Below are positions 1 to 64,000 of a DNA stretch of 64,000 nucleotides, in pieces. The notes beneath the pieces were generated by a model, which worked only from the letters and a program-made list of their open reading frames with translations, had not been told where the DNA came from and did not search any database. The position numbers were made by a program, and so were the translations under genes. Origin of the DNA: Gammaproteobacteria bacterium (GTDB lineage Bacteria > Pseudomonadota > Gammaproteobacteria > Xanthomonadales > SZUA-5); NCBI GenBank assembly GCA_030430155.1, contig JAUIFV010000002.1:33378-97377 (forward strand), given 5' to 3'. Each line of letters opens with the position of its first letter. Position 1 is the first letter of the stretch.

Positions 1-710
1 TGGATGTTGTGCGCCTTCTCCTCGCCCACGGTGGTTTCCCACTGGATGTCGCGACCGTTGGGGCCGTAGTCGTGGCACATGAACAAACGAACCTGCTCCG
101 GCAGCGCGAGCAGCTTTTGGATGCTGTCGTAGAGCGTTCCGGCATCACCGCCGGGGAAGTCGGCGCGCGCCGAGCCGGCATCGGGCATGAACAGGGTGTC
201 GCCGACGAAAGCCGCGTCGCCGATCACGTGCACCATGCACGCCGGCGTATGTCCGGGCGTAGCGATGGCAAAGGCCGGCAGGCCACCGATCTGGTAGCTG
301 TCGCCGTCGTTGAACAAGGCATCGAACTGACTGCCGTCGCGCTGGAAGGCGGTGCCCTCATTGAAGATCTTGCCGAAGGTCTCCTGCACCAGCAGCACCT
401 TGGCGCCGATGCCGATCTTGCCGCCCAGCTGCTGCTGGATGTACGGAGCCGCGCTCAAGTGATCGGCGTGGACGTGGGTCTCGATGATCCATTCCAGCTG
501 CAGCCGATTGGCACGGATGAAGGCGATGATGCGATCAGCGTTCTCAAAGCTGATTCGCCCCGAGGGCGGATCGAAGTCCATCACGCTGTCGATCACCGCG
601 CAGGCCGACGAATTCGGATCCTTGACCACATAGGAAATGGTGTTGGTCGCCGAGTCGAAGAAAGCGCTGACCTCGGGTTTGATGTCGGTGTGTAGCGGAT
701 AGCTGCTCAT
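1..710 (-). CDS. MBL-fold metallo-hydrolase (persulfide dioxygenase/glyoxalase II-like), 3' end off window
   Basis: Minus-strand translation starts MSSYPLHTDIKPEVSAFFDSATNTISYVVKD and contains the metal motif ETHVHADHLSA and GHTPACMVHVIGD; absent from ORF track because it runs off the edge. Confidence 0.85.
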   Translation of the reverse strand, partial: MSSYPLHTDIKPEVSAFFDSATNTISYVVKDPNSSACAVIDSVMDFDPPSGRISFENADRIIAFIRANRLQLEWIIETHVHADHLSAAPYIQQQLGGKIGIGAKVLLVQETFGKIFNEGTAFQRDGSQFDALFNDGDSYQIGGLPAFAIATPGHTPACMVHVIGDAAFVGDTLFMPDAGSARADFPGGDAGTLYDSIQKLLALPEQVRLFMCHDYGPNGRDIQWETTVGEEKAHNI

Positions 711-854
711 GCGGGTCTCCCAAGCTGACGGACTTGCACCGGCCGCCGAATATGGCGTAGTGCTGCCCAGTTGAGTCCAGCTTAGAGGGTTGTGAGACGG
801 CTGTCGGTGACATTGTCACCTTGCCGGGCGGGCGTTGCCCTTGCGGCAAGGTGC

Positions 855-1085
855 AGGGCCCAGGGGATAGGGCCCAGGGCCCAGTTGTGGCAGGTCGAAT
901 CTGACATTCGCTGCGCAGAGGGTTCTGGGCGCGGCAAATCCGACTGGCGATCGTGAGTCAGGCACACTGCGACGCCGCGCCCGACCCCGACGCAGTCAAT
1001 CCGCGGGAAACCCATCTTTCCTGGGCCCTTGGCCCTGTGCCCTGGGCCCTAGGCCCTGCGCCCTAGGCTCTGAGCCCTGGGCCCT
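855..1085. repeat. Inverted pair of AGGGNNN heptad arrays (855-882 and 1023-1085)
   Basis: AGGGCCC AGGGGAT AGGGCCC AGGGCCC on the left; nine NNNCCCT units on the right. Confidence 0.8.
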
Positions 1086-1087
1086 CA

Positions 1088-1110
1088 CCAGCGGGCCAAA
1101 GGCCCGCTGG
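1088..1110 (-). terminator. Hairpin just 3' of the Crp/Fnr gene
   Basis: ccagcgggcc-aaa-ggcccgctgg perfect 10-bp stem; no clear U tract. Confidence 0.45.
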
Positions 1111-1113
1111 CTC

Positions 1114-1779
1114 TCAATGTGCCTCGGCCAGCTTGGCCAGCGCCTGACGCTCCACTATCCGTAGGTGCCCCCGCGATTGCTCTATCCAGCCGCGGCGGTG
1201 GAATTCCTGCAGCTGGCGCGAGATCACTTCGCGCGCGGTGCCCAGTTCCACGGCCAGCTGCTGGTGGGTAGCCTCGATCTCGTCGTCCTGCGGAGCCAGG
1301 GCCAGCAAGCGGCTGGCCAGGCGCACGTCGATCTTACCGAAGGCGACGTCGTCCACCACCCGAAACAAATCGGCGATGCGGCGGGTATAGGCGGCGAAAA
1401 CGAAGTCGCGAAAGTCCTTGGAGCGCGCAACCAGATCATCGAAGGTGCTGTGCGGAATGGCTGCCGCGGTCACGTCGGTTTCGGCGATGCCTTCAGCCGC
1501 ATAGGCCTCCTGCACGAACACGCAGGCGTTGGTGAGCACGCAGCTCTGCCCCGCTTCGACTCGGTAGAGGACGATCTCGCGGCCGCTTTCTGAGGTTTGC
1601 TGGATGCGCAAGGTACCGTCGATGAGCAGCAGCAGCTTGTCCGGCACATGCCCCGGCGCAAACACCACCGAGCCCTTGGCGACCCGAACGATCGCCGCCG
1701 TTTCGACCAGCGTGCGCTTGATCTCCGCCGGCAGCCTTGAAAGGCCGGGAAACTGCTCGATCCAGTCGTTGGCGATCAC
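1114..1779 (-). CDS. Crp/Fnr family transcriptional regulator
   Basis: cNMP-binding fold followed by C-terminal HTH (THQQLAVELGTAREVISRQLQEFHRRGWIE); GTG start overlaps upstream stop. Confidence 0.85.
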   Translation of the reverse strand: MIANDWIEQFPGLSRLPAEIKRTLVETAAIVRVAKGSVVFAPGHVPDKLLLLIDGTLRIQQTSESGREIVLYRVEAGQSCVLTNACVFVQEAYAAEGIAETDVTAAAIPHSTFDDLVARSKDFRDFVFAAYTRRIADLFRVVDDVAFGKIDVRLASRLLALAPQDDEIEATHQQLAVELGTAREVISRQLQEFHRRGWIEQSRGHLRIVERQALAKLAEAH

Positions 1780-3113
1780 TACCCTTCAAATCCATCCTTG
1801 CCCGTCGCCGTAGCGGACACCGCACTCTGCTGATAGCTGGTCACTGCGGCCAGCATCGCGCGCATGCCCACGGCCATGCCGTCCTCATCGACGTAGAACA
1901 GCGGCGAATGATTCGACGGCGCGGTGCTGGCGTCCTGATCGGGCGGGGTGACGCCGACAAAGTAGAACAGGCCGGGGACCTCGCGCGCGTAGAAACTGAA
2001 ATCCTCGGCGCCGGTGATCAGCGGCATGGTGATCACCCGCCTCTCGCCAACCACCGATTCCAGCACCGGGCGCAGCTGCGCGGTCAGTTCGGGATGGTTG
2101 ACGGTGACCGCGTAGCCGCCCGGGCGCAGTTTGAACTCGGCGGTGGTGCCGGCGGCCTCGGCGATGTTGGTGGCGCGACGCTCGATGGCTGCGATGACCT
2201 TCTCACGCAGGGCCGGATCAAAGCTGCGGATGGTGCCCAGCATCTCGGCGCTGTCGGGAATGATGTTTTGCCGTATGCCGCCCTTGAACTGGCCGACGGT
2301 GACGATGGTCGGGGTGGCGGTGATGTCGATCTCGCGGCTGACGATGTGCTGCAGGCTGAGCACAATCTCGCTGCCGACGACGATGGGATCGATACCGTCC
2401 CAGGGCCGCGAGCCATGGGTCTGTTTGCCGCTAACGTGGATGGAAAAGGTGTCGGCCGAGGCCAGCATCGGTCCGCTGCGCAGGCCCAGAAAGCCCACCG
2501 GCAGCCGGGAGGTCACGTGCATGCCCATGACCACGTCCGGCTTGCCGTAGTAGCGATCGGAGAACAGCCCTTCGGCCAGCATCAGCTGGGCGCCGCCTTC
2601 CTCGCCCTCCGGCGGCCCTTCCTCGGCCGGCTGGAAGATGAACAGCACGCTGCCAGGCATCTCATCGCGCCCGTCGGCGAGCATCTGCGCCAGTCCCATC
2701 AGCATCGCGACGTGCGTATCGTGGCCGCAGGCGTGCATCACCCCGACCGTTTCGCCGCGATACTGGGTGGTCACCTTGGAGGCAAAAGGCAGTTCCACCT
2801 GCTCGCTCACCGGCAGCGCGTCCATGTCGGCGCGCAGCGCGACGAAGGGGCCGGGTTTGCCGCCTTTGAGATAGCCGATCACCCCGGTGTGAGCGATGCC
2901 CTCGTGCACCTCCATCCCCAATGAGCGCAGATGCGCCGCCACCAAGGCCGCGGTGCGGGTCTCGCGATTGCCCAACTCCGGATTGGCGTGCAGATCGCGC
3001 CGCCACTCGATCACCTGCTGCTCGATGGCTGCTGGTAGCTCTGCGGCCTGCATCGGCAGCGCGGGCGTGGCGAGGATCAGGCTGGTCAGGATCCAGCGGC
3101 TCAGTCGGGACAT
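1779..3113 (-). CDS. Exported M20 family amidohydrolase
   Basis: Signal peptide MSRLSRWILTSLILATPALPMQAAE; GHDTHVAMLMGLA, FIFQPAEEGP, GAEDFSFY motifs. Confidence 0.88.
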   Translation of the reverse strand: MSRLSRWILTSLILATPALPMQAAELPAAIEQQVIEWRRDLHANPELGNRETRTAALVAAHLRSLGMEVHEGIAHTGVIGYLKGGKPGPFVALRADMDALPVSEQVELPFASKVTTQYRGETVGVMHACGHDTHVAMLMGLAQMLADGRDEMPGSVLFIFQPAEEGPPEGEEGGAQLMLAEGLFSDRYYGKPDVVMGMHVTSRLPVGFLGLRSGPMLASADTFSIHVSGKQTHGSRPWDGIDPIVVGSEIVLSLQHIVSREIDITATPTIVTVGQFKGGIRQNIIPDSAEMLGTIRSFDPALREKVIAAIERRATNIAEAAGTTAEFKLRPGGYAVTVNHPELTAQLRPVLESVVGERRVITMPLITGAEDFSFYAREVPGLFYFVGVTPPDQDASTAPSNHSPLFYVDEDGMAVGMRAMLAAVTSYQQSAVSATATGKDGFEG

Positions 3114-3269
3114 GGTGGACTCCGTCGGCGGGAAGTGCTTTCCATGGTCGCGCACTGGCCGCGCAAGCGGAAGGGGATGACGGCTGTCATTGGCAGCCGA
3201 TGATGGCCGCGACTGCAGTGGCAAGGAGGCGCCCGGCATGCTGAGCTCGTGCTCACCAGGAGGCTACCC

Positions 3270-3830
3270 ATGTCCGCACTCGATCAACTCCGCGATGAGA
3301 TCTCCGCCATCACCCAGCGCGGCATCGGCATGCCGATCGCCGGCATGCTGTTCTGGCTGACAGTCGCCGTGCTGGGCTATGTTTTCGCACCCAAACAGGC
3401 CAGCCTGTATGCCTTCTTTGCCACCGGTGCAGTGTTCCCCATCGGCTATGCGTTGACCCGTATCCTGGGCGGTGATCTGTTTGCCAAGGGGCACGTGCTG
3501 AACAAACTCGGCGGGATGCTCAATGCCGTGCAGTTCTGCTATTGGCCGGTGCTCATTGCGGTCTACCTGATCCGACCGGAACTGGTGCCTTTTGTGATGG
3601 CGGTGTTGTTCGGCTCCCACTTCCTGCCCTACGGCTGGTTCTATCGCGCCCCCGGCTACACCCTGCTGGGCATCGGCCTGCCGCTGGTCGGCACGCTGAC
3701 CCAGATCATCGCGCCTGCGCAGGCCTTCGTCGCCATTCCAATGCTTGCCGTCGGCGTCCACCTGATCGCGGTGGCGATGGTCTGGCAGCAGAATACGCGC
3801 GACCGGGACGCCGCCCGCGCCGCTATCTGA
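3270..3830 (+). CDS. DUF7010-like multi-pass membrane protein
   Basis: Hydrophobic multi-TM protein; AGGAGG Shine-Dalgarno upstream of ATG at 3270. Confidence 0.65.
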   Translation: MSALDQLRDEISAITQRGIGMPIAGMLFWLTVAVLGYVFAPKQASLYAFFATGAVFPIGYALTRILGGDLFAKGHVLNKLGGMLNAVQFCYWPVLIAVYLIRPELVPFVMAVLFGSHFLPYGWFYRAPGYTLLGIGLPLVGTLTQIIAPAQAFVAIPMLAVGVHLIAVAMVWQQNTRDRDAARAAI

Positions 3831-5739
3831 CCCGGGAAGTGTCGTCCGCTTCGGTGGGCAGCTGATCGTCAACGCAGTTGGTCGGGCGCTGTCCTTCCGG
3901 CTCGTTGAGTATCGCTTCGATGTCCCTGGCCAGCCGCTCACGCCACTCCCCAGCGACCTCCTTGACTCTTTCGATGTAAGTCGGGTTTTCCACCGCCGGG
4001 ATATGGATGTCGTAGGCGTCGGCGACCGCGCGCATGGCCTCCCGGTCCATCTGATCGAAGGCCTTGGCCACTCGCATCGCCTTCGCCGACGGCATCCCCA
4101 GCGCCTCGAAGGCCGAACGACCCATCCGCACCGAGCTGTCGTAGGTCTCACGGACGATGTCTCTACAGCCGGCCGCCCACAGGTGGTAGACGTGTTCACG
4201 GTCCACCGCTCGGGCCAGCACATGCAGTTTGGGATAGGTCTTGATCGCGTAGCGCACCAGCTTGTTGATCTGTTCCTTGTCGTCCAGGGCGACGATCAAC
4301 AGCCTCGCCTCGGCGATGCCGGCGGCGTGCAGCAGATCAGGCCGGGTGGCGTCGCCGAAGTAGGCATGCACGCCGAATTTGCGCAGGTTGGCCAGCTGCG
4401 CCGAGCTGTAGTCGATCACCGTCGGCTGATGACCCGCCGCGGTCAGCATCCGGTCGATGATGCCGCCAACCCGGCCGCGGCCGGCGATGATGATCTTGCG
4501 CGACTCCTCAATGGCGTCGGCGTCGCGCTCCTGACCGGTACAGGCGCGATGAGCGATCACCCTGTCGTAGAAGATGAACAGCAGCGGCGTGAGCAGCATC
4601 GACAGCGCAATCACCAGCGACAGCTGATCGGCGACCGCCGCCGGGATCACCGCATTGGCCAGGCTGAAGGAGAGCAGCACGAAGCCGAATTCGCCGGCCT
4701 GCGCCAGTCCCAGCGCGAGCAACCACAGCGGCGCGCCGCGCAGGCCAAAAAAGCGCCCGATCAGCAGCAGGGTGAGCGCCTTGATCGCCAGCAGAGCCGC
4801 GGTCAGCCCCAGCGTGAGCAGCAGCGAGTCGCTGAGCAAGCCAAAGTTGATGCCGGCGCCGACGGTCATGAAGAACAGGCCCAGCAGCAGGCCGCGGAAA
4901 GGGTCGATGTCTGATTCCAGCTCGTGTCTGTACTCGCTGTTGGCGAGCACCACACCGGCCAGAAAAGTGCCCAGCGCCGGCGACAGCCCGACCAGCGACA
5001 TCAGCAGGGCAATGCCCACCACCAGCATCAGCGCGGCGGCGGTGAACAGCTCGCGCAGCTGGGCCAGGGCGATGAAGTGGAACACCGGCCGGGTCAGATA
5101 GGTGCCACCGACCACCACCGTGGCAATGGCGGCGAAGGTCACTAACGCGGTCTGCCAGCCGTTCAGACCGGCAACCAGGCTCATCTGCGCGTGATGCGCA
5201 TCGTCGCCGCCTTGCGCGGCCAATTCCGGCAGCGCCAGCAGCGGAATCAGCGCCAGCATCGGGATCACCGCGATGTCCTGGAACAGCAGCACCGAGAAAC
5301 TGGCCTGGCCGGCGTCACTCTTCAGCAGACCCTTTTCATTCAGGGTTTGCAGCACGATGGCGGTCGACGACAGCGCCAGGGTCAGACCGATGGCCAGCGC
5401 GATGGTCCACGGCTGGCCCAGCGCCATCGCCACGCCCATCAAGGCCAGCGTGGATATGCCCACCTGGCCGCCGCCCAAGCCCAGCAGCCGCGCCCGCATC
5501 TGCCACAGCACTTTGGGCTCCAGCTCCAGACCGACCAGGAACAGCATCATCACCACACCGAATTCGGCGAAATGCTGCACTGAGACCACGTCCACACCGA
5601 GCAAGGACAGCAGCGGGCTGATCGCGATGCCGGCGATCAGATAGCCCAGCACCGAGCCCAGGCCCAAGCGGGTGGCAATGGGCACGGCGATCACCCCGGC
5701 GATCAGAAAGACGAAGGCAAGCAGAAGGATGTCGGTCAT
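3823..5739 (-). CDS. CPA2 family monovalent cation:proton antiporter (KefB/KefC-like) with TrkA-N domain
   Basis: N-terminal Na/H exchanger TMs; C-terminal KIIIAGRGRVGGIIDRML Rossmann/RCK. Confidence 0.9.
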   Translation of the reverse strand: MTDILLLAFVFLIAGVIAVPIATRLGLGSVLGYLIAGIAISPLLSLLGVDVVSVQHFAEFGVVMMLFLVGLELEPKVLWQMRARLLGLGGGQVGISTLALMGVAMALGQPWTIALAIGLTLALSSTAIVLQTLNEKGLLKSDAGQASFSVLLFQDIAVIPMLALIPLLALPELAAQGGDDAHHAQMSLVAGLNGWQTALVTFAAIATVVVGGTYLTRPVFHFIALAQLRELFTAAALMLVVGIALLMSLVGLSPALGTFLAGVVLANSEYRHELESDIDPFRGLLLGLFFMTVGAGINFGLLSDSLLLTLGLTAALLAIKALTLLLIGRFFGLRGAPLWLLALGLAQAGEFGFVLLSFSLANAVIPAAVADQLSLVIALSMLLTPLLFIFYDRVIAHRACTGQERDADAIEESRKIIIAGRGRVGGIIDRMLTAAGHQPTVIDYSSAQLANLRKFGVHAYFGDATRPDLLHAAGIAEARLLIVALDDKEQINKLVRYAIKTYPKLHVLARAVDREHVYHLWAAGCRDIVRETYDSSVRMGRSAFEALGMPSAKAMRVAKAFDQMDREAMRAVADAYDIHIPAVENPTYIERVKEVAGEWRERLARDIEAILNEPEGQRPTNCVDDQLPTEADDTSRVR

Positions 5740-5906
5740 AGCGTTGGCAGACGCGGGGTGCGGTGGCGCACCAGTATTGCTCGCGCTGATCGGAGGTGGC
5801 CAGATCGATGGTCAAACCGGCGCGATGTGGCGATCTAGCAGCGGCTGTGCCGTCACGCTGCGCAATCGCGCTTCGGCTAAGCTTGCGCGCAACCCTTTAC
5901 GCACCG

Positions 5907-6857
5907 ATGGCCGTGATCGACCCGATCATCCTGTTCTTCCTGCTTGGCCTGGCGGCCAGTGCGATGCGCTCGGAGCTGCGCCTGCCGGCGGCGGTGTACG
6001 ACTTCGTCAGCATCCTGCTGCTCCTGGCCATCGGCCTGAAGGGCGGCGTGGAACTGGCCAGGCAGCCATTCGGTTCGCTACTGCCGCAAATGCTGGCGGT
6101 GGTGCTGATGGGCTCAATGCTGCCGCTGGTAGCCTTTCCGGTGTTGCGCTTGATCGGCCGCATGAATCGCGCCGATGCGGCCTCCATCGCCGCCCACTAC
6201 GGCTCGGTGAGCGTCGGCACCTACGCGGTGGCGGTGTCCTGGTTCGACGCCCGGCAAATCGATTTCGAAGCGCACATGCCGCTGCTGCTGACGTTGCTGG
6301 AGGTGCCGGCGATCCTGGTCGGCATCGTGCTGGCCCGCGGCTTGAGTCGGGAAACCCGCTGGAGCGACGTGGCCCACGAGGTGTTTTTGGGCAAGGGCAT
6401 CGTGCTGCTGCTGGGCGGGCTGCTGATCGGCTGGATTGCCGGCGAAGATGGCCTGGTGTCGATCAAGCCCCTGTTCATCGATCTGTTCAAGGGCTTCCTG
6501 GCGATTTTTCTGCTGGAGATGGGCCTGATCGCCGCCGCGCAGCTCGGCACCCTGCGCCGGCACGGCGTCTTTCTGCTGCTGTTCGGCATCGGCATGCCGC
6601 TGTTTTCTTCTGTGGTCGGCGCGGCCCTGGGTTGGGGCTTGGGCTTGAGCGTAGGCGGCACCGCGATGCTGGCAGTGCTCGCCGCCAGCGCCTCCTACAT
6701 CGCAGTACCCGCGGCGATGCGTATCTCGGTGCCCGACGCCAATCCGACCCTGTCGTTGACCGCGTCACTGGGCATCACCTTCCCGTTCAACATTCTGCTC
6801 GGGATTCCGATCTACTACGCCTTGGCGCAGCAGCTGCACGCCTGGCTGGGGAGCTGA
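5907..6857 (+). CDS. sbtA: Sodium-dependent bicarbonate transport family permease (SbtA)
   Basis: MAVIDPIILFFLLGLAASAMRSELRLP..., two-repeat TM protein, directly followed by PII-like SbtB. Confidence 0.8.
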   Translation: MAVIDPIILFFLLGLAASAMRSELRLPAAVYDFVSILLLLAIGLKGGVELARQPFGSLLPQMLAVVLMGSMLPLVAFPVLRLIGRMNRADAASIAAHYGSVSVGTYAVAVSWFDARQIDFEAHMPLLLTLLEVPAILVGIVLARGLSRETRWSDVAHEVFLGKGIVLLLGGLLIGWIAGEDGLVSIKPLFIDLFKGFLAIFLLEMGLIAAAQLGTLRRHGVFLLLFGIGMPLFSSVVGAALGWGLGLSVGGTAMLAVLAASASYIAVPAAMRISVPDANPTLSLTASLGITFPFNILLGIPIYYALAQQLHAWLGS

Positions 6858-6865
6858 GAGCGACC

Positions 6866-7171
6866 ATGAGCAACGATCACACTCGGAAATTGGTCACCAT
6901 CATCACCGAAGCGGCGCTGGAGCACTCGCTGCTGCGCGACTTCAAGCGCCTCGGCGCCAAGGGCCACACCATCACCGAGGCCCGCGGCAGCGGCCACCGC
7001 GGCGTGCGCAGCGCCGGCTGGGAGTCCAACAGCAACATCCGCATCGAGGTGATCTGCAATGAGGCCGTAGCCCAGGCCATCACCCAGCACCTGCAGGACC
7101 AGTACTACGCGAACTATGCGATGGTGGTTTACAGCAGCGATGTGAGTGTGTTGCGGCCGGATAAGTTTTAG
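6866..7171 (+). CDS. sbtB: SbtB-like PII-superfamily protein
   Basis: MSNDHTRKLVTIITEAALEHSLLRDFKRLGAKGHTITEARGSGHRGVRSAGWESNSNIRIEVICNEAVAQAI; 8 nt after sbtA stop; contained in track ORF 5672..7171. Confidence 0.8.
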   Translation: MSNDHTRKLVTIITEAALEHSLLRDFKRLGAKGHTITEARGSGHRGVRSAGWESNSNIRIEVICNEAVAQAITQHLQDQYYANYAMVVYSSDVSVLRPDKF

Positions 7172-7194
7172 CCTTCGCGGGGCGAAGGGGTTTT
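7172..7194 (+). terminator. Rho-independent-type terminator after sbtB
   Basis: ccttcgc-ggg-gcgaagg-ggtttt; the T run belongs to the following TTTTACG heptad. Confidence 0.55.
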
Positions 7195-7323
7195 ACGTTT
7201 TACGTTTTACGTTTTACGTTTTACGTCAAAAGCTTAGGCCAATTGGTTTCGGCGACAATGCTAGGCGATGCATGCTTTGACTTTGCTCTTACGTAAAACC
7301 TTAAAACGTAAAACCTAAAACCC
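7191..7323. repeat. Inverted pair of TTTTACG heptad arrays
   Basis: Five perfect TTTTACG copies 7191-7225; degenerate CGTAAAA/CCTAAAA copies about 7291-7323. Confidence 0.85.
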
Positions 7324-7332
7324 AAAAATCTT

Positions 7333-8799
7333 TTAGACCATAAACCCCAGATCCCGCTCGGTCCCGATGTAGCCACCGGTGGCGGGGCCGAAGCGCGGCA
7401 TCGGGCCGGCCAGGCTGGGCAGGATCAGATCGATGTTGCTCTCGCTAAGGCCAAACCAGCGGGCCAGGGTGGCGGCGTATTGGTCGACCGCCAGCTTGGG
7501 GATGATCTGCCCCCAGCCGGCGTCATCGGGACCGGCGCGGGCCAGATCCGGCATCTCGCCGTAGATGTCGCGACCGCGTACCGCACCGCCGATGACCAGG
7601 TGCTCACCGCCCCAGCCGTGATCGCTGCCGTCGCCGTTGGCCGAGGAGGTGCGGCCGAAATCCGAGGCGGTGAAGGTGGTGACCTGATCGGCCACGCCCA
7701 ACTCGTCGGTGACGTCCTGGAAATACTGCAGGCCCAGCGACAGCGCGCGCAGCAGATCGCGATGGTCGCCGAGCAGCCGGTCGTGGGTGTCGAATCCGCC
7801 CATGCCGACGAAATAGACCTGGCGCTGCTGGCCCAGCGCGCCGCGCGCCGCGATCAAGCGTCCGACCATCCGCAGTCGCGCCGATAGCGCCGCATAAGCG
7901 CCTTGCGCCACCGCGCCGAAGCCCGCTGGCAGCGGCGGAATCGGGGTACTCAGGTTGATCCCAGCGAGGGCATCGGTGACCAGATCGTAGCTGTCGATGG
8001 CGCGCCGCTGCACCTGGGCCAGGGCGCGCTCGAAGAGGTGTGGATGGCTGGCGTCCAGCAGCGCATCGACCGCCGCCCGACGGGCGATCTCATCCGGCTC
8101 GTTGCCGTAGTAGGCGCTGCGCTGTTCGGCGCCGTTGCTCCCGATGCTGTAGGGCTGCACGCTGTTGCCGACCTGAAAAGTGTTCTGTCCGCTCAGGCTC
8201 AGGCTCATCGACAGCGCCTGATTGCTGTTGCCGGCCTGCAGCAGATCAGCGATGCGCCCGCCCCAGCCCAGCTTCTGGCGGCTGTCCGGCCGCGAGGTCT
8301 GCCAGAAGGTCTGCTGATCGGCATGCGAGAACAGCTGCGGCGGGACCGCGACGGTGCCGTTTTGGTATTCGACCCGGGTCACTGGCTCGATCAGCGGGCC
8401 GACATTGGCGACGATCGCGCAGCGACCGCTTTCGAACAGATCGCGAACCTCTGGCATTGCCGGATGCAGCGCGTAGTCGCGGCCAAAGGTCTGCGCGGTC
8501 AGCGGATTGATGTGGGTGGCCGGGCCCAGCTCGGCCAGCGGAATGGCCAGATTCGGCCTCGCGTCCTGGTATTGGGCGTAGGCGGCGGCGCTGCGCGGGA
8601 TGATGCTGTTGACGTTGTCGTTGCCGCCAAACAGGAACACGCAAACCAGCGCCCTGTAGTCACTGCCTTTGGCGATATCGCTTTGATCCAGCGCCGCTGC
8701 CTGCAGCAGCTGCAGTTGGCCCAGCTGCGAGTACAGCGCGGCGCCGCCCAGACCCTGACAAAGCGTTCGGGAAAGAAAGTCGCGTCGTTTCATGGCCAT
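7333..8799 (-). CDS. DUF1501 domain-containing protein
   Basis: MKRRDFLSRTLCQGLGGAALYSQ Tat-like leader; VFLFGGNDNVNSIIPRS; paired with DUF1800. Confidence 0.88.
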   Translation of the reverse strand: MAMKRRDFLSRTLCQGLGGAALYSQLGQLQLLQAAALDQSDIAKGSDYRALVCVFLFGGNDNVNSIIPRSAAAYAQYQDARPNLAIPLAELGPATHINPLTAQTFGRDYALHPAMPEVRDLFESGRCAIVANVGPLIEPVTRVEYQNGTVAVPPQLFSHADQQTFWQTSRPDSRQKLGWGGRIADLLQAGNSNQALSMSLSLSGQNTFQVGNSVQPYSIGSNGAEQRSAYYGNEPDEIARRAAVDALLDASHPHLFERALAQVQRRAIDSYDLVTDALAGINLSTPIPPLPAGFGAVAQGAYAALSARLRMVGRLIAARGALGQQRQVYFVGMGGFDTHDRLLGDHRDLLRALSLGLQYFQDVTDELGVADQVTTFTASDFGRTSSANGDGSDHGWGGEHLVIGGAVRGRDIYGEMPDLARAGPDDAGWGQIIPKLAVDQYAATLARWFGLSESNIDLILPSLAGPMPRFGPATGGYIGTERDLGFMV

Positions 8800-8801
8800 T
8801 C

Positions 8802-10532
8802 CTATTTCTGCACGCTGTATTCGGGCGAGGTGATGATCAAGTGGAGCGCTTCCCAGGTGCGACGGCGCCCGCCGGGGTCGTTGCCCGCGGTGAACGGGAT
8901 CGCCTGCAGATAGGGCAGCAGCACGCCGCGCATCTGCGCCGACATCAAACCGTTGAGCAGCAGCACGTCGAGGTGATCGAGCAGGTCGTTGGGATCTGCG
9001 GCCAGGCCCTGGATCGCGGTGAAGTCGATCAGCACCCGGTCCGGCGGCGGGTTCTGCTGGAAGGGCGAGCCGACGTGATCGAAGACCGACAGGCCGACCA
9101 GCTTGTTGGCAGTGCGGGTGACGAAGGTCTCGGTGGCGATCTGCAGCTCGGGCGAGTACAGGTCGGCGGTCGCGATCTCACCCGGGGCCTGGTAATCGGG
9201 CAGATAAAAGTTGAACACCGACGGCGAACGATTGGGCGCCTGGGCGTAGTGCTGCTCGGGATTGTGTTCGCGGTAGCGACCGTCCGCCGCAGCCGCGCCG
9301 AAGGCACGCCACAGGTGGGTCTGACGCAGGATCGGTTCGCGCACCTTGCCAAAGGTCTGCGGATGATCCAGATGGCCGACGCGCGCCTCCACATCGAGCA
9401 GGATCGCCCGCACCACCGCGCCCAGATCGCCGCGCACGCCGCTGCCGTTATCGTTGAAAACCGCCCCAACCCTGGCGATGTAGGCCGGACTGGGGTTGCT
9501 GGTGACCAGATTCTGGATCAGCCGACGGGCCAGGAACGGCCCCACGTTGGGGTGGCTGAAAATGTTGTCCAGCGCCAGTTCCAGATTGCCGGCCGCATTG
9601 CCACCGGGCGGCCGGCTGAAGCCGAGCAGGAAGTCGTTGTTGTCCGGGTCGGCGTCGGGTTCGGTGTGATGGAAGGCATCGAAAGGCTGCATCGGCTGGG
9701 TCCAACCCACCGAAGCGCCGCCGCCCGGACCGCAGAAGTTGAAGTCCACGCAACCGGCGAAGTGCCAGCCGGTGAAGGCGTGGGCGAAGGTCTTGATGTT
9801 GAACTGGTTGTAGCTGGGCAGCGGCTCGCCATCGACCAGCACCGGCGTGCCATCCGGGTTGAGCATGATCAGGCCTATGGAGAACAGCTGCAGGATCTCG
9901 CGGGCGAAGTTCTCGTCCGGACGGATGTTCAGCGCCACGTCCGGGGCGCGATTGGCGATCATGCTCAGGTAGGTGCCCATCGCCGGTGTGCGCGTCATCT
10001 CGCCCAGCAGCGTGCGGTAGTTGCCGAAGGCGTTGTCGATCAGCAGATCGTAATAGTGCGCCACCGAATAGGCCTGGATATCCAGCGCGGCCGACTGATC
10101 GGAGACGACCAGGATCTGACTCAGCGCATAGGCCACCCGCTGGCGCAGCTGGTCCTCGCCCTGCAGGGCATTGATCCACCAGCCCTCCAACCGCGCATTC
10201 TGAAACACCGGCTCCGGCAGCGCGGCGATGAAGTCCAGATAGGGCACGATGCGCGAGGCCGGCGCCGCCATCTGCGCGTCCAGCCAGGCGCTGTAGCCGC
10301 TGCTGCGCAGCGATTGGATCTCGGCCCAGGTGGGACCGAAGGTGGCCTGGGTCAGGAACCGCGCCGCCTCACCGTCGGTGGCCGGGAAATCGCTGAAACG
10401 GGTTTCAAAATCATCGACAAAGATCAGCTCCTGCGCCGACAGCGTGCCGGCCGCCGCGAGCAGCAGTGCCGCGCAGCCGCTGCGCCAATATGACCAGATC
10501 CCGCCCATGACCCACCCCGCATTTGCGTCCAT
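8802..10532 (-). CDS. DUF1800 domain-containing protein (exported)
   Basis: ATDGEAARFLTQATFGPTWAEIQSL; signal peptide from internal Met at 10532; start uncertain (ORF open to 10625). Confidence 0.85.
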   Translation of the reverse strand: MDANAGWVMGGIWSYWRSGCAALLLAAAGTLSAQELIFVDDFETRFSDFPATDGEAARFLTQATFGPTWAEIQSLRSSGYSAWLDAQMAAPASRIVPYLDFIAALPEPVFQNARLEGWWINALQGEDQLRQRVAYALSQILVVSDQSAALDIQAYSVAHYYDLLIDNAFGNYRTLLGEMTRTPAMGTYLSMIANRAPDVALNIRPDENFAREILQLFSIGLIMLNPDGTPVLVDGEPLPSYNQFNIKTFAHAFTGWHFAGCVDFNFCGPGGGASVGWTQPMQPFDAFHHTEPDADPDNNDFLLGFSRPPGGNAAGNLELALDNIFSHPNVGPFLARRLIQNLVTSNPSPAYIARVGAVFNDNGSGVRGDLGAVVRAILLDVEARVGHLDHPQTFGKVREPILRQTHLWRAFGAAAADGRYREHNPEQHYAQAPNRSPSVFNFYLPDYQAPGEIATADLYSPELQIATETFVTRTANKLVGLSVFDHVGSPFQQNPPPDRVLIDFTAIQGLAADPNDLLDHLDVLLLNGLMSAQMRGVLLPYLQAIPFTAGNDPGGRRRTWEALHLIITSPEYSVQK

Positions 10533-10736
10533 ACAGGGCGATAACGGATCGGTGCGGCGAAAACGACATGGGCATTGAATGGTCTTTTCGAAAGCCGCTC
10601 GTTGCGCGATGCCGTCATTGAGCACTGCGCCGACGGACTACGCAACCACCCCGTGCCGGCACCAGCCGCGCTTTGATTTTCCTCCCGGGGATTGGAAGAT
10701 GTTTGGTGACGCATGGCCGGTAAGGTTTGGATCTGC

Positions 10737-11660
10737 ATGAGTACCCAGCCGCAGTCAGTCGTACCCGCGCCCCGCGACATCGACTACGCCGAACACCGCC
10801 GCGTTGAGGTCAACGGCGTGCACTACGTCTACCTGGCAGCCGGTAGCGGCGACACCGTGTTTCTGCTGCACGGCTACCCCGACAATGCCTATTCCTGGGA
10901 ACACCAGCTTCGCTACTTGAGCGAGCGTGGTTTTCGGTTGATTGCCCCATTCCTGCGCGGCTACTCGCCCACTACCGTCAAGCAGCGCCCGGCCTTTTTT
11001 GACCGCGGCACGCTGGCCTGCGATATCGCCGCCTTGATCGATGCGCTGAATGACGGCAAGCCGATCTTTCTGGTCGGTCAGGATTGGGGCGCGGCGATCA
11101 GCTACGGCGTGCTGGGCGCCTTTGCTGACAAGATCCGCCGAGCGATGATTCTCGCGGTGCCCCATCCGGTGGAGATACAGCGCACCTTGAGGCGCTCCCC
11201 GCGACACGTGGTGCGTTCCTTCCACTGGTTCCTGTTCCAACTGCCCTGGCTACCGGAGCGGCTTATCCGCATAAGCAAGGGCGGATTCCTGCGCTTCCTT
11301 TGGCGACTGTGGTCGCCGGATTTTCGCGACCAGGAGCACGTAGCGGCCATCGTCAAGACCCAGCTGGCAGGCAGTGACGTCGAGGACTCACTGGCCTACT
11401 ACCGCGCGGTGACGCAAAAGGCCTACCGGGACCCCAACTGCGCCGCCGTTTTCGATCGGCTGAACGATCCCATTCGCACACCCACGCGGGTGCTGTGTGG
11501 TAGCCACGACATGCGCAAGGAAATGCTGCCCCGACAGGCTGATCTGTTCCTGCCCGAGGCCGACTATCAACACGCACTGATAGCAGGAGCCGGGCACTTT
11601 CTGCACCGAGAAAAGCCGGACGTAGTCAATGCGGAGATTCTGGCCTGGCTACGCCGATAG
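10737..11660 (+). CDS. Alpha/beta hydrolase (epoxide hydrolase/haloalkane dehalogenase-like)
   Basis: VFLLHGYPDNAYSWEHQ, LVGQDWGAAISY, GAGHFLHREKP. Confidence 0.88.
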   Translation: MSTQPQSVVPAPRDIDYAEHRRVEVNGVHYVYLAAGSGDTVFLLHGYPDNAYSWEHQLRYLSERGFRLIAPFLRGYSPTTVKQRPAFFDRGTLACDIAALIDALNDGKPIFLVGQDWGAAISYGVLGAFADKIRRAMILAVPHPVEIQRTLRRSPRHVVRSFHWFLFQLPWLPERLIRISKGGFLRFLWRLWSPDFRDQEHVAAIVKTQLAGSDVEDSLAYYRAVTQKAYRDPNCAAVFDRLNDPIRTPTRVLCGSHDMRKEMLPRQADLFLPEADYQHALIAGAGHFLHREKPDVVNAEILAWLRR

Positions 11661-11703
11661 CCAAGGGTCCGCCTGATAGCAGTCCTGGTAGCGCAGCAAC
11701 TAT

Positions 11704-12843
11704 CTACGCTGCCGCCTGCGGTTGCGAGTCTTCGCATGCGTTCGGCAGATAGGCTACGACCCGATCGCGGCCGCCGCGCTTGGCCGCGTAAAGCGCTTCG
11801 TCGGCCTGTTTGAGCAGAGCTTCGAAGCCGTCCGCAGTGCGCTCGGTGGAGACGGCATAGCCGATGCTCACCGTGCATTGCGCGGTACCCCCAGGTCGGG
11901 CAACTGAGAGTTGACGCAGCTCACCGAGCAGTTCAGTGGCGAGCCGACCGGCTGTTGCTACATCGGTACCGGGCAGCAGCAGAGCAAACTCCTCGCCACC
12001 GATGCGCGCCGCGCACTGCCCTTCGTCGACGCAGTTGTCCAGCAACTGGCCATAGGCGCTGATCAATCGATCTCCGACCTGATGGCCGTAGCGATCGTTG
12101 ATTGCCTTGAAGTGATCGACATCGATCATGATCAGCGCCGCCGGCGCGCTGTGCGCCACCATCCATTCGCCGAACTCGGCGAAGGCGCGGCGGTTGCCCA
12201 AACCGCTCAGCGCATCACGGCGCGCCTGGCGATTGAGCTTCTCGGTCAGCTCGATGGTCCTGCGCAGCGCGTTGCCCAGGTGGCTTGAGCCCATCGCCGC
12301 ACCGAGCAGCAACATCACCCCGCCCGCGGCCAGCACCACGTGGAAGCGATCGCCAAAACTGCACAGGTAGATGATGCTGGGCAGCACCAGCATCGGCATG
12401 GCCAGCAGGGTGCTGAGTCTATGCACCCCGTAGAGCACCGCCGAGCCGCCGACCATGCCGACCGCAAAGGAATAGACCAGCGCCTGGTGCGCCGGTGAAT
12501 CAGCCGGCATCACCATCCACGCGCCGACGCCCCAGGCACAGCTGGCGGCGAGCAAACTGATGAAGAAATGCCACTCCCAGCGGCGCTGACGACGATCCTC
12601 CGCAGGTGCCCGCAAGTAGGAGCGAGCAAAGCAATGACGCCACACCGAAATCACACAGAGCAGACCCACCCAACCTGCCAGCAGCGCCCTGTCGGTGACC
12701 GGCCACAGCGCAACGCAGAGCACAGCGGCAGTGACCGGACTTAGGGCCTGACGGCGATAGGTCTGATTGACGACCAGATCCAAGGCCGCAACGCGCAGGC
12801 GTTCGGCAGGCTGCTCTGTACTGATTGGCGGTTGGACATTCAT
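11704..12843 (-). CDS. GGDEF domain diguanylate cyclase with N-terminal TM region
   Basis: DALSGLGNRRAF...MIDVDHFKAINDRYGHQVGD...RIGGEEFALLLPG. Confidence 0.9.
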   Translation of the reverse strand: MNVQPPISTEQPAERLRVAALDLVVNQTYRRQALSPVTAAVLCVALWPVTDRALLAGWVGLLCVISVWRHCFARSYLRAPAEDRRQRRWEWHFFISLLAASCAWGVGAWMVMPADSPAHQALVYSFAVGMVGGSAVLYGVHRLSTLLAMPMLVLPSIIYLCSFGDRFHVVLAAGGVMLLLGAAMGSSHLGNALRRTIELTEKLNRQARRDALSGLGNRRAFAEFGEWMVAHSAPAALIMIDVDHFKAINDRYGHQVGDRLISAYGQLLDNCVDEGQCAARIGGEEFALLLPGTDVATAGRLATELLGELRQLSVARPGGTAQCTVSIGYAVSTERTADGFEALLKQADEALYAAKRGGRDRVVAYLPNACEDSQPQAAA

Positions 12844-12965
12844 GGTCAGACCCCAAGCATAGGACGCAGTTGGCAGCAAACTGTGTGAACAATGAGGAAG
12901 TTGCGGCGACCATCGCGACCGAGCGCGGTGCTACCCTCTGCGCTCCCACTAGACAGCGCCGCACG

Positions 12966-13886
12966 ATGACCAAAAACGCCTACCCCATCGGCACGCCAGG
13001 CACAGCCTGGGGCGAATCAGAACGAGTGCAGTGGCTGGCCACCCAGAAGCCGCAGCGCAGCTACGTCGAGGACGTGGTCAAGCAGATCGACGCACTGCGT
13101 CAGCGCTTCGAGGTGATCGAGTACGGACACCTGGACTATGCGGCGGGCGGCTACCGCCTGTACGCGCTGAAGAGCCAGGACTGGAACGACGATCTGCCCT
13201 GCGCGCTGGTCACTGGCGGGGTGCACGGCTATGAGACCAGCGGTGTGCACGGCGCGCTGCTGTTTGCCGCCGAACACGCGCAGGCTTTCGCTGGCCGGGT
13301 CAATCTGCTCATCGCCCCCTGCGTCAGCCCATGGGCGTACGAGATGATCCATCGCTGGAATCCCGGCGCGGTCGACCCCAACCGCTCCTTCAGGCCCGAA
13401 CGCCCGGCACCGGAATCAGCCGCGCTGATGGATCTGGTGGCGCCTCTCAAAGGGCGCTTCCTGCTGCACATCGATCTGCACGAAACCACCGACACCGACG
13501 AGAGCGAGTTCCGCCCCGCGTTGGCCGCGCGCGACGGCAAGCCATTCGAACCCGGCGAGATCCCGGACGGCTTCTATCTGGTTGACGATACCGACAATCC
13601 GCAGCCGGCGTTCCAGCAAGCAATGATCGAGGCGGTGACCAAGGTCACCCATATCGCACCTGCCGACGAGCACAACCAGATCATCGGCTCACCGGTGGTT
13701 TCGACAGGCGTGATCCGCTACCCCTTCACGGCCCTGGGACTTTGCGCCAGCGTCACGGGTGCGCGCTACACCAGCACCACCGAGGTTTACCCGGACAGCC
13801 CCAATGCCACCCCGGCGCAGTGCAATGATGCGCAGGTGGCGGCGGTTTGCGCGGGGCTGGAGTACGCGCTGGCCCATCCGGCTTAG
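12966..13886 (+). CDS. M14/AstE-AspA family zinc carboxypeptidase-like protein
   Basis: VTGGVHGYETSGVHGALLFA, DPNRSF, LLHIDLHETTDTD. Confidence 0.82.
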   Translation: MTKNAYPIGTPGTAWGESERVQWLATQKPQRSYVEDVVKQIDALRQRFEVIEYGHLDYAAGGYRLYALKSQDWNDDLPCALVTGGVHGYETSGVHGALLFAAEHAQAFAGRVNLLIAPCVSPWAYEMIHRWNPGAVDPNRSFRPERPAPESAALMDLVAPLKGRFLLHIDLHETTDTDESEFRPALAARDGKPFEPGEIPDGFYLVDDTDNPQPAFQQAMIEAVTKVTHIAPADEHNQIIGSPVVSTGVIRYPFTALGLCASVTGARYTSTTEVYPDSPNATPAQCNDAQVAAVCAGLEYALAHPA

Positions 13887-13927
13887 ATAGCGCGGCAGCG
13901 TAGCCGGCAACTCTACTGTGGGCACTT

Positions 13928-14007
13928 GTGGGTCGGTGCTATGCGCTGACGCTGAAATTGGACGTTGGTGCCGAAGATCAAAACGTCCGATCACAGATCG
14001 GACCCAC
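13928..14007 (+). repeat. Dispersed GTGGGTC...GACCCAC repeat, copy 1
   Basis: gtgggtcggtgctatgcgctgacgct...gtccgatcacagatcggacccac; related copy at 40579-40659. Confidence 0.75.
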
Positions 14008-14147
14008 GCCGGCCCTGCACAAGACTGCACGCAACTGACGCCGGTCATCCCGACCCTCAGCCGGGATCAAGTGCCATTCGCAGGGGCGCAGTGGACGTTC
14101 AGCACCGCTGGGCACTGGGCGTTCGCCGGGGTGACGAAGGCTTCCAT

Positions 14148-15263
14148 TCAAGCCACCATCCGCCGTCGCCAGAAGGGCTGATCGGCGAAGCGGGTCTCCG
14201 CACCGTAGAGGCGCTGATGCAGGCGCAGGTAGTCGGAAAACTCGGCAAATACGCCGCTTTGGTACTCGGCCAGCGCGGCATCACCTCCCCCGCCTAATCG
14301 CTCGGCGATGGCCTCGCCGGCACGCTCGCCCTGGGCCAGCGCCTTGCTGATTCCGGCCGAGGTCAGCGAGTCATAGCTGGCCGCGGCATCACCCACCGCC
14401 AGCCAACCGGTACCGGTGACGCAGGACAGGATCGCCGAGGGCGCGGCGCGCAGCCACAGCTCGCGCGGCTGCTGCGGCGCGATACCGAACTGTTCTACGC
14501 AGCGACTCAGCAGCCAGTCGTTGCTGCACAACGCTCGGTGCCAGCAGCCCGGCTGATCCAGCCGCTGGCGCTTGATCACATCGGCATCAGTGCACAGACT
14601 CACCAGTGCCCGCGAGCCGGGCAGCCGAGTCGCATACCACCAACCTTCGGGCGCTGCACAGATCAGCGTGTGCGCGGGCAGCTCGGGAGCCTTGGGGAGG
14701 GTAAAGAAGGCGCAGGCGCTGACTACGCAGTCGTACTCGTTGCGGACCACGCCCAACCCGCGCGCGGCACGAGCCTGGATGCCGCTGGCGTCGACCACGA
14801 AGTCCGCCCGTCGCTGGGTCCTGCCCGCCGGGCTTTGCACGGCCAGTTCGATCTGCGCGCCGTGGCGCTCTATGCCCATCAGCCGGCTGTCTGCGACAGT
14901 CGTTGCACCCAGCTGCGCTGCTGCGGCAAGCAGATCGGCATCGAAACGGACCCGGTCGAGGTGGTAGCCGGCGCCGACCGGAGTGAGAAAAAAGTCGTTG
15001 AAACCGGCCGTATCGCTGCCCCACAGCGAATGGCTGCCCGGACAGCGCAGATGCGGCGGGTCGTCCAGCAGTTGCGCCAATCCCTGCGCGCGCAGGGTCG
15101 CAGCAGCCGCCGGCGGCAGCGTCTCGCCGATCGCCGGGCCAGGGCGACGCGGTCCATCGAGCAGAGTGATATCGACCGCATCGGCGCAGGCCCGAGCCAG
15201 CGCGATCGCCGTCGCACAGCCGGCCGGCCCGGCGCCGATGATGTAGACCTGGGGACGCTTCAT
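14148..15263 (-). CDS. LodB/GoxB-type FAD-dependent oxidoreductase (predicted CTQ maturase)
   Basis: VYIIGAGPAGCATAIALARA, GETLPPAAAATLRAQGL, WLAVGDAAASYDSLTSAGISKAL; next to LodA homolog. Confidence 0.78.
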   Translation of the reverse strand: MKRPQVYIIGAGPAGCATAIALARACADAVDITLLDGPRRPGPAIGETLPPAAAATLRAQGLAQLLDDPPHLRCPGSHSLWGSDTAGFNDFFLTPVGAGYHLDRVRFDADLLAAAAQLGATTVADSRLMGIERHGAQIELAVQSPAGRTQRRADFVVDASGIQARAARGLGVVRNEYDCVVSACAFFTLPKAPELPAHTLICAAPEGWWYATRLPGSRALVSLCTDADVIKRQRLDQPGCWHRALCSNDWLLSRCVEQFGIAPQQPRELWLRAAPSAILSCVTGTGWLAVGDAAASYDSLTSAGISKALAQGERAGEAIAERLGGGGDAALAEYQSGVFAEFSDYLRLHQRLYGAETRFADQPFWRRRMVA

Positions 15264-15281
15264 TGCGGGCGGCCGAGTGCG

Positions 15282-15565
15282 CTTGTGGAAACTTGCCTGC
15301 AGGCGATTTGGACCTCCGCGGATCGCCAGCAGGGCTGGCTCCAACAGGTGGTGCGCCGCAGCGCCCCGTTGAACCCGACCATCTCAGGATCCAGCAGCGC
15401 TGCTGTAGGAGCCTGCCTGCAGGCGATCGTGATGGATCGTTCAGCTGACGGGTGCCGAGACACCGACGCGCGTCCGCGGTGTGCCGAACGCGCTTTTCCG
15501 GTCGCCAATCTACCGGCAATCCAAACCATCACCGATCGCCAGCAGGGCTGGCTCCTACAGGTGGA
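15282..15565. repeat. REP-like inverted repeats between lodA-like and lodB-like genes
   Basis: gtaggagcctgcctgcaggcgatc (15405-15428) and gatcgccagcagggctggctcctac (15534-15558), plus related pair 15282-15347. Confidence 0.65.
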
Positions 15566-15588
15566 GCGCCACCAGCGCACCTGGCCGC

Positions 15589-17691
15589 TCAATCCTGCCC
15601 ATGCGGACACGGCGGCGAACCCGGCGGGCCGCAGTCGGTGGGTGACTGGTAGCCATCGATGGTCGGCTGCGGCCACGGCCCCACCGCGTCGCCGTCGCTG
15701 TCAAACAGGCTGGCCACCTCCAGGAACAGTTGCGGACCGTAATTGCCGCCCGGCGGCGCCGGGATCTGGGTGCCCTGGATCACAAAGCCCACCTTGTGCC
15801 AGTTCTGCACGAAGTCGTAGTAGCACTGATAACGGCCCTGCTGCTGCGGGTAGTCGGTCAGGGTGCCGTTGCTGTCGCTGCCGCCGTCGCCGCGCACGCT
15901 GTACAGCTGCCCGCCCAGTTTCCAGCGCCCGCTGCTGCCGTCATAGGTGCAGCGATCGGCCGGATAGACGGCCACTGGCCGCTGCGCTGGCCACGACCAG
16001 TACAAGGTGTTGTTGCCGGTCGGATTGGGATCGGGGGTGTGCGTAGCGCAGCTGTTGTAATCGGTGTGCCAAGGCTGCGACATGAATTTGCAGATATCGC
16101 CCGGCTCCACCGGCGCGGTGCGCAAGGGCACGTAGCCCACGGTCAGGAAAGGCGCGCTCTTGTTGGCATTGGCGTACTCCAGCTCGGCGCGGTTGATGCG
16201 GAATGGACCCGTGGTTCCGGTCCAGCTCTGCGCATACAGATTCACATCGCGAACGATGAAGGTCAGATCGATACCGGGGGAATAGCGTCCACCCAGGCAG
16301 TTTTCCATGCTCACGCGGTCGAGCTTCTCGCCCGCGCCCAGCGGCGTCCCTGCAGCCACGAACTGCCCTGCATACCACTGACTGAGCAGCGCGTATTGGG
16401 TGGGCGTCACCGACAAGAAGCTCTTCTGCGCATCGCCCAGGGCCAGCGGCATCTTCACCCCTTGATCGTCCTCACTGGCGTTGTTGGGGTCGCGGATCAG
16501 CTGCTGGAAGCTGGGCAGCTTGGCGCTGGGCGTGTCGGCCGCAGTGATACTGGCCATGTACTCGTGACCATTGATCGCCTGCTGCGGCAGATTGGTGTTC
16601 CACTGCTGCAAAAAGGCGCCGTGGAACACCGGCAGCACGTCCTGATCGAAGGCGCTGGTATAGCTGGTCGAGAAGCTGCCGCCGCTGTACAGGGACGGCA
16701 CCAGATCCAGATCACGCACCCAGGTGTCGTAGATGTCGTCCCAGGTCGAGACCACGTTGCGGGTCTGCGGCGCATAGCCGGGGTCGGTGCACACCACCCA
16801 GCCGTTGACCGCCTCCACCGTCGACTGATCGTCGAAGACCACCGTCGCGCGGACCGGACCGTCGGAGGTGTCGTCGAACCAATCGTCATTGTCGATGGCG
16901 TCGCAGAGCATCGGCGGCTTGCCGCCGGTTTCCACGCCGCTGGCACGGCCGTAGCCGCCGATGACTATCAACCGGCCGCTGCCGGCCTCGATGGTCATCT
17001 CGCCCAGGGTGTTGATGGCGCCCAGCGGATTGAACATCGTGAAGTGATCGTCGGGAAAGCTGACCGGATAGTTGGGCTGGGTGGCGATGGAGGTGCCGCT
17101 GGCGTAGCTGGGCGTGGTCTGATTGTCGAAGGCCAGCGTGGTTGCGCCGTTGCTGCTGGCGTACAGCGCACGCGGGCCGGCGTCGATGACCAGCGTCTGG
17201 CGGCGCTTGCTCAGGTCCAGATCGGGTCCGTACTGCGGGTTGCGCACCGGCGGCGTGTGGCCGTTCTCATAGGACTCGATGCCGTACTCGCTCTTCTGAC
17301 CATTGATGGTGTCGGTAATGGTGTAGTTGTTGTTCTTCTTGTTGGCCAGATGCACCGTCCAGATGATCTCGCTGATGGTCTTGCCGTCGATCTTGTCGCC
17401 GACCTTGACCTCGCGCCCCGGGTCATTGCTGGGGTACTGGGTCTGCGGCTGCTCGTAGACGAACAGGCGGAATCGCGCCGCTTGGCGCTTGGGCTGCTTG
17501 CCCGCATCGCGGAAGCCCTCGGCGTTCAGTGGCGTGCTTTCAGTGCCGGCCTGCACCGGCAGGCCGCCGAACAAGCCGGAGGTCTGGTCGACAATCTCCC
17601 CGGCCGCGGTCTCCGGCGCCAGGTAGTACTCCGCGCTGCTGCCCACGCGGGCCATCGCAATGCTGGGGTGAACTCGAAAATAGGCTGCCAT
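15589..17691 (-). CDS. LodA/GoxA-like CTQ-dependent amino acid oxidase family protein
   Basis: N-term HPSIAMARVGSSAEYYLAPE; candidate CTQ region MENCLGGRYSPGIDLTF and PWHTDYNSC...LYWSWPAQRP. Confidence 0.85.
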   Translation of the reverse strand: MAAYFRVHPSIAMARVGSSAEYYLAPETAAGEIVDQTSGLFGGLPVQAGTESTPLNAEGFRDAGKQPKRQAARFRLFVYEQPQTQYPSNDPGREVKVGDKIDGKTISEIIWTVHLANKKNNNYTITDTINGQKSEYGIESYENGHTPPVRNPQYGPDLDLSKRRQTLVIDAGPRALYASSNGATTLAFDNQTTPSYASGTSIATQPNYPVSFPDDHFTMFNPLGAINTLGEMTIEAGSGRLIVIGGYGRASGVETGGKPPMLCDAIDNDDWFDDTSDGPVRATVVFDDQSTVEAVNGWVVCTDPGYAPQTRNVVSTWDDIYDTWVRDLDLVPSLYSGGSFSTSYTSAFDQDVLPVFHGAFLQQWNTNLPQQAINGHEYMASITAADTPSAKLPSFQQLIRDPNNASEDDQGVKMPLALGDAQKSFLSVTPTQYALLSQWYAGQFVAAGTPLGAGEKLDRVSMENCLGGRYSPGIDLTFIVRDVNLYAQSWTGTTGPFRINRAELEYANANKSAPFLTVGYVPLRTAPVEPGDICKFMSQPWHTDYNSCATHTPDPNPTGNNTLYWSWPAQRPVAVYPADRCTYDGSSGRWKLGGQLYSVRGDGGSDSNGTLTDYPQQQGRYQCYYDFVQNWHKVGFVIQGTQIPAPPGGNYGPQLFLEVASLFDSDGDAVGPWPQPTIDGYQSPTDCGPPGSPPCPHGQD

Positions 17692-17709
17692 GATTCGTTT
17701 CTCCCTGCG

Positions 17710-19140
17710 CTATTGCGCGTCTTCTTGCGACCAGAAATAGATGTTCTGCAGCGCGTGCGAAATGTTCAGATTCGACGCCGGCAGCGGCTGCAGATCGACC
17801 TGCGGCGGGAACTGCTGCATGGTGTTGTGGCAGCGGAAGCAGTTGTTTTCGGTGCTGGCGACCTGGGTGAAGGTCTCGATGGTGGCGTTGGACAGACTCA
17901 GCGAGCCGGCCAGCAGCTCATCGGTGGCGATCGACAAGCCAGGCTGCAGCGTATCGGTGCCCTTGAACCACACTGCACCCACCTCGGCGTAGTTCTTCCA
18001 CACGTCGTCGGGATCAAACATCGAGGCCACGGAGGCATTCAGGGTCTGGATGTTCTTGTCATTGATGGTGTTGACGCCCGCGGCATTGCCGAACTGATAT
18101 TGCCGGCAGGCCTGGGTGATCGGGCTCAAGGTCTGAGTCTGCTGGTCCAGCTTGAGCTGGCCGTCGCTGGCGTTGTTGACGTTGCAGTCGGCCAGAGTGG
18201 TGCCGGCGGTGTAGAAGGTGTAGTCCTGATCCGACACCGGTTGATCCAGGGTCAGCGGGGGATCGGTGACCGGCACATTCGGCGCGTTGCGCTGATGCTC
18301 GAAGGTGGCCCAGATCATCTCCGGATGGCCTTTGACGATGCCGGCGATATGGAAGCCGACCAGGGCCACGGTGACCTCCTCGGTCTGCGTGGTATCGATC
18401 ACGATCTGACCGTCGCGATTGACCAGCTTGGCGATCTCGGTCTGCATGGTGAACATGTCGCTGGCGTCGAAGCCGTCGGTGACCACCAGCCAGGAGACCT
18501 TCAGCTCCATCGCTCCCGCAGTGCCTTCGATGGGGAAATTGGTCGCTGGATCGGCCGCGATCAGCGCCTGCAGCGCGCTGGGGTCGGTGAGATTGTTGGA
18601 CTGCACGAAGTTGACGAAGGTGGAGTCCAAGTATTGCGAGTAATAGACCGAGCGGCCGTTGTGGGCGACGAAGATGCCGTCGGTGCCGGCCTGCAGGTAC
18701 TCGTCCAGGCTCTCGGTGGCATCGCTCTTGGCCATCCGCGGCAGCATCCCGGTGCGTTCATTGCCGAGCAGCGACTCCGGCGTGGCAAAGCTCAAAAAGC
18801 GCGGCTGACCGTCGACATCCTGGGTCAGCCAGAGGAAGTTCTGCCAGGCCCACTGGTGGAAATCGCAGTTGCTGCTGTTGGGAAAGGCCGAGTCGTCAGT
18901 GCGCTGGGTCTGCGAGTGCGGAAACCACGCCGACTTCGCGTCGCAAACGCCGATATCGCCAGACTTCTCGATCACCGCGTCCACCACCGCCTTGGGGGGC
19001 GTGCTGCTGGCAGTCGATCCGTTGGAAGCCGTTTCGGTTGATGCCGGTTCGGTCCCGGGTTGCTTGGACTGCCAGAAGATCATGCCGGCGACAAAGGCCA
19101 GCGCGACGAGTATCAAGGTATTGCGTAGGGCCGTATTCAT
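17710..19140 (-). CDS. Membrane-anchored protein with one CxxCH heme c motif, cotranscribed with the LodA-like gene
   Basis: N-terminal TM anchor MNTALRNTLILVALAFVAGMIFW; C-terminal NNCFRCHNTMQQFPP; 18 nt upstream of lodA-like start. Confidence 0.65.
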   Translation of the reverse strand: MNTALRNTLILVALAFVAGMIFWQSKQPGTEPASTETASNGSTASSTPPKAVVDAVIEKSGDIGVCDAKSAWFPHSQTQRTDDSAFPNSSNCDFHQWAWQNFLWLTQDVDGQPRFLSFATPESLLGNERTGMLPRMAKSDATESLDEYLQAGTDGIFVAHNGRSVYYSQYLDSTFVNFVQSNNLTDPSALQALIAADPATNFPIEGTAGAMELKVSWLVVTDGFDASDMFTMQTEIAKLVNRDGQIVIDTTQTEEVTVALVGFHIAGIVKGHPEMIWATFEHQRNAPNVPVTDPPLTLDQPVSDQDYTFYTAGTTLADCNVNNASDGQLKLDQQTQTLSPITQACRQYQFGNAAGVNTINDKNIQTLNASVASMFDPDDVWKNYAEVGAVWFKGTDTLQPGLSIATDELLAGSLSLSNATIETFTQVASTENNCFRCHNTMQQFPPQVDLQPLPASNLNISHALQNIYFWSQEDAQ

Positions 19141-19327
19141 GGGACTCCCTGCATGGCGGTTGGCGTTTGCGGGGCCCGGAGCGGCACCCACAGACGCAAA
19201 CTGTGCCGTGCACGCGAATTCTCTCAGCCAAATTTACATTCTGTTGACTTGATCGCACTCGCAGAGCATTCACCGTCCCGCGCTATGCTCGGCGGCCATG
19301 ATTGCTGTCGATCAAGAAGGAGCAGGA

Positions 19328-20038
19328 ATGAGCGAACGCGTGTTGTACGACCTGGTCGCCAGCCAGCCCAATCAGCGCTTCAGCCCTTTTTGCTTTCGGG
19401 TGAAGCTGGCCCTGGCGCACAAGGATCTGAACTATCGCAGTGAGCTGGTGCGCTTCACCGACAAAGCCAAGATTGCCTTTTCCGAACAGAAGCTGGTGCC
19501 GGTGCTGGTGGACATCGACGGCAGCGTGACCAGCGACAGCTGGCAGATCCTGCACGTCCTGGAGCAGCGCTACCCGCAGGCGCCGCTGCTCACCCCCGGC
19601 GATCATTCACTCGGCTTTGTGCGCGCCTGGGTCGACCGCAGCCTGCTCGCCGGCGTGTTCAAAGTCGTCGCACCGAAGATCTGCGACCTGCTCGAAGGCG
19701 AGGATCAGGCCTATTTCAAGGCCAGCCGCGAACAGCGCCTGGGCGTGTCGCTGGAGGCGCTGGCGCAGGAAGAGAAGAAATACCGCGCCGTGCTAAACGC
19801 CACCCTGGAACCGCTGCGCGCCCTGCTCACCCAGCAACCCTGCGTCTCCGGCGAGCAGATCGGCGGCGCCGACGTGCTGGTGCTGGCCTGCCTGCTCTGG
19901 GCCGAAGCCATCCTCGGCACCGACTACCTGCCCGAAGGCGACCCGATCAGCGCCTGGCGCCAGCGTCAGTCCGGGTGGGTGGAGAAGGCGATGGCAATGG
20001 CGGGGCAAACGCCTGAGGGCCCAGGGCCGAGGGCTTAG
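19328..20038 (+). CDS. Glutathione S-transferase family protein
   Basis: YDLVASQPNQRFSPFCFRVKLALAHKDLNY thioredoxin-like GST N-domain. Confidence 0.82.
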   Translation: MSERVLYDLVASQPNQRFSPFCFRVKLALAHKDLNYRSELVRFTDKAKIAFSEQKLVPVLVDIDGSVTSDSWQILHVLEQRYPQAPLLTPGDHSLGFVRAWVDRSLLAGVFKVVAPKICDLLEGEDQAYFKASREQRLGVSLEALAQEEKKYRAVLNATLEPLRALLTQQPCVSGEQIGGADVLVLACLLWAEAILGTDYLPEGDPISAWRQRQSGWVEKAMAMAGQTPEGPGPRA

Positions 20039-20204
20039 GGCCCAGAAGAGCCGAGGCAGGCTCCGCTCGCAACACGCCTTTGACCGCGGGCATCCTGCCC
20101 GCATGCTGTTCGTTGGCTTGGACGGGCGATCAGGGGCCGTGTCGGCGAGACGCCCGCGGTCCTCAGCTGGGCCCTGGGCCCTCCCGCCCTGGGCCCTCGC
20201 CCTT
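20016..20204. repeat. Inverted pair of AGGGNNN heptad arrays
   Basis: AGGGCCC AGGGCCG AGGGCTT AGGGCCC at 20016-20043; GGGCCCT-type units at 20169-20204. Confidence 0.75.
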
Positions 20205-21176
20205 CTACCGACAATCGCTACGATCGCGCTCGACGATGTCGACGTAGCGGCCATCCCGCAAGGTCGCGCGCAGGCACTGCCGGCGATCGGCCGACTCGTA
20301 GTAGACGTAGTCACTGCGACGGCCGCTGTCGGTGCGCCGATAGCGATAGCCGCGCGCCTGCAGATCGGCTTCGGCGCTGGACGCCCGCGCGCCGATCAAA
20401 TCCTCGTAGCGGTAGTGATCGTTGTAGCCGCTGCGGTTGTCGTAGCGATCATCATGGCGGCGATCATCGTAGCCCGGGTCATAGCCGCGATCGTCATAGC
20501 CGCGCTCCTCGTAGCGGCCATCGCGACGCTCGTCGTAACGGCTGTCAGGACGGTCATCCCGATAGCCATCGGCGGCCCGCTGCGCGCTGCCCGCGCCCCA
20601 CACGGTCAGATCGCCGCGTCGGCATTGGCTCTGGCCGACCGCATCAATCTGACTGACCCGCCCCTGATAAATCACCGCCTGCAGACATTGGCGTCGATCC
20701 GGGGTGTAGAAATAGGTCCAGCGCCGATCCGGCCCGTCAACAGAGCCAAGCAACTCATAGCCCCGCTCCACCAGCGTGTTCTGCGCCACGACCTGCCGCT
20801 CGCCGACCACATCGCCATGCCCGTACGAAGAACGGCGCCCAGACTGCGGACTACCGAAGGTCGACGGCAGCCCGCGATCGCGCTGCGTATCCCGATCCCG
20901 CCCCGGCGCCGAGTGCACAGCGCCGCGCCCCTCCACATAGAACACCGCTCTACAACCCCCGCTCACATAAACCCCGCTCCCGGTCTGCCCCCAGGTCCGC
21001 CCCTCCACGCAATCGGTCTTGCTCAACTGCCGCTGCAGCCGAATCGCGCCGCGCTCCGGAGCGGCACATTCGGCGCGGCGGCGGTCTTGGGATTCGCAGG
21101 TGAATTCGCGGGCTTGGGCAGTGCTCAGGCCGGCCACGCCAAGCGTGACGGCAACGAACAGTCTGAGTAGCGACAT
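20205..21176 (-). CDS. DUF3011 domain-containing exported protein with Y/D/R low-complexity tract
   Basis: Signal peptide; FTCESQDRRRAECAAPERGAIRLQRQLSKTDCVEGRTWG; DERRDGRYEERGYDDRGYDPGYDDRRHDDRYDNR tract. Confidence 0.75.
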   Translation of the reverse strand: MSLLRLFVAVTLGVAGLSTAQAREFTCESQDRRRAECAAPERGAIRLQRQLSKTDCVEGRTWGQTGSGVYVSGGCRAVFYVEGRGAVHSAPGRDRDTQRDRGLPSTFGSPQSGRRSSYGHGDVVGERQVVAQNTLVERGYELLGSVDGPDRRWTYFYTPDRRQCLQAVIYQGRVSQIDAVGQSQCRRGDLTVWGAGSAQRAADGYRDDRPDSRYDERRDGRYEERGYDDRGYDPGYDDRRHDDRYDNRSGYNDHYRYEDLIGARASSAEADLQARGYRYRRTDSGRRSDYVYYESADRRQCLRATLRDGRYVDIVERDRSDCR

Positions 21177-21285
21177 GACTTCGGTCCTTCAGGTTTGCAA
21201 AACGACTTGCTGGCGACCGCGATCGGCCGCCAGCTGCGTCGTGCAAGTATGCCCGCCAGATCCGTTGCGGGGATATCGGTCAGAC

Positions 21286-24200
21286 TCAGTCGTTGACCAC
21301 GGGCGGGGAACTCTGAGTACTCGGCTGAACCACGCTTGCCATACGATTGAATTCAGCTGCAAAGTCATTCAAGGCTGACCTGGTGACTTTCAACTCGCCG
21401 TATTGTTCAAGCATCCGTTCGCCATCTGCGATGACGCCAATCTTGGCAAGACCTGCCTGGAAGCGCCGGCTGTGACCAAGCTTGCGTAGATGGTCACGGA
21501 TCCTGATGGCCAGCAAGCGCCATTCTTGATCTGGATCCTCTTCCCCAATCGAGCGTTCTAGCACCGAATAGCCAACGCAGACGCTTAGCCTTCGATCACC
21601 TTGCTTGACACGCAGTGGATAGGAAAATACGCACAGCTGGTATGACTTTGAGGCACATTCCGGGTCCTTTGCCAGCTGATCGATATGTGTTTCGATCAAG
21701 TCGATCTCGTAGTGATTCAGGCAAGCCTGCACATCGTTGCCTTGCCCATCCTGACCTTGGACTGCTGCACGCAGTGCCGCTAGACCCAATCCAGGCTCCA
21801 ACTTGGACTCCAATGGAACCACGCGACCTGACTCCACCGCCTCATCGAGCTCAAGATGCCGCTCACAGAAATCAACGAAGCGGGCGCCGAAGATGCTTTG
21901 GGTCAGCACCCAGGTCAGGCGGAAGGTGGGCGACCAGCTCCAATGGTGGAACACGTTCATCCAGCCCTGGTTGTCGGGATGATCGTGGAAACGATCCAGT
22001 TTCAGATCCAGGAAAACCTGCTCCATGAGCTGGATCAAAGACTGGCACAACCCGAATCCGCGTATGAGCAGGCGCGAGTCGCTGGGCAACTCCGGTTCGG
22101 CATTGGCGCTGGAAGCCAGGGCAACCGGTCCCCATTCGGGATAGAACTCATCGACCAGATACGCAAGTTCCGGGTCCTTGCCCAGTTCTTCAAAGATTCT
22201 TGCGATCGTTTGTGCGTGATGCGAAAAAGCGCTATCGCTTACCGGCGCAGCTGGCGTCCAGGCTCGAACCAGGCGATTGAGCAACTCCTCTTCCTGACCG
22301 TCTGTACCGTCGCGCGCGAATAGCGGGCGCAATGCCTCAGCCGCCACGACGAATCCTAGCTGCCGGTAGCTTTCGAATTGAGCATCATCAAAGAACTGGT
22401 CCGCTGTGCTGTGCTGCGGAAACTTGGGACTGGACACGGCGTACTGACGGACATCTGCCGGCTCCTGTCCGGTCAACACGGGCTTGAGCAACAGAAAGAT
22501 GCCCTGTGCGCCATCGACATAGTTGATCGTTCCAACCGCACAAGCGCGTTTTGCGCGGCCGCCTCCATCGGGGCTTATTCCGCTAACGTCGATACGTATC
22601 TCAGCGCCAAGATCGACCCGGCACAGTCTGACCGCGCGACCCAGATCCTCGAACTCATAGTTGGGGTCTGCGCCGCAATCGGTCGCAATGATGAACCGAC
22701 AGCGGCGCCGCACCAGTTCATAGATGCCGAGGTTCTCGAAATGTCCGCCGTCAGAAAGATGGACGTTTGCCGAATCCAGATCGGTGTAGCCAAAGAATTC
22801 AGCCAGTAGTGGAAACCATTGCAGGAACTTGCGCCGACCGGTCGCTGCCACCGCGTTGTTGGGCACCCACCAGCCGAGCCGAGCGTTGAACACGGTCAAC
22901 AGCATCCGCCATCCCGGAGTGAACACAAAGCCCGCACCTGGGTTGACCGCAGCCCCGGAGATCGCCATCGCCCGCGCCAGACTGAGCTGTGCGGCCAGTG
23001 CGCGCTGACTGCCCAGCGCGGCATCCAGCTTCATAGGTTTGGCCATCTCGCTCTTGCGCAGCTCAGGTGACTCGTGCCCTGAGCCTTTGGCTGACAACAC
23101 GAAGGAAGCAGCGCGACGATCCTGCCAGTCCAGCGGGGCGTTGCGGCCGACGTTGGCCGCCGTGCAAATCAGGTGTTGCAGCCCCGGAAACGGGCCATGT
23201 GATTCTGCCAGCAGAACATCGTCGTCCGGATCAAAACCGGTGGTTGCCTCTGGCTTCCGCTCGCTTGCGTTGCGCGCCGCACCAAGAAAAGCCCGGGCCA
23301 GGCGATCGGCGTAGAACATGTTGTTGCCGATCCGATTGGCATCAATGATGGCGGAAAAAACCAAGGCCAGGAGCAGCAGCACTCCGACATAGAAGAACTC
23401 GATGCTTGCCAGAATCTGCAACAGGCCTGCCAGCTCCGCCAGCGAACCGAGGTTGCCTGTGAACGCGGCATTCAGCAGCAACCATGCCACTTGAGCAATG
23501 GCGATGAACAGCAGCAGGAGCAGCAGATAGGGGACGACACCGATGAGTGCAGTCCACCGTCCCGCCGATGTCTGCGCAGGCTTCTGGCTGTGGCGTTGGA
23601 ACAGGACACTTGATGCCAACGCCAGAAGCCAGGAACCGATGGCCGGTGCGGCCAATGAGACCTGCCGTTCCACTTCAGCCAGCAACAGCGGAGTGGCGAC
23701 GATGATCGTCAATGGCAGCGTCCAGCCGACCAACAGCATTGCCACGCAGCGGCCGCAGGAACGCGCCCAGATCTCTCGTTCCAGGGAATTGACGGCCGCG
23801 CCGGCCAGGACCTGAAAAACGCTAAGCGCCAGATAGGCGACCACCGCCAGAGCCGACGGCGCGAAAACAAAGTAAACCAGTACGCTGGCATGTGCACCCA
23901 GCTGTCTGTCGGCGACCTCGGCGATCTGAACTGTGGCATAGAGCCCGCCGAAAACCACCGCCGAGGAGGCCAGCGTAGCAACTGGCCACCACCCGCCGCT
24001 GCGCGCGCGGATGCGAGTCCATTGCGCAAGTATCAGGAGCACGAATCCCAGAATCGGTATCGTCGGCCAGTAGTCGTGCAGCGAACGCACCTGCGTATCA
24101 ACGCCAGGCAGGATCATCGCGATCAGGAAGCAGTTGACCGCCATCAGCTTGGGATGATGTTCCATGTTCAACCAAGTCGCTTTCGGCCGTTCGCTCTTCG

Positions 24201-24810
24201 GAACGCTGTGCACCAGAACCAGCACAAAGACGGCCGAGAACAACGCGATGATCACGCTGACACCGTTGGCAAGGCTGCCCGGAAGCATCATCAGCAAAGC
24301 GAGCGCAGCCAGCATCACGCAAACGGCCGCGACCCCAAGTACGGCGAACATCAGTTGCACAATCAGCATCGGCCCGGCGATGCGACCCAGCAGCGCCAGG
24401 GTGTCGCCACCCATTAGCCCTTTCCGCGGCGTCAGGTAGTTTGAATAGGCGCGCATCCAGGACAGCCCGCCCGGCGGATCACGCTGATCCGAGCCAGGCT
24501 GGCTCTCGCGCAGCAGCGCAGCGACCTCGCTCATGTTCAGCTTCAGCAACAGCCGGGTCAGAAACCCACCGGTAAAGCCGCCGCCGGAAACGGTGCTCAT
24601 GATCTGCAGCCGTTCCAACACGGATAGTCGCGTGGGCGGGTTGCCAGCAGCTGACCCGCTGGCGCCAGGTAGGGAGGCTGGCATCTTGCAGGAAGCGAGC
24701 GCCTTGAGCACGCCGAGCGCAAAACTGGCGCTGCGGATGCCGCCGCCGGACAGGGCCAAGCCCCAGCGCATTTCGGTGGATGCGTGTTTCGCCGACTGAT
24801 CAGACATCAA
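21286..24810 (-). CDS. Large membrane patatin-like phospholipase family protein (patatin A)
   Basis: LALSGGGIRSASFALGVLKAL, MSTVSGGGFTGGFL, LSDGGHFENLGIYEL; multiple TM segments; overlaps the upstream gene stop. Confidence 0.8.
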   Translation of the reverse strand: MMSDQSAKHASTEMRWGLALSGGGIRSASFALGVLKALASCKMPASLPGASGSAAGNPPTRLSVLERLQIMSTVSGGGFTGGFLTRLLLKLNMSEVAALLRESQPGSDQRDPPGGLSWMRAYSNYLTPRKGLMGGDTLALLGRIAGPMLIVQLMFAVLGVAAVCVMLAALALLMMLPGSLANGVSVIIALFSAVFVLVLVHSVPKSERPKATWLNMEHHPKLMAVNCFLIAMILPGVDTQVRSLHDYWPTIPILGFVLLILAQWTRIRARSGGWWPVATLASSAVVFGGLYATVQIAEVADRQLGAHASVLVYFVFAPSALAVVAYLALSVFQVLAGAAVNSLEREIWARSCGRCVAMLLVGWTLPLTIIVATPLLLAEVERQVSLAAPAIGSWLLALASSVLFQRHSQKPAQTSAGRWTALIGVVPYLLLLLLFIAIAQVAWLLLNAAFTGNLGSLAELAGLLQILASIEFFYVGVLLLLALVFSAIIDANRIGNNMFYADRLARAFLGAARNASERKPEATTGFDPDDDVLLAESHGPFPGLQHLICTAANVGRNAPLDWQDRRAASFVLSAKGSGHESPELRKSEMAKPMKLDAALGSQRALAAQLSLARAMAISGAAVNPGAGFVFTPGWRMLLTVFNARLGWWVPNNAVAATGRRKFLQWFPLLAEFFGYTDLDSANVHLSDGGHFENLGIYELVRRRCRFIIATDCGADPNYEFEDLGRAVRLCRVDLGAEIRIDVSGISPDGGGRAKRACAVGTINYVDGAQGIFLLLKPVLTGQEPADVRQYAVSSPKFPQHSTADQFFDDAQFESYRQLGFVVAAEALRPLFARDGTDGQEEELLNRLVRAWTPAAPVSDSAFSHHAQTIARIFEELGKDPELAYLVDEFYPEWGPVALASSANAEPELPSDSRLLIRGFGLCQSLIQLMEQVFLDLKLDRFHDHPDNQGWMNVFHHWSWSPTFRLTWVLTQSIFGARFVDFCERHLELDEAVESGRVVPLESKLEPGLGLAALRAAVQGQDGQGNDVQACLNHYEIDLIETHIDQLAKDPECASKSYQLCVFSYPLRVKQGDRRLSVCVGYSVLERSIGEEDPDQEWRLLAIRIRDHLRKLGHSRRFQAGLAKIGVIADGERMLEQYGELKVTRSALNDFAAEFNRMASVVQPSTQSSPPVVND

Positions 24811-27800
24811 GAACCCTCCCCTTGCAGCAGCGCCCGGTACAGCGCCAGCGTGTCTTTGGTGTTCGATATGAACTCGTCGATGGACTGCACTTCAAAGGCC
24901 GGATCGGCGTCGAAGTCGGCAATACGGCCGCGCAGGAACTCGCTCAGCTGCTGCACATGCAGCAACCAGCGAATCACGTCCTCGCCCTCCGCGGCGATAG
25001 GCTGCAGTTCCAATACCGAGCCGTCGATCTGCAGATCCAGACCGCGCGCCAGGTATTCCGCCTGCGCCCTGGCCACGCTGCGTTGCCAAAGTTGGCTTTG
25101 TTCGGCAGTGTCCAATTCTGGCGGTGGCGACGGCGGGCGCGCAGCCAGCCCCTGCAGTCGCGCGGCGAATGACGGTCCGCCGATTTGTCCTTCCTGCAGC
25201 AGCGGCAATCCCATCACGCAACGCAGGCGGTTGGGGTAAGGACGCTGCACGTCCTCAGCGCAGTTCAGCAGCGCTTCGGCCGCGGTGTCGAAGGGACCAT
25301 TTTCAAGGTACTGGGCGCTGGCCAGAACCAGCCGCGGCGAATGAATCTCATTGATGTACAGATCGACCGTCTGGGTGTGGATCCGCTCTGCAATTGTGCC
25401 GGCAAGATGCTCGTAGGCGAGCACGCGTATGGGCGCAGGAATGCCGGCCGAAGCTGCGCCGACGTCGAACAGTGCCGTGAGCGTGGAGACGACCTCGTCG
25501 TCGGTGCCGGCGCTCTCCAACGCCGCTGCAAACTCGGCTACCTGGCCCGCACGGGCGGCCCGGTCGAGCGACTTGATACGCGCCTCCCCGGCTGCGCTGT
25601 CTGATCCGTGCGGCAAGCGCAGGAATGCTTCGCGGTGCGCTTCCCAACGCTCGCGGCGCGTTGCGCTAGCCGCGGCCTGCATCTGCTGCAAGGCGCAATC
25701 CGCATTTCGCTCCAGCCAAAGTCTGGCCTCAATGCCTTTGCGCGAGCGGAACTCAACCATCACCTCACAGGCGGTGCTCGTCGCCCTGGCGATGAGGTCG
25801 GCTTGGGCCTGATCTTCGGCCAACTGCGCCCGCTCGCGCCACTGCGTTATCAATCCACTTACCCGTTGGGTCAGACCGCTGTCTCCGTCCTCGCGCTCAT
25901 CCAGCAACAGCAGCGCGTGCAGACAGGCAATGGAGCGAGCGTCTGGCGCCTCGACCAGCCCACACTCGGCCAGCCGATTGCCCAATCGCGTCGGGTCGAC
26001 GTCTTCGGCTAGCAGCGCTGCCCGCTCCACAACCGCCCGGCTTGGATCCCAAAGCAGCTCAAAAATGAGCTCATCCTCAGCTTCCAAGGAGGCTTCATAA
26101 AGCTCGCCTAGTGCGGTTGTTCGAAGGCTATCGGGCATACTCGGATCGGCCGCCGAGGAAGCGTTATCCAGGCTCGAGTACCGGCGCCCTCGTGCCAGTT
26201 CACGCAGCAGCCGGCGATCCTGCGCATTCAGCACACTGGGCATGCGCTGCAGGCAGGTTTCGAATAGCAGCCAGCTGGGGTTGGGACTGGCAGCGAACTG
26301 GCGCACCAGGGCACGGACCTGGTCCAGCGCCGTGCTGGATCCGGATAGGCCCAAAGCGGTGCAGGCCGCCAGCCGCTGACTGTGATTGGCGGTGCTCGAT
26401 GCGGCGACCTCGCCCAGAAATCGGTCCAATCGCTGTAGGGCGACTACCGGCGTGTTGTCGCAGTCGCTGCCTGGCGATTCAACCAGACAAGAAGCGGCTG
26501 GCGGATCCCGGCGCAGCGCCTTGGCCAGGTCGTTCGCCAAGAACCCCGCCGTTGTGGTCAAGTCGCCAGCAACCTCACCCAGCGCCGCCGACCAATCCGT
26601 AGGGCCATCGCTTCTTGCACGCTCCTCAAGCAGGCGCGAAACCAGTACGCCCGCGTAAGGATTGGCCGAGAGCCGCAGCGCCGATGCTGCCGCACGTGCC
26701 TGCCCTACCCTGCCCGCGCTGGCGTCGCCTGCGCGGCGCCCGCGATCCGAGGCCCCGCCTTTGTCATCCTGCGGGCCCTGCCCGGGCAAGCCGGCGTCAA
26801 CCATACCGATCAGGACATGCAGCGCGGCATGATTGCTGGGGTGCTCTGACGCGATGACCCGAAGCAGCGTTCCGATCTGGGTGATCAACAGGAGCTTTCG
26901 CGGCATCGCTACGTACTCGGCCTGGGCCAGACTGACCAGTCCGTCCAGCGCATGGGGAGTCGGATAGCGCCACAGCTGCGGTACCACGTCGCTGTTCGGG
27001 TTAGCGACCAGCATATCCATGGTCTCTTCTACGGCGCGGCGGCGCTCGTCTGAACGCAGGTCGATCGCGGCAACGCACTCGCGCGGGATTTCCTCAATCT
27101 GAGCCTCGATGCGGTGATCTCTCCCATTCAGCGCGAGCGGGGTGAAAATGCGCAGTATGTCGCTGCTGCTGCCGCGCGGATAAGCCAGCAGATAGCCAAA
27201 GCGCACCGGACTATAGCGGTCATGCTGGCGCCACGAGTCCCAATAGGCGTCGGCCAGATCGGGCATGGCGCCCGCCTCATCGGGGGTTGGTGCCAGCAGC
27301 CAAAGCTGACGGTAGGCCTCGGTGCAACCCATCTCACCGACTCTGGCGAACAGGGCCTGCACAGATTGTTCGAATACAGCGAGCCGACTCTGGAGCTCCC
27401 TGTCGTCGGCTTGAATGACCGCGCGCCAATGCTCGCGGTAGCGGTCTATAGCCTGATCCAACCGGTACAGATCCTCTACATCGCAGCCCCAGGGTTGCGA
27501 GCCGCCGGTCGGCTCCAGCTGGCCGTTGCCCTTGCCATGGTCAGAACCTCCGTCGTCATTCGGATCATCTGGCGCAGGGCCATCGTTGGAGTCTTGACCC
27601 CTTGCCGCCGCTTGCTCCGTTGCTGCGTCCGCAGCGCTCGTGTTGCCCCTATTGCCAGGGTTGTCGCCATTTGGATCGGATCCTGCCGGGACGACGAGTG
27701 CGGCACGCATTTCCGACCCCAGTGCATAACTCGATGCACCGCAGCCGCTGGCCAGGGTGCTGTGTTCGAGCGTGCTACCCTGGCCCGCGTTGGCGTTGCG

Positions 27801-29000
27801 CATCGCCTCCATGCGCAAAGACTCCTCGCCTTGCGGCTTGAGCCGCACGATGACCTGCTGATAGCCCACGGTGCCACGCGCGAGCACGCCGTAGGCGCTG
27901 GGCAGCAGCGCGGTGCTGACCAAGACCAGACCAACCAGAATAGGCTCAACCAGATTGCGGCTGGCGTTGAAATAGGCCAGCCAGGGGCGTTTCAGTCTGG
28001 CTCGGTTGATCAGGGCAGCCGAACCGTTGCGTCTTTCACGCCTCAGCGCCAGGAGCAGTCGTTCTTTGACCGCGCGGCAGCCGTATTTGGGGATGATATG
28101 CGCGCTGTCTTCCAGCCAGCTGCGCCAGCGGCGCATGGTGATAACCAGCGGAAAAGCAAACAGCGTGATCGCGAAAAGCAGTCCGAAGGCGTCGCGGGCG
28201 CGCTGTTGGGCGGCCACAGTACGGCGCACGGGAAAGCCGTATTGATCCTTGTCGACAGCCGCCGTGCGCTGAGAATGGCTGTCACGACCCGCGGCCATCT
28301 CCCAGCGATCCGGCGGGCCATCAACGACCGGGTCCAGGCCACAGAACCAGCCGGTGACATTGCCATCGCACACCCACCAAGGCCAGACCTTGTAGGTGAG
28401 CCTTTCGATCGCCTCCTGCTCCAGCAGCGGCGACCAGTCGGGATGTGAGCGCACCGCGCGCACCACGGCCTGTGCCTGAGCCAGGTAGGCGCGATTGCCG
28501 GCCGATGTGGAAAGCGTATTGGTGTAGACCAGCGCACCGACCAAGCTGACCAGCACCAGCCCGACCGATACCTGCGCCAGCATCAGCGCCAGCGGCAGCA
28601 GCACGACGCCGCCCACCGGATGGCGATCACGCGAGGCCCAGGCCAGGACGCCAAGCCCCAGCAGCGCACCAAACCACACGATATAGCTCTTGGCCGAAGC
28701 GAGGCTGTCCATGATCGCCCGCGCGCCCAGTTCAGCCAGTTCGTACATGTCCGCGCTCAGCTGCGGCAGGCCGGTGAACTGCAGCAGCGCTGACTCGGAA
28801 AAGAATCCGTAGAGCATCAGCGCGACGGCCACCGCCGAAGCGCTTAAGAAAAAGCGCCCGGCCCAGCCGAAGGTGGTCATGAAGTCGGCCTGGCCCCTGG
28901 TCGCCGGAGCGACGGCACCGCGTTTGGCGCTGCGCTTCGGCGGCGCACCCTGTTCGTCCCCTGCGTTCGATTCGACGACGCCTTGCTGCTCTTCGCTCAT
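24807..29000 (-). CDS. Large membrane protein of unknown function (about 1400 aa)
   Basis: Long ORF with N-terminal TMs and an alpha-helical, possibly repeat-containing C-terminus; between SGNH and patatin genes. Confidence 0.7.
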   Translation of the reverse strand: MSEEQQGVVESNAGDEQGAPPKRSAKRGAVAPATRGQADFMTTFGWAGRFFLSASAVAVALMLYGFFSESALLQFTGLPQLSADMYELAELGARAIMDSLASAKSYIVWFGALLGLGVLAWASRDRHPVGGVVLLPLALMLAQVSVGLVLVSLVGALVYTNTLSTSAGNRAYLAQAQAVVRAVRSHPDWSPLLEQEAIERLTYKVWPWWVCDGNVTGWFCGLDPVVDGPPDRWEMAAGRDSHSQRTAAVDKDQYGFPVRRTVAAQQRARDAFGLLFAITLFAFPLVITMRRWRSWLEDSAHIIPKYGCRAVKERLLLALRRERRNGSAALINRARLKRPWLAYFNASRNLVEPILVGLVLVSTALLPSAYGVLARGTVGYQQVIVRLKPQGEESLRMEAMRNANAGQGSTLEHSTLASGCGASSYALGSEMRAALVVPAGSDPNGDNPGNRGNTSAADAATEQAAARGQDSNDGPAPDDPNDDGGSDHGKGNGQLEPTGGSQPWGCDVEDLYRLDQAIDRYREHWRAVIQADDRELQSRLAVFEQSVQALFARVGEMGCTEAYRQLWLLAPTPDEAGAMPDLADAYWDSWRQHDRYSPVRFGYLLAYPRGSSSDILRIFTPLALNGRDHRIEAQIEEIPRECVAAIDLRSDERRRAVEETMDMLVANPNSDVVPQLWRYPTPHALDGLVSLAQAEYVAMPRKLLLITQIGTLLRVIASEHPSNHAALHVLIGMVDAGLPGQGPQDDKGGASDRGRRAGDASAGRVGQARAAASALRLSANPYAGVLVSRLLEERARSDGPTDWSAALGEVAGDLTTTAGFLANDLAKALRRDPPAASCLVESPGSDCDNTPVVALQRLDRFLGEVAASSTANHSQRLAACTALGLSGSSTALDQVRALVRQFAASPNPSWLLFETCLQRMPSVLNAQDRRLLRELARGRRYSSLDNASSAADPSMPDSLRTTALGELYEASLEAEDELIFELLWDPSRAVVERAALLAEDVDPTRLGNRLAECGLVEAPDARSIACLHALLLLDEREDGDSGLTQRVSGLITQWRERAQLAEDQAQADLIARATSTACEVMVEFRSRKGIEARLWLERNADCALQQMQAAASATRRERWEAHREAFLRLPHGSDSAAGEARIKSLDRAARAGQVAEFAAALESAGTDDEVVSTLTALFDVGAASAGIPAPIRVLAYEHLAGTIAERIHTQTVDLYINEIHSPRLVLASAQYLENGPFDTAAEALLNCAEDVQRPYPNRLRCVMGLPLLQEGQIGGPSFAARLQGLAARPPSPPPELDTAEQSQLWQRSVARAQAEYLARGLDLQIDGSVLELQPIAAEGEDVIRWLLHVQQLSEFLRGRIADFDADPAFEVQSIDEFISNTKDTLALYRALLQGEGS

Positions 29001-29037
29001 GGCCTCCCCCAAAAAGCCTGCTCTCCGTTGACCCTGC

Positions 29038-29934
29038 TTAGGCAACAGCTCCCTGCTTGATGGGCGGCAAGGCGGCGGCGATGACCTTATTCAGTCTCGG
29101 CGCCAGGGTGGCGAATCCGGATTCGGTCGGGTGAATCTCGTCGTTCCAGAACTCATCCGTAGCGGCCTCAGCGACAGTGCTGAAATCGGCAAAATCAAAC
29201 AGCGTGCTGTGGGCGTCGCGCAGCGGATTGAGCACCTGGTCTCGAAAGCCTTCAACCAGCAGCATCTGAGCGAACTCACGGCCAGCCTGCTTGTTTTCCA
29301 GCAGGCGCTCCATGACGTTCCACAGCCACGGCCCCACGTCGCCCTTGACAAAAGCGATCAATCCCACGTTCCTGACCGTCAGTTCGGCCTTGGCACCGAT
29401 CCGCTTCAGCGGCGCATAGCCGTGCCCGACGACGCGGAAATGCGGCCGCTCCTTTTGCACCTCGGCAGCCATTTCGAGCATGGCCTGGTAGCGCTCCAGC
29501 AATCCGCCGTCCTCGCTGCGATTGCTAAAGATGCCAAAGCGCACCACCTTGTCGAAGGCTTGGCGCGGGGAAAGTGGACCGTTCTCGGCGGCAAACACCT
29601 TCTCCAGTCTCCGCGAGAGGCTGTCGTTGCCTCCGGCGCTGACGACCAGCACGTCAAATGGATAAGCGATCAGGCGCTTTCGCAGCGATTTCAATTGCGA
29701 TTCGGAGAACAGCTGTGCGGCCAGACCTCCCGGCTTTCCGGCAACGAAGCCCAATCCGTCGACGCTTCGGGCGCTCTGCTTGGCCAGGTTGGGATACAGC
29801 GGGGTGGAAAACCAGGAGTCGCCAAGGTAGGCGATTGCCGGTCGGGTCTGCAGAAACTCGTTTATGTAGCGGCGCTGTTGCGCGCGACGACCGATCACTT
29901 CACGCCAATTACTCCATTGCGAAATCAACTCCAT
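29038..29934 (-). CDS. SGNH/GDSL hydrolase-like protein, paralog 1
   Basis: YLGDSWFSTPLYPNLA, VVSAGGNDSLS, DEIHPTESGF; paralog of 43443..44342. Confidence 0.78.
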   Translation of the reverse strand: MELISQWSNWREVIGRRAQQRRYINEFLQTRPAIAYLGDSWFSTPLYPNLAKQSARSVDGLGFVAGKPGGLAAQLFSESQLKSLRKRLIAYPFDVLVVSAGGNDSLSRRLEKVFAAENGPLSPRQAFDKVVRFGIFSNRSEDGGLLERYQAMLEMAAEVQKERPHFRVVGHGYAPLKRIGAKAELTVRNVGLIAFVKGDVGPWLWNVMERLLENKQAGREFAQMLLVEGFRDQVLNPLRDAHSTLFDFADFSTVAEAATDEFWNDEIHPTESGFATLAPRLNKVIAAALPPIKQGAVA

Positions 29935-30025
29935 CGTTTGGCTCCCGTTTGTTGCTCATCCGGTGAACGTCGCCGCACGCGGTGCGCAACGAAGCGCTCA
30001 TTGAGATCAGTGTTGCCGGCAAGTG

Positions 30026-30078
30026 ATTCCTCTCACCCGTAGCGACAAGCGGCAATAGGCCATCGCAGTGAGAGGAAT
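30026..30078. promoter_or_regulatory. Perfect 11-bp inverted repeat in a divergent promoter region
   Basis: attcctctcac (30026-30036) and gtgagaggaat (30068-30078), half-sites 42 bp apart. Confidence 0.45.
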
Positions 30079-30169
30079 GGGTAGGTGGGCACACCATTAG
30101 GTGTACGGGCATGTCGCCGGATGAGTTTGGCAACCGCAAGCCTGCACTCCCCACCAAAGGAATCAGACC

Positions 30170-30703
30170 ATGAAGGAATTGATCGATAGCCTGCTCGCCA
30201 TTGCTGAAGAGGAGGTGGGACAAACCGAGGAAGGGATCAATGCCGGGGCGCGGATCGTTGAGTATCAGGGCGCGACCTGGCTGCCGCCCGGTCCCTGGCC
30301 CTGGTGCGCCGCCTTTACCGCTTGGGTGCTGCGGGAGTGGCTGGAGAAGGACGAGGTGCGCGCGGCTGTCGGTGAATACTTCGACCGCCCCAAGCTGACG
30401 CTGGCCCAGGTCGAGCGGGTGCGCTGCCGCGACGCCAGGGCCTTCGGCTGGGAGTCCTGGGCGCAGCAGTGGAAGCTGCAGCTACTGGACGAAAGCCAAC
30501 TAGCCAGGCGTGGCGACTTCGTCACCTTTGACTTCTCCCATATCGGCATCGTGCGGGCCGATCAGCGCCCTGGCCAGGCCGTGCAGACCATTGAAGGCAA
30601 CACCAACGCCGCTGGCAGTCGCGACAGCCTCAGCGGTGACGGGGTTATGCGCAAAACGCGTGCACCGTCGCTGGTGCAGCGCTACATCCGCATTTTCCGC
30701 TAG
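30170..30703 (+). CDS. CHAP-domain (NlpC/P60-like amidase) protein
   Basis: PWPWCAAFTAWVLREW catalytic Cys; GDFVTFDFSHIGIV catalytic His; EGNTN. Confidence 0.75.
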   Translation: MKELIDSLLAIAEEEVGQTEEGINAGARIVEYQGATWLPPGPWPWCAAFTAWVLREWLEKDEVRAAVGEYFDRPKLTLAQVERVRCRDARAFGWESWAQQWKLQLLDESQLARRGDFVTFDFSHIGIVRADQRPGQAVQTIEGNTNAAGSRDSLSGDGVMRKTRAPSLVQRYIRIFR

Positions 30704-30760
30704 GCGCAGCGAGCGCGCGCCCGGCGGCGAACCCAATGCGCTTCGGACAGGGGAACAACG

Positions 30761-32317
30761 ATGCTTAGAACAATCCTGATGCTGTTGATGATTACCCTCC
30801 TGGTGACCGCCTGTGGGCATACCCGGCACGGCACCCGCGCTCATGTCTATGAGCAAACTGCCCCATCGCCGGCGGACGATTCCGCCAGCCGATGGCACCG
30901 GCCCCGCGATACCGAAACCGGCGCGCAGTATGGTCAGAATGTGGTCTTCGTCAGCAACGACAGCAAATTCAGCATCCAGCTTGGCCGCGTCAACCCGGGC
31001 GAGCTGTTGCGGCAAACGCCAATCGACTCGGCCACTGGTAATGGCCCGTCATTGCGCGGGATCTCACGTGTTGAGAAAGACAATCTGATCGACAAGGAGC
31101 TGTGGATATTGACCACGATCTCCTCGCTCAACCCGGACGATCCTTTGGAGCTTCGCGGCAAGAAATACTTCAAGAGCTCGGTCCTGCATCTGGACAGCAT
31201 GGACCATTCGCTGATTCCGCTGGACGAGGCCGAGCGGGTGCTGTTTACCCATGAATCCGATACCTCTTACCGGGTCGAGATCCGCATCTTTGAAGTCGAT
31301 GGCGCGCTGCTGAAAAGGGAGATCGCTCTGGCCGCCGAGGACCCTGGTCTAGTGGAGGTGGTGGAAGCGGGAGCCAAGACCGTGCTTGGGACGTTGGGCT
31401 CGGCCATCGGACCGACGGTCTCAAACGCCTTCAAGCGCTATCGCGACCAGCCGCTGGCCATGGAAAGGCTGCTGCTGGCCAGCGGTGCGGTGGAGGAGTT
31501 TAGCGGGCGCTTCGTGGTCGTTCGGCGCGGCAAATTCGCCGAGAACGCCGATCTGAAGCCGATCCGTCGTCAAATGCTGATGTTGGTCGATCGCTACAAG
31601 GGCCACTCCGCACCCTTTGACGAATCGCAGCGCAAGGCGAGCTTGAGCGCGCTGCGGATGAGTCAGCTGTGCGTCAAGAGCAACGAGAAGGGCCCGGGAA
31701 CCAGCGTCAGCGAATGCAGCGGAGACGCCACCAGCTACGCCTTCGTCGAGTTCAACGTGGACGAGATCGCCAACCCCACGCAGGTCGGCGACACCGGACT
31801 GATCGCAATGTCGGCCAGTGATGTTCAAGCGGCGATCAAGACGGAGCGGAAAGAACAGGAAGCGGCAGTGAACGAATTCATCGGCAACAAGCTGGCGCTG
31901 GAGGTCGCTGCGCAATTCGCCAAGGCCCGTTGCAGCGATAGCGAAGGCAGCACATGCCGTGACCTGGACGCCAGGGTGCGTGGACTGAGAGAGATCGCTA
32001 ACACTTCAGGGCCAGTCGGAGCGAGCGATGAGAAGAACAAGGCGTCGTCTGTGGATGACAAACTTGCCGAGCTGCGTCAATTGGAAACCAATCGACATAC
32101 CGAGCATCTGATGAACTTCGTCTCGGAGAAATGTGTCGAGAACACGGAGCTGCGACGTCAAATTGACAGCGCGATTAGGCGCGCAGGCTCGACCAGCATC
32201 ACCGGTTCGGCCTTCCATCAGCAATTCTGCACGGATCTGTACTCGATCAAGGATCGCAGCCTGCGCCTGCAGCAGCTCAAACAGGTACTCCAGCTGATCC
32301 AGCGCCCGAACGACTAG
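30761..32317 (+). CDS. Putative lipoprotein of unknown function
   Basis: Lipobox MLRTILMLLMITLLVTACGH; downstream of CHAP gene on same strand. Confidence 0.7.
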   Translation: MLRTILMLLMITLLVTACGHTRHGTRAHVYEQTAPSPADDSASRWHRPRDTETGAQYGQNVVFVSNDSKFSIQLGRVNPGELLRQTPIDSATGNGPSLRGISRVEKDNLIDKELWILTTISSLNPDDPLELRGKKYFKSSVLHLDSMDHSLIPLDEAERVLFTHESDTSYRVEIRIFEVDGALLKREIALAAEDPGLVEVVEAGAKTVLGTLGSAIGPTVSNAFKRYRDQPLAMERLLLASGAVEEFSGRFVVVRRGKFAENADLKPIRRQMLMLVDRYKGHSAPFDESQRKASLSALRMSQLCVKSNEKGPGTSVSECSGDATSYAFVEFNVDEIANPTQVGDTGLIAMSASDVQAAIKTERKEQEAAVNEFIGNKLALEVAAQFAKARCSDSEGSTCRDLDARVRGLREIANTSGPVGASDEKNKASSVDDKLAELRQLETNRHTEHLMNFVSEKCVENTELRRQIDSAIRRAGSTSITGSAFHQQFCTDLYSIKDRSLRLQQLKQVLQLIQRPND

Positions 32318-32358
32318 CCCGGCGCGCGCGAGCGACACCGGCGCCTACCGGGCGCCGA

Positions 32359-35319
32359 TCACTCAGACTCGCCGCCCGGCCTCCGCACACGATCCAACCG
32401 ATACCCCGCCCAATAAAACGGGTGTTGATAGCGACCTGAGCCGAGCAACTCGAGCTGAGCCAGACGCAGGGCGGAGGGCAGGTCTACGGTGTCGATGAGG
32501 GCGCCGTAGAAGCGCAGGGAAACGGCGGCGGCGGCGCTGTCGCTGGTGGCCCAGAGGGTGGAAACGACGGCGGGTACGCCGGCGGCGTGGAATTCGCGAG
32601 CGAAGCCGAGAGCGCCGGCGGCGTCGTGCAGCGGGCTGACGCCGGTGCCGCAGCCGTTGAGCACCACCAGCCGGGTGTCCGAGCGCACCTCGCGCAGGCG
32701 ACTGAAGTGCAGATAGCCGGACTCCTGCCCGTCCTCGGCTGCCAGCCACAGGCCGCCGCGCTCGGGACGGACGAAATCGAAACTGCCGTGACCGGAGTAG
32801 TGCACCACGTCGGTCGAGGCCGCGAGGCTGGCCAGGAATCGGCTGGCGGTGACCTCGGGCCCGTGCAGCGGCGTCGCGGCGAAGGGCAACAGTCGGGCCA
32901 GCTGCGCGGCCTCCACGCGTGCGTGCGGAAGTGCGCCCAGCGGCTGATCGAATCCTGGCAGATCGGTTTGCGGATCGGCGAAGATGCTGATAGAGGCAAT
33001 GGGCGCTGCTGCCGCCGCCAGCGCCATGCTGGCCAGCGAAGGCGCGTACTCCAGCGGCGCATCCTCGATCAGATTGCGCCCCTGTGCCGTCTTCAGCGCG
33101 GCAAAGGGAATGGACCAAAGCTGCTTGTCGGCGATGATCACGACCCGGCTCGCTGCGGACGCGTTGAAATCAACCAGCAGCGCACGACCCAGTTCGCTGG
33201 CGATAGCCGCGCTGCCCTGGCTGTGCGGGTCGCTCAATGCGCGCCTGAACCGTTCGACCAGCCCATCCAGCTCGGCACTGCGGGCGATGCGGACGTAGGA
33301 GTAGGTGTCGCCCTGCAGTATCCAGCGATGGACGGCGCGCTTGGTGACGTAGTAGCGCAGCGCAGCGATACCTTCGGGCAGCGACGATGGGAACTGCGCT
33401 CCGAATCTGCTCGCGTCTGCATCTGCTGGAGCGCCCTTTCTGTCGAACGCGGACAGGCGGGTGATCAGGACGTGGATCTCCTCCAGCAGCCGCTGTTGCT
33501 GCTGCGCCGGGGCGACGGCCAGCCTTTCGCGCAGCAATCGCAAGGCGCGCTTAAGCTCGCCGGCCGCCGGATCAGGATGATCCTCGCTGGTGTTGACCAA
33601 CGCTGCAGTTGCTTGCCGATCCAGGTCTCGTAGCAGTGGCAGATGGGTGCTGGTGGACGGCGCGCTCAGCGCCGCCAGATCCATCTGCAGCTCACTCAAT
33701 CGCCGACCCAGCAGACTCCAGGCGCGCTGCAGGTCCTCGCCGATGATTTGGGTACGCAGAGCGGCGATCAGTGTTTGGCAGCCGGCGATGTGCTCGCTCG
33801 CGCGCTGCGACTGACCGAGGTCAATGAGCAGATCGATGCGCGCCAGCCGGGTATCGATCTCTTCCACCAGATCGGCGTTTTGCTGCGCGATCTGCTCGGC
33901 GCTGGACAACGCCGCCAGCGCTGCCGAATGGTCCTGCTGCTGCACTGCCAGCAGGGCCTGGGCCCGCCACCAGGCATAGTCCAGTCGCGATCCGGGCTGC
34001 GCGAGCTGCCTGGCGCGCTGCAGCAGGGGCGCCGCCGTGCTGCTGGCCCTAGTTGCGGATATCGAAGCCGACTCGATCAGTGCCGCGGCAAGCACGGCGG
34101 GTGCAGGCGAATCGGAATTGATGACCTCCGCCAGCAGCGCCGTGGCCGCGTCAGTACTGCCCTGCTCGCGCTCGATGGAGGCTAGTGTCACCCGCGTGGC
34201 GTTGGCCTCGGCCAGATGAGCAACGCGCAGAAACAGATCCAGCGCTCGACCGGCCAGGGCCCGGGCGCGCGGCAACTCGCCCAGCGCCTGATAGGTCTGC
34301 GCCAGTCCGCGCCAGGCGCGACCCAGTCCTTCCGCTTCGTGGGCGGTGTCGGGCGTGTGCTCAACGAAGCTGTCAGCGGCGCTGAGGTAGTAGTCCAGCG
34401 CCTCGCGCAGTCGTCCGGTTTGCGCCAGCAGTCGCGCCAGCGCCAGCTGCGTATTGGCACGCAAGCGCAGTTCCACCACGCCCTGCGACAGGGCCAGGGC
34501 GTGGCGGAAGCGGGACTCGGCGCAGGCGGCGTCCAATTCCACGTAGCAGATCCCACCCAGGTTGTGGGCGATCTTGAAGGCCTCCACCGCATCGCCGATC
34601 TGCTCCCAGATCGCCCCGGCCGCTTGATAGTGCGCCGCGGCCTGGTCGATATGCCCGCTGCGGTGTGCAAGCAGTCCCAAACCGTTGCGGGTCAGCGCTC
34701 TCGCTCGGGCCAGCTGCGAGCGCTCGGCGAGGTCGGCGGCCCTCACAAAGGCCTCTTCGGCCTGCGCCAGCTGCGCTTGCACGAAGTGATTCTCAGCCAA
34801 ACGCAAGGTGCATACGGCGGCCGGATACCAGCTGCGCTCGGCCACCAGCATTGGCCCGGCGCGCTGCAGCAGCACAGTGGCCAGCGAACGCTGACCCAGC
34901 CCTGCTGCGGCGACGCCAGCCGCGCAATAGGCCAGTCCGGACTCCAGCGCTCTGGACTGCCATTGGAATAGCGCGCCAGCGGCGACGGCGCTCAGCAGGC
35001 GCCGCGTTGGTGTGGTCGATGCGGACAGTGTGTGGCGCAGCTGGTGCTCGGGCTGCAGCATCTTCGGCCACCGCCAGAATTGCCTATAGGCCGAACCCGC
35101 CTGCGGCGCTCGGGACGCCTGCAGCAGGCCGCCGGACCAGGGATCGACACGCGGGTCAGGGAGCAAATCACCGCTCGAGGGCGGGCGCGTTTCGTGCAGC
35201 TGCCACTGCGCCGACGGCAGCGCATCGCCTTCCCGGCCCGGCGTTGCCCCTGGCGGCTGCGCGACGGCGCTGGTCAAACAGAGGCTAAACAAGGCCACTA
35301 GCTGCCAAGTTCGAATCAA
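32359..35319 (-). CDS. Exported TPR-CHAT caspase-like protease
   Basis: Signal peptide MIRTWQLVALFSLCLTSAVAQ; TPR-like helical repeats; CHAT dyad VVHYSGHGSFDF and LVVLNGCGTGVSPLHDAAGALGFAREFHAAGVPAVVSTLW. Confidence 0.85.
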   Translation of the reverse strand: MIRTWQLVALFSLCLTSAVAQPPGATPGREGDALPSAQWQLHETRPPSSGDLLPDPRVDPWSGGLLQASRAPQAGSAYRQFWRWPKMLQPEHQLRHTLSASTTPTRRLLSAVAAGALFQWQSRALESGLAYCAAGVAAAGLGQRSLATVLLQRAGPMLVAERSWYPAAVCTLRLAENHFVQAQLAQAEEAFVRAADLAERSQLARARALTRNGLGLLAHRSGHIDQAAAHYQAAGAIWEQIGDAVEAFKIAHNLGGICYVELDAACAESRFRHALALSQGVVELRLRANTQLALARLLAQTGRLREALDYYLSAADSFVEHTPDTAHEAEGLGRAWRGLAQTYQALGELPRARALAGRALDLFLRVAHLAEANATRVTLASIEREQGSTDAATALLAEVINSDSPAPAVLAAALIESASISATRASSTAAPLLQRARQLAQPGSRLDYAWWRAQALLAVQQQDHSAALAALSSAEQIAQQNADLVEEIDTRLARIDLLIDLGQSQRASEHIAGCQTLIAALRTQIIGEDLQRAWSLLGRRLSELQMDLAALSAPSTSTHLPLLRDLDRQATAALVNTSEDHPDPAAGELKRALRLLRERLAVAPAQQQQRLLEEIHVLITRLSAFDRKGAPADADASRFGAQFPSSLPEGIAALRYYVTKRAVHRWILQGDTYSYVRIARSAELDGLVERFRRALSDPHSQGSAAIASELGRALLVDFNASAASRVVIIADKQLWSIPFAALKTAQGRNLIEDAPLEYAPSLASMALAAAAAPIASISIFADPQTDLPGFDQPLGALPHARVEAAQLARLLPFAATPLHGPEVTASRFLASLAASTDVVHYSGHGSFDFVRPERGGLWLAAEDGQESGYLHFSRLREVRSDTRLVVLNGCGTGVSPLHDAAGALGFAREFHAAGVPAVVSTLWATSDSAAAAVSLRFYGALIDTVDLPSALRLAQLELLGSGRYQHPFYWAGYRLDRVRRPGGESE

Positions 35320-35469
35320 CGGTCAGGGTTCCACCGAAGGTAGAGTAGAAAATAACATCGGGCCCGGTCTTGATCGGCGATGTTGATGCACTAGTGAGAG
35401 CAAGCCAGTACGAATTCAGCGCCGCAGTTGCGCTGAGGATCGAAATCAATCGCTAGCAATGGAGGGGTT

Positions 35470-35892
35470 ATGGCAGTTCACCATGGTGATGATATTCGAA
35501 CGTCGCGACTGGACGACTTTTGCGGCACCTGGAAAGTGTACGAAGTGAAGGTCGGGGGCCCGAAATCCGTCGCATCGCCGAGCGGTTTAGGTAAGAACGA
35601 GTTGGGAAAGTCGCTAACCATCAGCAAGCTGGACAAGTACAAGGTGCGCTGAAGCCTCCCCGCAGCAAACGGCATGTCCAGTGAATGGAAAGACCTCGAA
35701 CTTGAGTACAAACGCAACACCGACCGCGTTGCAGTGCTTCGTGGCGAATGGAAGAAGGGCAGAGTCATCACTGAGGTTGAGTTGATGCTTCTTGCTTTCG
35801 GCAATGAACGCGTCTTGCAATGTCGCTATCACAAAGTGAAGAAGGATCCAGCAGTGCTCTGGCACGACGGCATGTGGCACGCAACCGACTAG
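35470..35892 (+). pseudogene. Small protein paralog 1 interrupted by in-frame TGA (codon 61)
   Basis: 35470..35652 and 35674..35892 lie in the same frame and align end to end with 36043..36483 (LDDFC..W; VELML..FG..LQCRYH; WHDGMWHA). Confidence 0.7.
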
Positions 35893-35923
35893 CAATCCGA
35901 CCGTGCCTGGGCCACTACTACCA

Positions 35924-35954
35924 AGGTGGTGCGGACATACGGTTCGCACCACCT
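35924..35954. terminator. Perfect 10-bp stem-loop between the two small paralogs
   Basis: aggtggtgcg-gacatacggtt-cgcaccacct. Confidence 0.45.
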
Positions 35955-36042
35955 GGACCGATCGCCCGCCTAGCTGAGAGCTTTCTGCCGCTCGCGACAC
36001 CCTTAAGGTGCAACAGCATTGTTGCCAGACTAAGGAGTAACG

Positions 36043-36483
36043 ATGTCGGACCCCATAGATCGGGTAATCACCCTGGATGACTTCTGCAAGATTTGGCGTG
36101 CGGAAGAGATCCATATTGGCGAGCCAAGAACCAGCGGACCCAACCTCGCCGCTTCACCCAAAGGCCCGGGTGAGGCAGAGATCGGCCGCTGCTTGGAGAT
36201 CGAGAAGGAAACAGATAGTCAGGCTCGCTGTCGAACCGACCGCATTCCACGGCGAATGTGCATGTCCATGCACTGGCATGACGCGAAGCTGACACTGGCC
36301 GACGCCGCGGGTATACCCGTGCTTCGCGGCAAGATCACCAAAGAGGACGGCGTGGAACACGACGTTGAGTTGATGCTGTTCCAGTTTGGCCCGTCGCAGC
36401 TGATTCTGCAGTGCCGCTACCACCAGCACCTGCACGATCGCGATGATCATTGGCACGATGGAATGTGGCATGCTCCAGATTAA
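36043..36483 (+). CDS. Small protein of unknown function, paralog 2 (WHDGMWHAPD C-terminus)
   Basis: Intact paralog of 35470..35892; stop overlaps the downstream protease gene. Confidence 0.7.
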   Translation: MSDPIDRVITLDDFCKIWRAEEIHIGEPRTSGPNLAASPKGPGEAEIGRCLEIEKETDSQARCRTDRIPRRMCMSMHWHDAKLTLADAAGIPVLRGKITKEDGVEHDVELMLFQFGPSQLILQCRYHQHLHDRDDHWHDGMWHAPD

Positions 36484-37111
36484 TCGGGACACTCAAGTCA
36501 TTCCAATCCCCGGTCACGATTGGGTTGCCGGTGATGTCGTCATCGGCAGACAACGAATGGTGGTGCCCATTTTGCGCCCCCCCCGATCAAATAGCACCTG
36601 CTCAGGCGTTCGTATACTGGATCGCTATATCATCAGCGTATCCACCGCGCACTGCCCAAGCTTAGCCGGCGGAGTATCCTGGACCTCGCCCAGACCGAGC
36701 GACTTTGATGTCGACGCTGGGATCGAGTATCTCGATTCCAACGACGAATTCGACCTCGGCCTTTATCGCTCCTCGTTGTCGCTGCCCGGCCGTACCATCG
36801 CTTCAGAGTTTCCCGAAGAGGTTGGGTTATACGGCTGGGGAGTCGGCGATGAACTGCGCTACGCGCGCTTTCGCACTTTGCCAGACTGCGACAAGCCCAG
36901 TAGCGTGCGCAAAGTTGGACGAGCCAGCGAGTACACCTACGTCGAAGATGGCGACAGCGGTGGACCGGCCATCGACCGCGATGGTCGAATCTGCGGACTG
37001 ATACTGGGCAGCAAATGCGGCGTCGTTGATTTGGTTGATCTGACCTATCCCGCGGTTCGACAGTGGCTGGTTGCGGCGGGGCTGCCGCCGGAGGCATTTC
37101 ATAACGGGTGA
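36470..37111 (+). CDS. Trypsin-like (chymotrypsin-fold) serine peptidase
   Basis: IISVSTAHC (His), DEFDLGLYR (Asp), EDGDSGGPAIDRDGRICGLI (Ser); start within 36443-36472 uncertain. Confidence 0.78.
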   Translation: MLQINRDTQVIPIPGHDWVAGDVVIGRQRMVVPILRPPRSNSTCSGVRILDRYIISVSTAHCPSLAGGVSWTSPRPSDFDVDAGIEYLDSNDEFDLGLYRSSLSLPGRTIASEFPEEVGLYGWGVGDELRYARFRTLPDCDKPSSVRKVGRASEYTYVEDGDSGGPAIDRDGRICGLILGSKCGVVDLVDLTYPAVRQWLVAAGLPPEAFHNG

Positions 37112-37310
37112 TGCTGGTTGGCGTCTTCTTGAATTCCGACCTATTCGCCCATGAGCATTGCAGGGGCGGTCCTGCAACACCACGGCCGCCCCTTTCAAAT
37201 CCATTCCTTTACCCTTAAGTTACGTGGCGTCTAGCGGCCTTGGCTGACCGCTTGGCAAGCCGCAAGCGGATGGGCAGGCCGCGTTCCATGGCACTGGATC
37301 GGAGCAAGGA

Positions 37311-37925
37311 ATGGTGGATACGGGCGCAGTGACCGGCGCTGCGAGCGGGCTCAGTGAGGAAGCCGCCATGCGCTGCCTGCCCGGCGTGCGCGCCTTGCTG
37401 CTGCGCAAGACCCGCGATCCTGAGTTGACCAAGGACCTGGCTCAGGAGGTTATTTTCGCCGTGATACTGGCCGTACGCGAAGGACGAATCCGGGACGCCG
37501 CGGCGCTACCGGCCTATGTACAGCAGACCGCCCGCAACATGCTTTCCATGCACCGACGAAAGATGCAGCCTATCGCCATGGGCGAGTTGCCCGAAGTAGA
37601 GGCCATGTGGTCCGAACGCCCGCTTTCGCCGCTGGAGCACTGCGAACAATCGCAGCTCAACGCGATGGCTTTGGCGGTGCTGGAAGAACTGCCTACCGAT
37701 CGCGACCGCGCCATCGTGCGTGGCTATTACGTCGAGGGGCACGACAAGCCCGAGTTGATGGCTCGATTGGGTCTGAACAAGGCGCAGTTCGATCGGGTCA
37801 TCTCGCGGGCTCGCCGACGGATGCGTGATCTGCTTCACGAAAAACTGAACAGCAGCAACGCAAAAGTGCGAGGAGCGTCGCCCTCGGGCGTCTGTACCAG
37901 TCAAGCAGAGGAGGCGCAGCGATGA
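37311..37925 (+). CDS. ECF-type sigma-70 family RNA polymerase sigma factor
   Basis: DLAQEVIFAVILAVREGRI region 2; LPTDRDRAIVRGYYVEGHDKPELMARLGLNKAQFDRVISRARRRMRDLL region 4. Confidence 0.85.
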   Translation: MVDTGAVTGAASGLSEEAAMRCLPGVRALLLRKTRDPELTKDLAQEVIFAVILAVREGRIRDAAALPAYVQQTARNMLSMHRRKMQPIAMGELPEVEAMWSERPLSPLEHCEQSQLNAMALAVLEELPTDRDRAIVRGYYVEGHDKPELMARLGLNKAQFDRVISRARRRMRDLLHEKLNSSNAKVRGASPSGVCTSQAEEAQR

Positions 37926-38572
37926 GCCCCTTGGAGAACTATCTGGTGCAGGCCTATCTGAATGACGACCTTGATGAGGCCGAAGAGTCGGCCTTCGAAC
38001 TGCTGCTGATCGAGCGGCCGGATCTGGCTGAGCTGGTAGAGGCCGATGTTGCGCTGCACTTGGGGCTCGCCGAGACTGCCGCGCAGCAACCGGAGTCAAA
38101 CCAGGATTCGGCATCTGCGAGCGACACCACGTCGGCCGACGTGGTCGAACTGCGTCCGAGCAGGGAACGCTCCGGAGGCCCCTTTTGGCTAGCCGCAGCG
38201 GCAAGCGTCGCGCTGGCGATCGGCCTGGGCGCCGGCGGCCTGTTGCGCAGTCCCGCGGACATGCAGCCTGCCACCTTGGCCTATATCGACAAGATGCGCG
38301 ACGTCAGCATCACCCCGACCATACCGCTAGCCGAAAGCGGCTCGGTGGTATTGATGGTCCCGGTTGCCAGCGCGGAACCCTGCACGGCAACGGTGAGTTT
38401 GCGTCAAGCCAACGCCGCAGGTCTGAGCACCGATGCCGTGCCGGACGAGCTTTCCAACGCCAGCGTTGTGATTCCCAGGGATCAGATCCAACTGGGTGAG
38501 GCGACTGTTGCGGTCAGTTGCGATGGGAAGGTGTTGGGTGAGTATCCGATCCAGTTTGTAGAACGCCGATAG
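37922..38572 (+). CDS. Putative anti-sigma factor (single TM)
   Basis: ATGA overlap with sigma gene; DEAEESAFELLLIERPDLAELVEAD N-terminus, central TM, extracytoplasmic C-domain. Confidence 0.7.
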   Translation: MSPLENYLVQAYLNDDLDEAEESAFELLLIERPDLAELVEADVALHLGLAETAAQQPESNQDSASASDTTSADVVELRPSRERSGGPFWLAAAASVALAIGLGAGGLLRSPADMQPATLAYIDKMRDVSITPTIPLAESGSVVLMVPVASAEPCTATVSLRQANAAGLSTDAVPDELSNASVVIPRDQIQLGEATVAVSCDGKVLGEYPIQFVERR

Positions 38573-38728
38573 GCCGGAGGGGACTGCTACGGCGCTCGGC
38601 TGCGGGATTCAAACAACGGTCGTTGCGGATCGCTGCCGTCCAACCGATGCGCTGGCCAGCCATTGCCGACGCCGTGGGGCTGACACGCACTCCGTGATCT
38701 TTGGCGCTGACAGGCAAGGGAGCCGACC

Positions 38729-39169
38729 ATGAGCAAAGAGCAGAGCAACGAAACGCTGGCACGACGCTGGTTCGAGCAGATGTGGGGTCAGCGCCAGGAA
38801 TCCTTGATCGACGAGTTGATGAGCGAGGATTGCGTCGGCCAGACCGAAGGCGGACCGGTCGTTGGTCGGCAGGCGTGGAAGGATCAGGTCTATGGGCCGT
38901 TTCTGGCCGCGCTGCCGGACCTGCAGCTGAGCGTGGAGGGGACGGTAAGCGAGAGCGATCAGGTGGTGGTGCGCTGGATCGCCACCGGCACCCATAGCGG
39001 CGACGGTTTTGGCTTCGCGCCTTGCCAGCGCCGGGTGCGCTTTCGCGGCATGACCTGGCTGCGTTTTGCAAACGGGCAGATCGTCGAGGGCGCCGACAGC
39101 TGGAATCAGTCCGGGCTGATGGCGACTCTGGGCGCTGGTGCGCTGCCCAGCGCGGAAGTGCTGAACTAA
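38729..39169 (+). CDS. SnoaL-like/ester cyclase family protein
   Basis: NTF2-like: ETLARRWFEQMWGQRQESLIDELMSEDC...VVVRWIATGTHSGDGFGF...GQIVEGADSWNQ. Confidence 0.8.
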   Translation: MSKEQSNETLARRWFEQMWGQRQESLIDELMSEDCVGQTEGGPVVGRQAWKDQVYGPFLAALPDLQLSVEGTVSESDQVVVRWIATGTHSGDGFGFAPCQRRVRFRGMTWLRFANGQIVEGADSWNQSGLMATLGAGALPSAEVLN

Positions 39170-39326
39170 TGTGGTGTCTCAACAATACGCTTGACTATTT
39201 TCGCGTCTTTTTCCCTGAATGCGACGTTGCTCGTCGTCGCCATAGCCCTGCTATGCCTCCTCCTCGCGCCTTGCCTCAGGGAATAATCCATCGAAAATAT
39301 CTGAAACGTATTCTTGGGACACCACA
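39170..39326. mobile_element. Palindromic MITE-like element A (157 bp)
   Basis: Ends tgtggtgtctcaacaatacg / cgtattcttgggacaccaca; imperfect inverted repetition along the arms; centre gccatagccctgctatgcc; abuts snoaL-like stop and DUF2235 start. Confidence 0.7.
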
Positions 39327-39333
39327 CTAGCCG

Positions 39334-40552
39334 ATGGCGACCCGCAAAGCGGCCGAGTCCAACTCCGTGGCCGAATCCGGTGGCGCGCCAAGGGCGGCGA
39401 GCGGCCGCAGCAAGCGTGGACGCAATCTGGTGGTCCTCTGCGACGGCACCGGCAACGAGCTGGGGCGCAATCTGTCCAACGTGCTCAAGCTGTATCGCAT
39501 CGCCAGCAAGAATCAGCAGCAGCTGTGCTACTACAGCCCGGGCGTGGGCACCATCGACCTGATCTCGCCGTGGGCGCGGCTGAAGCAGCGGACGCTGGAG
39601 ATACTCGGACTGGCGACCGGCTACGGGTTGGATCAGAACGTGCTCGGCGCCTATCGCTTCCTGATCGCAAACTGGAAACCGGGCGATCGCATCTTTCTGT
39701 TCGGATTCAGCCGCGGCGCCTGGACGGTGCGCGTACTGGCCGGGATGCTGCACCTGATCGGCCTGCTCAAACCGGAGCAGGAAAACATGGCCGAGGCCGC
39801 CCTGGGCACCTACAAGAGGGCCGCAGCAGAGAATGATCTGCCGCTGGCCTGGCACTTCTCTCGGGTGATCGGCGCGCGGACTGTGAGCGTGCACTTTCTA
39901 GGCTGCTGGGACACGGTGGCGTCGATGCTGGTGCCGCGCCCGGATCGTCTGTATCTGCCCAGCCTGGAGACCCTGCCATACACCCGCAAGAATCCGTCGG
40001 TGGCCTGCTTTCGTCACGCCATCGCCATCGATGAGCGGCGAAGGATGTTTCGCCTGGCCGAGTGGGATCCCGATCAGGCCTACGTTGCCAATCCCTACAA
40101 GCCCGACTCAGAGACGGCCCAGGACTGCGTGCAGATGGGCTTTGCCGGGGGTCCATTCGGACGTCGGCGGCGGATATGTAGAAGAACAAAGCGCGCTGTC
40201 GAAGATCCCGCTGATCTGGATGCTTGGCGAGGCCGAGAGCCAGGGCCTGCTGACCAACAAGGCGATGCTGAATCACCTGGCCCACGGTAAACCGCGCAAG
40301 GGCGGCAACGACCAGTACCGTGCGCCGGACCCCGCCGGCCCTGCGCACCGCTCGCTGCGCGGGGCCTGGTGGCTGGCCGAGTACCTGCCCAAGCGGAGTA
40401 AGTACCGGCAATGGCCAGGTGAGTCCTTCGCCGGCCTCTATATCCCTGCTGGCGAGGCTAGACGATTGCCCGCGTCGATCCGGATCCATCCCAGCGTGAG
40501 TCAGCGGATGCAGACATTGCCGGAATACCGACCGGCCAATCTTCCCGACTAG
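39334..40552 (+). pseudogene. DUF2235 alpha/beta-hydrolase (Tle-type lipase family), frameshifted
   Basis: LVVLCDGTGNELGRNLSNVLKLYR, FLFGFSRGAWTVRVLAGMLH; breaks at GGGGG 40147-40151 and continues in another frame as GVHSDVGGGYVEEQSALSKIPLIWMLGEAE. Confidence 0.82.
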
Positions 40553-40578
40553 TCGTATTGCCGCAGATGAGTATCACC

Positions 40579-40659
40579 GTGGGTCGGCGCTGCGCGCTGA
40601 CGCTCTCGGCACACACTGGCGGGCCTAGCCTAGAGCGTCCGATCACAGATCGGACCCAC
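40579..40659 (+). repeat. Dispersed GTGGGTC...GACCCAC repeat, copy 2
   Basis: gtgggtcggcgctgcgcgctgacgct...gcgtccgatcacagatcggacccac. Confidence 0.75.
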
Positions 40660-40734
40660 GACGGAAGATGAGCAGCCCCGACCCACAACTGCTAGCCCGC
40701 GCGCATGTGCTGCAGACGCCGCTAGCTGACCCGA

Positions 40735-43428
40735 TCAGTCCTCGCCCATTCCCAAGGTCTGCCGCAGCATTGCAGGAAAGCCTGCAGCGTGATGCTCGGC
40801 GCTGCCGTTGAGCTGCTGCTGCATCTCCTTCAGTGTCTCCTCGCCCACCGTCCAGCCCAGCGGAATGGGCCGCTGGCCCTGACACAGGCGGAAGTGCCAA
40901 AGGCCCAGACTGCCGTCGGCGCGGAGTCGGTTGCGCAGATCCAGACGGGCCTGTTCGCCGCGCGCAGAACGGGTTTGATAGAGCGCAGTGGCCGGCGCCA
41001 GTATCTCGCCGGCGAGCGTGGCGTTCACGGCTGAGGGCACGCCGCCAGGGCAGCGGTCCTCGCCGTTGGCCATTAGCGGACGGATAGCGACATCGTTGCT
41101 GATATGGACCACGGCGATGCGCTTGCGCCACTCGGACCGCTGCTGCGTGAGCAGGCGATGAAAGTCGGCCAGCGTGGCGGTCCCGGAGTTCTCGTAGTAG
41201 CCACCGTCCACCAGCTGGCCCGGCGTGGCGTAGTGTTTCGGGCACTCGGCGCAGGCCTTGCGCAGCGTCCCGGCCGGGCTGACCAGGGTGAAGCGGGCGC
41301 TGTTGAGGGCGGCGCTGGAGGCAGGCAGCTCGGCCGGCAGCCACTGCGCGCCATCGACAGCGCCGGGGAAGCGGCGCGACATCGCGTCGGTGGCGCAGGT
41401 CTTGCCCTCGCATTCCGGAGCAAAGGGATGTTGGATCAGTCGATAGCCGGATTGCACCACCGTGCTGTTGAGCAGCATGGCCGGGTAGATCTGAGCCGAT
41501 TCGTCGTAGGACAGCGCGGCCAGCGGGCCGGCGAAATGGCCGCCTTCGGTGCTCAGATCGGCAACCGCGTCGGTGTAGCTGCTGATCCAGCGATCCTCCA
41601 AGGCCTGACCGCGATCATTGAAAACCACCGTCGGCAGGAAGCGCTGCAGCTGATCAGCCCCGAAGATGGACCCCAGTACCGGGGTGAGAAAGGGCGTGGT
41701 CATCATGGTGTTGAGCGCGGTGAAATCGTCGCCCTGCCGCGGCGGCACATCACGCATGTAGGCGGCAAAGGCGGCCAAGCCCAGGCTGCCGCCAGACACC
41801 CCGCTGGCGGCCACCGTGCAGTTCCAGAAGGACGCGCCCTTGTTGCCCTGGCGGCTGGCCTTTTCCAACTCCGAGAGCACCAGAGTGGTCCACAGCGCGG
41901 CGCGAATGCCGCCGCCCTCGCTGGAGACCAGATAGATGCGCTGGCAGCCGGGGCGGGTTTGCGCCCAGCCCTCGATGAACTCCGGCACGGTCAAGCGATC
42001 GATGCCGGTGCTCGCGCTTGCCGCCGAGTAGCTCAGTCCGGCCGGCGGCAGATCCACCGACTGCATCTCTCGCACCAGCCGCACCGCGTGGTTGTCGGTC
42101 AGTCCCAGCCAGCTCAGCGCGGTGCCCCACAGCAGGACCAGGGTCAACAGCGGCACGCGATGCTGCCAGGCCCAGTAGACCGGGTAGGTGCTGGCCCAGA
42201 CCAGCCAGCAGGCCGCGCCGAGCACCAACGCCAACGGACCGAAGCGATCGATCAATGCAGGAGCGACCGCACCGACCACGCCGGCCAGGATCAGCACCGC
42301 GATACCGGCGGCATGAAACAGCCGCGAGCGCAGGCTCAAATCGGCCCAGCGCGCGAGTCGGTTGACCTGTGGCTGAGTGTCGATCTCCACCGCCTGAGCC
42401 AGCCAGCCAGCGGCCGGGCCATCTCGTCTGCGCTGTAGCGCCCGCAGCGCCGGTCGCCGCGCCGCGGTCAGGGTGAGCAGCGCCAGCGCCTGCAGCGCGT
42501 ACAGCACCACCCACTGCAGCGCACCGTCGTGGTCACTGGCGGCGTAGCCACAAAGCATGGTCAGCGGAACCACCGTGGCCAGTCCGCGCGGCAACCATTT
42601 GCCCAGCCAGGACCAGTTGCCCTCCAGATCAGCCCGATTGCTCTGCTTGAAGGCATACAGGGTGCGCGCCGAATACCAGATCAGCAGCCCGAGCAGCGCC
42701 GAAAACAGCCAGGCCCAGGTCGCCGCGCTGGCCTCGCCGCCCAGACTGAGCTCGAACAGCTCGGCGATCTGCTCCACCTTCAGGGTCAGCACCGCACCGA
42801 TGATCACCATCAGCAGCGGCACCCGCACCAACAGCAGCAGTTGGCCGGCGATCAGCACCCAGCGCCAGCGTTCGGCCAGCCAGCCGGCGCCAACCAGCCG
42901 GCGCCAGCCGGCGAACAGCAGCAACAGTACAAACAACCCCAGCAGCGCAAACTTCAGCGCCGCGCAAAAGTAGGCGATCTGCAGCGCCAGCGCTGACTCG
43001 AAGCTGCCCAAAAAGTACAGCAGGGCAGTGTTCTCGACGCCATCGAGCAGCGCCGCAGCCGGCACCATGGACTGCAGCAGACGGCGCCTCAAAGTTGCGA
43101 CCTTGGACCAGACCCAGCGCGCCAGCAGCCACCCGGCCAGGCCGTAGCTGAGCGCGAACAGATAGTCCCAGTACAAGCCCTGACGCAGCTGGCTGACGAT
43201 CGCGCTGTCAGCGCTGCAGGCCTGCTCGGCTGCATCGGCGTCCCAGCTGTCGATGATGCTGCAGGCACGCTGCGGGGTCAGCGCAAACTCGAAGCTGACG
43301 ATGTCGAACTTGGCTGGACAATCGCTGCACACCGGCTGTGGCGCCAGCTTCAGCTGCATCGCCAGCATGGCGATCAGGAATCCGACCACCGCGACGATGC
43401 CCACCTTGCGCAGAGCGGATTTGGTCAT
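40735..43428 (-). CDS. Membrane patatin-like phospholipase family protein (patatin B)
   Basis: LVSSEGGGIRAALWTTLVLSELE, ASGVSGGSLGLAAF, VDGGYYENSGTATL; N-terminal multi-TM. Confidence 0.78.
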   Translation of the reverse strand: MTKSALRKVGIVAVVGFLIAMLAMQLKLAPQPVCSDCPAKFDIVSFEFALTPQRACSIIDSWDADAAEQACSADSAIVSQLRQGLYWDYLFALSYGLAGWLLARWVWSKVATLRRRLLQSMVPAAALLDGVENTALLYFLGSFESALALQIAYFCAALKFALLGLFVLLLLFAGWRRLVGAGWLAERWRWVLIAGQLLLLVRVPLLMVIIGAVLTLKVEQIAELFELSLGGEASAATWAWLFSALLGLLIWYSARTLYAFKQSNRADLEGNWSWLGKWLPRGLATVVPLTMLCGYAASDHDGALQWVVLYALQALALLTLTAARRPALRALQRRRDGPAAGWLAQAVEIDTQPQVNRLARWADLSLRSRLFHAAGIAVLILAGVVGAVAPALIDRFGPLALVLGAACWLVWASTYPVYWAWQHRVPLLTLVLLWGTALSWLGLTDNHAVRLVREMQSVDLPPAGLSYSAASASTGIDRLTVPEFIEGWAQTRPGCQRIYLVSSEGGGIRAALWTTLVLSELEKASRQGNKGASFWNCTVAASGVSGGSLGLAAFAAYMRDVPPRQGDDFTALNTMMTTPFLTPVLGSIFGADQLQRFLPTVVFNDRGQALEDRWISSYTDAVADLSTEGGHFAGPLAALSYDESAQIYPAMLLNSTVVQSGYRLIQHPFAPECEGKTCATDAMSRRFPGAVDGAQWLPAELPASSAALNSARFTLVSPAGTLRKACAECPKHYATPGQLVDGGYYENSGTATLADFHRLLTQQRSEWRKRIAVVHISNDVAIRPLMANGEDRCPGGVPSAVNATLAGEILAPATALYQTRSARGEQARLDLRNRLRADGSLGLWHFRLCQGQRPIPLGWTVGEETLKEMQQQLNGSAEHHAAGFPAMLRQTLGMGED

Positions 43429-43442
43429 GGCCAGGTCCCTGA

Positions 43443-44342
43443 TCAGCGCACCGCGGCGCGTTTGTTCGCCGCCAGCGCGGCGCGAATCTGGTCATTCAGC
43501 GGTGCGGCGATCTGTGCAAAGCCGGACTCGGTGGGGTGGATCTCGTCGTACCAGAAGGCATCGTCGTCGGCGCCGGGGAAGTCGGCGAAGTCGGCGTAGC
43601 TGAACAGACCCGGGTGATCGTTCCGGGTCGGCTTGAGCACCTGTTCGCGGAAGCCATCGACCAGCAGCCGCTTGGCGAAGTGTTTGGCTGCCGCCTGGTC
43701 CACCAGCACATGCTGCATCGGCCGCCACAGCCAGGGACCAACATCATCTTTGAGCCAGGCGATAATGCCGATATTGCTGGTGTTCAATTCGCCCGGTACG
43801 CCGATGCGCTTGAGCGGCGCATAGCCGTGACCGACGACCCTGAATTGCGCTCGCTCAGCCTGCACTTTCGCCGCCATCTCCATCAGCAGGCGGTAGCGCT
43901 CGCGGATGCCGCTGAAGGTGCGGCCGGCGTTAAGCAGATCATAGGCCGCATCGGGGTCGATCTTCGGTTCCACACCGGGGTTCTCGGTCCACTTGGCGAA
44001 CACCCTGGCCAAGCGATCGGACAGGCTGTCGTTGCCGCCGGCGCTAACCACCAGCACGTCGAAGGGATTGGCCTTAAGGCGCTTTTCGATGCGGCGCAGC
44101 TCGCGCTTGGCAAACAACTCGCTGGCCAACGCCCCCGGCTTGCCCACCACCATCCCCATACCCTCGATGGTCTTGGCGCTTTGCCGAGCCAGATTCAGAT
44201 ACAGCGGCGTGGAGAACCAGGAGTCACCCCAGTACATCAGCATCGGTCGATCGACCAGCCAGCGGTCCAGATTGCGCCGCTGCCGGGTGCCCCGGCGACC
44301 ATAGACTTCGCGCCAGTCGATCCAGTGATTGATCAATTCCAT
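43443..44342 (-). CDS. SGNH/GDSL hydrolase-like protein, paralog 2
   Basis: MELINHWIDWREVYGRRGTRQRRN...YWGDSWFSTPLYLNLARQSAKT...VVSAGGNDSLSDRLARVF...DEIHPTESGF; paralog of 29038..29934. Confidence 0.8.
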   Translation of the reverse strand: MELINHWIDWREVYGRRGTRQRRNLDRWLVDRPMLMYWGDSWFSTPLYLNLARQSAKTIEGMGMVVGKPGALASELFAKRELRRIEKRLKANPFDVLVVSAGGNDSLSDRLARVFAKWTENPGVEPKIDPDAAYDLLNAGRTFSGIRERYRLLMEMAAKVQAERAQFRVVGHGYAPLKRIGVPGELNTSNIGIIAWLKDDVGPWLWRPMQHVLVDQAAAKHFAKRLLVDGFREQVLKPTRNDHPGLFSYADFADFPGADDDAFWYDEIHPTESGFAQIAAPLNDQIRAALAANKRAAVR

Positions 44343-44511
44343 CGTCGGCTCCCAGTCGGGGTACTGCTGATACCAGTGCGATCAGCGCATCAATTCTCGC
44401 AGGCGAGCAGTTTCTGCACCGCCGAATCGGTCTGGGAACAGGAACTGGGTCGGACGACTGCTCGACCACGACTACGATCTGGGTCAGTGTTTCGCCGGAT
44501 CCCCTTCAAAG

Positions 44512-45246
44512 ATGAATCGCACGCTCTTGTTTATTGCGCTGGTGCTGCTGGCGACCCCGGCCGTGGCCCATAGCCCGCCATCTCTGCGCCTGCTGTTCAT
44601 CGGCAACAGCCTCACCTACAGCAACGATCTGCCGGGAGTGGTCGAAGCCCTGGGTGCCGCCAACGGCGTTGCGGTGACCACGCAAAGCAAGACCAAGGCG
44701 GATTTCGGCCTGCAGGACCATTGGGCCGACAAGCGCACTAGAGCAGCCGTGGCAGCTGGCGGCTGGGACTACGTGGTGATGCAGCAAGGTCCGTCCTCGC
44801 TGCCGGCCAACCAGGCCAACCTGCGCAAGTGGACGCAGCGCTGGGCCAAGCCGATTCGCGCTGGCGGCGCACAGCCGGCGCTGCTGATGGTGTGGCCTTC
44901 GACATCCAGACTGCGCGCCTTTCCCGCCGTCGATCAGGCCTACAGTGACGCCGCAGTGGCCGCCGAAGCCGTCCTGCTGCCGGCCGGGCGGGCGTGGTGG
45001 TCGGCCTGGCAATTGCAGCCGGGTCCGGCGTTGTACAGCAGCGACGGCTTTCACCCCGACCCCACCGGCACCCTGCTGGCGGCGCTGGTGGTCTACGCCG
45101 GATTGACCGGGGTGCTGCCCGCTGAACTGCCGGGCGAGCTTCCGGTTGGGAATTCGCAGCTCAGCATCGACGATGACTTGGAACGGGTGCTGCTGCAGGC
45201 GGCAGCGACCGCGTTGGCCTCGACGCCTGCGGTCGATCCGAACTGA
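44512..45246 (+). CDS. Exported SGNH/GDSL family hydrolase
   Basis: Signal peptide; LLFIGNSLTYSNDLPGVV; DGFHPDPTGTLLAALVVYAGL. Confidence 0.78.
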   Translation: MNRTLLFIALVLLATPAVAHSPPSLRLLFIGNSLTYSNDLPGVVEALGAANGVAVTTQSKTKADFGLQDHWADKRTRAAVAAGGWDYVVMQQGPSSLPANQANLRKWTQRWAKPIRAGGAQPALLMVWPSTSRLRAFPAVDQAYSDAAVAAEAVLLPAGRAWWSAWQLQPGPALYSSDGFHPDPTGTLLAALVVYAGLTGVLPAELPGELPVGNSQLSIDDDLERVLLQAAATALASTPAVDPN

Positions 45247-45254
45247 TTCGAGGA

Positions 45255-46026
45255 TTACTTGGCGAACCGCTCCTGAAAGTAGGCGTGGGATTCGGGCGCG
45301 ATGGCGCTGAACGCGAACGATGCGGAATTCATCGCCCCCAGCCGCTTGGCACAGGCCATCTCCAGGTCCTCTTCCTTGGCCAAATCCTTGTACAGCCGGT
45401 CGTTGGCGCGGCTTTTTTCGAACATAGCCTGCAGACCGCTTTCCAGGCGCGTCGCCGCCTCCGCGGCCTGCTCCGGCCCATCCATCATGCCCAGGTAGAT
45501 CTGCTCTGCCGGACCACGGGCATCCAGCAACGCCTGATTACTGGTCTGCCAACTGTCTTTGGCGAACTTGGCAATGGCCGGGCTGACCTAGGGACTCCCT
45601 GAACAATGCACGCGAGCCGCGTTGCGAGTCCAAATCGTCTGCTGGTAGGCGCAGTCCCGAGAGGCATAGTCATTCTATGCCCGAGGGCTGCAACGCCGCA
45701 GCAGACGATTTGGGCCGCAACCCTTCGGGACGACACCTGAGAAGCCCGCCAGCTGCGTTGGACGTCTTGCCCAGAGCGCCCACTATGGCCTGCGACGCCC
45801 GCCTTACTGGCGAACTTCTCAGGTGCCGTCGCGGCCACGTGCATTGTTCAGGGAGTCCCTCGGGTCCACAGTAGTCGAAAACGCTGTGCGCCATGCCTTC
45901 GTAGTTGGTGACGTCGATCAAGAACTTGGTGACCGCGTCGTACTCGGCCTGATCGTAGTCGAATGCCTTGACTGAAGTTGACATTGCGAGAACCAGGAGC
46001 ACTGGACAAAGCAAGGGTTTGGACAT
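45255..46026 (-). pseudogene. Small exported protein of unknown function interrupted by palindromic element B
   Basis: N-half MSKPLLCPVLLVLAMSTSVKAFDYDQAEYDAVTKFLIDVTNYEGMAHSVFDYCGP (46026 to about 45863); C-half VSPAIAKFAKDSWQTSNQALLDARGPAEQIYLGMM...FQERFAK (about 45592 to 45255). Confidence 0.7.
45588..45862. mobile_element. Palindromic MITE-like element B (about 275 bp) inserted in a gene
   Basis: TIRs agggactccctgaacaatgcacg / cgtgcattgttcagggagtccct; nested stems caaatcgtctgctg/cagcagacgatttg, ggcatag-tcatt-ctatgcc, cacctgagaag/cttctcaggtg. Confidence 0.75.
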
Positions 46027-46132
46027 CTCAAGTCCCAGAGTTGGAGTGCAGAGCAATGGGAACGCAATCGTGCCAATCAGGCAAGCCTGCGCTTGGGTAG
46101 ACTCCTCCATATCCCTGCGGCGTCGACACGCA

Positions 46133-46816
46133 ATGAATGCTGAGATTCCCTGGCGCTGGCTGGTTGCCGCATGCGCGGCGCTGGCCATTGTCGGCTACTA
46201 CGTCGATGGCGGTCAGCTGCTGCACTGGCTGTGCAAGCCGCTGACCACGCTGTTGATCGTGGCGATGGCCTGGCGCACGCCGGGGCCGGCGCCCTATCGC
46301 CGCTGCATCATCATCGGTCTGCTGCTGTCGACCATGGGCGATGTCTTTTTGATGCTGCCGGGCGACTACTTCGTTGCCGGTCTGCTTAGTTTTCTGCTTG
46401 CCCATATCGGCTATTTGATCGCCTTTCGCGCCCGCACTCCGTGGTTTGCCCGTATCGGCCCCTGGCTCGCTTACGGGCTGATCGGGTTGATGGTGGTTGG
46501 GACGCTGTGGTCGGCGATTCCCAATGCGCTGCGCTTGCCCGTGCTGATCTACGTGGTTGCGCTGGCGGCGATGGCGGCGATGGCGGCCACCGTCTGGCTG
46601 ACGCGGCGCGACCACGCCGGGCTATGCGCTGCCGTCGGCGGTGGCTTGTTCCTGCTTTCCGACAGCATCATCGCGATCGATCGCTTCGGCTTTGCATTCG
46701 AATGGTCCAAGGCGCTGATCTTGGTCAGCTACTGGACCGCGCAGTACCTGATCGCGCGCTCCATCCCGGCAGATGGCCAGACCGCTGGATCCGCTCAAGG
46801 AGGCAACCATGAGTAG
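46133..46816 (+). CDS. Lysoplasmalogenase (YhhN family) membrane protein
   Basis: Multi-TM; STMGDVFLMLPGDYFVAGLLSFLLAHIGYLIAF; GGGLFLLSDSIIAIDRF. Confidence 0.83.
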   Translation: MNAEIPWRWLVAACAALAIVGYYVDGGQLLHWLCKPLTTLLIVAMAWRTPGPAPYRRCIIIGLLLSTMGDVFLMLPGDYFVAGLLSFLLAHIGYLIAFRARTPWFARIGPWLAYGLIGLMVVGTLWSAIPNALRLPVLIYVVALAAMAAMAATVWLTRRDHAGLCAAVGGGLFLLSDSIIAIDRFGFAFEWSKALILVSYWTAQYLIARSIPADGQTAGSAQGGNHE

Positions 46817-47951
46817 GCTGTGGCTGTTGATTGCGATGTGCTGCTTCGCCTGCACCGGGTATGCCGAGCGGCTGGAGCAGCTCAACTCACCGCTGCCTGA
46901 TTCCTTCGTCGCCGATCGCATCGGCCTGCTCGCCGAGGACAGCCGAGCCGAGCTCGACCGCCTCGCCGCGGCCTTGGACTCCCGTGGACTGGGCCAGCTG
47001 GCGGTGGTGGTGATCGCCACGACTGACGGCGTCGATCAGCGCCAGTTCGCTACCGAGCTGTTCAATCGCTGGGGCGTGGGCGACGCGCAGCGCAATGACG
47101 GCAGTCTGATCCTGCTCGCCAATGCCGACCGCGCCGCCGAGATCGTGCTCGGTACCGGTATCGACAACGCCGCCAACCGGTCCCATGCCGAGCAGATCAT
47201 GCAGACCCTGATGGTTCCGCAGTTCCGTCAGTCCAAACCCGATCTGGCGCTGCTCAATGGGGCCACCGCGCTGTTGCAGCGGATCTACGGGCTGGATTTG
47301 GCCTTGCCGGTCGAGCAGCCGGCATCGGCGCCTTTGGCCGCGCCATTGACCCCGACGCCAACGCAAAACGACGAGGAAACACCGTGGTTCGGGCTCGCGA
47401 TCATCGCCGCCATCGGCGGTGCTTTGCTGTTCGTGGGATGGCTGGTGTTCGGCTGGCTGTGGCGGGTACTGCGCCGAATCTGGTCCGTGGCCGGATCACT
47501 GTGGTGGCTTACCGGCGCCCGCTGGCGGCAGCGCCGCTGCCATGCCTGCAGCGCACCGACGACCCTGTTGACCGGTGCGGCCAGAGAGCACCAGCTGAGC
47601 GCCGAAGAGCTCACCGAAGAGCGGCTGCGCAGCGTCGCCCATCGGGTCTATGAGTGCGCCGGCTGCGGCGAGGTGGCCAAGGTCGCCCATCGGACGCTGC
47701 TGAACAAATACGAGAGCTGCGAGTGCTGCGGTGCCCGCGCCCAGTACCGCGAGTACGAAGTCCTGGAAGAGGCCAGCTACGGCGCCAAGGGGACGATGCG
47801 CGTGCACACCCGCTGCGAGCACTGCGGTCGACACATCAGCGAGCAACAATCACTGCGGCGACGGCGCCGCCGGCAACGATACAGATCATCGTCCAATGGC
47901 AGCTTCGGCGGCGGCAGCAGCAGCGGCGGCGGGGCCAGCGGGCGCTGGTAG
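46809..47951 (+). CDS. TPM domain-containing (YgcG/Psb32-type) exported membrane protein
   Basis: PDSFVADRIGLLAEDSRAELDRLAAALDSRGLGQLAVVVIATTDG; Cys-rich region; C-terminal SSSGGGASGRW. Confidence 0.8.
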   Translation: MSRLWLLIAMCCFACTGYAERLEQLNSPLPDSFVADRIGLLAEDSRAELDRLAAALDSRGLGQLAVVVIATTDGVDQRQFATELFNRWGVGDAQRNDGSLILLANADRAAEIVLGTGIDNAANRSHAEQIMQTLMVPQFRQSKPDLALLNGATALLQRIYGLDLALPVEQPASAPLAAPLTPTPTQNDEETPWFGLAIIAAIGGALLFVGWLVFGWLWRVLRRIWSVAGSLWWLTGARWRQRRCHACSAPTTLLTGAAREHQLSAEELTEERLRSVAHRVYECAGCGEVAKVAHRTLLNKYESCECCGARAQYREYEVLEEASYGAKGTMRVHTRCEHCGRHISEQQSLRRRRRRQRYRSSSNGSFGGGSSSGGGASGRW

Positions 47952-48161
47952 CAGCGAGAGGCGCTCAGCGACTGGAAGCTGGCCGCGCTACTCAGTCGCA
48001 AAGCGCGATTGAGCTGGCGCGCGGCGTCAGTCCAGCTCGCGACTCGAAATCGGCGGTACTTGCGATACCATCGGTTCACCCGGTGGCATGACGCTGCGCT
48101 GCGATCCGCTACCGCGTCGGAGAGTTTCTCGGGGGGAACCGAAGTTGGGCTTCCGACATCC

Positions 48162-50915
48162 ATGCTGACGATGGTGCGGCTCTTGGCGCTGTTCGGCGCC
48201 TGCATGGTGCTCCTGTGGTTGAGCCTGAAGCTCTCAACCGAGACCGAGAGGATCGCCGCCATCTGGCCCCTCAACGCGATCGTTCTGGCGCTGCTTCATC
48301 GTCAGAGCCCCTCGCGCTGGCCGGCAATACTGGCCACCGTGTTTCTGGCCAGCGCAACTGCCAGCCTGACCCGAGGGATGTCGGCATACCTCGCCTTCGG
48401 TTTCGCCTTTGCCAACCAGGTGGAGATCGTGGTCTGCGCCCGATTGCTGCTGATGGCGCCTGAATCGGTGCGCTTCGACAGCGGGCGATGGCAGATCAGG
48501 TTTTTTCTGGTAGCCGCCCTGCTGGGGCCCTTGTGCTCGGCATTCATCGCGTCGCTGATGCTGGCCCACGCTCGCCCGATGCAGGATGCGCTGATCGCCT
48601 GGTTCCTCGGCGATTCGCTGGGCATGCTGCTGTTCGCACCGGCGCTGCTGATCTTTGGCGCAGCGCCCGACATGCTGTATCGACAAAGCACCAGGGCCCA
48701 GAAGCTGATCGCCTCGCTAGGTCTGGGATTGGCCCTGATGCTGGTCTTTGCGCAGAATTCATTTCCGCTGCTGTTCATCATCCCACCGGCACTGGCCTGG
48801 GCCTCCTTCAACCTGGGCTTGCGCGGTGCGGCCGTCGGGATACTCGCCACGGCGATGGTGGCCATTGTCGCGACCATGAACGGGCTTGGTCCGGTGCAGT
48901 TGGTCCAGGGCGGCAGCGGCTCCCAGTTCTACCTACTGCAGGCCTTTCTCGCCTTCATCGCGCTGACCACCCTGCCGATTGCCGCGGCGCTGGGTCAGTC
49001 TGCAATCAACCTGGCCGAAACGCGCGCTGCGAACGAAGCCTTGAAGTCGGCTCGTCAGACTGCGGAGGAGGCCCAGCAAGCCGCGCTGAAGTATGCGCAG
49101 CGGTATCGGGATCTTGCCGAATACGCGACCGATATCGTGCTGCGCTATGGTCCTGGCGGGGTGATTTCCTACGCTTCGCCGGCGATTCGCATCCTCGGTG
49201 TGGAACCCGATGATGTCATCGGGACGCGCGTGGCCGATCTGGTCCTGGAGGAGGATCGAAACAGTGCTCAGATCACCATTGACGCGCTGTTTCAGCCGTC
49301 AACCGATCCCCAGGCAGCACGCAAGGAGTTCCGCGCCAGGGCGGGCGATGGCGAGGTGATCTGGCTGGAGGGCAATCCCAACATCATTCGCGACCCCAAC
49401 GGGACGCCCAAGGAAGTGGTGTGTCTGTATCGCGACGTAACCGCACGGCGGGCGATGGAAGCCGACCTGGATCGCGCTCGCGTCGCAGCCGAGAAGGCGG
49501 CGGCGGCCAAGGCCGAATTCCTCGCCAACATGAGCCACGAGTTGCGCACGCCACTGAACAGCATCGTGGGCTTCTCCCAGCTGCTACGGGATGGGCGACT
49601 CGCCGACCCGCGCCAGCAGCGCTACGTCGATGTGATCGCCGACTCCAGTCTGGGCTTGCTTTCGGTGGTCAACGACGTACTCGATTACTCCAGTCTGGAG
49701 GCCGGTGCGGTAAAGCTCGAGCAGCGCCCGTTTTCGATCCTTAAACTGGCCAATCAGTCCATCGAGAGCTTCCGCATTGCCGCCGAGGCCAAGGGTCTGG
49801 CGCTGCCACTGAAGCTCGATGAGAGCTTGGCTGACCGATACCTCGGTGATGAAGGGCGGATCCGACAAGTACTGCTCAACCTGCTCAGCAATGCGCTCAA
49901 GTTCACTCAAAGCGGCACGGTCACTCTGTCCATCACCGCGAGCGAGTCGACCTCGGCCCAGGACCGGTTGACCTTTGCGGTGATTGACACCGGACCCGGC
50001 GTTCCGAAGCACCAACTCGGTGCGCTGTTCGATCGCTTCGAACAGCTCGATGGCTACCTCAATGACCGATCAGCCGGCAGCGGCCTGGGTCTGGCGATCG
50101 CCAAGTTCCTGGTCGAACTGATGCAGGGCGAGATCACGGTGAGCTCGGAGGTCGGTCAGGGATCCTGCTTTCAGTTTGCCCTCGACCTGGAGCGCGCAGC
50201 GTTGGATGCCGCGACCGAGTCGGCGCCGCCCTCGGTGGATCGGCGCCTTCGCCTGCTGGTCGTTGACGATGTGGAACTCAATCGAGAGCTGGTACTGGCG
50301 ATGTTGGCGACCAGCCAGCACCAGGTCCAGACCGCCAGCAACGGCGTCGAGGCGCTGGAGCGCCTGCAGCAATCGCATTTCGACCTGGTGCTGATGGACG
50401 TGCGCATGCCGGTCATGGACGGCCTCAGCGCAACCCGCGCGATTCGGCTGAATCCGAAGCTGCGCGAGCTGCCGGTCATCGCAATGACCGCTCAGGCGCT
50501 ACCCGAGCAGATTCGGGAATGCGAGCGCGCCGGGATGTCGGACTATCTGCCAAAGCCGATGACCGTGGACGCCCTGAACGCGATGATAGGCAAGTGGGGG
50601 GGCGTGAGCGGCGGCGAATCGGAGTTCGACGAGCGTGAAGTCCTGGAACGATTACGCAATCGCTTCCTGGCCCGCTGCGCCAGGGAGTTGGATCTCCTCC
50701 GCAGTCGTCACAGCCAGAGCGCCGAAGCGGTGCATGACGCCGTGCACCGGTTGGCGGGCAGCGCGAGGCTGTTCGGTTTTGCCGGAGTCAGCGCCGCCGC
50801 GATGCGCCTGGACCAACGGATCGGCGCCGCGGAGGAGCCGGAAGAGGCTGACTATGAGGCGCTCATTGTGGCTCTGAAAGCGCTGATAGAGGACCCATCG
50901 GACGCAGCCAGTTGA
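48162..50915 (+). CDS. Hybrid sensor histidine kinase (MASE1-PAS-HisKA-HATPase-REC-HPt)
   Basis: MASE1-like N-terminus, FLANMSHELRTPLNSIVGFSQLL, DTGPGVPKHQLGALFDRFEQ, LLVVDDVELNRELV...LMDVRMPVMDG, AVHDAVHRLAGSARLFGF. Confidence 0.88.
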   Translation: MLTMVRLLALFGACMVLLWLSLKLSTETERIAAIWPLNAIVLALLHRQSPSRWPAILATVFLASATASLTRGMSAYLAFGFAFANQVEIVVCARLLLMAPESVRFDSGRWQIRFFLVAALLGPLCSAFIASLMLAHARPMQDALIAWFLGDSLGMLLFAPALLIFGAAPDMLYRQSTRAQKLIASLGLGLALMLVFAQNSFPLLFIIPPALAWASFNLGLRGAAVGILATAMVAIVATMNGLGPVQLVQGGSGSQFYLLQAFLAFIALTTLPIAAALGQSAINLAETRAANEALKSARQTAEEAQQAALKYAQRYRDLAEYATDIVLRYGPGGVISYASPAIRILGVEPDDVIGTRVADLVLEEDRNSAQITIDALFQPSTDPQAARKEFRARAGDGEVIWLEGNPNIIRDPNGTPKEVVCLYRDVTARRAMEADLDRARVAAEKAAAAKAEFLANMSHELRTPLNSIVGFSQLLRDGRLADPRQQRYVDVIADSSLGLLSVVNDVLDYSSLEAGAVKLEQRPFSILKLANQSIESFRIAAEAKGLALPLKLDESLADRYLGDEGRIRQVLLNLLSNALKFTQSGTVTLSITASESTSAQDRLTFAVIDTGPGVPKHQLGALFDRFEQLDGYLNDRSAGSGLGLAIAKFLVELMQGEITVSSEVGQGSCFQFALDLERAALDAATESAPPSVDRRLRLLVVDDVELNRELVLAMLATSQHQVQTASNGVEALERLQQSHFDLVLMDVRMPVMDGLSATRAIRLNPKLRELPVIAMTAQALPEQIRECERAGMSDYLPKPMTVDALNAMIGKWGGVSGGESEFDEREVLERLRNRFLARCARELDLLRSRHSQSAEAVHDAVHRLAGSARLFGFAGVSAAAMRLDQRIGAAEEPEEADYEALIVALKALIEDPSDAAS

Positions 50916-50965
50916 GGCCTGCCAGAGCAGGGCTCGCCATCGTAGCCGCGCGAGCTTGATGCGCT

Positions 50966-52261
50966 TCAGTCAACGACTGCCCCGCCCTTCATCACCAGGC
51001 GAATCTGCTTCAGCACCGTCACGTCATTGAGCGGATCGCCATCAACCGCGATCAAATCCGCCTGTTTACCAGTCTCCAGCGTGCCGATCTGGTCGGACAA
51101 CCCGAGCAGGTCGGCGGCATTGACGGTGGCGGCGTGGATGGCAGTTTCCGGAGTCATGCCGTTGGCCACCATCAGCTCGAATTCGTCGGCGTTGCGACCG
51201 TGCTTGCTGACCCCCGCGTCGGTGCCGAAGGCGATCTTCACGCCGGCCGGCACGGCAGCCTGCAGCGACTTGCCGGTAATGTCGATGCGCCAGCGGATCT
51301 TTGCCAGCACCGCGCCGCTGTAGGCCTCCGGATTGGCCGCCAGCCGCTCGTGATAGCCGTTAACGGTGGACAGAGTGGGCACGTAGTAGGCGCCGGATTC
51401 AGCGAACAATCGCAGGCCCTCGGCGTCCAGCAGCGTGCCGTGTTCGATGGAATCCACACCCAAGCGCAGGGCCAGATTGATGCCGTCGGCACCGTGTGCG
51501 TGCACCGCCACCTTGCGCCCGTACAGGCGCGCGGTTTCCACCACCGCGCGCGCTTCATCTTCGAACATCTGTGCGCCCAGACCGGCGCTGATGCGGCTGT
51601 TCACGCCGCCGGTGATCGCCATCTTGATGACATCGGCCCCGGCGGCAATCTGTCGGCGCACCGCGCGTCTACAGCTGGCTTCGCCATCGCAGACGTTGGC
51701 ATTGCGATCCAGACCATCGTGTAATTCCTCGCGGTAGCCCAGGGTGGGATCGCCGTGGCCGCTGCTGGCCGAGATCATGGTGTTGGCGGTGAGGATCCGC
51801 GGACCAACCACCTTGCCGGCGGCGATGGCGTCACGCAGCGCGCGGATCACGCCATCGCGATCACCCAGATTGCGCACCGTGGTGAAACCGGCCTTGAGCG
51901 TCTTGCGCGCATTCACCGCCGCCTCAAAAGCGGTGTCGGCAGGGCTGTTCTCCACCGCCGCCAGCGCCCGCTCCACCCCGCCCTTGTCGCCGCTGAGATG
52001 GACGTGGGAATCGATCAAACCGGGGAGTACGAAGGACTGGCGCAGATCGATGACCTTGGCACCGGTGTGGCCGAAACCGGCGCCGTCGACGAAGCCGTCC
52101 CGCAGTTCGGCAATCTTGCCGTCGACGATCAGCAGGCTGACCTCGCTGCGCGGCAGCTTGCCAGGCTGATCGAGCAGCTTGCCTGCCTGGACCACGGTGG
52201 CTGCGTTGGCGCTGATGCACAGCAGCAGGCTGGATGCGAGTAGGAGCAGTCGAGACAGCAT
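50966..52261 (-). CDS. Exported amidohydrolase (imidazolonepropionase/prolidase-like)
   Basis: VLPGLIDSHVHLSGDKGG, VAVHAHGADGINLALRLGVDSIEHG, FGTDAGVSKHGRNADE; signal peptide. Confidence 0.86.
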   Translation of the reverse strand: MLSRLLLLASSLLLCISANAATVVQAGKLLDQPGKLPRSEVSLLIVDGKIAELRDGFVDGAGFGHTGAKVIDLRQSFVLPGLIDSHVHLSGDKGGVERALAAVENSPADTAFEAAVNARKTLKAGFTTVRNLGDRDGVIRALRDAIAAGKVVGPRILTANTMISASSGHGDPTLGYREELHDGLDRNANVCDGEASCRRAVRRQIAAGADVIKMAITGGVNSRISAGLGAQMFEDEARAVVETARLYGRKVAVHAHGADGINLALRLGVDSIEHGTLLDAEGLRLFAESGAYYVPTLSTVNGYHERLAANPEAYSGAVLAKIRWRIDITGKSLQAAVPAGVKIAFGTDAGVSKHGRNADEFELMVANGMTPETAIHAATVNAADLLGLSDQIGTLETGKQADLIAVDGDPLNDVTVLKQIRLVMKGGAVVD

Positions 52262-52359
52262 CGTGCTTTCCTGGCGATGGAGACTGGTTCGCAAGCCTAC
52301 CAGCGCAAATGGAAAACGGCGCGTGATCGTTGCCTCGCGCACTGGCATGATCGCGACCC

Positions 52360-52878
52360 ATGGTCATTCTCAGCCTGCAAACCGAACGCCTGCTGCTGCG
52401 TCCCTTCACCCTGGACGACGCCGCCGACTACTGGCCGCTGCTGCGCGACCCGCAGATCCTGCGCTTCACCGGCGAGCAGCCGGTGTCCGATCTGGAAGGC
52501 GTGCGGGAGATATTGCGTACCCGACCGCTTGCGGACTACCAGCAGCACGGCTACGGCCGCATGGCCTGCGTAGAGCGTGCCAGCGGCCGGCTGATCGGTT
52601 TCTCCGGATTGAAGTATCTGGAGGACCTGGACGAGGTTGATATCGGCTACCGCTTCGTGCCGGATGCATGGGGCAAAGGCTACGCCACCGAAAGCGCGCG
52701 GCCGCTGTTGGAGTACGGGCTGCAGCAGCTGCGACTGCGCCGAGTCATCGGGTTGGTAATGCCCCAGAACCAGGCATCGGCGCGGGTGCTGGTCAAGCTG
52801 GGGCTGCGCTTTGAGCAGCAGATCAGCGTTGATGACCACGCGCAGCCGCTGGATTTGTATGCGATTGAGGAGGGCTGA
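52360..52878 (+). CDS. GNAT family N-acetyltransferase (RimJ/RimL-like)
   Basis: LQTERLLLRPFTLDDAADYWPLLRD...VDIGYRFVPDAWGKGYATESARPLLEYG. Confidence 0.86.
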   Translation: MVILSLQTERLLLRPFTLDDAADYWPLLRDPQILRFTGEQPVSDLEGVREILRTRPLADYQQHGYGRMACVERASGRLIGFSGLKYLEDLDEVDIGYRFVPDAWGKGYATESARPLLEYGLQQLRLRRVIGLVMPQNQASARVLVKLGLRFEQQISVDDHAQPLDLYAIEEG

Positions 52879-52894
52879 GGTTGAGCTGAGGATG

Positions 52895-52922
52895 AGGGCC
52901 CAGGGAAGAGGGCCCAGGGCCC
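52895..52922 (+). repeat. AGGGNNN heptad array (4 units)
   Basis: AGGGCCC AGGGAAG AGGGCCC AGGGCCC; same pattern as 855-882. Confidence 0.75.
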
Positions 52923-52960
52923 AGTTTCGGAATCGGAATCCTGCTGGTTCTCCGCTCTTG

Positions 52961-53054
52961 GTAGGAGCGTGCTTGCACGCGATCGGTTCTTGGGTACTGT
53001 GCGCTGGTCTGATGCACACCGATACGTTCCGATCGCGAGCAAGCTCGCTCCTAC
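52961..53054. repeat. REPIN-like inverted REP pair
   Basis: gtaggagcgtgcttgcacgcgatcgg ... ccgatcgcgagcaagctcgctcctac. Confidence 0.75.
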
Positions 53055-53056
53055 AC

Positions 53057-53230
53057 TAGCCCGGATATTTCATGAGTGTTCGTTGCGAGGGAGTCGGAGA
53101 GCCGCTGTGGTGGGGCCCGCGGATGCGGAGATCGATGAAGGCGTACTTGAACTTTCGTCGAATCGGTAGGAGGGAGCAAACCGCGGTTCTCCGGCGGCCG
53201 CAGTAGAAGACTCATGAACTATTCGGGCTA
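53057..53230 (-). mobile_element. Palindromic MITE-like element C (copy of D in inverse orientation)
   Basis: tagcccggatatttcatgagtgttcg ... gaagactcatgaactattcgggcta; reverse complement aligns with 58025-58206. Confidence 0.78.
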
Positions 53231-53326
53231 GAACGGGTCTTCGCGCGCAGCCGATGCCAAGGCGGCGCTCCAATGCTTCTTGTAGCAGTCGCGCAACGCC
53301 GGACAACCAGGAACCCACGAACCCGA

Positions 53327-54448
53327 TCAACCCAGGGCTTCGCCAACGATGCGCAGGAACAGCCCACTGGCAATGGGAATCAGCGCATCAGGAAAATCGT
53401 AATCCGGGTTGTGCAGATCGGGCATCGCCACACCCGCGCCGATGCCGAACAATGCGCCCGGGCAGCTGGCGGTAAAGTGGCCGAAATCCTCGGACCAGCG
53501 GAACGGCTGCGCCATCTCGCGCAGGCTCATCGACGCAGCGGCCGCGCGCACCATCGCGCTCGCCTCCGGCGCGTTGATCGTGGCGGGAAAGATGTCCTGG
53601 TAGTCGATCGCGTGCTGCAGGCCGTCGGCCTGCGCGTTCAAGCGCACCAGCGCTTCGGCGTGGGCGATCAGCCGGGCCATGGCGTCATTGTCCTCGCTGC
53701 GCAGGGTGACCCAGATCTGGGCCTGGCCCGGTGCGGTACCGAAGGCCTTGGCACCCAGCTGCGCGCCGACCACGGTGGCGAAGGTGATCTGCTCTGGTTC
53801 GGCGATGTGGGCGGGCAGTTCGCCCAGTGAGGCAATGATCCGGCACATGGCCTGCGCTGGACTGGTACCGGTTTCCGGCTGCGCGGCGTGGGCGGTGTTG
53901 CCGGTCAGGGTGATCGACATGCCCCGGGACGCGCAGCTGAACGGCCCCTCGCGCAGCAGCACCTCGCCCAGCGGGTAACCCGGCACGTTGTGCAGGGCAA
54001 AGCAGTAATCCGGGCGCAGTTCGGTGAAGCGCGGATCGGCAATCACCGCCGCGGCACCCTCACCGGTTTCCTCGGCCGGCTGGTAGAGCAAGACCACGCG
54101 ACCACGCGCCGGTCGCTTTGCGCTCAGCTGCTGCGCCACCGCGGCCAGGATCGCCATATGACCGTCATGGCCACACTGATGGCCGACGCCGGCCGTCGTC
54201 GAGCGATGCGCATGCTCGCCCAGCTCGGCAATCGGCAGCGCGTCCAGCTCGCAGCGCAGCAGCACCGTCGGCCCCGGACTGGTCCCGGCAAACACGCAGG
54301 CCAGCCCCCGACCGCCCAACCCTTCGATCAGCTGGTCCGGATCCAGCCGGCGCAAGAATACGGCGATGCGGTTGGCGGTTTGGGATTCGGCGCCTGAGAG
54401 TTCGGGGTGCCGGTGGAGTTCGTGGCGCAGGTCGGTGAATGTGTCCAT
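53327..54448 (-). CDS. M20 family amidohydrolase/peptidase
   Basis: LRHELHRHPELSGAESQTA, GHQCGHDGHMAIL, LYQPAEETGEGAAAV, WSEDFGHFT. Confidence 0.88.
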   Translation of the reverse strand: MDTFTDLRHELHRHPELSGAESQTANRIAVFLRRLDPDQLIEGLGGRGLACVFAGTSPGPTVLLRCELDALPIAELGEHAHRSTTAGVGHQCGHDGHMAILAAVAQQLSAKRPARGRVVLLYQPAEETGEGAAAVIADPRFTELRPDYCFALHNVPGYPLGEVLLREGPFSCASRGMSITLTGNTAHAAQPETGTSPAQAMCRIIASLGELPAHIAEPEQITFATVVGAQLGAKAFGTAPGQAQIWVTLRSEDNDAMARLIAHAEALVRLNAQADGLQHAIDYQDIFPATINAPEASAMVRAAAASMSLREMAQPFRWSEDFGHFTASCPGALFGIGAGVAMPDLHNPDYDFPDALIPIASGLFLRIVGEALG

Positions 54449-54453
54449 TGTTG

Positions 54454-54632
54454 AGGGCTGAGGGCTGAGGGCTGAGGGCTGAGGGCTGAGGGCTGAGGAG
54501 AGAGTATCGGATGCGCGGAATGATTCGGCGGCTTGGCTGTTCGCAAGGTCCGAGAGTGGGAATGGAAAGCCAACACCAGAACGCCCCGAGCGCAGGAACC
54601 TGCCTTATCCTCAGCCCTCAGCCCTCAGCCCT
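54454..54632. repeat. Inverted pair of AGGGCTG heptad arrays in divergent leader regions
   Basis: Six AGGGCTG copies 54454-54495; three CAGCCCT copies 54612-54632. Confidence 0.85.
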
Positions 54633-54642
54633 CAAGAAAACA

Positions 54643-55572
54643 ATGCCCCTCCACATCAACACCCCGCTGATCGCATCAGCACCGCTCAGCGCCATCTGCG
54701 GCCGCGCTATCTGGCTGAAAATGGACGCCCTGCAGCCGCCGGGATCGTTCAAGATCCGCGGCGTGGGTCATGCCTGTGAGGAACACCACCGCCGCGGCGC
54801 GCGGCGGTTTGTCTCCTCCTCTGGCGGCAACGCCGGCTTGGCGGCCGCCTATGCCGGGCGCCAGCTGGGCGTGCCGGTGACCGTGGTGGTGCCTGAAAGC
54901 ACCACGGCCAGAGCGCGCCAGCTGCTGCGCGCCGAGCAGGCCGAGCTGGTGGTGCACGGCGCCAGCTGGCAGGACGCCAACGCGCTAGCGCAGTCGCTGG
55001 TCGGCGCCGACGAGGCCTTCATCCACCCATTCGACGACCCGCTGCTGTGGACCGGCCATGCCAGCCTGATCGATGAAGTGCTGGATGCAGATCTGCGGCC
55101 GGACGCTATCGTCGTCTCGGTGGGCGGCGGCGGGCTGCTCAGCGGGATGGTCGAGGGACTGCGGCGGCACCAGCTGGAAATCCCGCTGATCGCCGTGGAA
55201 ACCAGCGGAGCGGCGTCGCTGCACCGGGCATTGGAGGCCGGCCAGCCGGTCGAAATGGCCGCCATCGACAGCATCGCCACCTCGCTGGGCGCCAAGCAGA
55301 TCTGCAATCAGGCCATGCACTGCGCGACCACCCACCCGCTGCGCAGCGCGTTGGTGACCGACCTGCAGGCGGTGCAGGCCTGCGAGCGCTTCATCGACGA
55401 TCACCGGGTGCTGGTGGAACCGGCCTGCGGCGCCAGTCTGACCCTGGCCTACCAAGCGTCGCCGCTGTTGGAAGACTTCGAGACCGTGCTGATCGTGGTC
55501 TGCGGCGGCGCCACCGCGACGCTCGCGCAGCTGGGCGACTGGCGTAATCGACTCAGCGGCGCGACAGCATGA
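54643..55572 (+). CDS. PLP-dependent serine/threonine dehydratase family protein
   Basis: LKMDALQPPGSFKIRGVGHACEEH, SSSGGNAGLAAAYAGRQLGVPVTVVVPE, VVSVGGGGLLSGM. Confidence 0.87.
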   Translation: MPLHINTPLIASAPLSAICGRAIWLKMDALQPPGSFKIRGVGHACEEHHRRGARRFVSSSGGNAGLAAAYAGRQLGVPVTVVVPESTTARARQLLRAEQAELVVHGASWQDANALAQSLVGADEAFIHPFDDPLLWTGHASLIDEVLDADLRPDAIVVSVGGGGLLSGMVEGLRRHQLEIPLIAVETSGAASLHRALEAGQPVEMAAIDSIATSLGAKQICNQAMHCATTHPLRSALVTDLQAVQACERFIDDHRVLVEPACGASLTLAYQASPLLEDFETVLIVVCGGATATLAQLGDWRNRLSGATA

Positions 55573-56492
55573 AGCGAATACTGATCTGGCTGGGCGCCGC
55601 GCTGATCGTCTTCGCGCTGGTCACCGCGCTGGACTACCACTTTGAGGACCTGGAGGCTTTCGAAGCCGAGCGCGACGCGGCCCAGGTGGCGCTGCTGCAG
55701 ACCGGCCTGGGCAAGACCCGCTATGCCGTCTACGGCGAAGAGGGCCGACCGGTGGTGGTGCTGATCCATAGCTTCAATGGCTTCATCGAGACTTGGCAGC
55801 CAAACATCGACGCACTGGTCGCTCAAGGCTTCCAGGTGGTGGCCTACGATTTGTGGGGGCGCGGCTACTCCGATCGGCCGCATCTCGATCTCACCCTGGG
55901 CACCTTCGTCAAACAGCTTGAGGACGTGCTAGGCGAGCGCAACGCGCCCCAGGTGACCCTGGTCGGCTCCTCCTTCGGCTGCGTGATCGCCACCGAGTTC
56001 GCGGTGCGCAACTCGCAGCGGGTCGACCGGCTGGTGCTTTTGGGCCCGGCCGGCTGGCCAGCCGAAGGCTTCGATCGCACGGTAGTGCTGGATATCCCGC
56101 TGCTTGGCGATGCGCTGTTCCACTATGTTGGAGTCGCGCTGACCAAGAGCGCCGTTGAAGCCTATTTCCTCGATCCCACCGCATACGCGCCCATGCTCGA
56201 GCAGTGGGAGCGCCACGCCCGCCAGCCCGGCTTCACCCGCAGCGCCCTGTCCACCCTGCGCCATGCGCCGGTGCGCGACTACCGCCCTGGCTGGAAGGCC
56301 CTGGGCGAGACCGCCATTCCCACATTGGTGATCTGGGGCAAGCAGGACGTGAGTTTTCCCTACAGCAACGCTGCTCGGATGGGCGAGATGGTGCCGCAAG
56401 CGCAGATCATCGGCGTCGATGGCGCTGCCCACTGGGTCAACATCGAGCGCAGTGACGAGGTCAATCGGCGCATTGCCGAGTTCCTGCGCTGA
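55569..56492 (+). CDS. Alpha/beta hydrolase
   Basis: VVLIHSFNGFIETWQPNIDAL, LVGSSFGCVIATEFA, GAAHWVNIERSDEV; ATGA overlap with upstream gene. Confidence 0.87.
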   Translation: MKRILIWLGAALIVFALVTALDYHFEDLEAFEAERDAAQVALLQTGLGKTRYAVYGEEGRPVVVLIHSFNGFIETWQPNIDALVAQGFQVVAYDLWGRGYSDRPHLDLTLGTFVKQLEDVLGERNAPQVTLVGSSFGCVIATEFAVRNSQRVDRLVLLGPAGWPAEGFDRTVVLDIPLLGDALFHYVGVALTKSAVEAYFLDPTAYAPMLEQWERHARQPGFTRSALSTLRHAPVRDYRPGWKALGETAIPTLVIWGKQDVSFPYSNAARMGEMVPQAQIIGVDGAAHWVNIERSDEVNRRIAEFLR

Positions 56493-56604
56493 CCCTGCGC
56501 CGTCTCGCGATGAGACGATTTTCATGATGACGGTCTCATCATCGATTGAACTGCAGCGCGGTCCTGACGCATCCTTCGACCGCGTTACCCTTCGAGTTAC
56601 TGCA

Positions 56605-58014
56605 ATGGTCTTGGTCAAATCCACCCTTGCCGCCATCCTGTTGATGTTCGGCAGCATTCTTTCTGCGGCAACTTTCGCCGACACCCGAGTGCAAGGTGTG
56701 GTGGAAGTGGTCTGGGGTGATCCACCAGCTGAAACCCAGCAGCCCGCCCATTTCCGCATTCAGGTGCGCAGCGACGCCGGCCAGATCATTGTCGTTCCCA
56801 GCGACGGTCCGGAGCGCGATGCGCTGGCGCGGTTGGCCGGAAGCCGGGTGGAACTGACCATCGGCGCCGAAGCAGCCGACGGCTCTCCAGAGCTTCGCTT
56901 CCTGCGGATGATTGCCACCGAGCAGGGCGACGCCATGCTCGGCGGCGCGGTGCTCGGGTCGCAGCCCTGGGTTTCGCTGCTATGCAAGTTCGGCGACGTC
57001 GCTGCCGAGCCGGAGGATCTGGCCTTCTTCCAGGGCATGTATGCCAACCAGCCCGGCGGGCTGGATCACTACTGGCGCGAGCAGTCCTATGATCTGATTG
57101 ACGTGGTCGGCAGCACCGCCTTTGCCTGGGTAACCCTGCCCAATCCGCAGACCTTCTATGTGCCCACTCCGGGATCGGGCACCAGCGCCAATCTAAACCG
57201 CATCTTCGACGACTGCACCGCGGCAGTGGACCCCGTGGTCGACTTCAGCAATGGCGGCAACCCCTTCGTGGGAATCAATCTGATGCTCAATGAGCGGCTC
57301 GACTGCTGCGCCTGGGGCGGTACCCGTTTTGCCACCCTGGACGGGATCAGCAAGTCCTGGCGCACCACCTGGAATCCGCCATTCGCCTACGCCAATCAGG
57401 GCGTCATTGCCCACGAGATGGGTCACGGTTTCGGTCTGCCGCATTCAAACAATTTCGACAACGACGGCAATCCCTATGATTCGCATTGGGACGTGATGAG
57501 CAGCGCCACCGCCAGCGCCATCAATGACCCCACCTATGGCCGGCTGGGTAAGCACACCCTGGCCTATCACAAGGATCGGCTGGCCTGGATCAGCGCCGCG
57601 CAGCGCTTCGAGCCGAGCAGCAACGGCAGCTACACCATCACCATCGACGCCCTGGCGCTAGCCAACACTGACAACTATCGGATGGCCCGGCTGAACATCG
57701 ACGGCAGCAGTCGCTACTACGTGATTGAGGTGCGCGATCAGATCGGCTACGACGGCAATCTGCCCGGCCGGGCAGTGATCATCAGCGAGATCAGCTCCGG
57801 TCGCTCTGAACCGGCCTGGGTGGTGGACGGCGACGTCCCGCCGGCCAACGCCAACAACAACGAGGGCTCGATGTGGCGGGTCGGCGAAGTGTTCACCGAT
57901 GCCGCGGCGCAGATCCGCGTTGAGGTATTGAGCGCTACCGCGAATGGGTTCGAGGTGGGCATCACCGTGGGGCCGGATCTGCCGGATGGGGTTTTTGATG
58001 ATGGGTTTGAGTAG
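56605..58014 (+). CDS. Exported metzincin-type zinc metalloprotease
   Basis: HEMGHGFGLPHS (HExxHxxGxxH) with Met-turn WDVMSS; signal peptide; C-terminus ends GVFDDGFE. Confidence 0.8.
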   Translation: MVLVKSTLAAILLMFGSILSAATFADTRVQGVVEVVWGDPPAETQQPAHFRIQVRSDAGQIIVVPSDGPERDALARLAGSRVELTIGAEAADGSPELRFLRMIATEQGDAMLGGAVLGSQPWVSLLCKFGDVAAEPEDLAFFQGMYANQPGGLDHYWREQSYDLIDVVGSTAFAWVTLPNPQTFYVPTPGSGTSANLNRIFDDCTAAVDPVVDFSNGGNPFVGINLMLNERLDCCAWGGTRFATLDGISKSWRTTWNPPFAYANQGVIAHEMGHGFGLPHSNNFDNDGNPYDSHWDVMSSATASAINDPTYGRLGKHTLAYHKDRLAWISAAQRFEPSSNGSYTITIDALALANTDNYRMARLNIDGSSRYYVIEVRDQIGYDGNLPGRAVIISEISSGRSEPAWVVDGDVPPANANNNEGSMWRVGEVFTDAAAQIRVEVLSATANGFEVGITVGPDLPDGVFDDGFE

Positions 58015-58024
58015 GGCAGCCTAA

Positions 58025-58206
58025 TAACCCGCATATTTCATGAGTCTTCTACTGCGGCCGCCGGAGAGCCGCCGTAGCGCGATCTGCTCCCTCCTATCGA
58101 CTCGACGTACTGTTCAAGTACGCCTTCATCGATCTCCAGTCCGCGGACCGCACCACAGCGGCTCTCCGACGCCCTCGCCACGAACACTCATGAAATATGC
58201 GGGTTA
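58025..58206 (+). mobile_element. Palindromic MITE-like element D (182 bp)
   Basis: TIR taacccgcatatttcatgagtcttc / gaacactcatgaaatatgcgggtta (24 of 25 match); central gacgtactgttcaagtacgcc. Confidence 0.82.
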
Positions 58207-58599
58207 AGGCGCGACCACCGGCGGCTGGAATTGCCCCCTACGCACCCGGTTTCGAAACCTGCTGTCGAAGCTCAGCATCGCCGAACAGCTGCTGGATGCC
58301 TCCAGATGCAGCGCGTCGGCGAAATCCAGGCCGCCCCGATAGCGTTCCAACGCCCGGCTGAGCGTCTGCTCGTCGGCAAAACGCAGGTTGCGTATCGACA
58401 TCAGTGATTCAATCGTCGCCGCAATGCGCTCCGAATCGATGCGGTAGGCTCCTCGCAGGACCCATTCCAGCTCCAACGCCACAGACAGGGGCACAAAAAA
58501 GGCATCGCCGGAATCCAACCGAGCCGCGACGCGCTTGGCCTGCGCCGCGTCGTCTCCGGTGACCAGCCGAACCAGCACATTGGTGTCCAGCGCGATCAT
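58204..58599 (-). CDS. vapC: PIN domain toxin (VapC family)
   Basis: MIALDTNVLVRLVTGDDAAQAKRVAARL...LDFADALHLEAS...SFDSRFRN; downstream of AbrB-type antitoxin with overlap. Confidence 0.85.
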   Translation of the reverse strand: MIALDTNVLVRLVTGDDAAQAKRVAARLDSGDAFFVPLSVALELEWVLRGAYRIDSERIAATIESLMSIRNLRFADEQTLSRALERYRGGLDFADALHLEASSSCSAMLSFDSRFRNRVRRGQFQPPVVAP

Positions 58600-58838
58600 T
58601 CCGTTGTCGCAAAGCGAGCCGGATCCATTTCCGCCAAGTCGACCTTGGGACCTGCATACCCGGCAATACCGATGCACGCGGCGGCGCTGCTGGTCTTTCG
58701 CTGTGGCTCAACCAGTAGGCGCAAGTTGCCGTTCTCCTCGGTGACCTCCAAGCGCGTACCCGCAGAGATCCCCAGCCGCGCACGGAGGCTCGCTGGAATC
58801 ACGACTTGGCCCTTCTCGGAGACGGTGACGATGATCAT
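58596..58838 (-). CDS. vapB: AbrB/MazE-family antitoxin (VapB)
   Basis: MIIVTVSEKGQVVIPASLRARLGISAGTRLEVTEENGNLRLLV. Confidence 0.85.
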   Translation of the reverse strand: MIIVTVSEKGQVVIPASLRARLGISAGTRLEVTEENGNLRLLVEPQRKTSSAAACIGIAGYAGPKVDLAEMDPARFATTE

Positions 58839-58843
58839 GGCTG

Positions 58844-58869
58844 CGTCGTCTTACTTAGGTAAGACGACG
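58844..58869. promoter_or_regulatory. Palindromic operator upstream of vapB
   Basis: cgtcgtcttac-ttag-gtaagacgacg, perfect 11-bp arms a few nt upstream of the vapB start. Confidence 0.6.
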
Positions 58870-59029
58870 ATAGCAGTTGGATGGATGAGAGGCAACGCGG
58901 GGGCGCGGGGCGAGATGCGACTCGCTCAAAAACCTCTAGTCGCGGCACGCGACGGGGTTCCGGTCCAGTGTGGCCTGACCGTGTTTGTTGGCTGGTCCGT
59001 GCAGGGCAAGCGTTGGGCAAGCGCTGCTG

Positions 59030-59296
59030 TCATTGGCTCCACGCGAAATCCAGCTCATGCTGCTCGATCGCTGCGGAGCCAGAATCGAACCACTCACACC
59101 TGACTTCAGGCGACTCTTCAGAAAGAAGTTCCAGAAACTGCTTATCGAAGTAGGCGAATTGGGCAGCATCGACAGGGACCGTGAAGAAATCTGCGCTATG
59201 AACTGCACATTTCCCAGTGTTGATGTTCCTCAGGCATGTGAATCGAATCAACGACTCGTTGCTAGCTCTCTTCCAGATCATGATGCTTTCAAACAT
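59030..59296 (-). CDS. Hypothetical protein
   Basis: 88 aa ORF, MFESIMIWKRASNESLIRFTCLRNINTGKCAVHSADFFTVPVDAAQFAYFDKQFLELL; no family recognised. Confidence 0.4.
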   Translation of the reverse strand: MFESIMIWKRASNESLIRFTCLRNINTGKCAVHSADFFTVPVDAAQFAYFDKQFLELLSEESPEVRCEWFDSGSAAIEQHELDFAWSQ

Positions 59297-59507
59297 GGCT
59301 ATTCCGTTCGCATGATGGACTCACTACCGACGTTCCCGACCCCAATTTCACCGGCACTGCGCGCGGGCATGGGTTGTTCACGCGCCCGGCAAGCCCCTAA
59401 CCGCAAAGCATGATCGGCACTGGAACGAGCAGCTTGGATCGGGAACAGAACATGACAATCACTATTCGAGGAAGGCGCGCGCCCAGGGAATGAACATACC
59501 GGCACCG

Positions 59508-59698
59508 AGCCCGCATTTCTCATACCCCTCCTACTGCGGACGCCGACCTCCGCGGCGTGGCGCGGCCTGCGTCGGTCGGCTCGACGTAGTGAAACTACGC
59601 CTTCGCCGCCCTTTGGTCCGCGGACCGCACCACACCGCCCATTTCTTCGTTACGGCGGGCGGCGCCCTCGCTACGGAGTGGTATGAGAAATGCCGGCT
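59508..59698 (+). mobile_element. Palindromic MITE-like element E, related to D
   Basis: TIR agcccgcatttctcatacc / ggtatgagaaatgccggct; shares ctcgacgta..tacgccttc and tccgcggaccgcaccaca blocks with D. Confidence 0.72.
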
Positions 59699-59738
59699 AT
59701 TCAGTCACAATCGCCGCTCCTTTCCGATCAGGCAAGCG

Positions 59739-60476
59739 ATGAAGCTCCACATCAGCCATATCGCCGCCTACGCCCCTGGCCTGGAATCGCTCCCGGACTG
59801 GCAACGCTGGGCTGCGCAGTCCTCGCCGCCGCTGCCGGTGGGCGATGCGGTGCCGGCGCTGGGCGAGATGCCGGCGCTGCAGCGGCGGAGGCTGGATCGG
59901 GCCGGGCGGCTGGCGCTGCATGTGGCCTGGCAGTGCCAGCCGCAGCCGGAGCCGGCAGTGCCGCAGGTGTTTGCTTCCCGTCACGGCGACGTCGGCCGCA
60001 CCTACCGCATGCTGGAGCAGCTGGCCAGCGAAGGCAGCGTTTCGCCTACCCAGTTCGGCCTGTCCACGCACAACGCGATTGCCGCGCAGTACTCCATTGC
60101 GCGCGCCTTCACCGGCAACTACGCGGCGATTGCGGCCGGCACGGCGACCGCAGAGGCCGCGGTGACTGAGGCGCAGGGTCTGCTCGCCGACGGTGCGCCG
60201 GCGGTGCTGGTGGTGGTCTACGACGAGCCGCTGCCGGAGGACTATGCCGGTTTTGACCCGCAGCCGCAGGCGGCCTATGCCTGGGCGGTGAGGCTGGTGC
60301 AAGCTGGGCCCGATGATGCCGGATTCTCACTGAGTGCCGAGGCAATCGACGCCAACGGCGCAGCTGGCGACCCGCCCGTGCCGCAAGGCCTGCTGGCGCT
60401 GCGCTTCCTGCTTTCCAACGCCGCCGAGCTGGTCAATCACAGCGGCCAGACGCGCTGGCGCTGGCGGCGTCACTGA
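59739..60476 (+). CDS. Beta-ketoacyl synthase chain-length-factor-like protein (aryl polyene type)
   Basis: VFASRHGDVGRTYRMLEQLASEGSVSPTQFGLSTHNAIAAQYSIARAFTGNYAAIAAG. Confidence 0.78.
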   Translation: MKLHISHIAAYAPGLESLPDWQRWAAQSSPPLPVGDAVPALGEMPALQRRRLDRAGRLALHVAWQCQPQPEPAVPQVFASRHGDVGRTYRMLEQLASEGSVSPTQFGLSTHNAIAAQYSIARAFTGNYAAIAAGTATAEAAVTEAQGLLADGAPAVLVVVYDEPLPEDYAGFDPQPQAAYAWAVRLVQAGPDDAGFSLSAEAIDANGAAGDPPVPQGLLALRFLLSNAAELVNHSGQTRWRWRRH

Positions 60477-60483
60477 ACGCGCC

Positions 60484-61275
60484 GTGCCGGCACGCCCCTT
60501 CAACCACCTCTGGCGCGTCTTCGCCACCGGTCTGTCCTTCACCACCTTCGGCATCGGCGGGGTGCTGCTGGGCTTGATCGCCTTTCCGCTGCTCAACCTG
60601 CTGGTCTGGCAGCGGCAGCGGCGCAACCGCATCGCGCGGAGCCTGGTGCGGCACAGCTTCGGTGCCTTCATCCAGCTGATGCGAGTGCTGGGGGTGCTCA
60701 GCTATGAGCTGCACGGCGTGGATCGGCTGCAGCGCGAGGGCCTGCTGGTGCTTGCCAACCACCCGACCCTGATCGACGTGGTCTTCCTGGGTTGGCTGAC
60801 GCCCAACGCCGACTGCGTGGTGAAATCGGCGCTACTGCGCAATCCGGTGATGATCGGACCGGTCAGCGCCACCGGCTACATCGTCAACGCCAGCGGTCCG
60901 GGGCTGATCGCCGACTGCGTCAGCTCGCTGCGCGGCGGCGGCAACCTGCTGATCTTTCCCGAAGGCACGCGCAGCCCGCCGGGCGGCTTCGGCGCTCTGC
61001 AGCGCGGCGCTGCCAACGTCGCTGTGCGTGCGCCGGTGGACCTGACGCCGGTCATCATCACTTGCAATCCGCCGACGCTGGGCAAGGGTGGAAGATGGTA
61101 TCGTGTGCCTTCGCGTCGTTTTCACATCCGCATAGATGTACGCCCCGATCTGGCCGTGGCGCCCTTTCTTGATGGCGACTCCCTCGACGGCACCTCGCCG
61201 GGGATGGCGGCGCGTCGGCTGACGGAGCATTTGAGAGAGTATTTTGAGATGGAGCTAGCCCGTGCTCGCGCTTGA
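60484..61275 (+). CDS. Lysophospholipid acyltransferase family protein
   Basis: VLANHPTLIDVVFLGWL (HxxxxD-like), LLIFPEGTRSPPGG; GTG start. Confidence 0.83.
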   Translation: MPARPFNHLWRVFATGLSFTTFGIGGVLLGLIAFPLLNLLVWQRQRRNRIARSLVRHSFGAFIQLMRVLGVLSYELHGVDRLQREGLLVLANHPTLIDVVFLGWLTPNADCVVKSALLRNPVMIGPVSATGYIVNASGPGLIADCVSSLRGGGNLLIFPEGTRSPPGGFGALQRGAANVAVRAPVDLTPVIITCNPPTLGKGGRWYRVPSRRFHIRIDVRPDLAVAPFLDGDSLDGTSPGMAARRLTEHLREYFEMELARARA

Positions 61276-61522
61276 ACCCGAGATCAAGGCCTTGATCATC
61301 GAGACGATGGCGCTGGAAGACATCCAGCCCGATGACATTGACGCCACCGCCCCGCTGTTCAATGAGGGTCTGGGCCTGGATTCCATTGACGCCCTGGAGC
61401 TGGGCGTGGCGCTGCAGAAGCGCTATGGCGTGGTCTTCAACGCCGATTCAGAGGAGGTGCGCGAGCATTTTGCCAGCGTTCGGGCATTGAGCGCCTTCAT
61501 CGCCGAGAACCGCAAGCAATGA
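61262..61522 (+). CDS. Acyl carrier protein 1
   Basis: LFNEGLGLDSIDALELGVALQKRYG phosphopantetheine motif. Confidence 0.88.
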   Translation: MLALEPEIKALIIETMALEDIQPDDIDATAPLFNEGLGLDSIDALELGVALQKRYGVVFNADSEEVREHFASVRALSAFIAENRKQ

Positions 61523-61782
61523 GTGCCAGCTACAGCAAAGACGAGCTCTACGCCCGGATCAGCGATATCTTGCAGAACACCTTCGATATCGATGCCGAGC
61601 AGATCACCCCGCAGGCGCAGCTGGGTGATGATCTGGACATCGACAGCATCGACGCGGTGGATCTGATCGTCCAGCTCAAGCCGATCATCGGTGGAAATCT
61701 GAAGCCGGAAGCCTTCAAGACCGTGCGCACCGTCCAGGACGTCGTTGATGCGCTGCACGAGATGCTGCAGGCCAGCGCCTGA
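61519..61782 (+). CDS. Acyl carrier protein 2
   Basis: LGDDLDIDSIDAVDLIVQLKP phosphopantetheine motif. Confidence 0.88.
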   Translation: MSASYSKDELYARISDILQNTFDIDAEQITPQAQLGDDLDIDSIDAVDLIVQLKPIIGGNLKPEAFKTVRTVQDVVDALHEMLQASA

Positions 61783-61815
61783 GCGGCACCGGCGCCACCG
61801 CTTCCACGCGCGTCC

Positions 61816-62379
61816 ATGAGCTCCGCGGCTGCATCCACCACCCATCGACTGGCCACCGCGCTGCTGTGGCTGGCGACCGCCCTTTACCCGCTGGCGATCT
61901 ACTTCGGACTGGGGCACTTCGAGCCGCGCTGGCTGGCGCTGCTGCTGCTGGCCCTGGCAATGCTGCGGCTGTGGCTGAATCGCGATCGGGTCTGGCTGGC
62001 CGCGGCCGGTGGCGCGGCGCTGCTGGTGGCGGCGAGCATGCTGCGCAATGACGGGCTGCCGCTGAAGCTCTACCCGGTGCTGGTCAACGCGGTGATGCTG
62101 GTGGTCTTTGCGATCAGTCTGCGCTTTCCGCCCAGCGTCATCGAGCGCCTGGCGCGACTGCAGCACCCGCAGCTGCCGGCGGCAGCAATCCCCTACACGC
62201 GCCGGGTCACCCAGATCTGGTGCGGCTTCTTTGTGGCCAACGGGGCGATTGCGGCCTACACCGCCATCTACGCCTCGGCGGCCACCTGGGCCCTCTACAA
62301 CGGCCTGATCGCCTATCTGCTGATGGGGCTGCTGTTTGCCGGCGAGTGGCTGATCAGGCCCAATCATGGCGATGCTTGA
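61816..62379 (+). CDS. Aryl-polyene-cluster-type membrane protein
   Basis: Multi-TM; YTRRVTQIWCGFFVANGAIAAYTAIYASAATWALYNGLIAYLLMGLLFAGEWLIR; syntenic with ACPs. Confidence 0.78.
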   Translation: MSSAAASTTHRLATALLWLATALYPLAIYFGLGHFEPRWLALLLLALAMLRLWLNRDRVWLAAAGGAALLVAASMLRNDGLPLKLYPVLVNAVMLVVFAISLRFPPSVIERLARLQHPQLPAAAIPYTRRVTQIWCGFFVANGAIAAYTAIYASAATWALYNGLIAYLLMGLLFAGEWLIRPNHGDA

Positions 62380-62636
62380 GTCGCTGCCCCGAATGTTTGC
62401 GCGATTGACCGCCGAGCCGCCGGCGGTGGTCGCCTTTCGCGGCGATCAGGCGTGCACGGCAGCCGAGTTCGCCCGGCGGATCAGCGGCTGGGCGCAGGCT
62501 CTTGCGCAGATTCCCGGTCCCAGCGTGGCGCTGTATCTCGACGACAGCCTGGAGTTCGCCGCGGCGCTGTTCGGGGGCTGGCACGCCGGCAAGAACCTGT
62601 GGCTGCCGGGCGACATGCTGCCGGCGACGATCGCGT
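62366..62636 (+). pseudogene. AMP-dependent acyl synthetase, N-terminal fragment only
   Basis: VALYLDDSLEFAAALFGGWHAGKNLWLPGDMLPATIA, then unrelated sequence on the opposite strand begins. Confidence 0.75.
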
Positions 62637-62916
62637 GCTTGATCCCGGCCGGGACATGCACGACGCAACCGGCGTGGAACGGCAGGCTCACGTCGTTCGT
62701 GTAGTCGACGGCCAGCCCCTCGCCCTCGAGGATGAAGATCGAGTCCTCGGACTTTTCATGGATGTGAGGAACGTTGGCCTCGCCCGGTTCCAGCACGACA
62801 TAGTTCATGTTGGCGTTCCAGGCGTCGGTCCCGGGCCACACCACGAAACGCGCATCCTTGGAGATGAGTGGCAGGCGGAGGGTCGGCTCGTCGCGGTGAA
62901 AGACTCGAATGCTCAT
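62630..62916 (-). pseudogene. Cupin-domain protein, N-terminal fragment truncated at junction
   Basis: MSIRVFHRDEPTLRLPLISKDARFVVWPGTDAWNANMNYVVLEPGEANVPHIHEKSEDSIFILEGEG...VVHVPAGIKHAI then joins antisense of the acyl synthetase. Confidence 0.75.
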
Positions 62917-63314
62917 TGCGCGAACTCCGCGGTGAGGGAGGCATAGAGTTCGGGGTCCGCCGGAACAGGCCCGCCGACCATGCGCATCCCGTCCGCGCCC
63001 GCTTCGATCCGATAGCCGTCCCGTGCGTCGATATGGACGATCGAGCCCTCGATCAGGTCCTGCGCCGCGCCGGACGAAAGGTCCCGCACCTGACCGGCGC
63101 CATTTGAAACATAATAAACGCAATCATGGGGATGACGGAGGTCGATGGTCTCGTCGCCGGCCTCCATCTGGAGGATTTGCATGGTGCGGAACCGCGCCCC
63201 GTTTCCCGGCCACAGCACTGCGAAGGCCGTCCCCTTGCCCTTGATGAGCGCGAGCTTTTTGTGATTTACACCTGAATCAATGACCTGCACCTGTGGCTCT
63301 GAATCGGAAGACAT
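62913..63314 (-). CDS. Cupin-domain protein
   Basis: MQILQMEAGDETIDLRHPHDCVYYVSNGAGQVRDL...EGSIVHIDARDGYRIEAGADGM. Confidence 0.72.
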   Translation of the reverse strand: MSSDSEPQVQVIDSGVNHKKLALIKGKGTAFAVLWPGNGARFRTMQILQMEAGDETIDLRHPHDCVYYVSNGAGQVRDLSSGAAQDLIEGSIVHIDARDGYRIEAGADGMRMVGGPVPADPELYASLTAEFAQ

Positions 63315-63441
63315 TGGGCGCCTTTTTTTGATCATGCTGACATTTTTTTATTCTATTGAAATTTGAACCACCGTCAATAAACGTTTGATGGAATCGATGT
63401 AGCCTGTCCGGGCTGCTGGCGGCAAAGAAGGAAGATCCCAC

Positions 63442-64000
63442 GTGGGTAAGGAAGCGACCGCACGACAAACCGCGGAAACGAGCGACAGCCCGGCGAGAGC
63501 GCTGGAGGCTATTGGCCGTCGGATTCGGGAAATTCGGAAGAGCCGGGGCATCACCCTGCATGCGCTCGCCGAGGCGTGCGGCCTGAGTTCTTCCATGCTG
63601 AGCCTCGTCGAGCGCGGCCTCGCCTCGCCGTCGATCGGCTCCCTCGTCGTGGTCGGCGAAGCGCTCGGAACCACGATGTCGGACTTCCTGAGCGCCAATG
63701 ACGAGCAGTCGGACAGGATCGTCACGAGGGCCGCCGACGCGATCATCGTCGAGACGGCCCATCACGTCGTCCGCCGGATGCTCAAGGAAGATCGCTATCG
63801 CGGAATTTCAATAGCAATCAACGAATACGCCCCCAAGACCGGCAGCAACGAGGATCCGCTGCAGCACGAGGGCTACGAATACGGGCTGGTTCTCGACGGT
63901 CAGTTGACCGTCCAGGTCGACGGCGTGAGCCACATCCTCAACGAGGGCGACCTGATTTCCTACTCGTCGAGGCGCAGCCACCGGATCTGGAACCACGGCG
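63442..64000 (+). CDS. XRE-family HTH regulator with C-terminal cupin domain, 3' end off window
   Basis: IGRRIREIRKSRGITLHALAEACGLSSSMLSLVERGLASPSIGSLVVVGEALG...HEGYEYGLVLDGQLTVQVDGVSHILNEGDLISYSSRRSHRIWN; GTG start, runs off the end. Confidence 0.83.
   Translation, partial: MGKEATARQTAETSDSPARALEAIGRRIREIRKSRGITLHALAEACGLSSSMLSLVERGLASPSIGSLVVVGEALGTTMSDFLSANDEQSDRIVTRAADAIIVETAHHVVRRMLKEDRYRGISIAINEYAPKTGSNEDPLQHEGYEYGLVLDGQLTVQVDGVSHILNEGDLISYSSRRSHRIWNHG

Follow-up and report, generated by a model that had tools for sequence, protein, structure and literature searches.

The locus analysed here is a real and conserved variant of the LodA/LodB type, in which a LodA-like quinoprotein and a LodB-like flavoprotein are accompanied by a heme-motif protein from an unnamed family, termed here CYT. 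It is located in the window, the whole stretch of 64,000 nucleotides that was analysed, and consists of three minus-strand genes transcribed in the order CYT (19140-17710), LodA-like (17691-15589) and LodB-like (15263-14148). This is the arrangement given in the preliminary description of the DNA, which placed the LodA-like gene between a LodB-like gene and a co-oriented CxxCH gene. Judging from the sequences, CYT is likely to be a functional redox partner of LodA.

The three gene products

The LodA-like protein (15589-17691, minus strand) is a predicted CTQ quinoprotein of 700 amino acid residues containing LodA_N and LodA_C domains. The Pfam matches are PF17990 (E=3.6e-50, 171 bits; cut-off 26 bits) and PF18417 (E=1.5e-36, 126 bits; cut-off 25 bits). 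The nearest solved structures in the search of PDB sequences are the lysine 6-oxidase LodA and the glycine oxidase GoxA. In NCBIfam the protein scores 223 bits for LodA and 144 bits for GoxA, while the equivalog cut-offs are 600 and 750 bits, respectively, and the equivalog level is reached for neither. Because these scores are far under both cut-offs, the protein is a member of the family but neither LodA nor GoxA proper, and its substrate is not readable from homology, despite LodA and GoxA being the closest structures.

The CTQ residues of LodA are C516 and W581 (PMC4417212). In the window protein, C548 (16048-16050, minus strand) lies opposite C516 in the PDB alignment and W567 (15991-15993, minus strand), in the motif WSWPAQRP, is the Trp of the predicted cofactor. 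The acidic residue D544 (16060-16062, minus strand) is near the Cys. All three residues are invariant among the 61 LodA-family proteins aligned (61/61). The LodA/GoxA-like protein with CTQ Cys and Trp, as first proposed, is therefore confirmed by both LodA Pfam domains and the invariant C548 and W567. Several residues close to the cofactor, among them H542, Y545, H551, W565 and S566, are specific to the clade of the window protein, each being present in at least 25 of its 26 members and rare outside; W565 is only two residues ahead of W567. These signature residues may have some bearing on the substrate or the electron path. Taken alone they are no marker of cytochrome use, because the one clade member that lacks CYT has most of them. 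In the LodAs of this clade hardly any sequence precedes the LodA domain, and no Sec or Tat signal is recognisable.

The LodB-like protein (14148-15263, minus strand) is a putative FAD-dependent maturase of 371 residues, starting from the ATG at 15263 with a GxGxxG dinucleotide-binding segment (IIGAGPAG). Its top NCBIfam matches, maturase_LodB and maturase_GoxB, are equally good (E=1.5e-64 each), which agrees with the earlier assignment of a LodB-like flavoprotein. The gap between the CYT and LodA genes is 18 nt. The gap between lodA and lodB is about 325 nt and contains degenerate palindromic repeats of the GTAGGAGC type (15281-15570, no strand assigned). The sequence TGTAGGAGC is present in 3 copies in the window compared with 0.19 expected. 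A tRNA-Thr proposed by ARAGORN between lodA and lodB (15534-15608) was rejected; it overlaps the 3' end of lodA and a repeat, and has no Rfam support. Elsewhere in the window, a DUF1800 protein (8802-10625, E=1.7e-76) is adjoined on the same strand by a gene (7333-8799) with an RRDF motif at its start, suggestive of a Tat signal. The genes at 29038-29934 and 43443-44342 have similar starts (MELI..W.DWREV.GRR) and are apparent paralogs 14 kb apart.

CYT (17710-19140, minus strand) is a putative exported protein of 476 residues with a hydrophobic anchor (residues 9-23) and one c-type heme motif. The predicted site of heme c attachment is CFRCH (residues 434-438; 17827-17841, minus strand), in which C434, C437 and H438 are invariant in 88 of 88 aligned family members. 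The other residues invariant in these 88 members are F102, K214, H264, W277, Y384, W391, E422 and Q426. K214 (18499-18501, minus strand) belongs to a K-x-x-W motif, and H264 (18349-18351, minus strand) is a candidate, at the level of a guess, for the second axial heme ligand. In a wider set of 132 family proteins, picked by profile with the heme motif not used as a criterion and with a small number of overlapping copies from a single locus included in the count, CxxCH is present in all 132 and occurs exactly once in 130. Genes for cytochrome c assembly are present in the source genome. The preliminary description held the protein to be membrane-anchored with one CFRCH motif. The single motif stands, and an anchor is seen in the window CYT and its nearest relatives, but most other members resemble cleaved-signal proteins or lipoproteins; by inspection, the N-termini of the family appear as a hydrophobic anchor, a signal peptide or a lipobox. 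A second CYT-family paralog, with the motif CVGCH and no adjoining LodA, is present on the same contig beyond the window (G000:C100:14013-15053; L002, L023).

The AlphaFold model of CYT, for which plasmid-derived and most of the distant alignment rows were left out of the input, is confident, with a pLDDT of 84.8 and a pTM of 0.82; the values for the core alone are 92.1 and 0.88. The predicted structure consists mainly of β-strands that form a large domain, with the heme motif close to the C-terminus. CYT matches no Pfam family, and its matches in NCBIfam and among the PDB sequences are at chance level only. Foldseek gave no match in the PDB at E <= 0.001 for either the full model or the core, so that the fold has no detected counterpart, and a search of a viral structure library also gave no match. 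No known cytochrome fold was found for CYT by Pfam, PDB sequences or Foldseek with the full and core models. The CYT family is thus an unnamed, widespread family with a heme motif and without a Pfam entry, structure or fold match.

Conservation of the gene order and LodA phylogeny

A profile scan of 84,980 species genomes gave 579 relatives of CYT, and the best 80 loci were read. Among these 80, the next same-strand gene is a LodA in every locus where CYT is at least 42% identical to that of the window, as well as in many others, and LodB follows LodA wherever the contig extends far enough. The gap from the CYT stop codon to the LodA reading frame is -4 to 100 nt in complete reading frames; a larger apparent overlap in one locus (L026) results from an upstream start codon. 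The gene order CYT-LodA-LodB is found in Gamma- and Alphaproteobacteria, Bacteroidota and Verrucomicrobia. The hosts include Sessilibacter, Bermanella, Alteromonas, Oceanospirillum, Saccharospirillum, Ferrimonas, Xanthomonas, Pseudomonas indica, Acidisphaera, Eilatimonas, Aureivirga, and metagenome-assembled genomes of Chitinophagales and Verrucomicrobia. In Xanthomonas sacchari and Pseudoalteromonas xiamenensis the three genes are located on plasmids.

Since the collection made from the CYT side is biased, a second search started from LodA. It covered plasmids and three sets of genomes, 369 from the class of the window, 399 from its phylum and 385 from another proteobacterial class, to which genome G472 belongs. 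Of the LodA loci found in this way whose flanks were read, five belong to the clade of the window LodA: the window itself, G151, G863 and the plasmids of P. xiamenensis and X. sacchari. CYT is present in four of them. In G863, on a short contig without CYT, a ferritin-like protein (PF12902) occupies the CYT slot. No CYT was found in the fetched flanks of the 37 LodA-side loci outside this clade. The difference between 4/5 and 0/37 is significant by the Fisher test (p=4.5e-5), and remains so with the window omitted (3/4 versus 0/37, about 4e-4, calculated by hand). The CxxCH partner, whose conservation beside LodA homologs the preliminary description had named as decisive, is thus conserved beside the LodAs of the window clade. 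CYT genuinely belongs to the LodA/LodB locus, and the association is not due to chance.

The phylogeny within the LodA groups, which had been suggested as a check, ties CYT to particular LodA branches. In a tree of 61 LodA proteins the window protein belongs to a clade of 26, which is supported at 100/100 and whose stem is 1.27 changes per site long. CYT is present in 25 of the 26; the remaining member has the ferritin-like protein in the CYT slot. The catalase-fused LodAs of three Pseudoalteromonas also have CYT upstream, while their nearest sampled relative (G545) has none. The pairing is therefore found on two separate LodA branches. On the side of the tree that includes the window clade, four further LodAs form a clade of their own and are preceded by a ferritin-like gene. 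A PF12902 gene directly upstream of LodA, in the slot of CYT, was observed in L130, L142, L165, L166 and L190, and this domain is also known near fungal lodA genes (PMC4417212).

The window clade most likely corresponds to group IB of the 2015 survey of the LodA family by Campillo-Brocal et al. (PMC4417212), as judged from protein names and sizes. In that survey, Oceanospirillum beijerinckii is represented in both group IB and group III, by one protein each, and the catalase domain is confined to group III. The 973-residue protein of this species carries a catalase domain and fits group III, while its 692-residue LodA (L034) is in the window clade; this is the reason for the assignment. The survey reports that the LodA-like protein of Caulobacter, a group IB member, takes part in generating H2O2; the word cytochrome is absent from the main text of the survey (PMC4417212).

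Other members of the CYT family have different neighbours. In at least four genomes (G318, G205, G375 and Azospirillum ramasamyi) CYT is followed by a small subunit and then by a GMC oxidoreductase. Of the small subunits, two match PF12318 FAD-SLDH over the cut-off and one under it; the large ones match GMC_oxred_C. No export signal is recognisable in these GMC partners or small subunits. In the individual CYT/FAD-SLDH-like/GMC operons L116, L118, L119 and L139, the signal is found in CYT only. In other genomes, the neighbours of CYT are ferritin-like genes (PF12902) and a large protein that has no Pfam match. The CYT-family genes of L050, L105 and L024 are flanked by such a protein of 614-658 residues, with PF12902 genes too in L050 and L024, and these loci are possibly another redox module with the same heme protein. 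In Flavobacterium (L059-L084) the gene immediately preceding CYT belongs, in 21 of the loci read, to a small protein family with one member matching DUF1842 (PF08896). The majority of CYT-family members, for example, those of Flavobacterium, have no adjoining LodA. The GMC, ferritin-like and DUF1842 neighbours indicate that the CYT family is no accessory specific to LodA, but supplies several enzymes with a heme partner.

Possible role of the heme-motif protein

The retention of CYT beside a LodA branch in very different bacteria suggests that the electrons of LodA go to the heme protein instead of, or besides, O2, and it is plausible that CYT turns LodA into a dehydrogenase. The reading that we prefer, with the balance standing about even, is that CYT serves the window LodA clade as its dedicated heme redox partner, most likely as the electron acceptor, with LodA acting wholly or partly as a dehydrogenase. 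The main reason for preferring an acceptor role is that CYT relatives are found with GMC oxidoreductases and small subunits. Fructose, gluconate and sorbitol dehydrogenases are GMC enzymes with small subunits of this kind, and their third component is an electron-accepting cytochrome.

The reaction could proceed as follows. By analogy with the family, the LodB-type flavoprotein would hydroxylate the Trp destined for the CTQ of LodA. The mature LodA would then oxidise an amino acid or amine, leaving reduced CTQ, which would hand its electrons to the heme of CYT; heme attachment, direct contact and the direction of flow are all presumed in this step. CYT, exported and anchored as its N-terminus suggests, would feed the periplasmic cytochrome pool, with a soluble cytochrome c as a possible acceptor. 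The weak point of this scheme is location, since an export signal is recognisable in CYT but neither in the window-clade LodAs nor in the GMC partners. A twin-arginine signal in GoxA has been linked to the presence of GoxA in the culture supernatant (PMC3948610). The acceptor role is also opposed by the H2O2 link of the group IB Caulobacter protein (PMC4417212), by the ferritin-like protein in place of CYT in G863, by the many CYT-family members without LodA, and by a fold that is unmatched by any known electron-transfer cytochrome. The more general proposal, that the whole LodA clade consists of dehydrogenases working through a cytochrome of new fold, and that the CYT family is a plug-in acceptor recruited by CTQ, GMC and possibly ferritin-like proteins, is tentative, with the balance somewhat against it.

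The same H2O2 link would be expected if LodA were a peroxide-producing oxidase, as are the characterized LodA and GoxA (PMC4417212, PMC3948610), and CYT an exported, peroxidase-like heme protein that renders the peroxide harmless, senses it or puts it to use. The presence of CYT with the catalase-fused LodAs is a case of heme and peroxide handling clustered with LodA, and a reactive heme could make use of two invariant polar residues, K214 and H264. However, CYT beside a catalase-fused LodA would mean two peroxide functions in one locus, the protein has no sequence or fold likeness to a known peroxidase, and its family also heads GMC operons with dehydrogenase-type components. This explanation is considered unlikely. 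The GMC operons also bear on the idea that CYT is a second maturation factor completing CTQ, in the way that MauG, a di-heme protein, matures TTQ. Such heme-dependent maturation would be in accord with the strict association of CYT with one LodA clade and its LodB. It is treated as a rival only, since relatives of CYT are also the partners of GMC flavoenzymes, which have no protein-derived quinone; moreover, LodB-type genes adjoin LodA in CYT-less groups as well, and CYT has one heme motif, not two. We regard it as improbable.

CYT could also be an anchor, a secretion aid or a substrate-binding partner, in which any heme would be structural. With about 476 residues and a large, mainly β domain, it is far bigger than a heme carrier needs to be, and partner enzymes that lack export signals might conceivably share it as a helper in export or in attachment to the surface. 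Nevertheless, CxxCH is the most strictly kept feature of the family (132/132), which a structural role alone would not require, and the probability of this explanation is low. The occurrence of CYT-family genes away from LodA might even suggest that CYT, LodA and LodB are neighbours without a shared function. This is hardly credible after the survey, as the gene order is kept over several phyla and on plasmids and is tied to LodA branches.

Comparison with known systems

It is reasonable to compare CYT with cytochromes P460 and c'-β, which it resembles in being mainly β, in having a single CxxCH near the C-terminus, and in an invariant K-x-x-W that aligns, in one alignment, with the region of the cross-linking Lys of P460. 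The P460 structure 6hiu is at Foldseek rank 4 for the full CYT model (probability 0.20), and a G-x4-K-x-x-W pattern is common to CYT and P460. The hhalign probability against the P460 profile is 31-36%, driven by CxxCH, and the strand with K-x-x-W alone gives E=0.03. The profile score exceeds all 200 column shuffles, but it originates in the CxxCH motif itself. There is no match to PF16694 in CYT by Pfam, none of the top 50 PDB matches to the core model is a P460, and the fold match is unconvincing. A kinship with P460 is thus not supported and is considered as a weak lead only.

The resemblance to the three-component membrane flavodehydrogenases lies in the occurrence of CYT relatives with a GMC oxidoreductase and a PF12318 FAD-SLDH small subunit. 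The cytochrome subunits of the known enzymes of this type carry several hemes. In the window, in contrast, the partner is a CTQ quinoprotein, and CYT has one heme motif and is unlike the known cytochromes in sequence or fold.

In quinohemoprotein amine dehydrogenase (QHNDH) the CTQ is located in a small subunit inside a heme-bearing complex. The common features are the formation of CTQ with the help of a flavoprotein, which in QHNDH is QhpG (PMC7876137), and a transfer of electrons to a c-type heme, which for the window locus is a proposal. The window LodA is not a small subunit of a heme complex of this kind. Its CTQ residues are in a LodA-type protein of 700 residues, and the heme-motif protein belongs to an unnamed family.

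The characterized LodA-type enzymes are H2O2-making oxidases with roles in competitor killing and biofilm dispersal. If the conserved heme partner acts as proposed, part of the LodA family would instead feed a respiratory chain, and the expected biology would change accordingly. The partner also provides a concrete test for uncharacterized groups of the LodA family, and naming the CYT family would aid the annotation of many 'hypothetical proteins'. The closest comparison is with LodA/LodB and GoxA/GoxB of Marinomonas mediterranea, with which the window locus shares the LodA_N and LodA_C domains, the CTQ Cys and Trp, and the downstream LodB-type flavoprotein. It differs from them in that its LodA belongs to a separate, long-stemmed clade, under both equivalog cut-offs, and is preceded by a gene with a heme motif.
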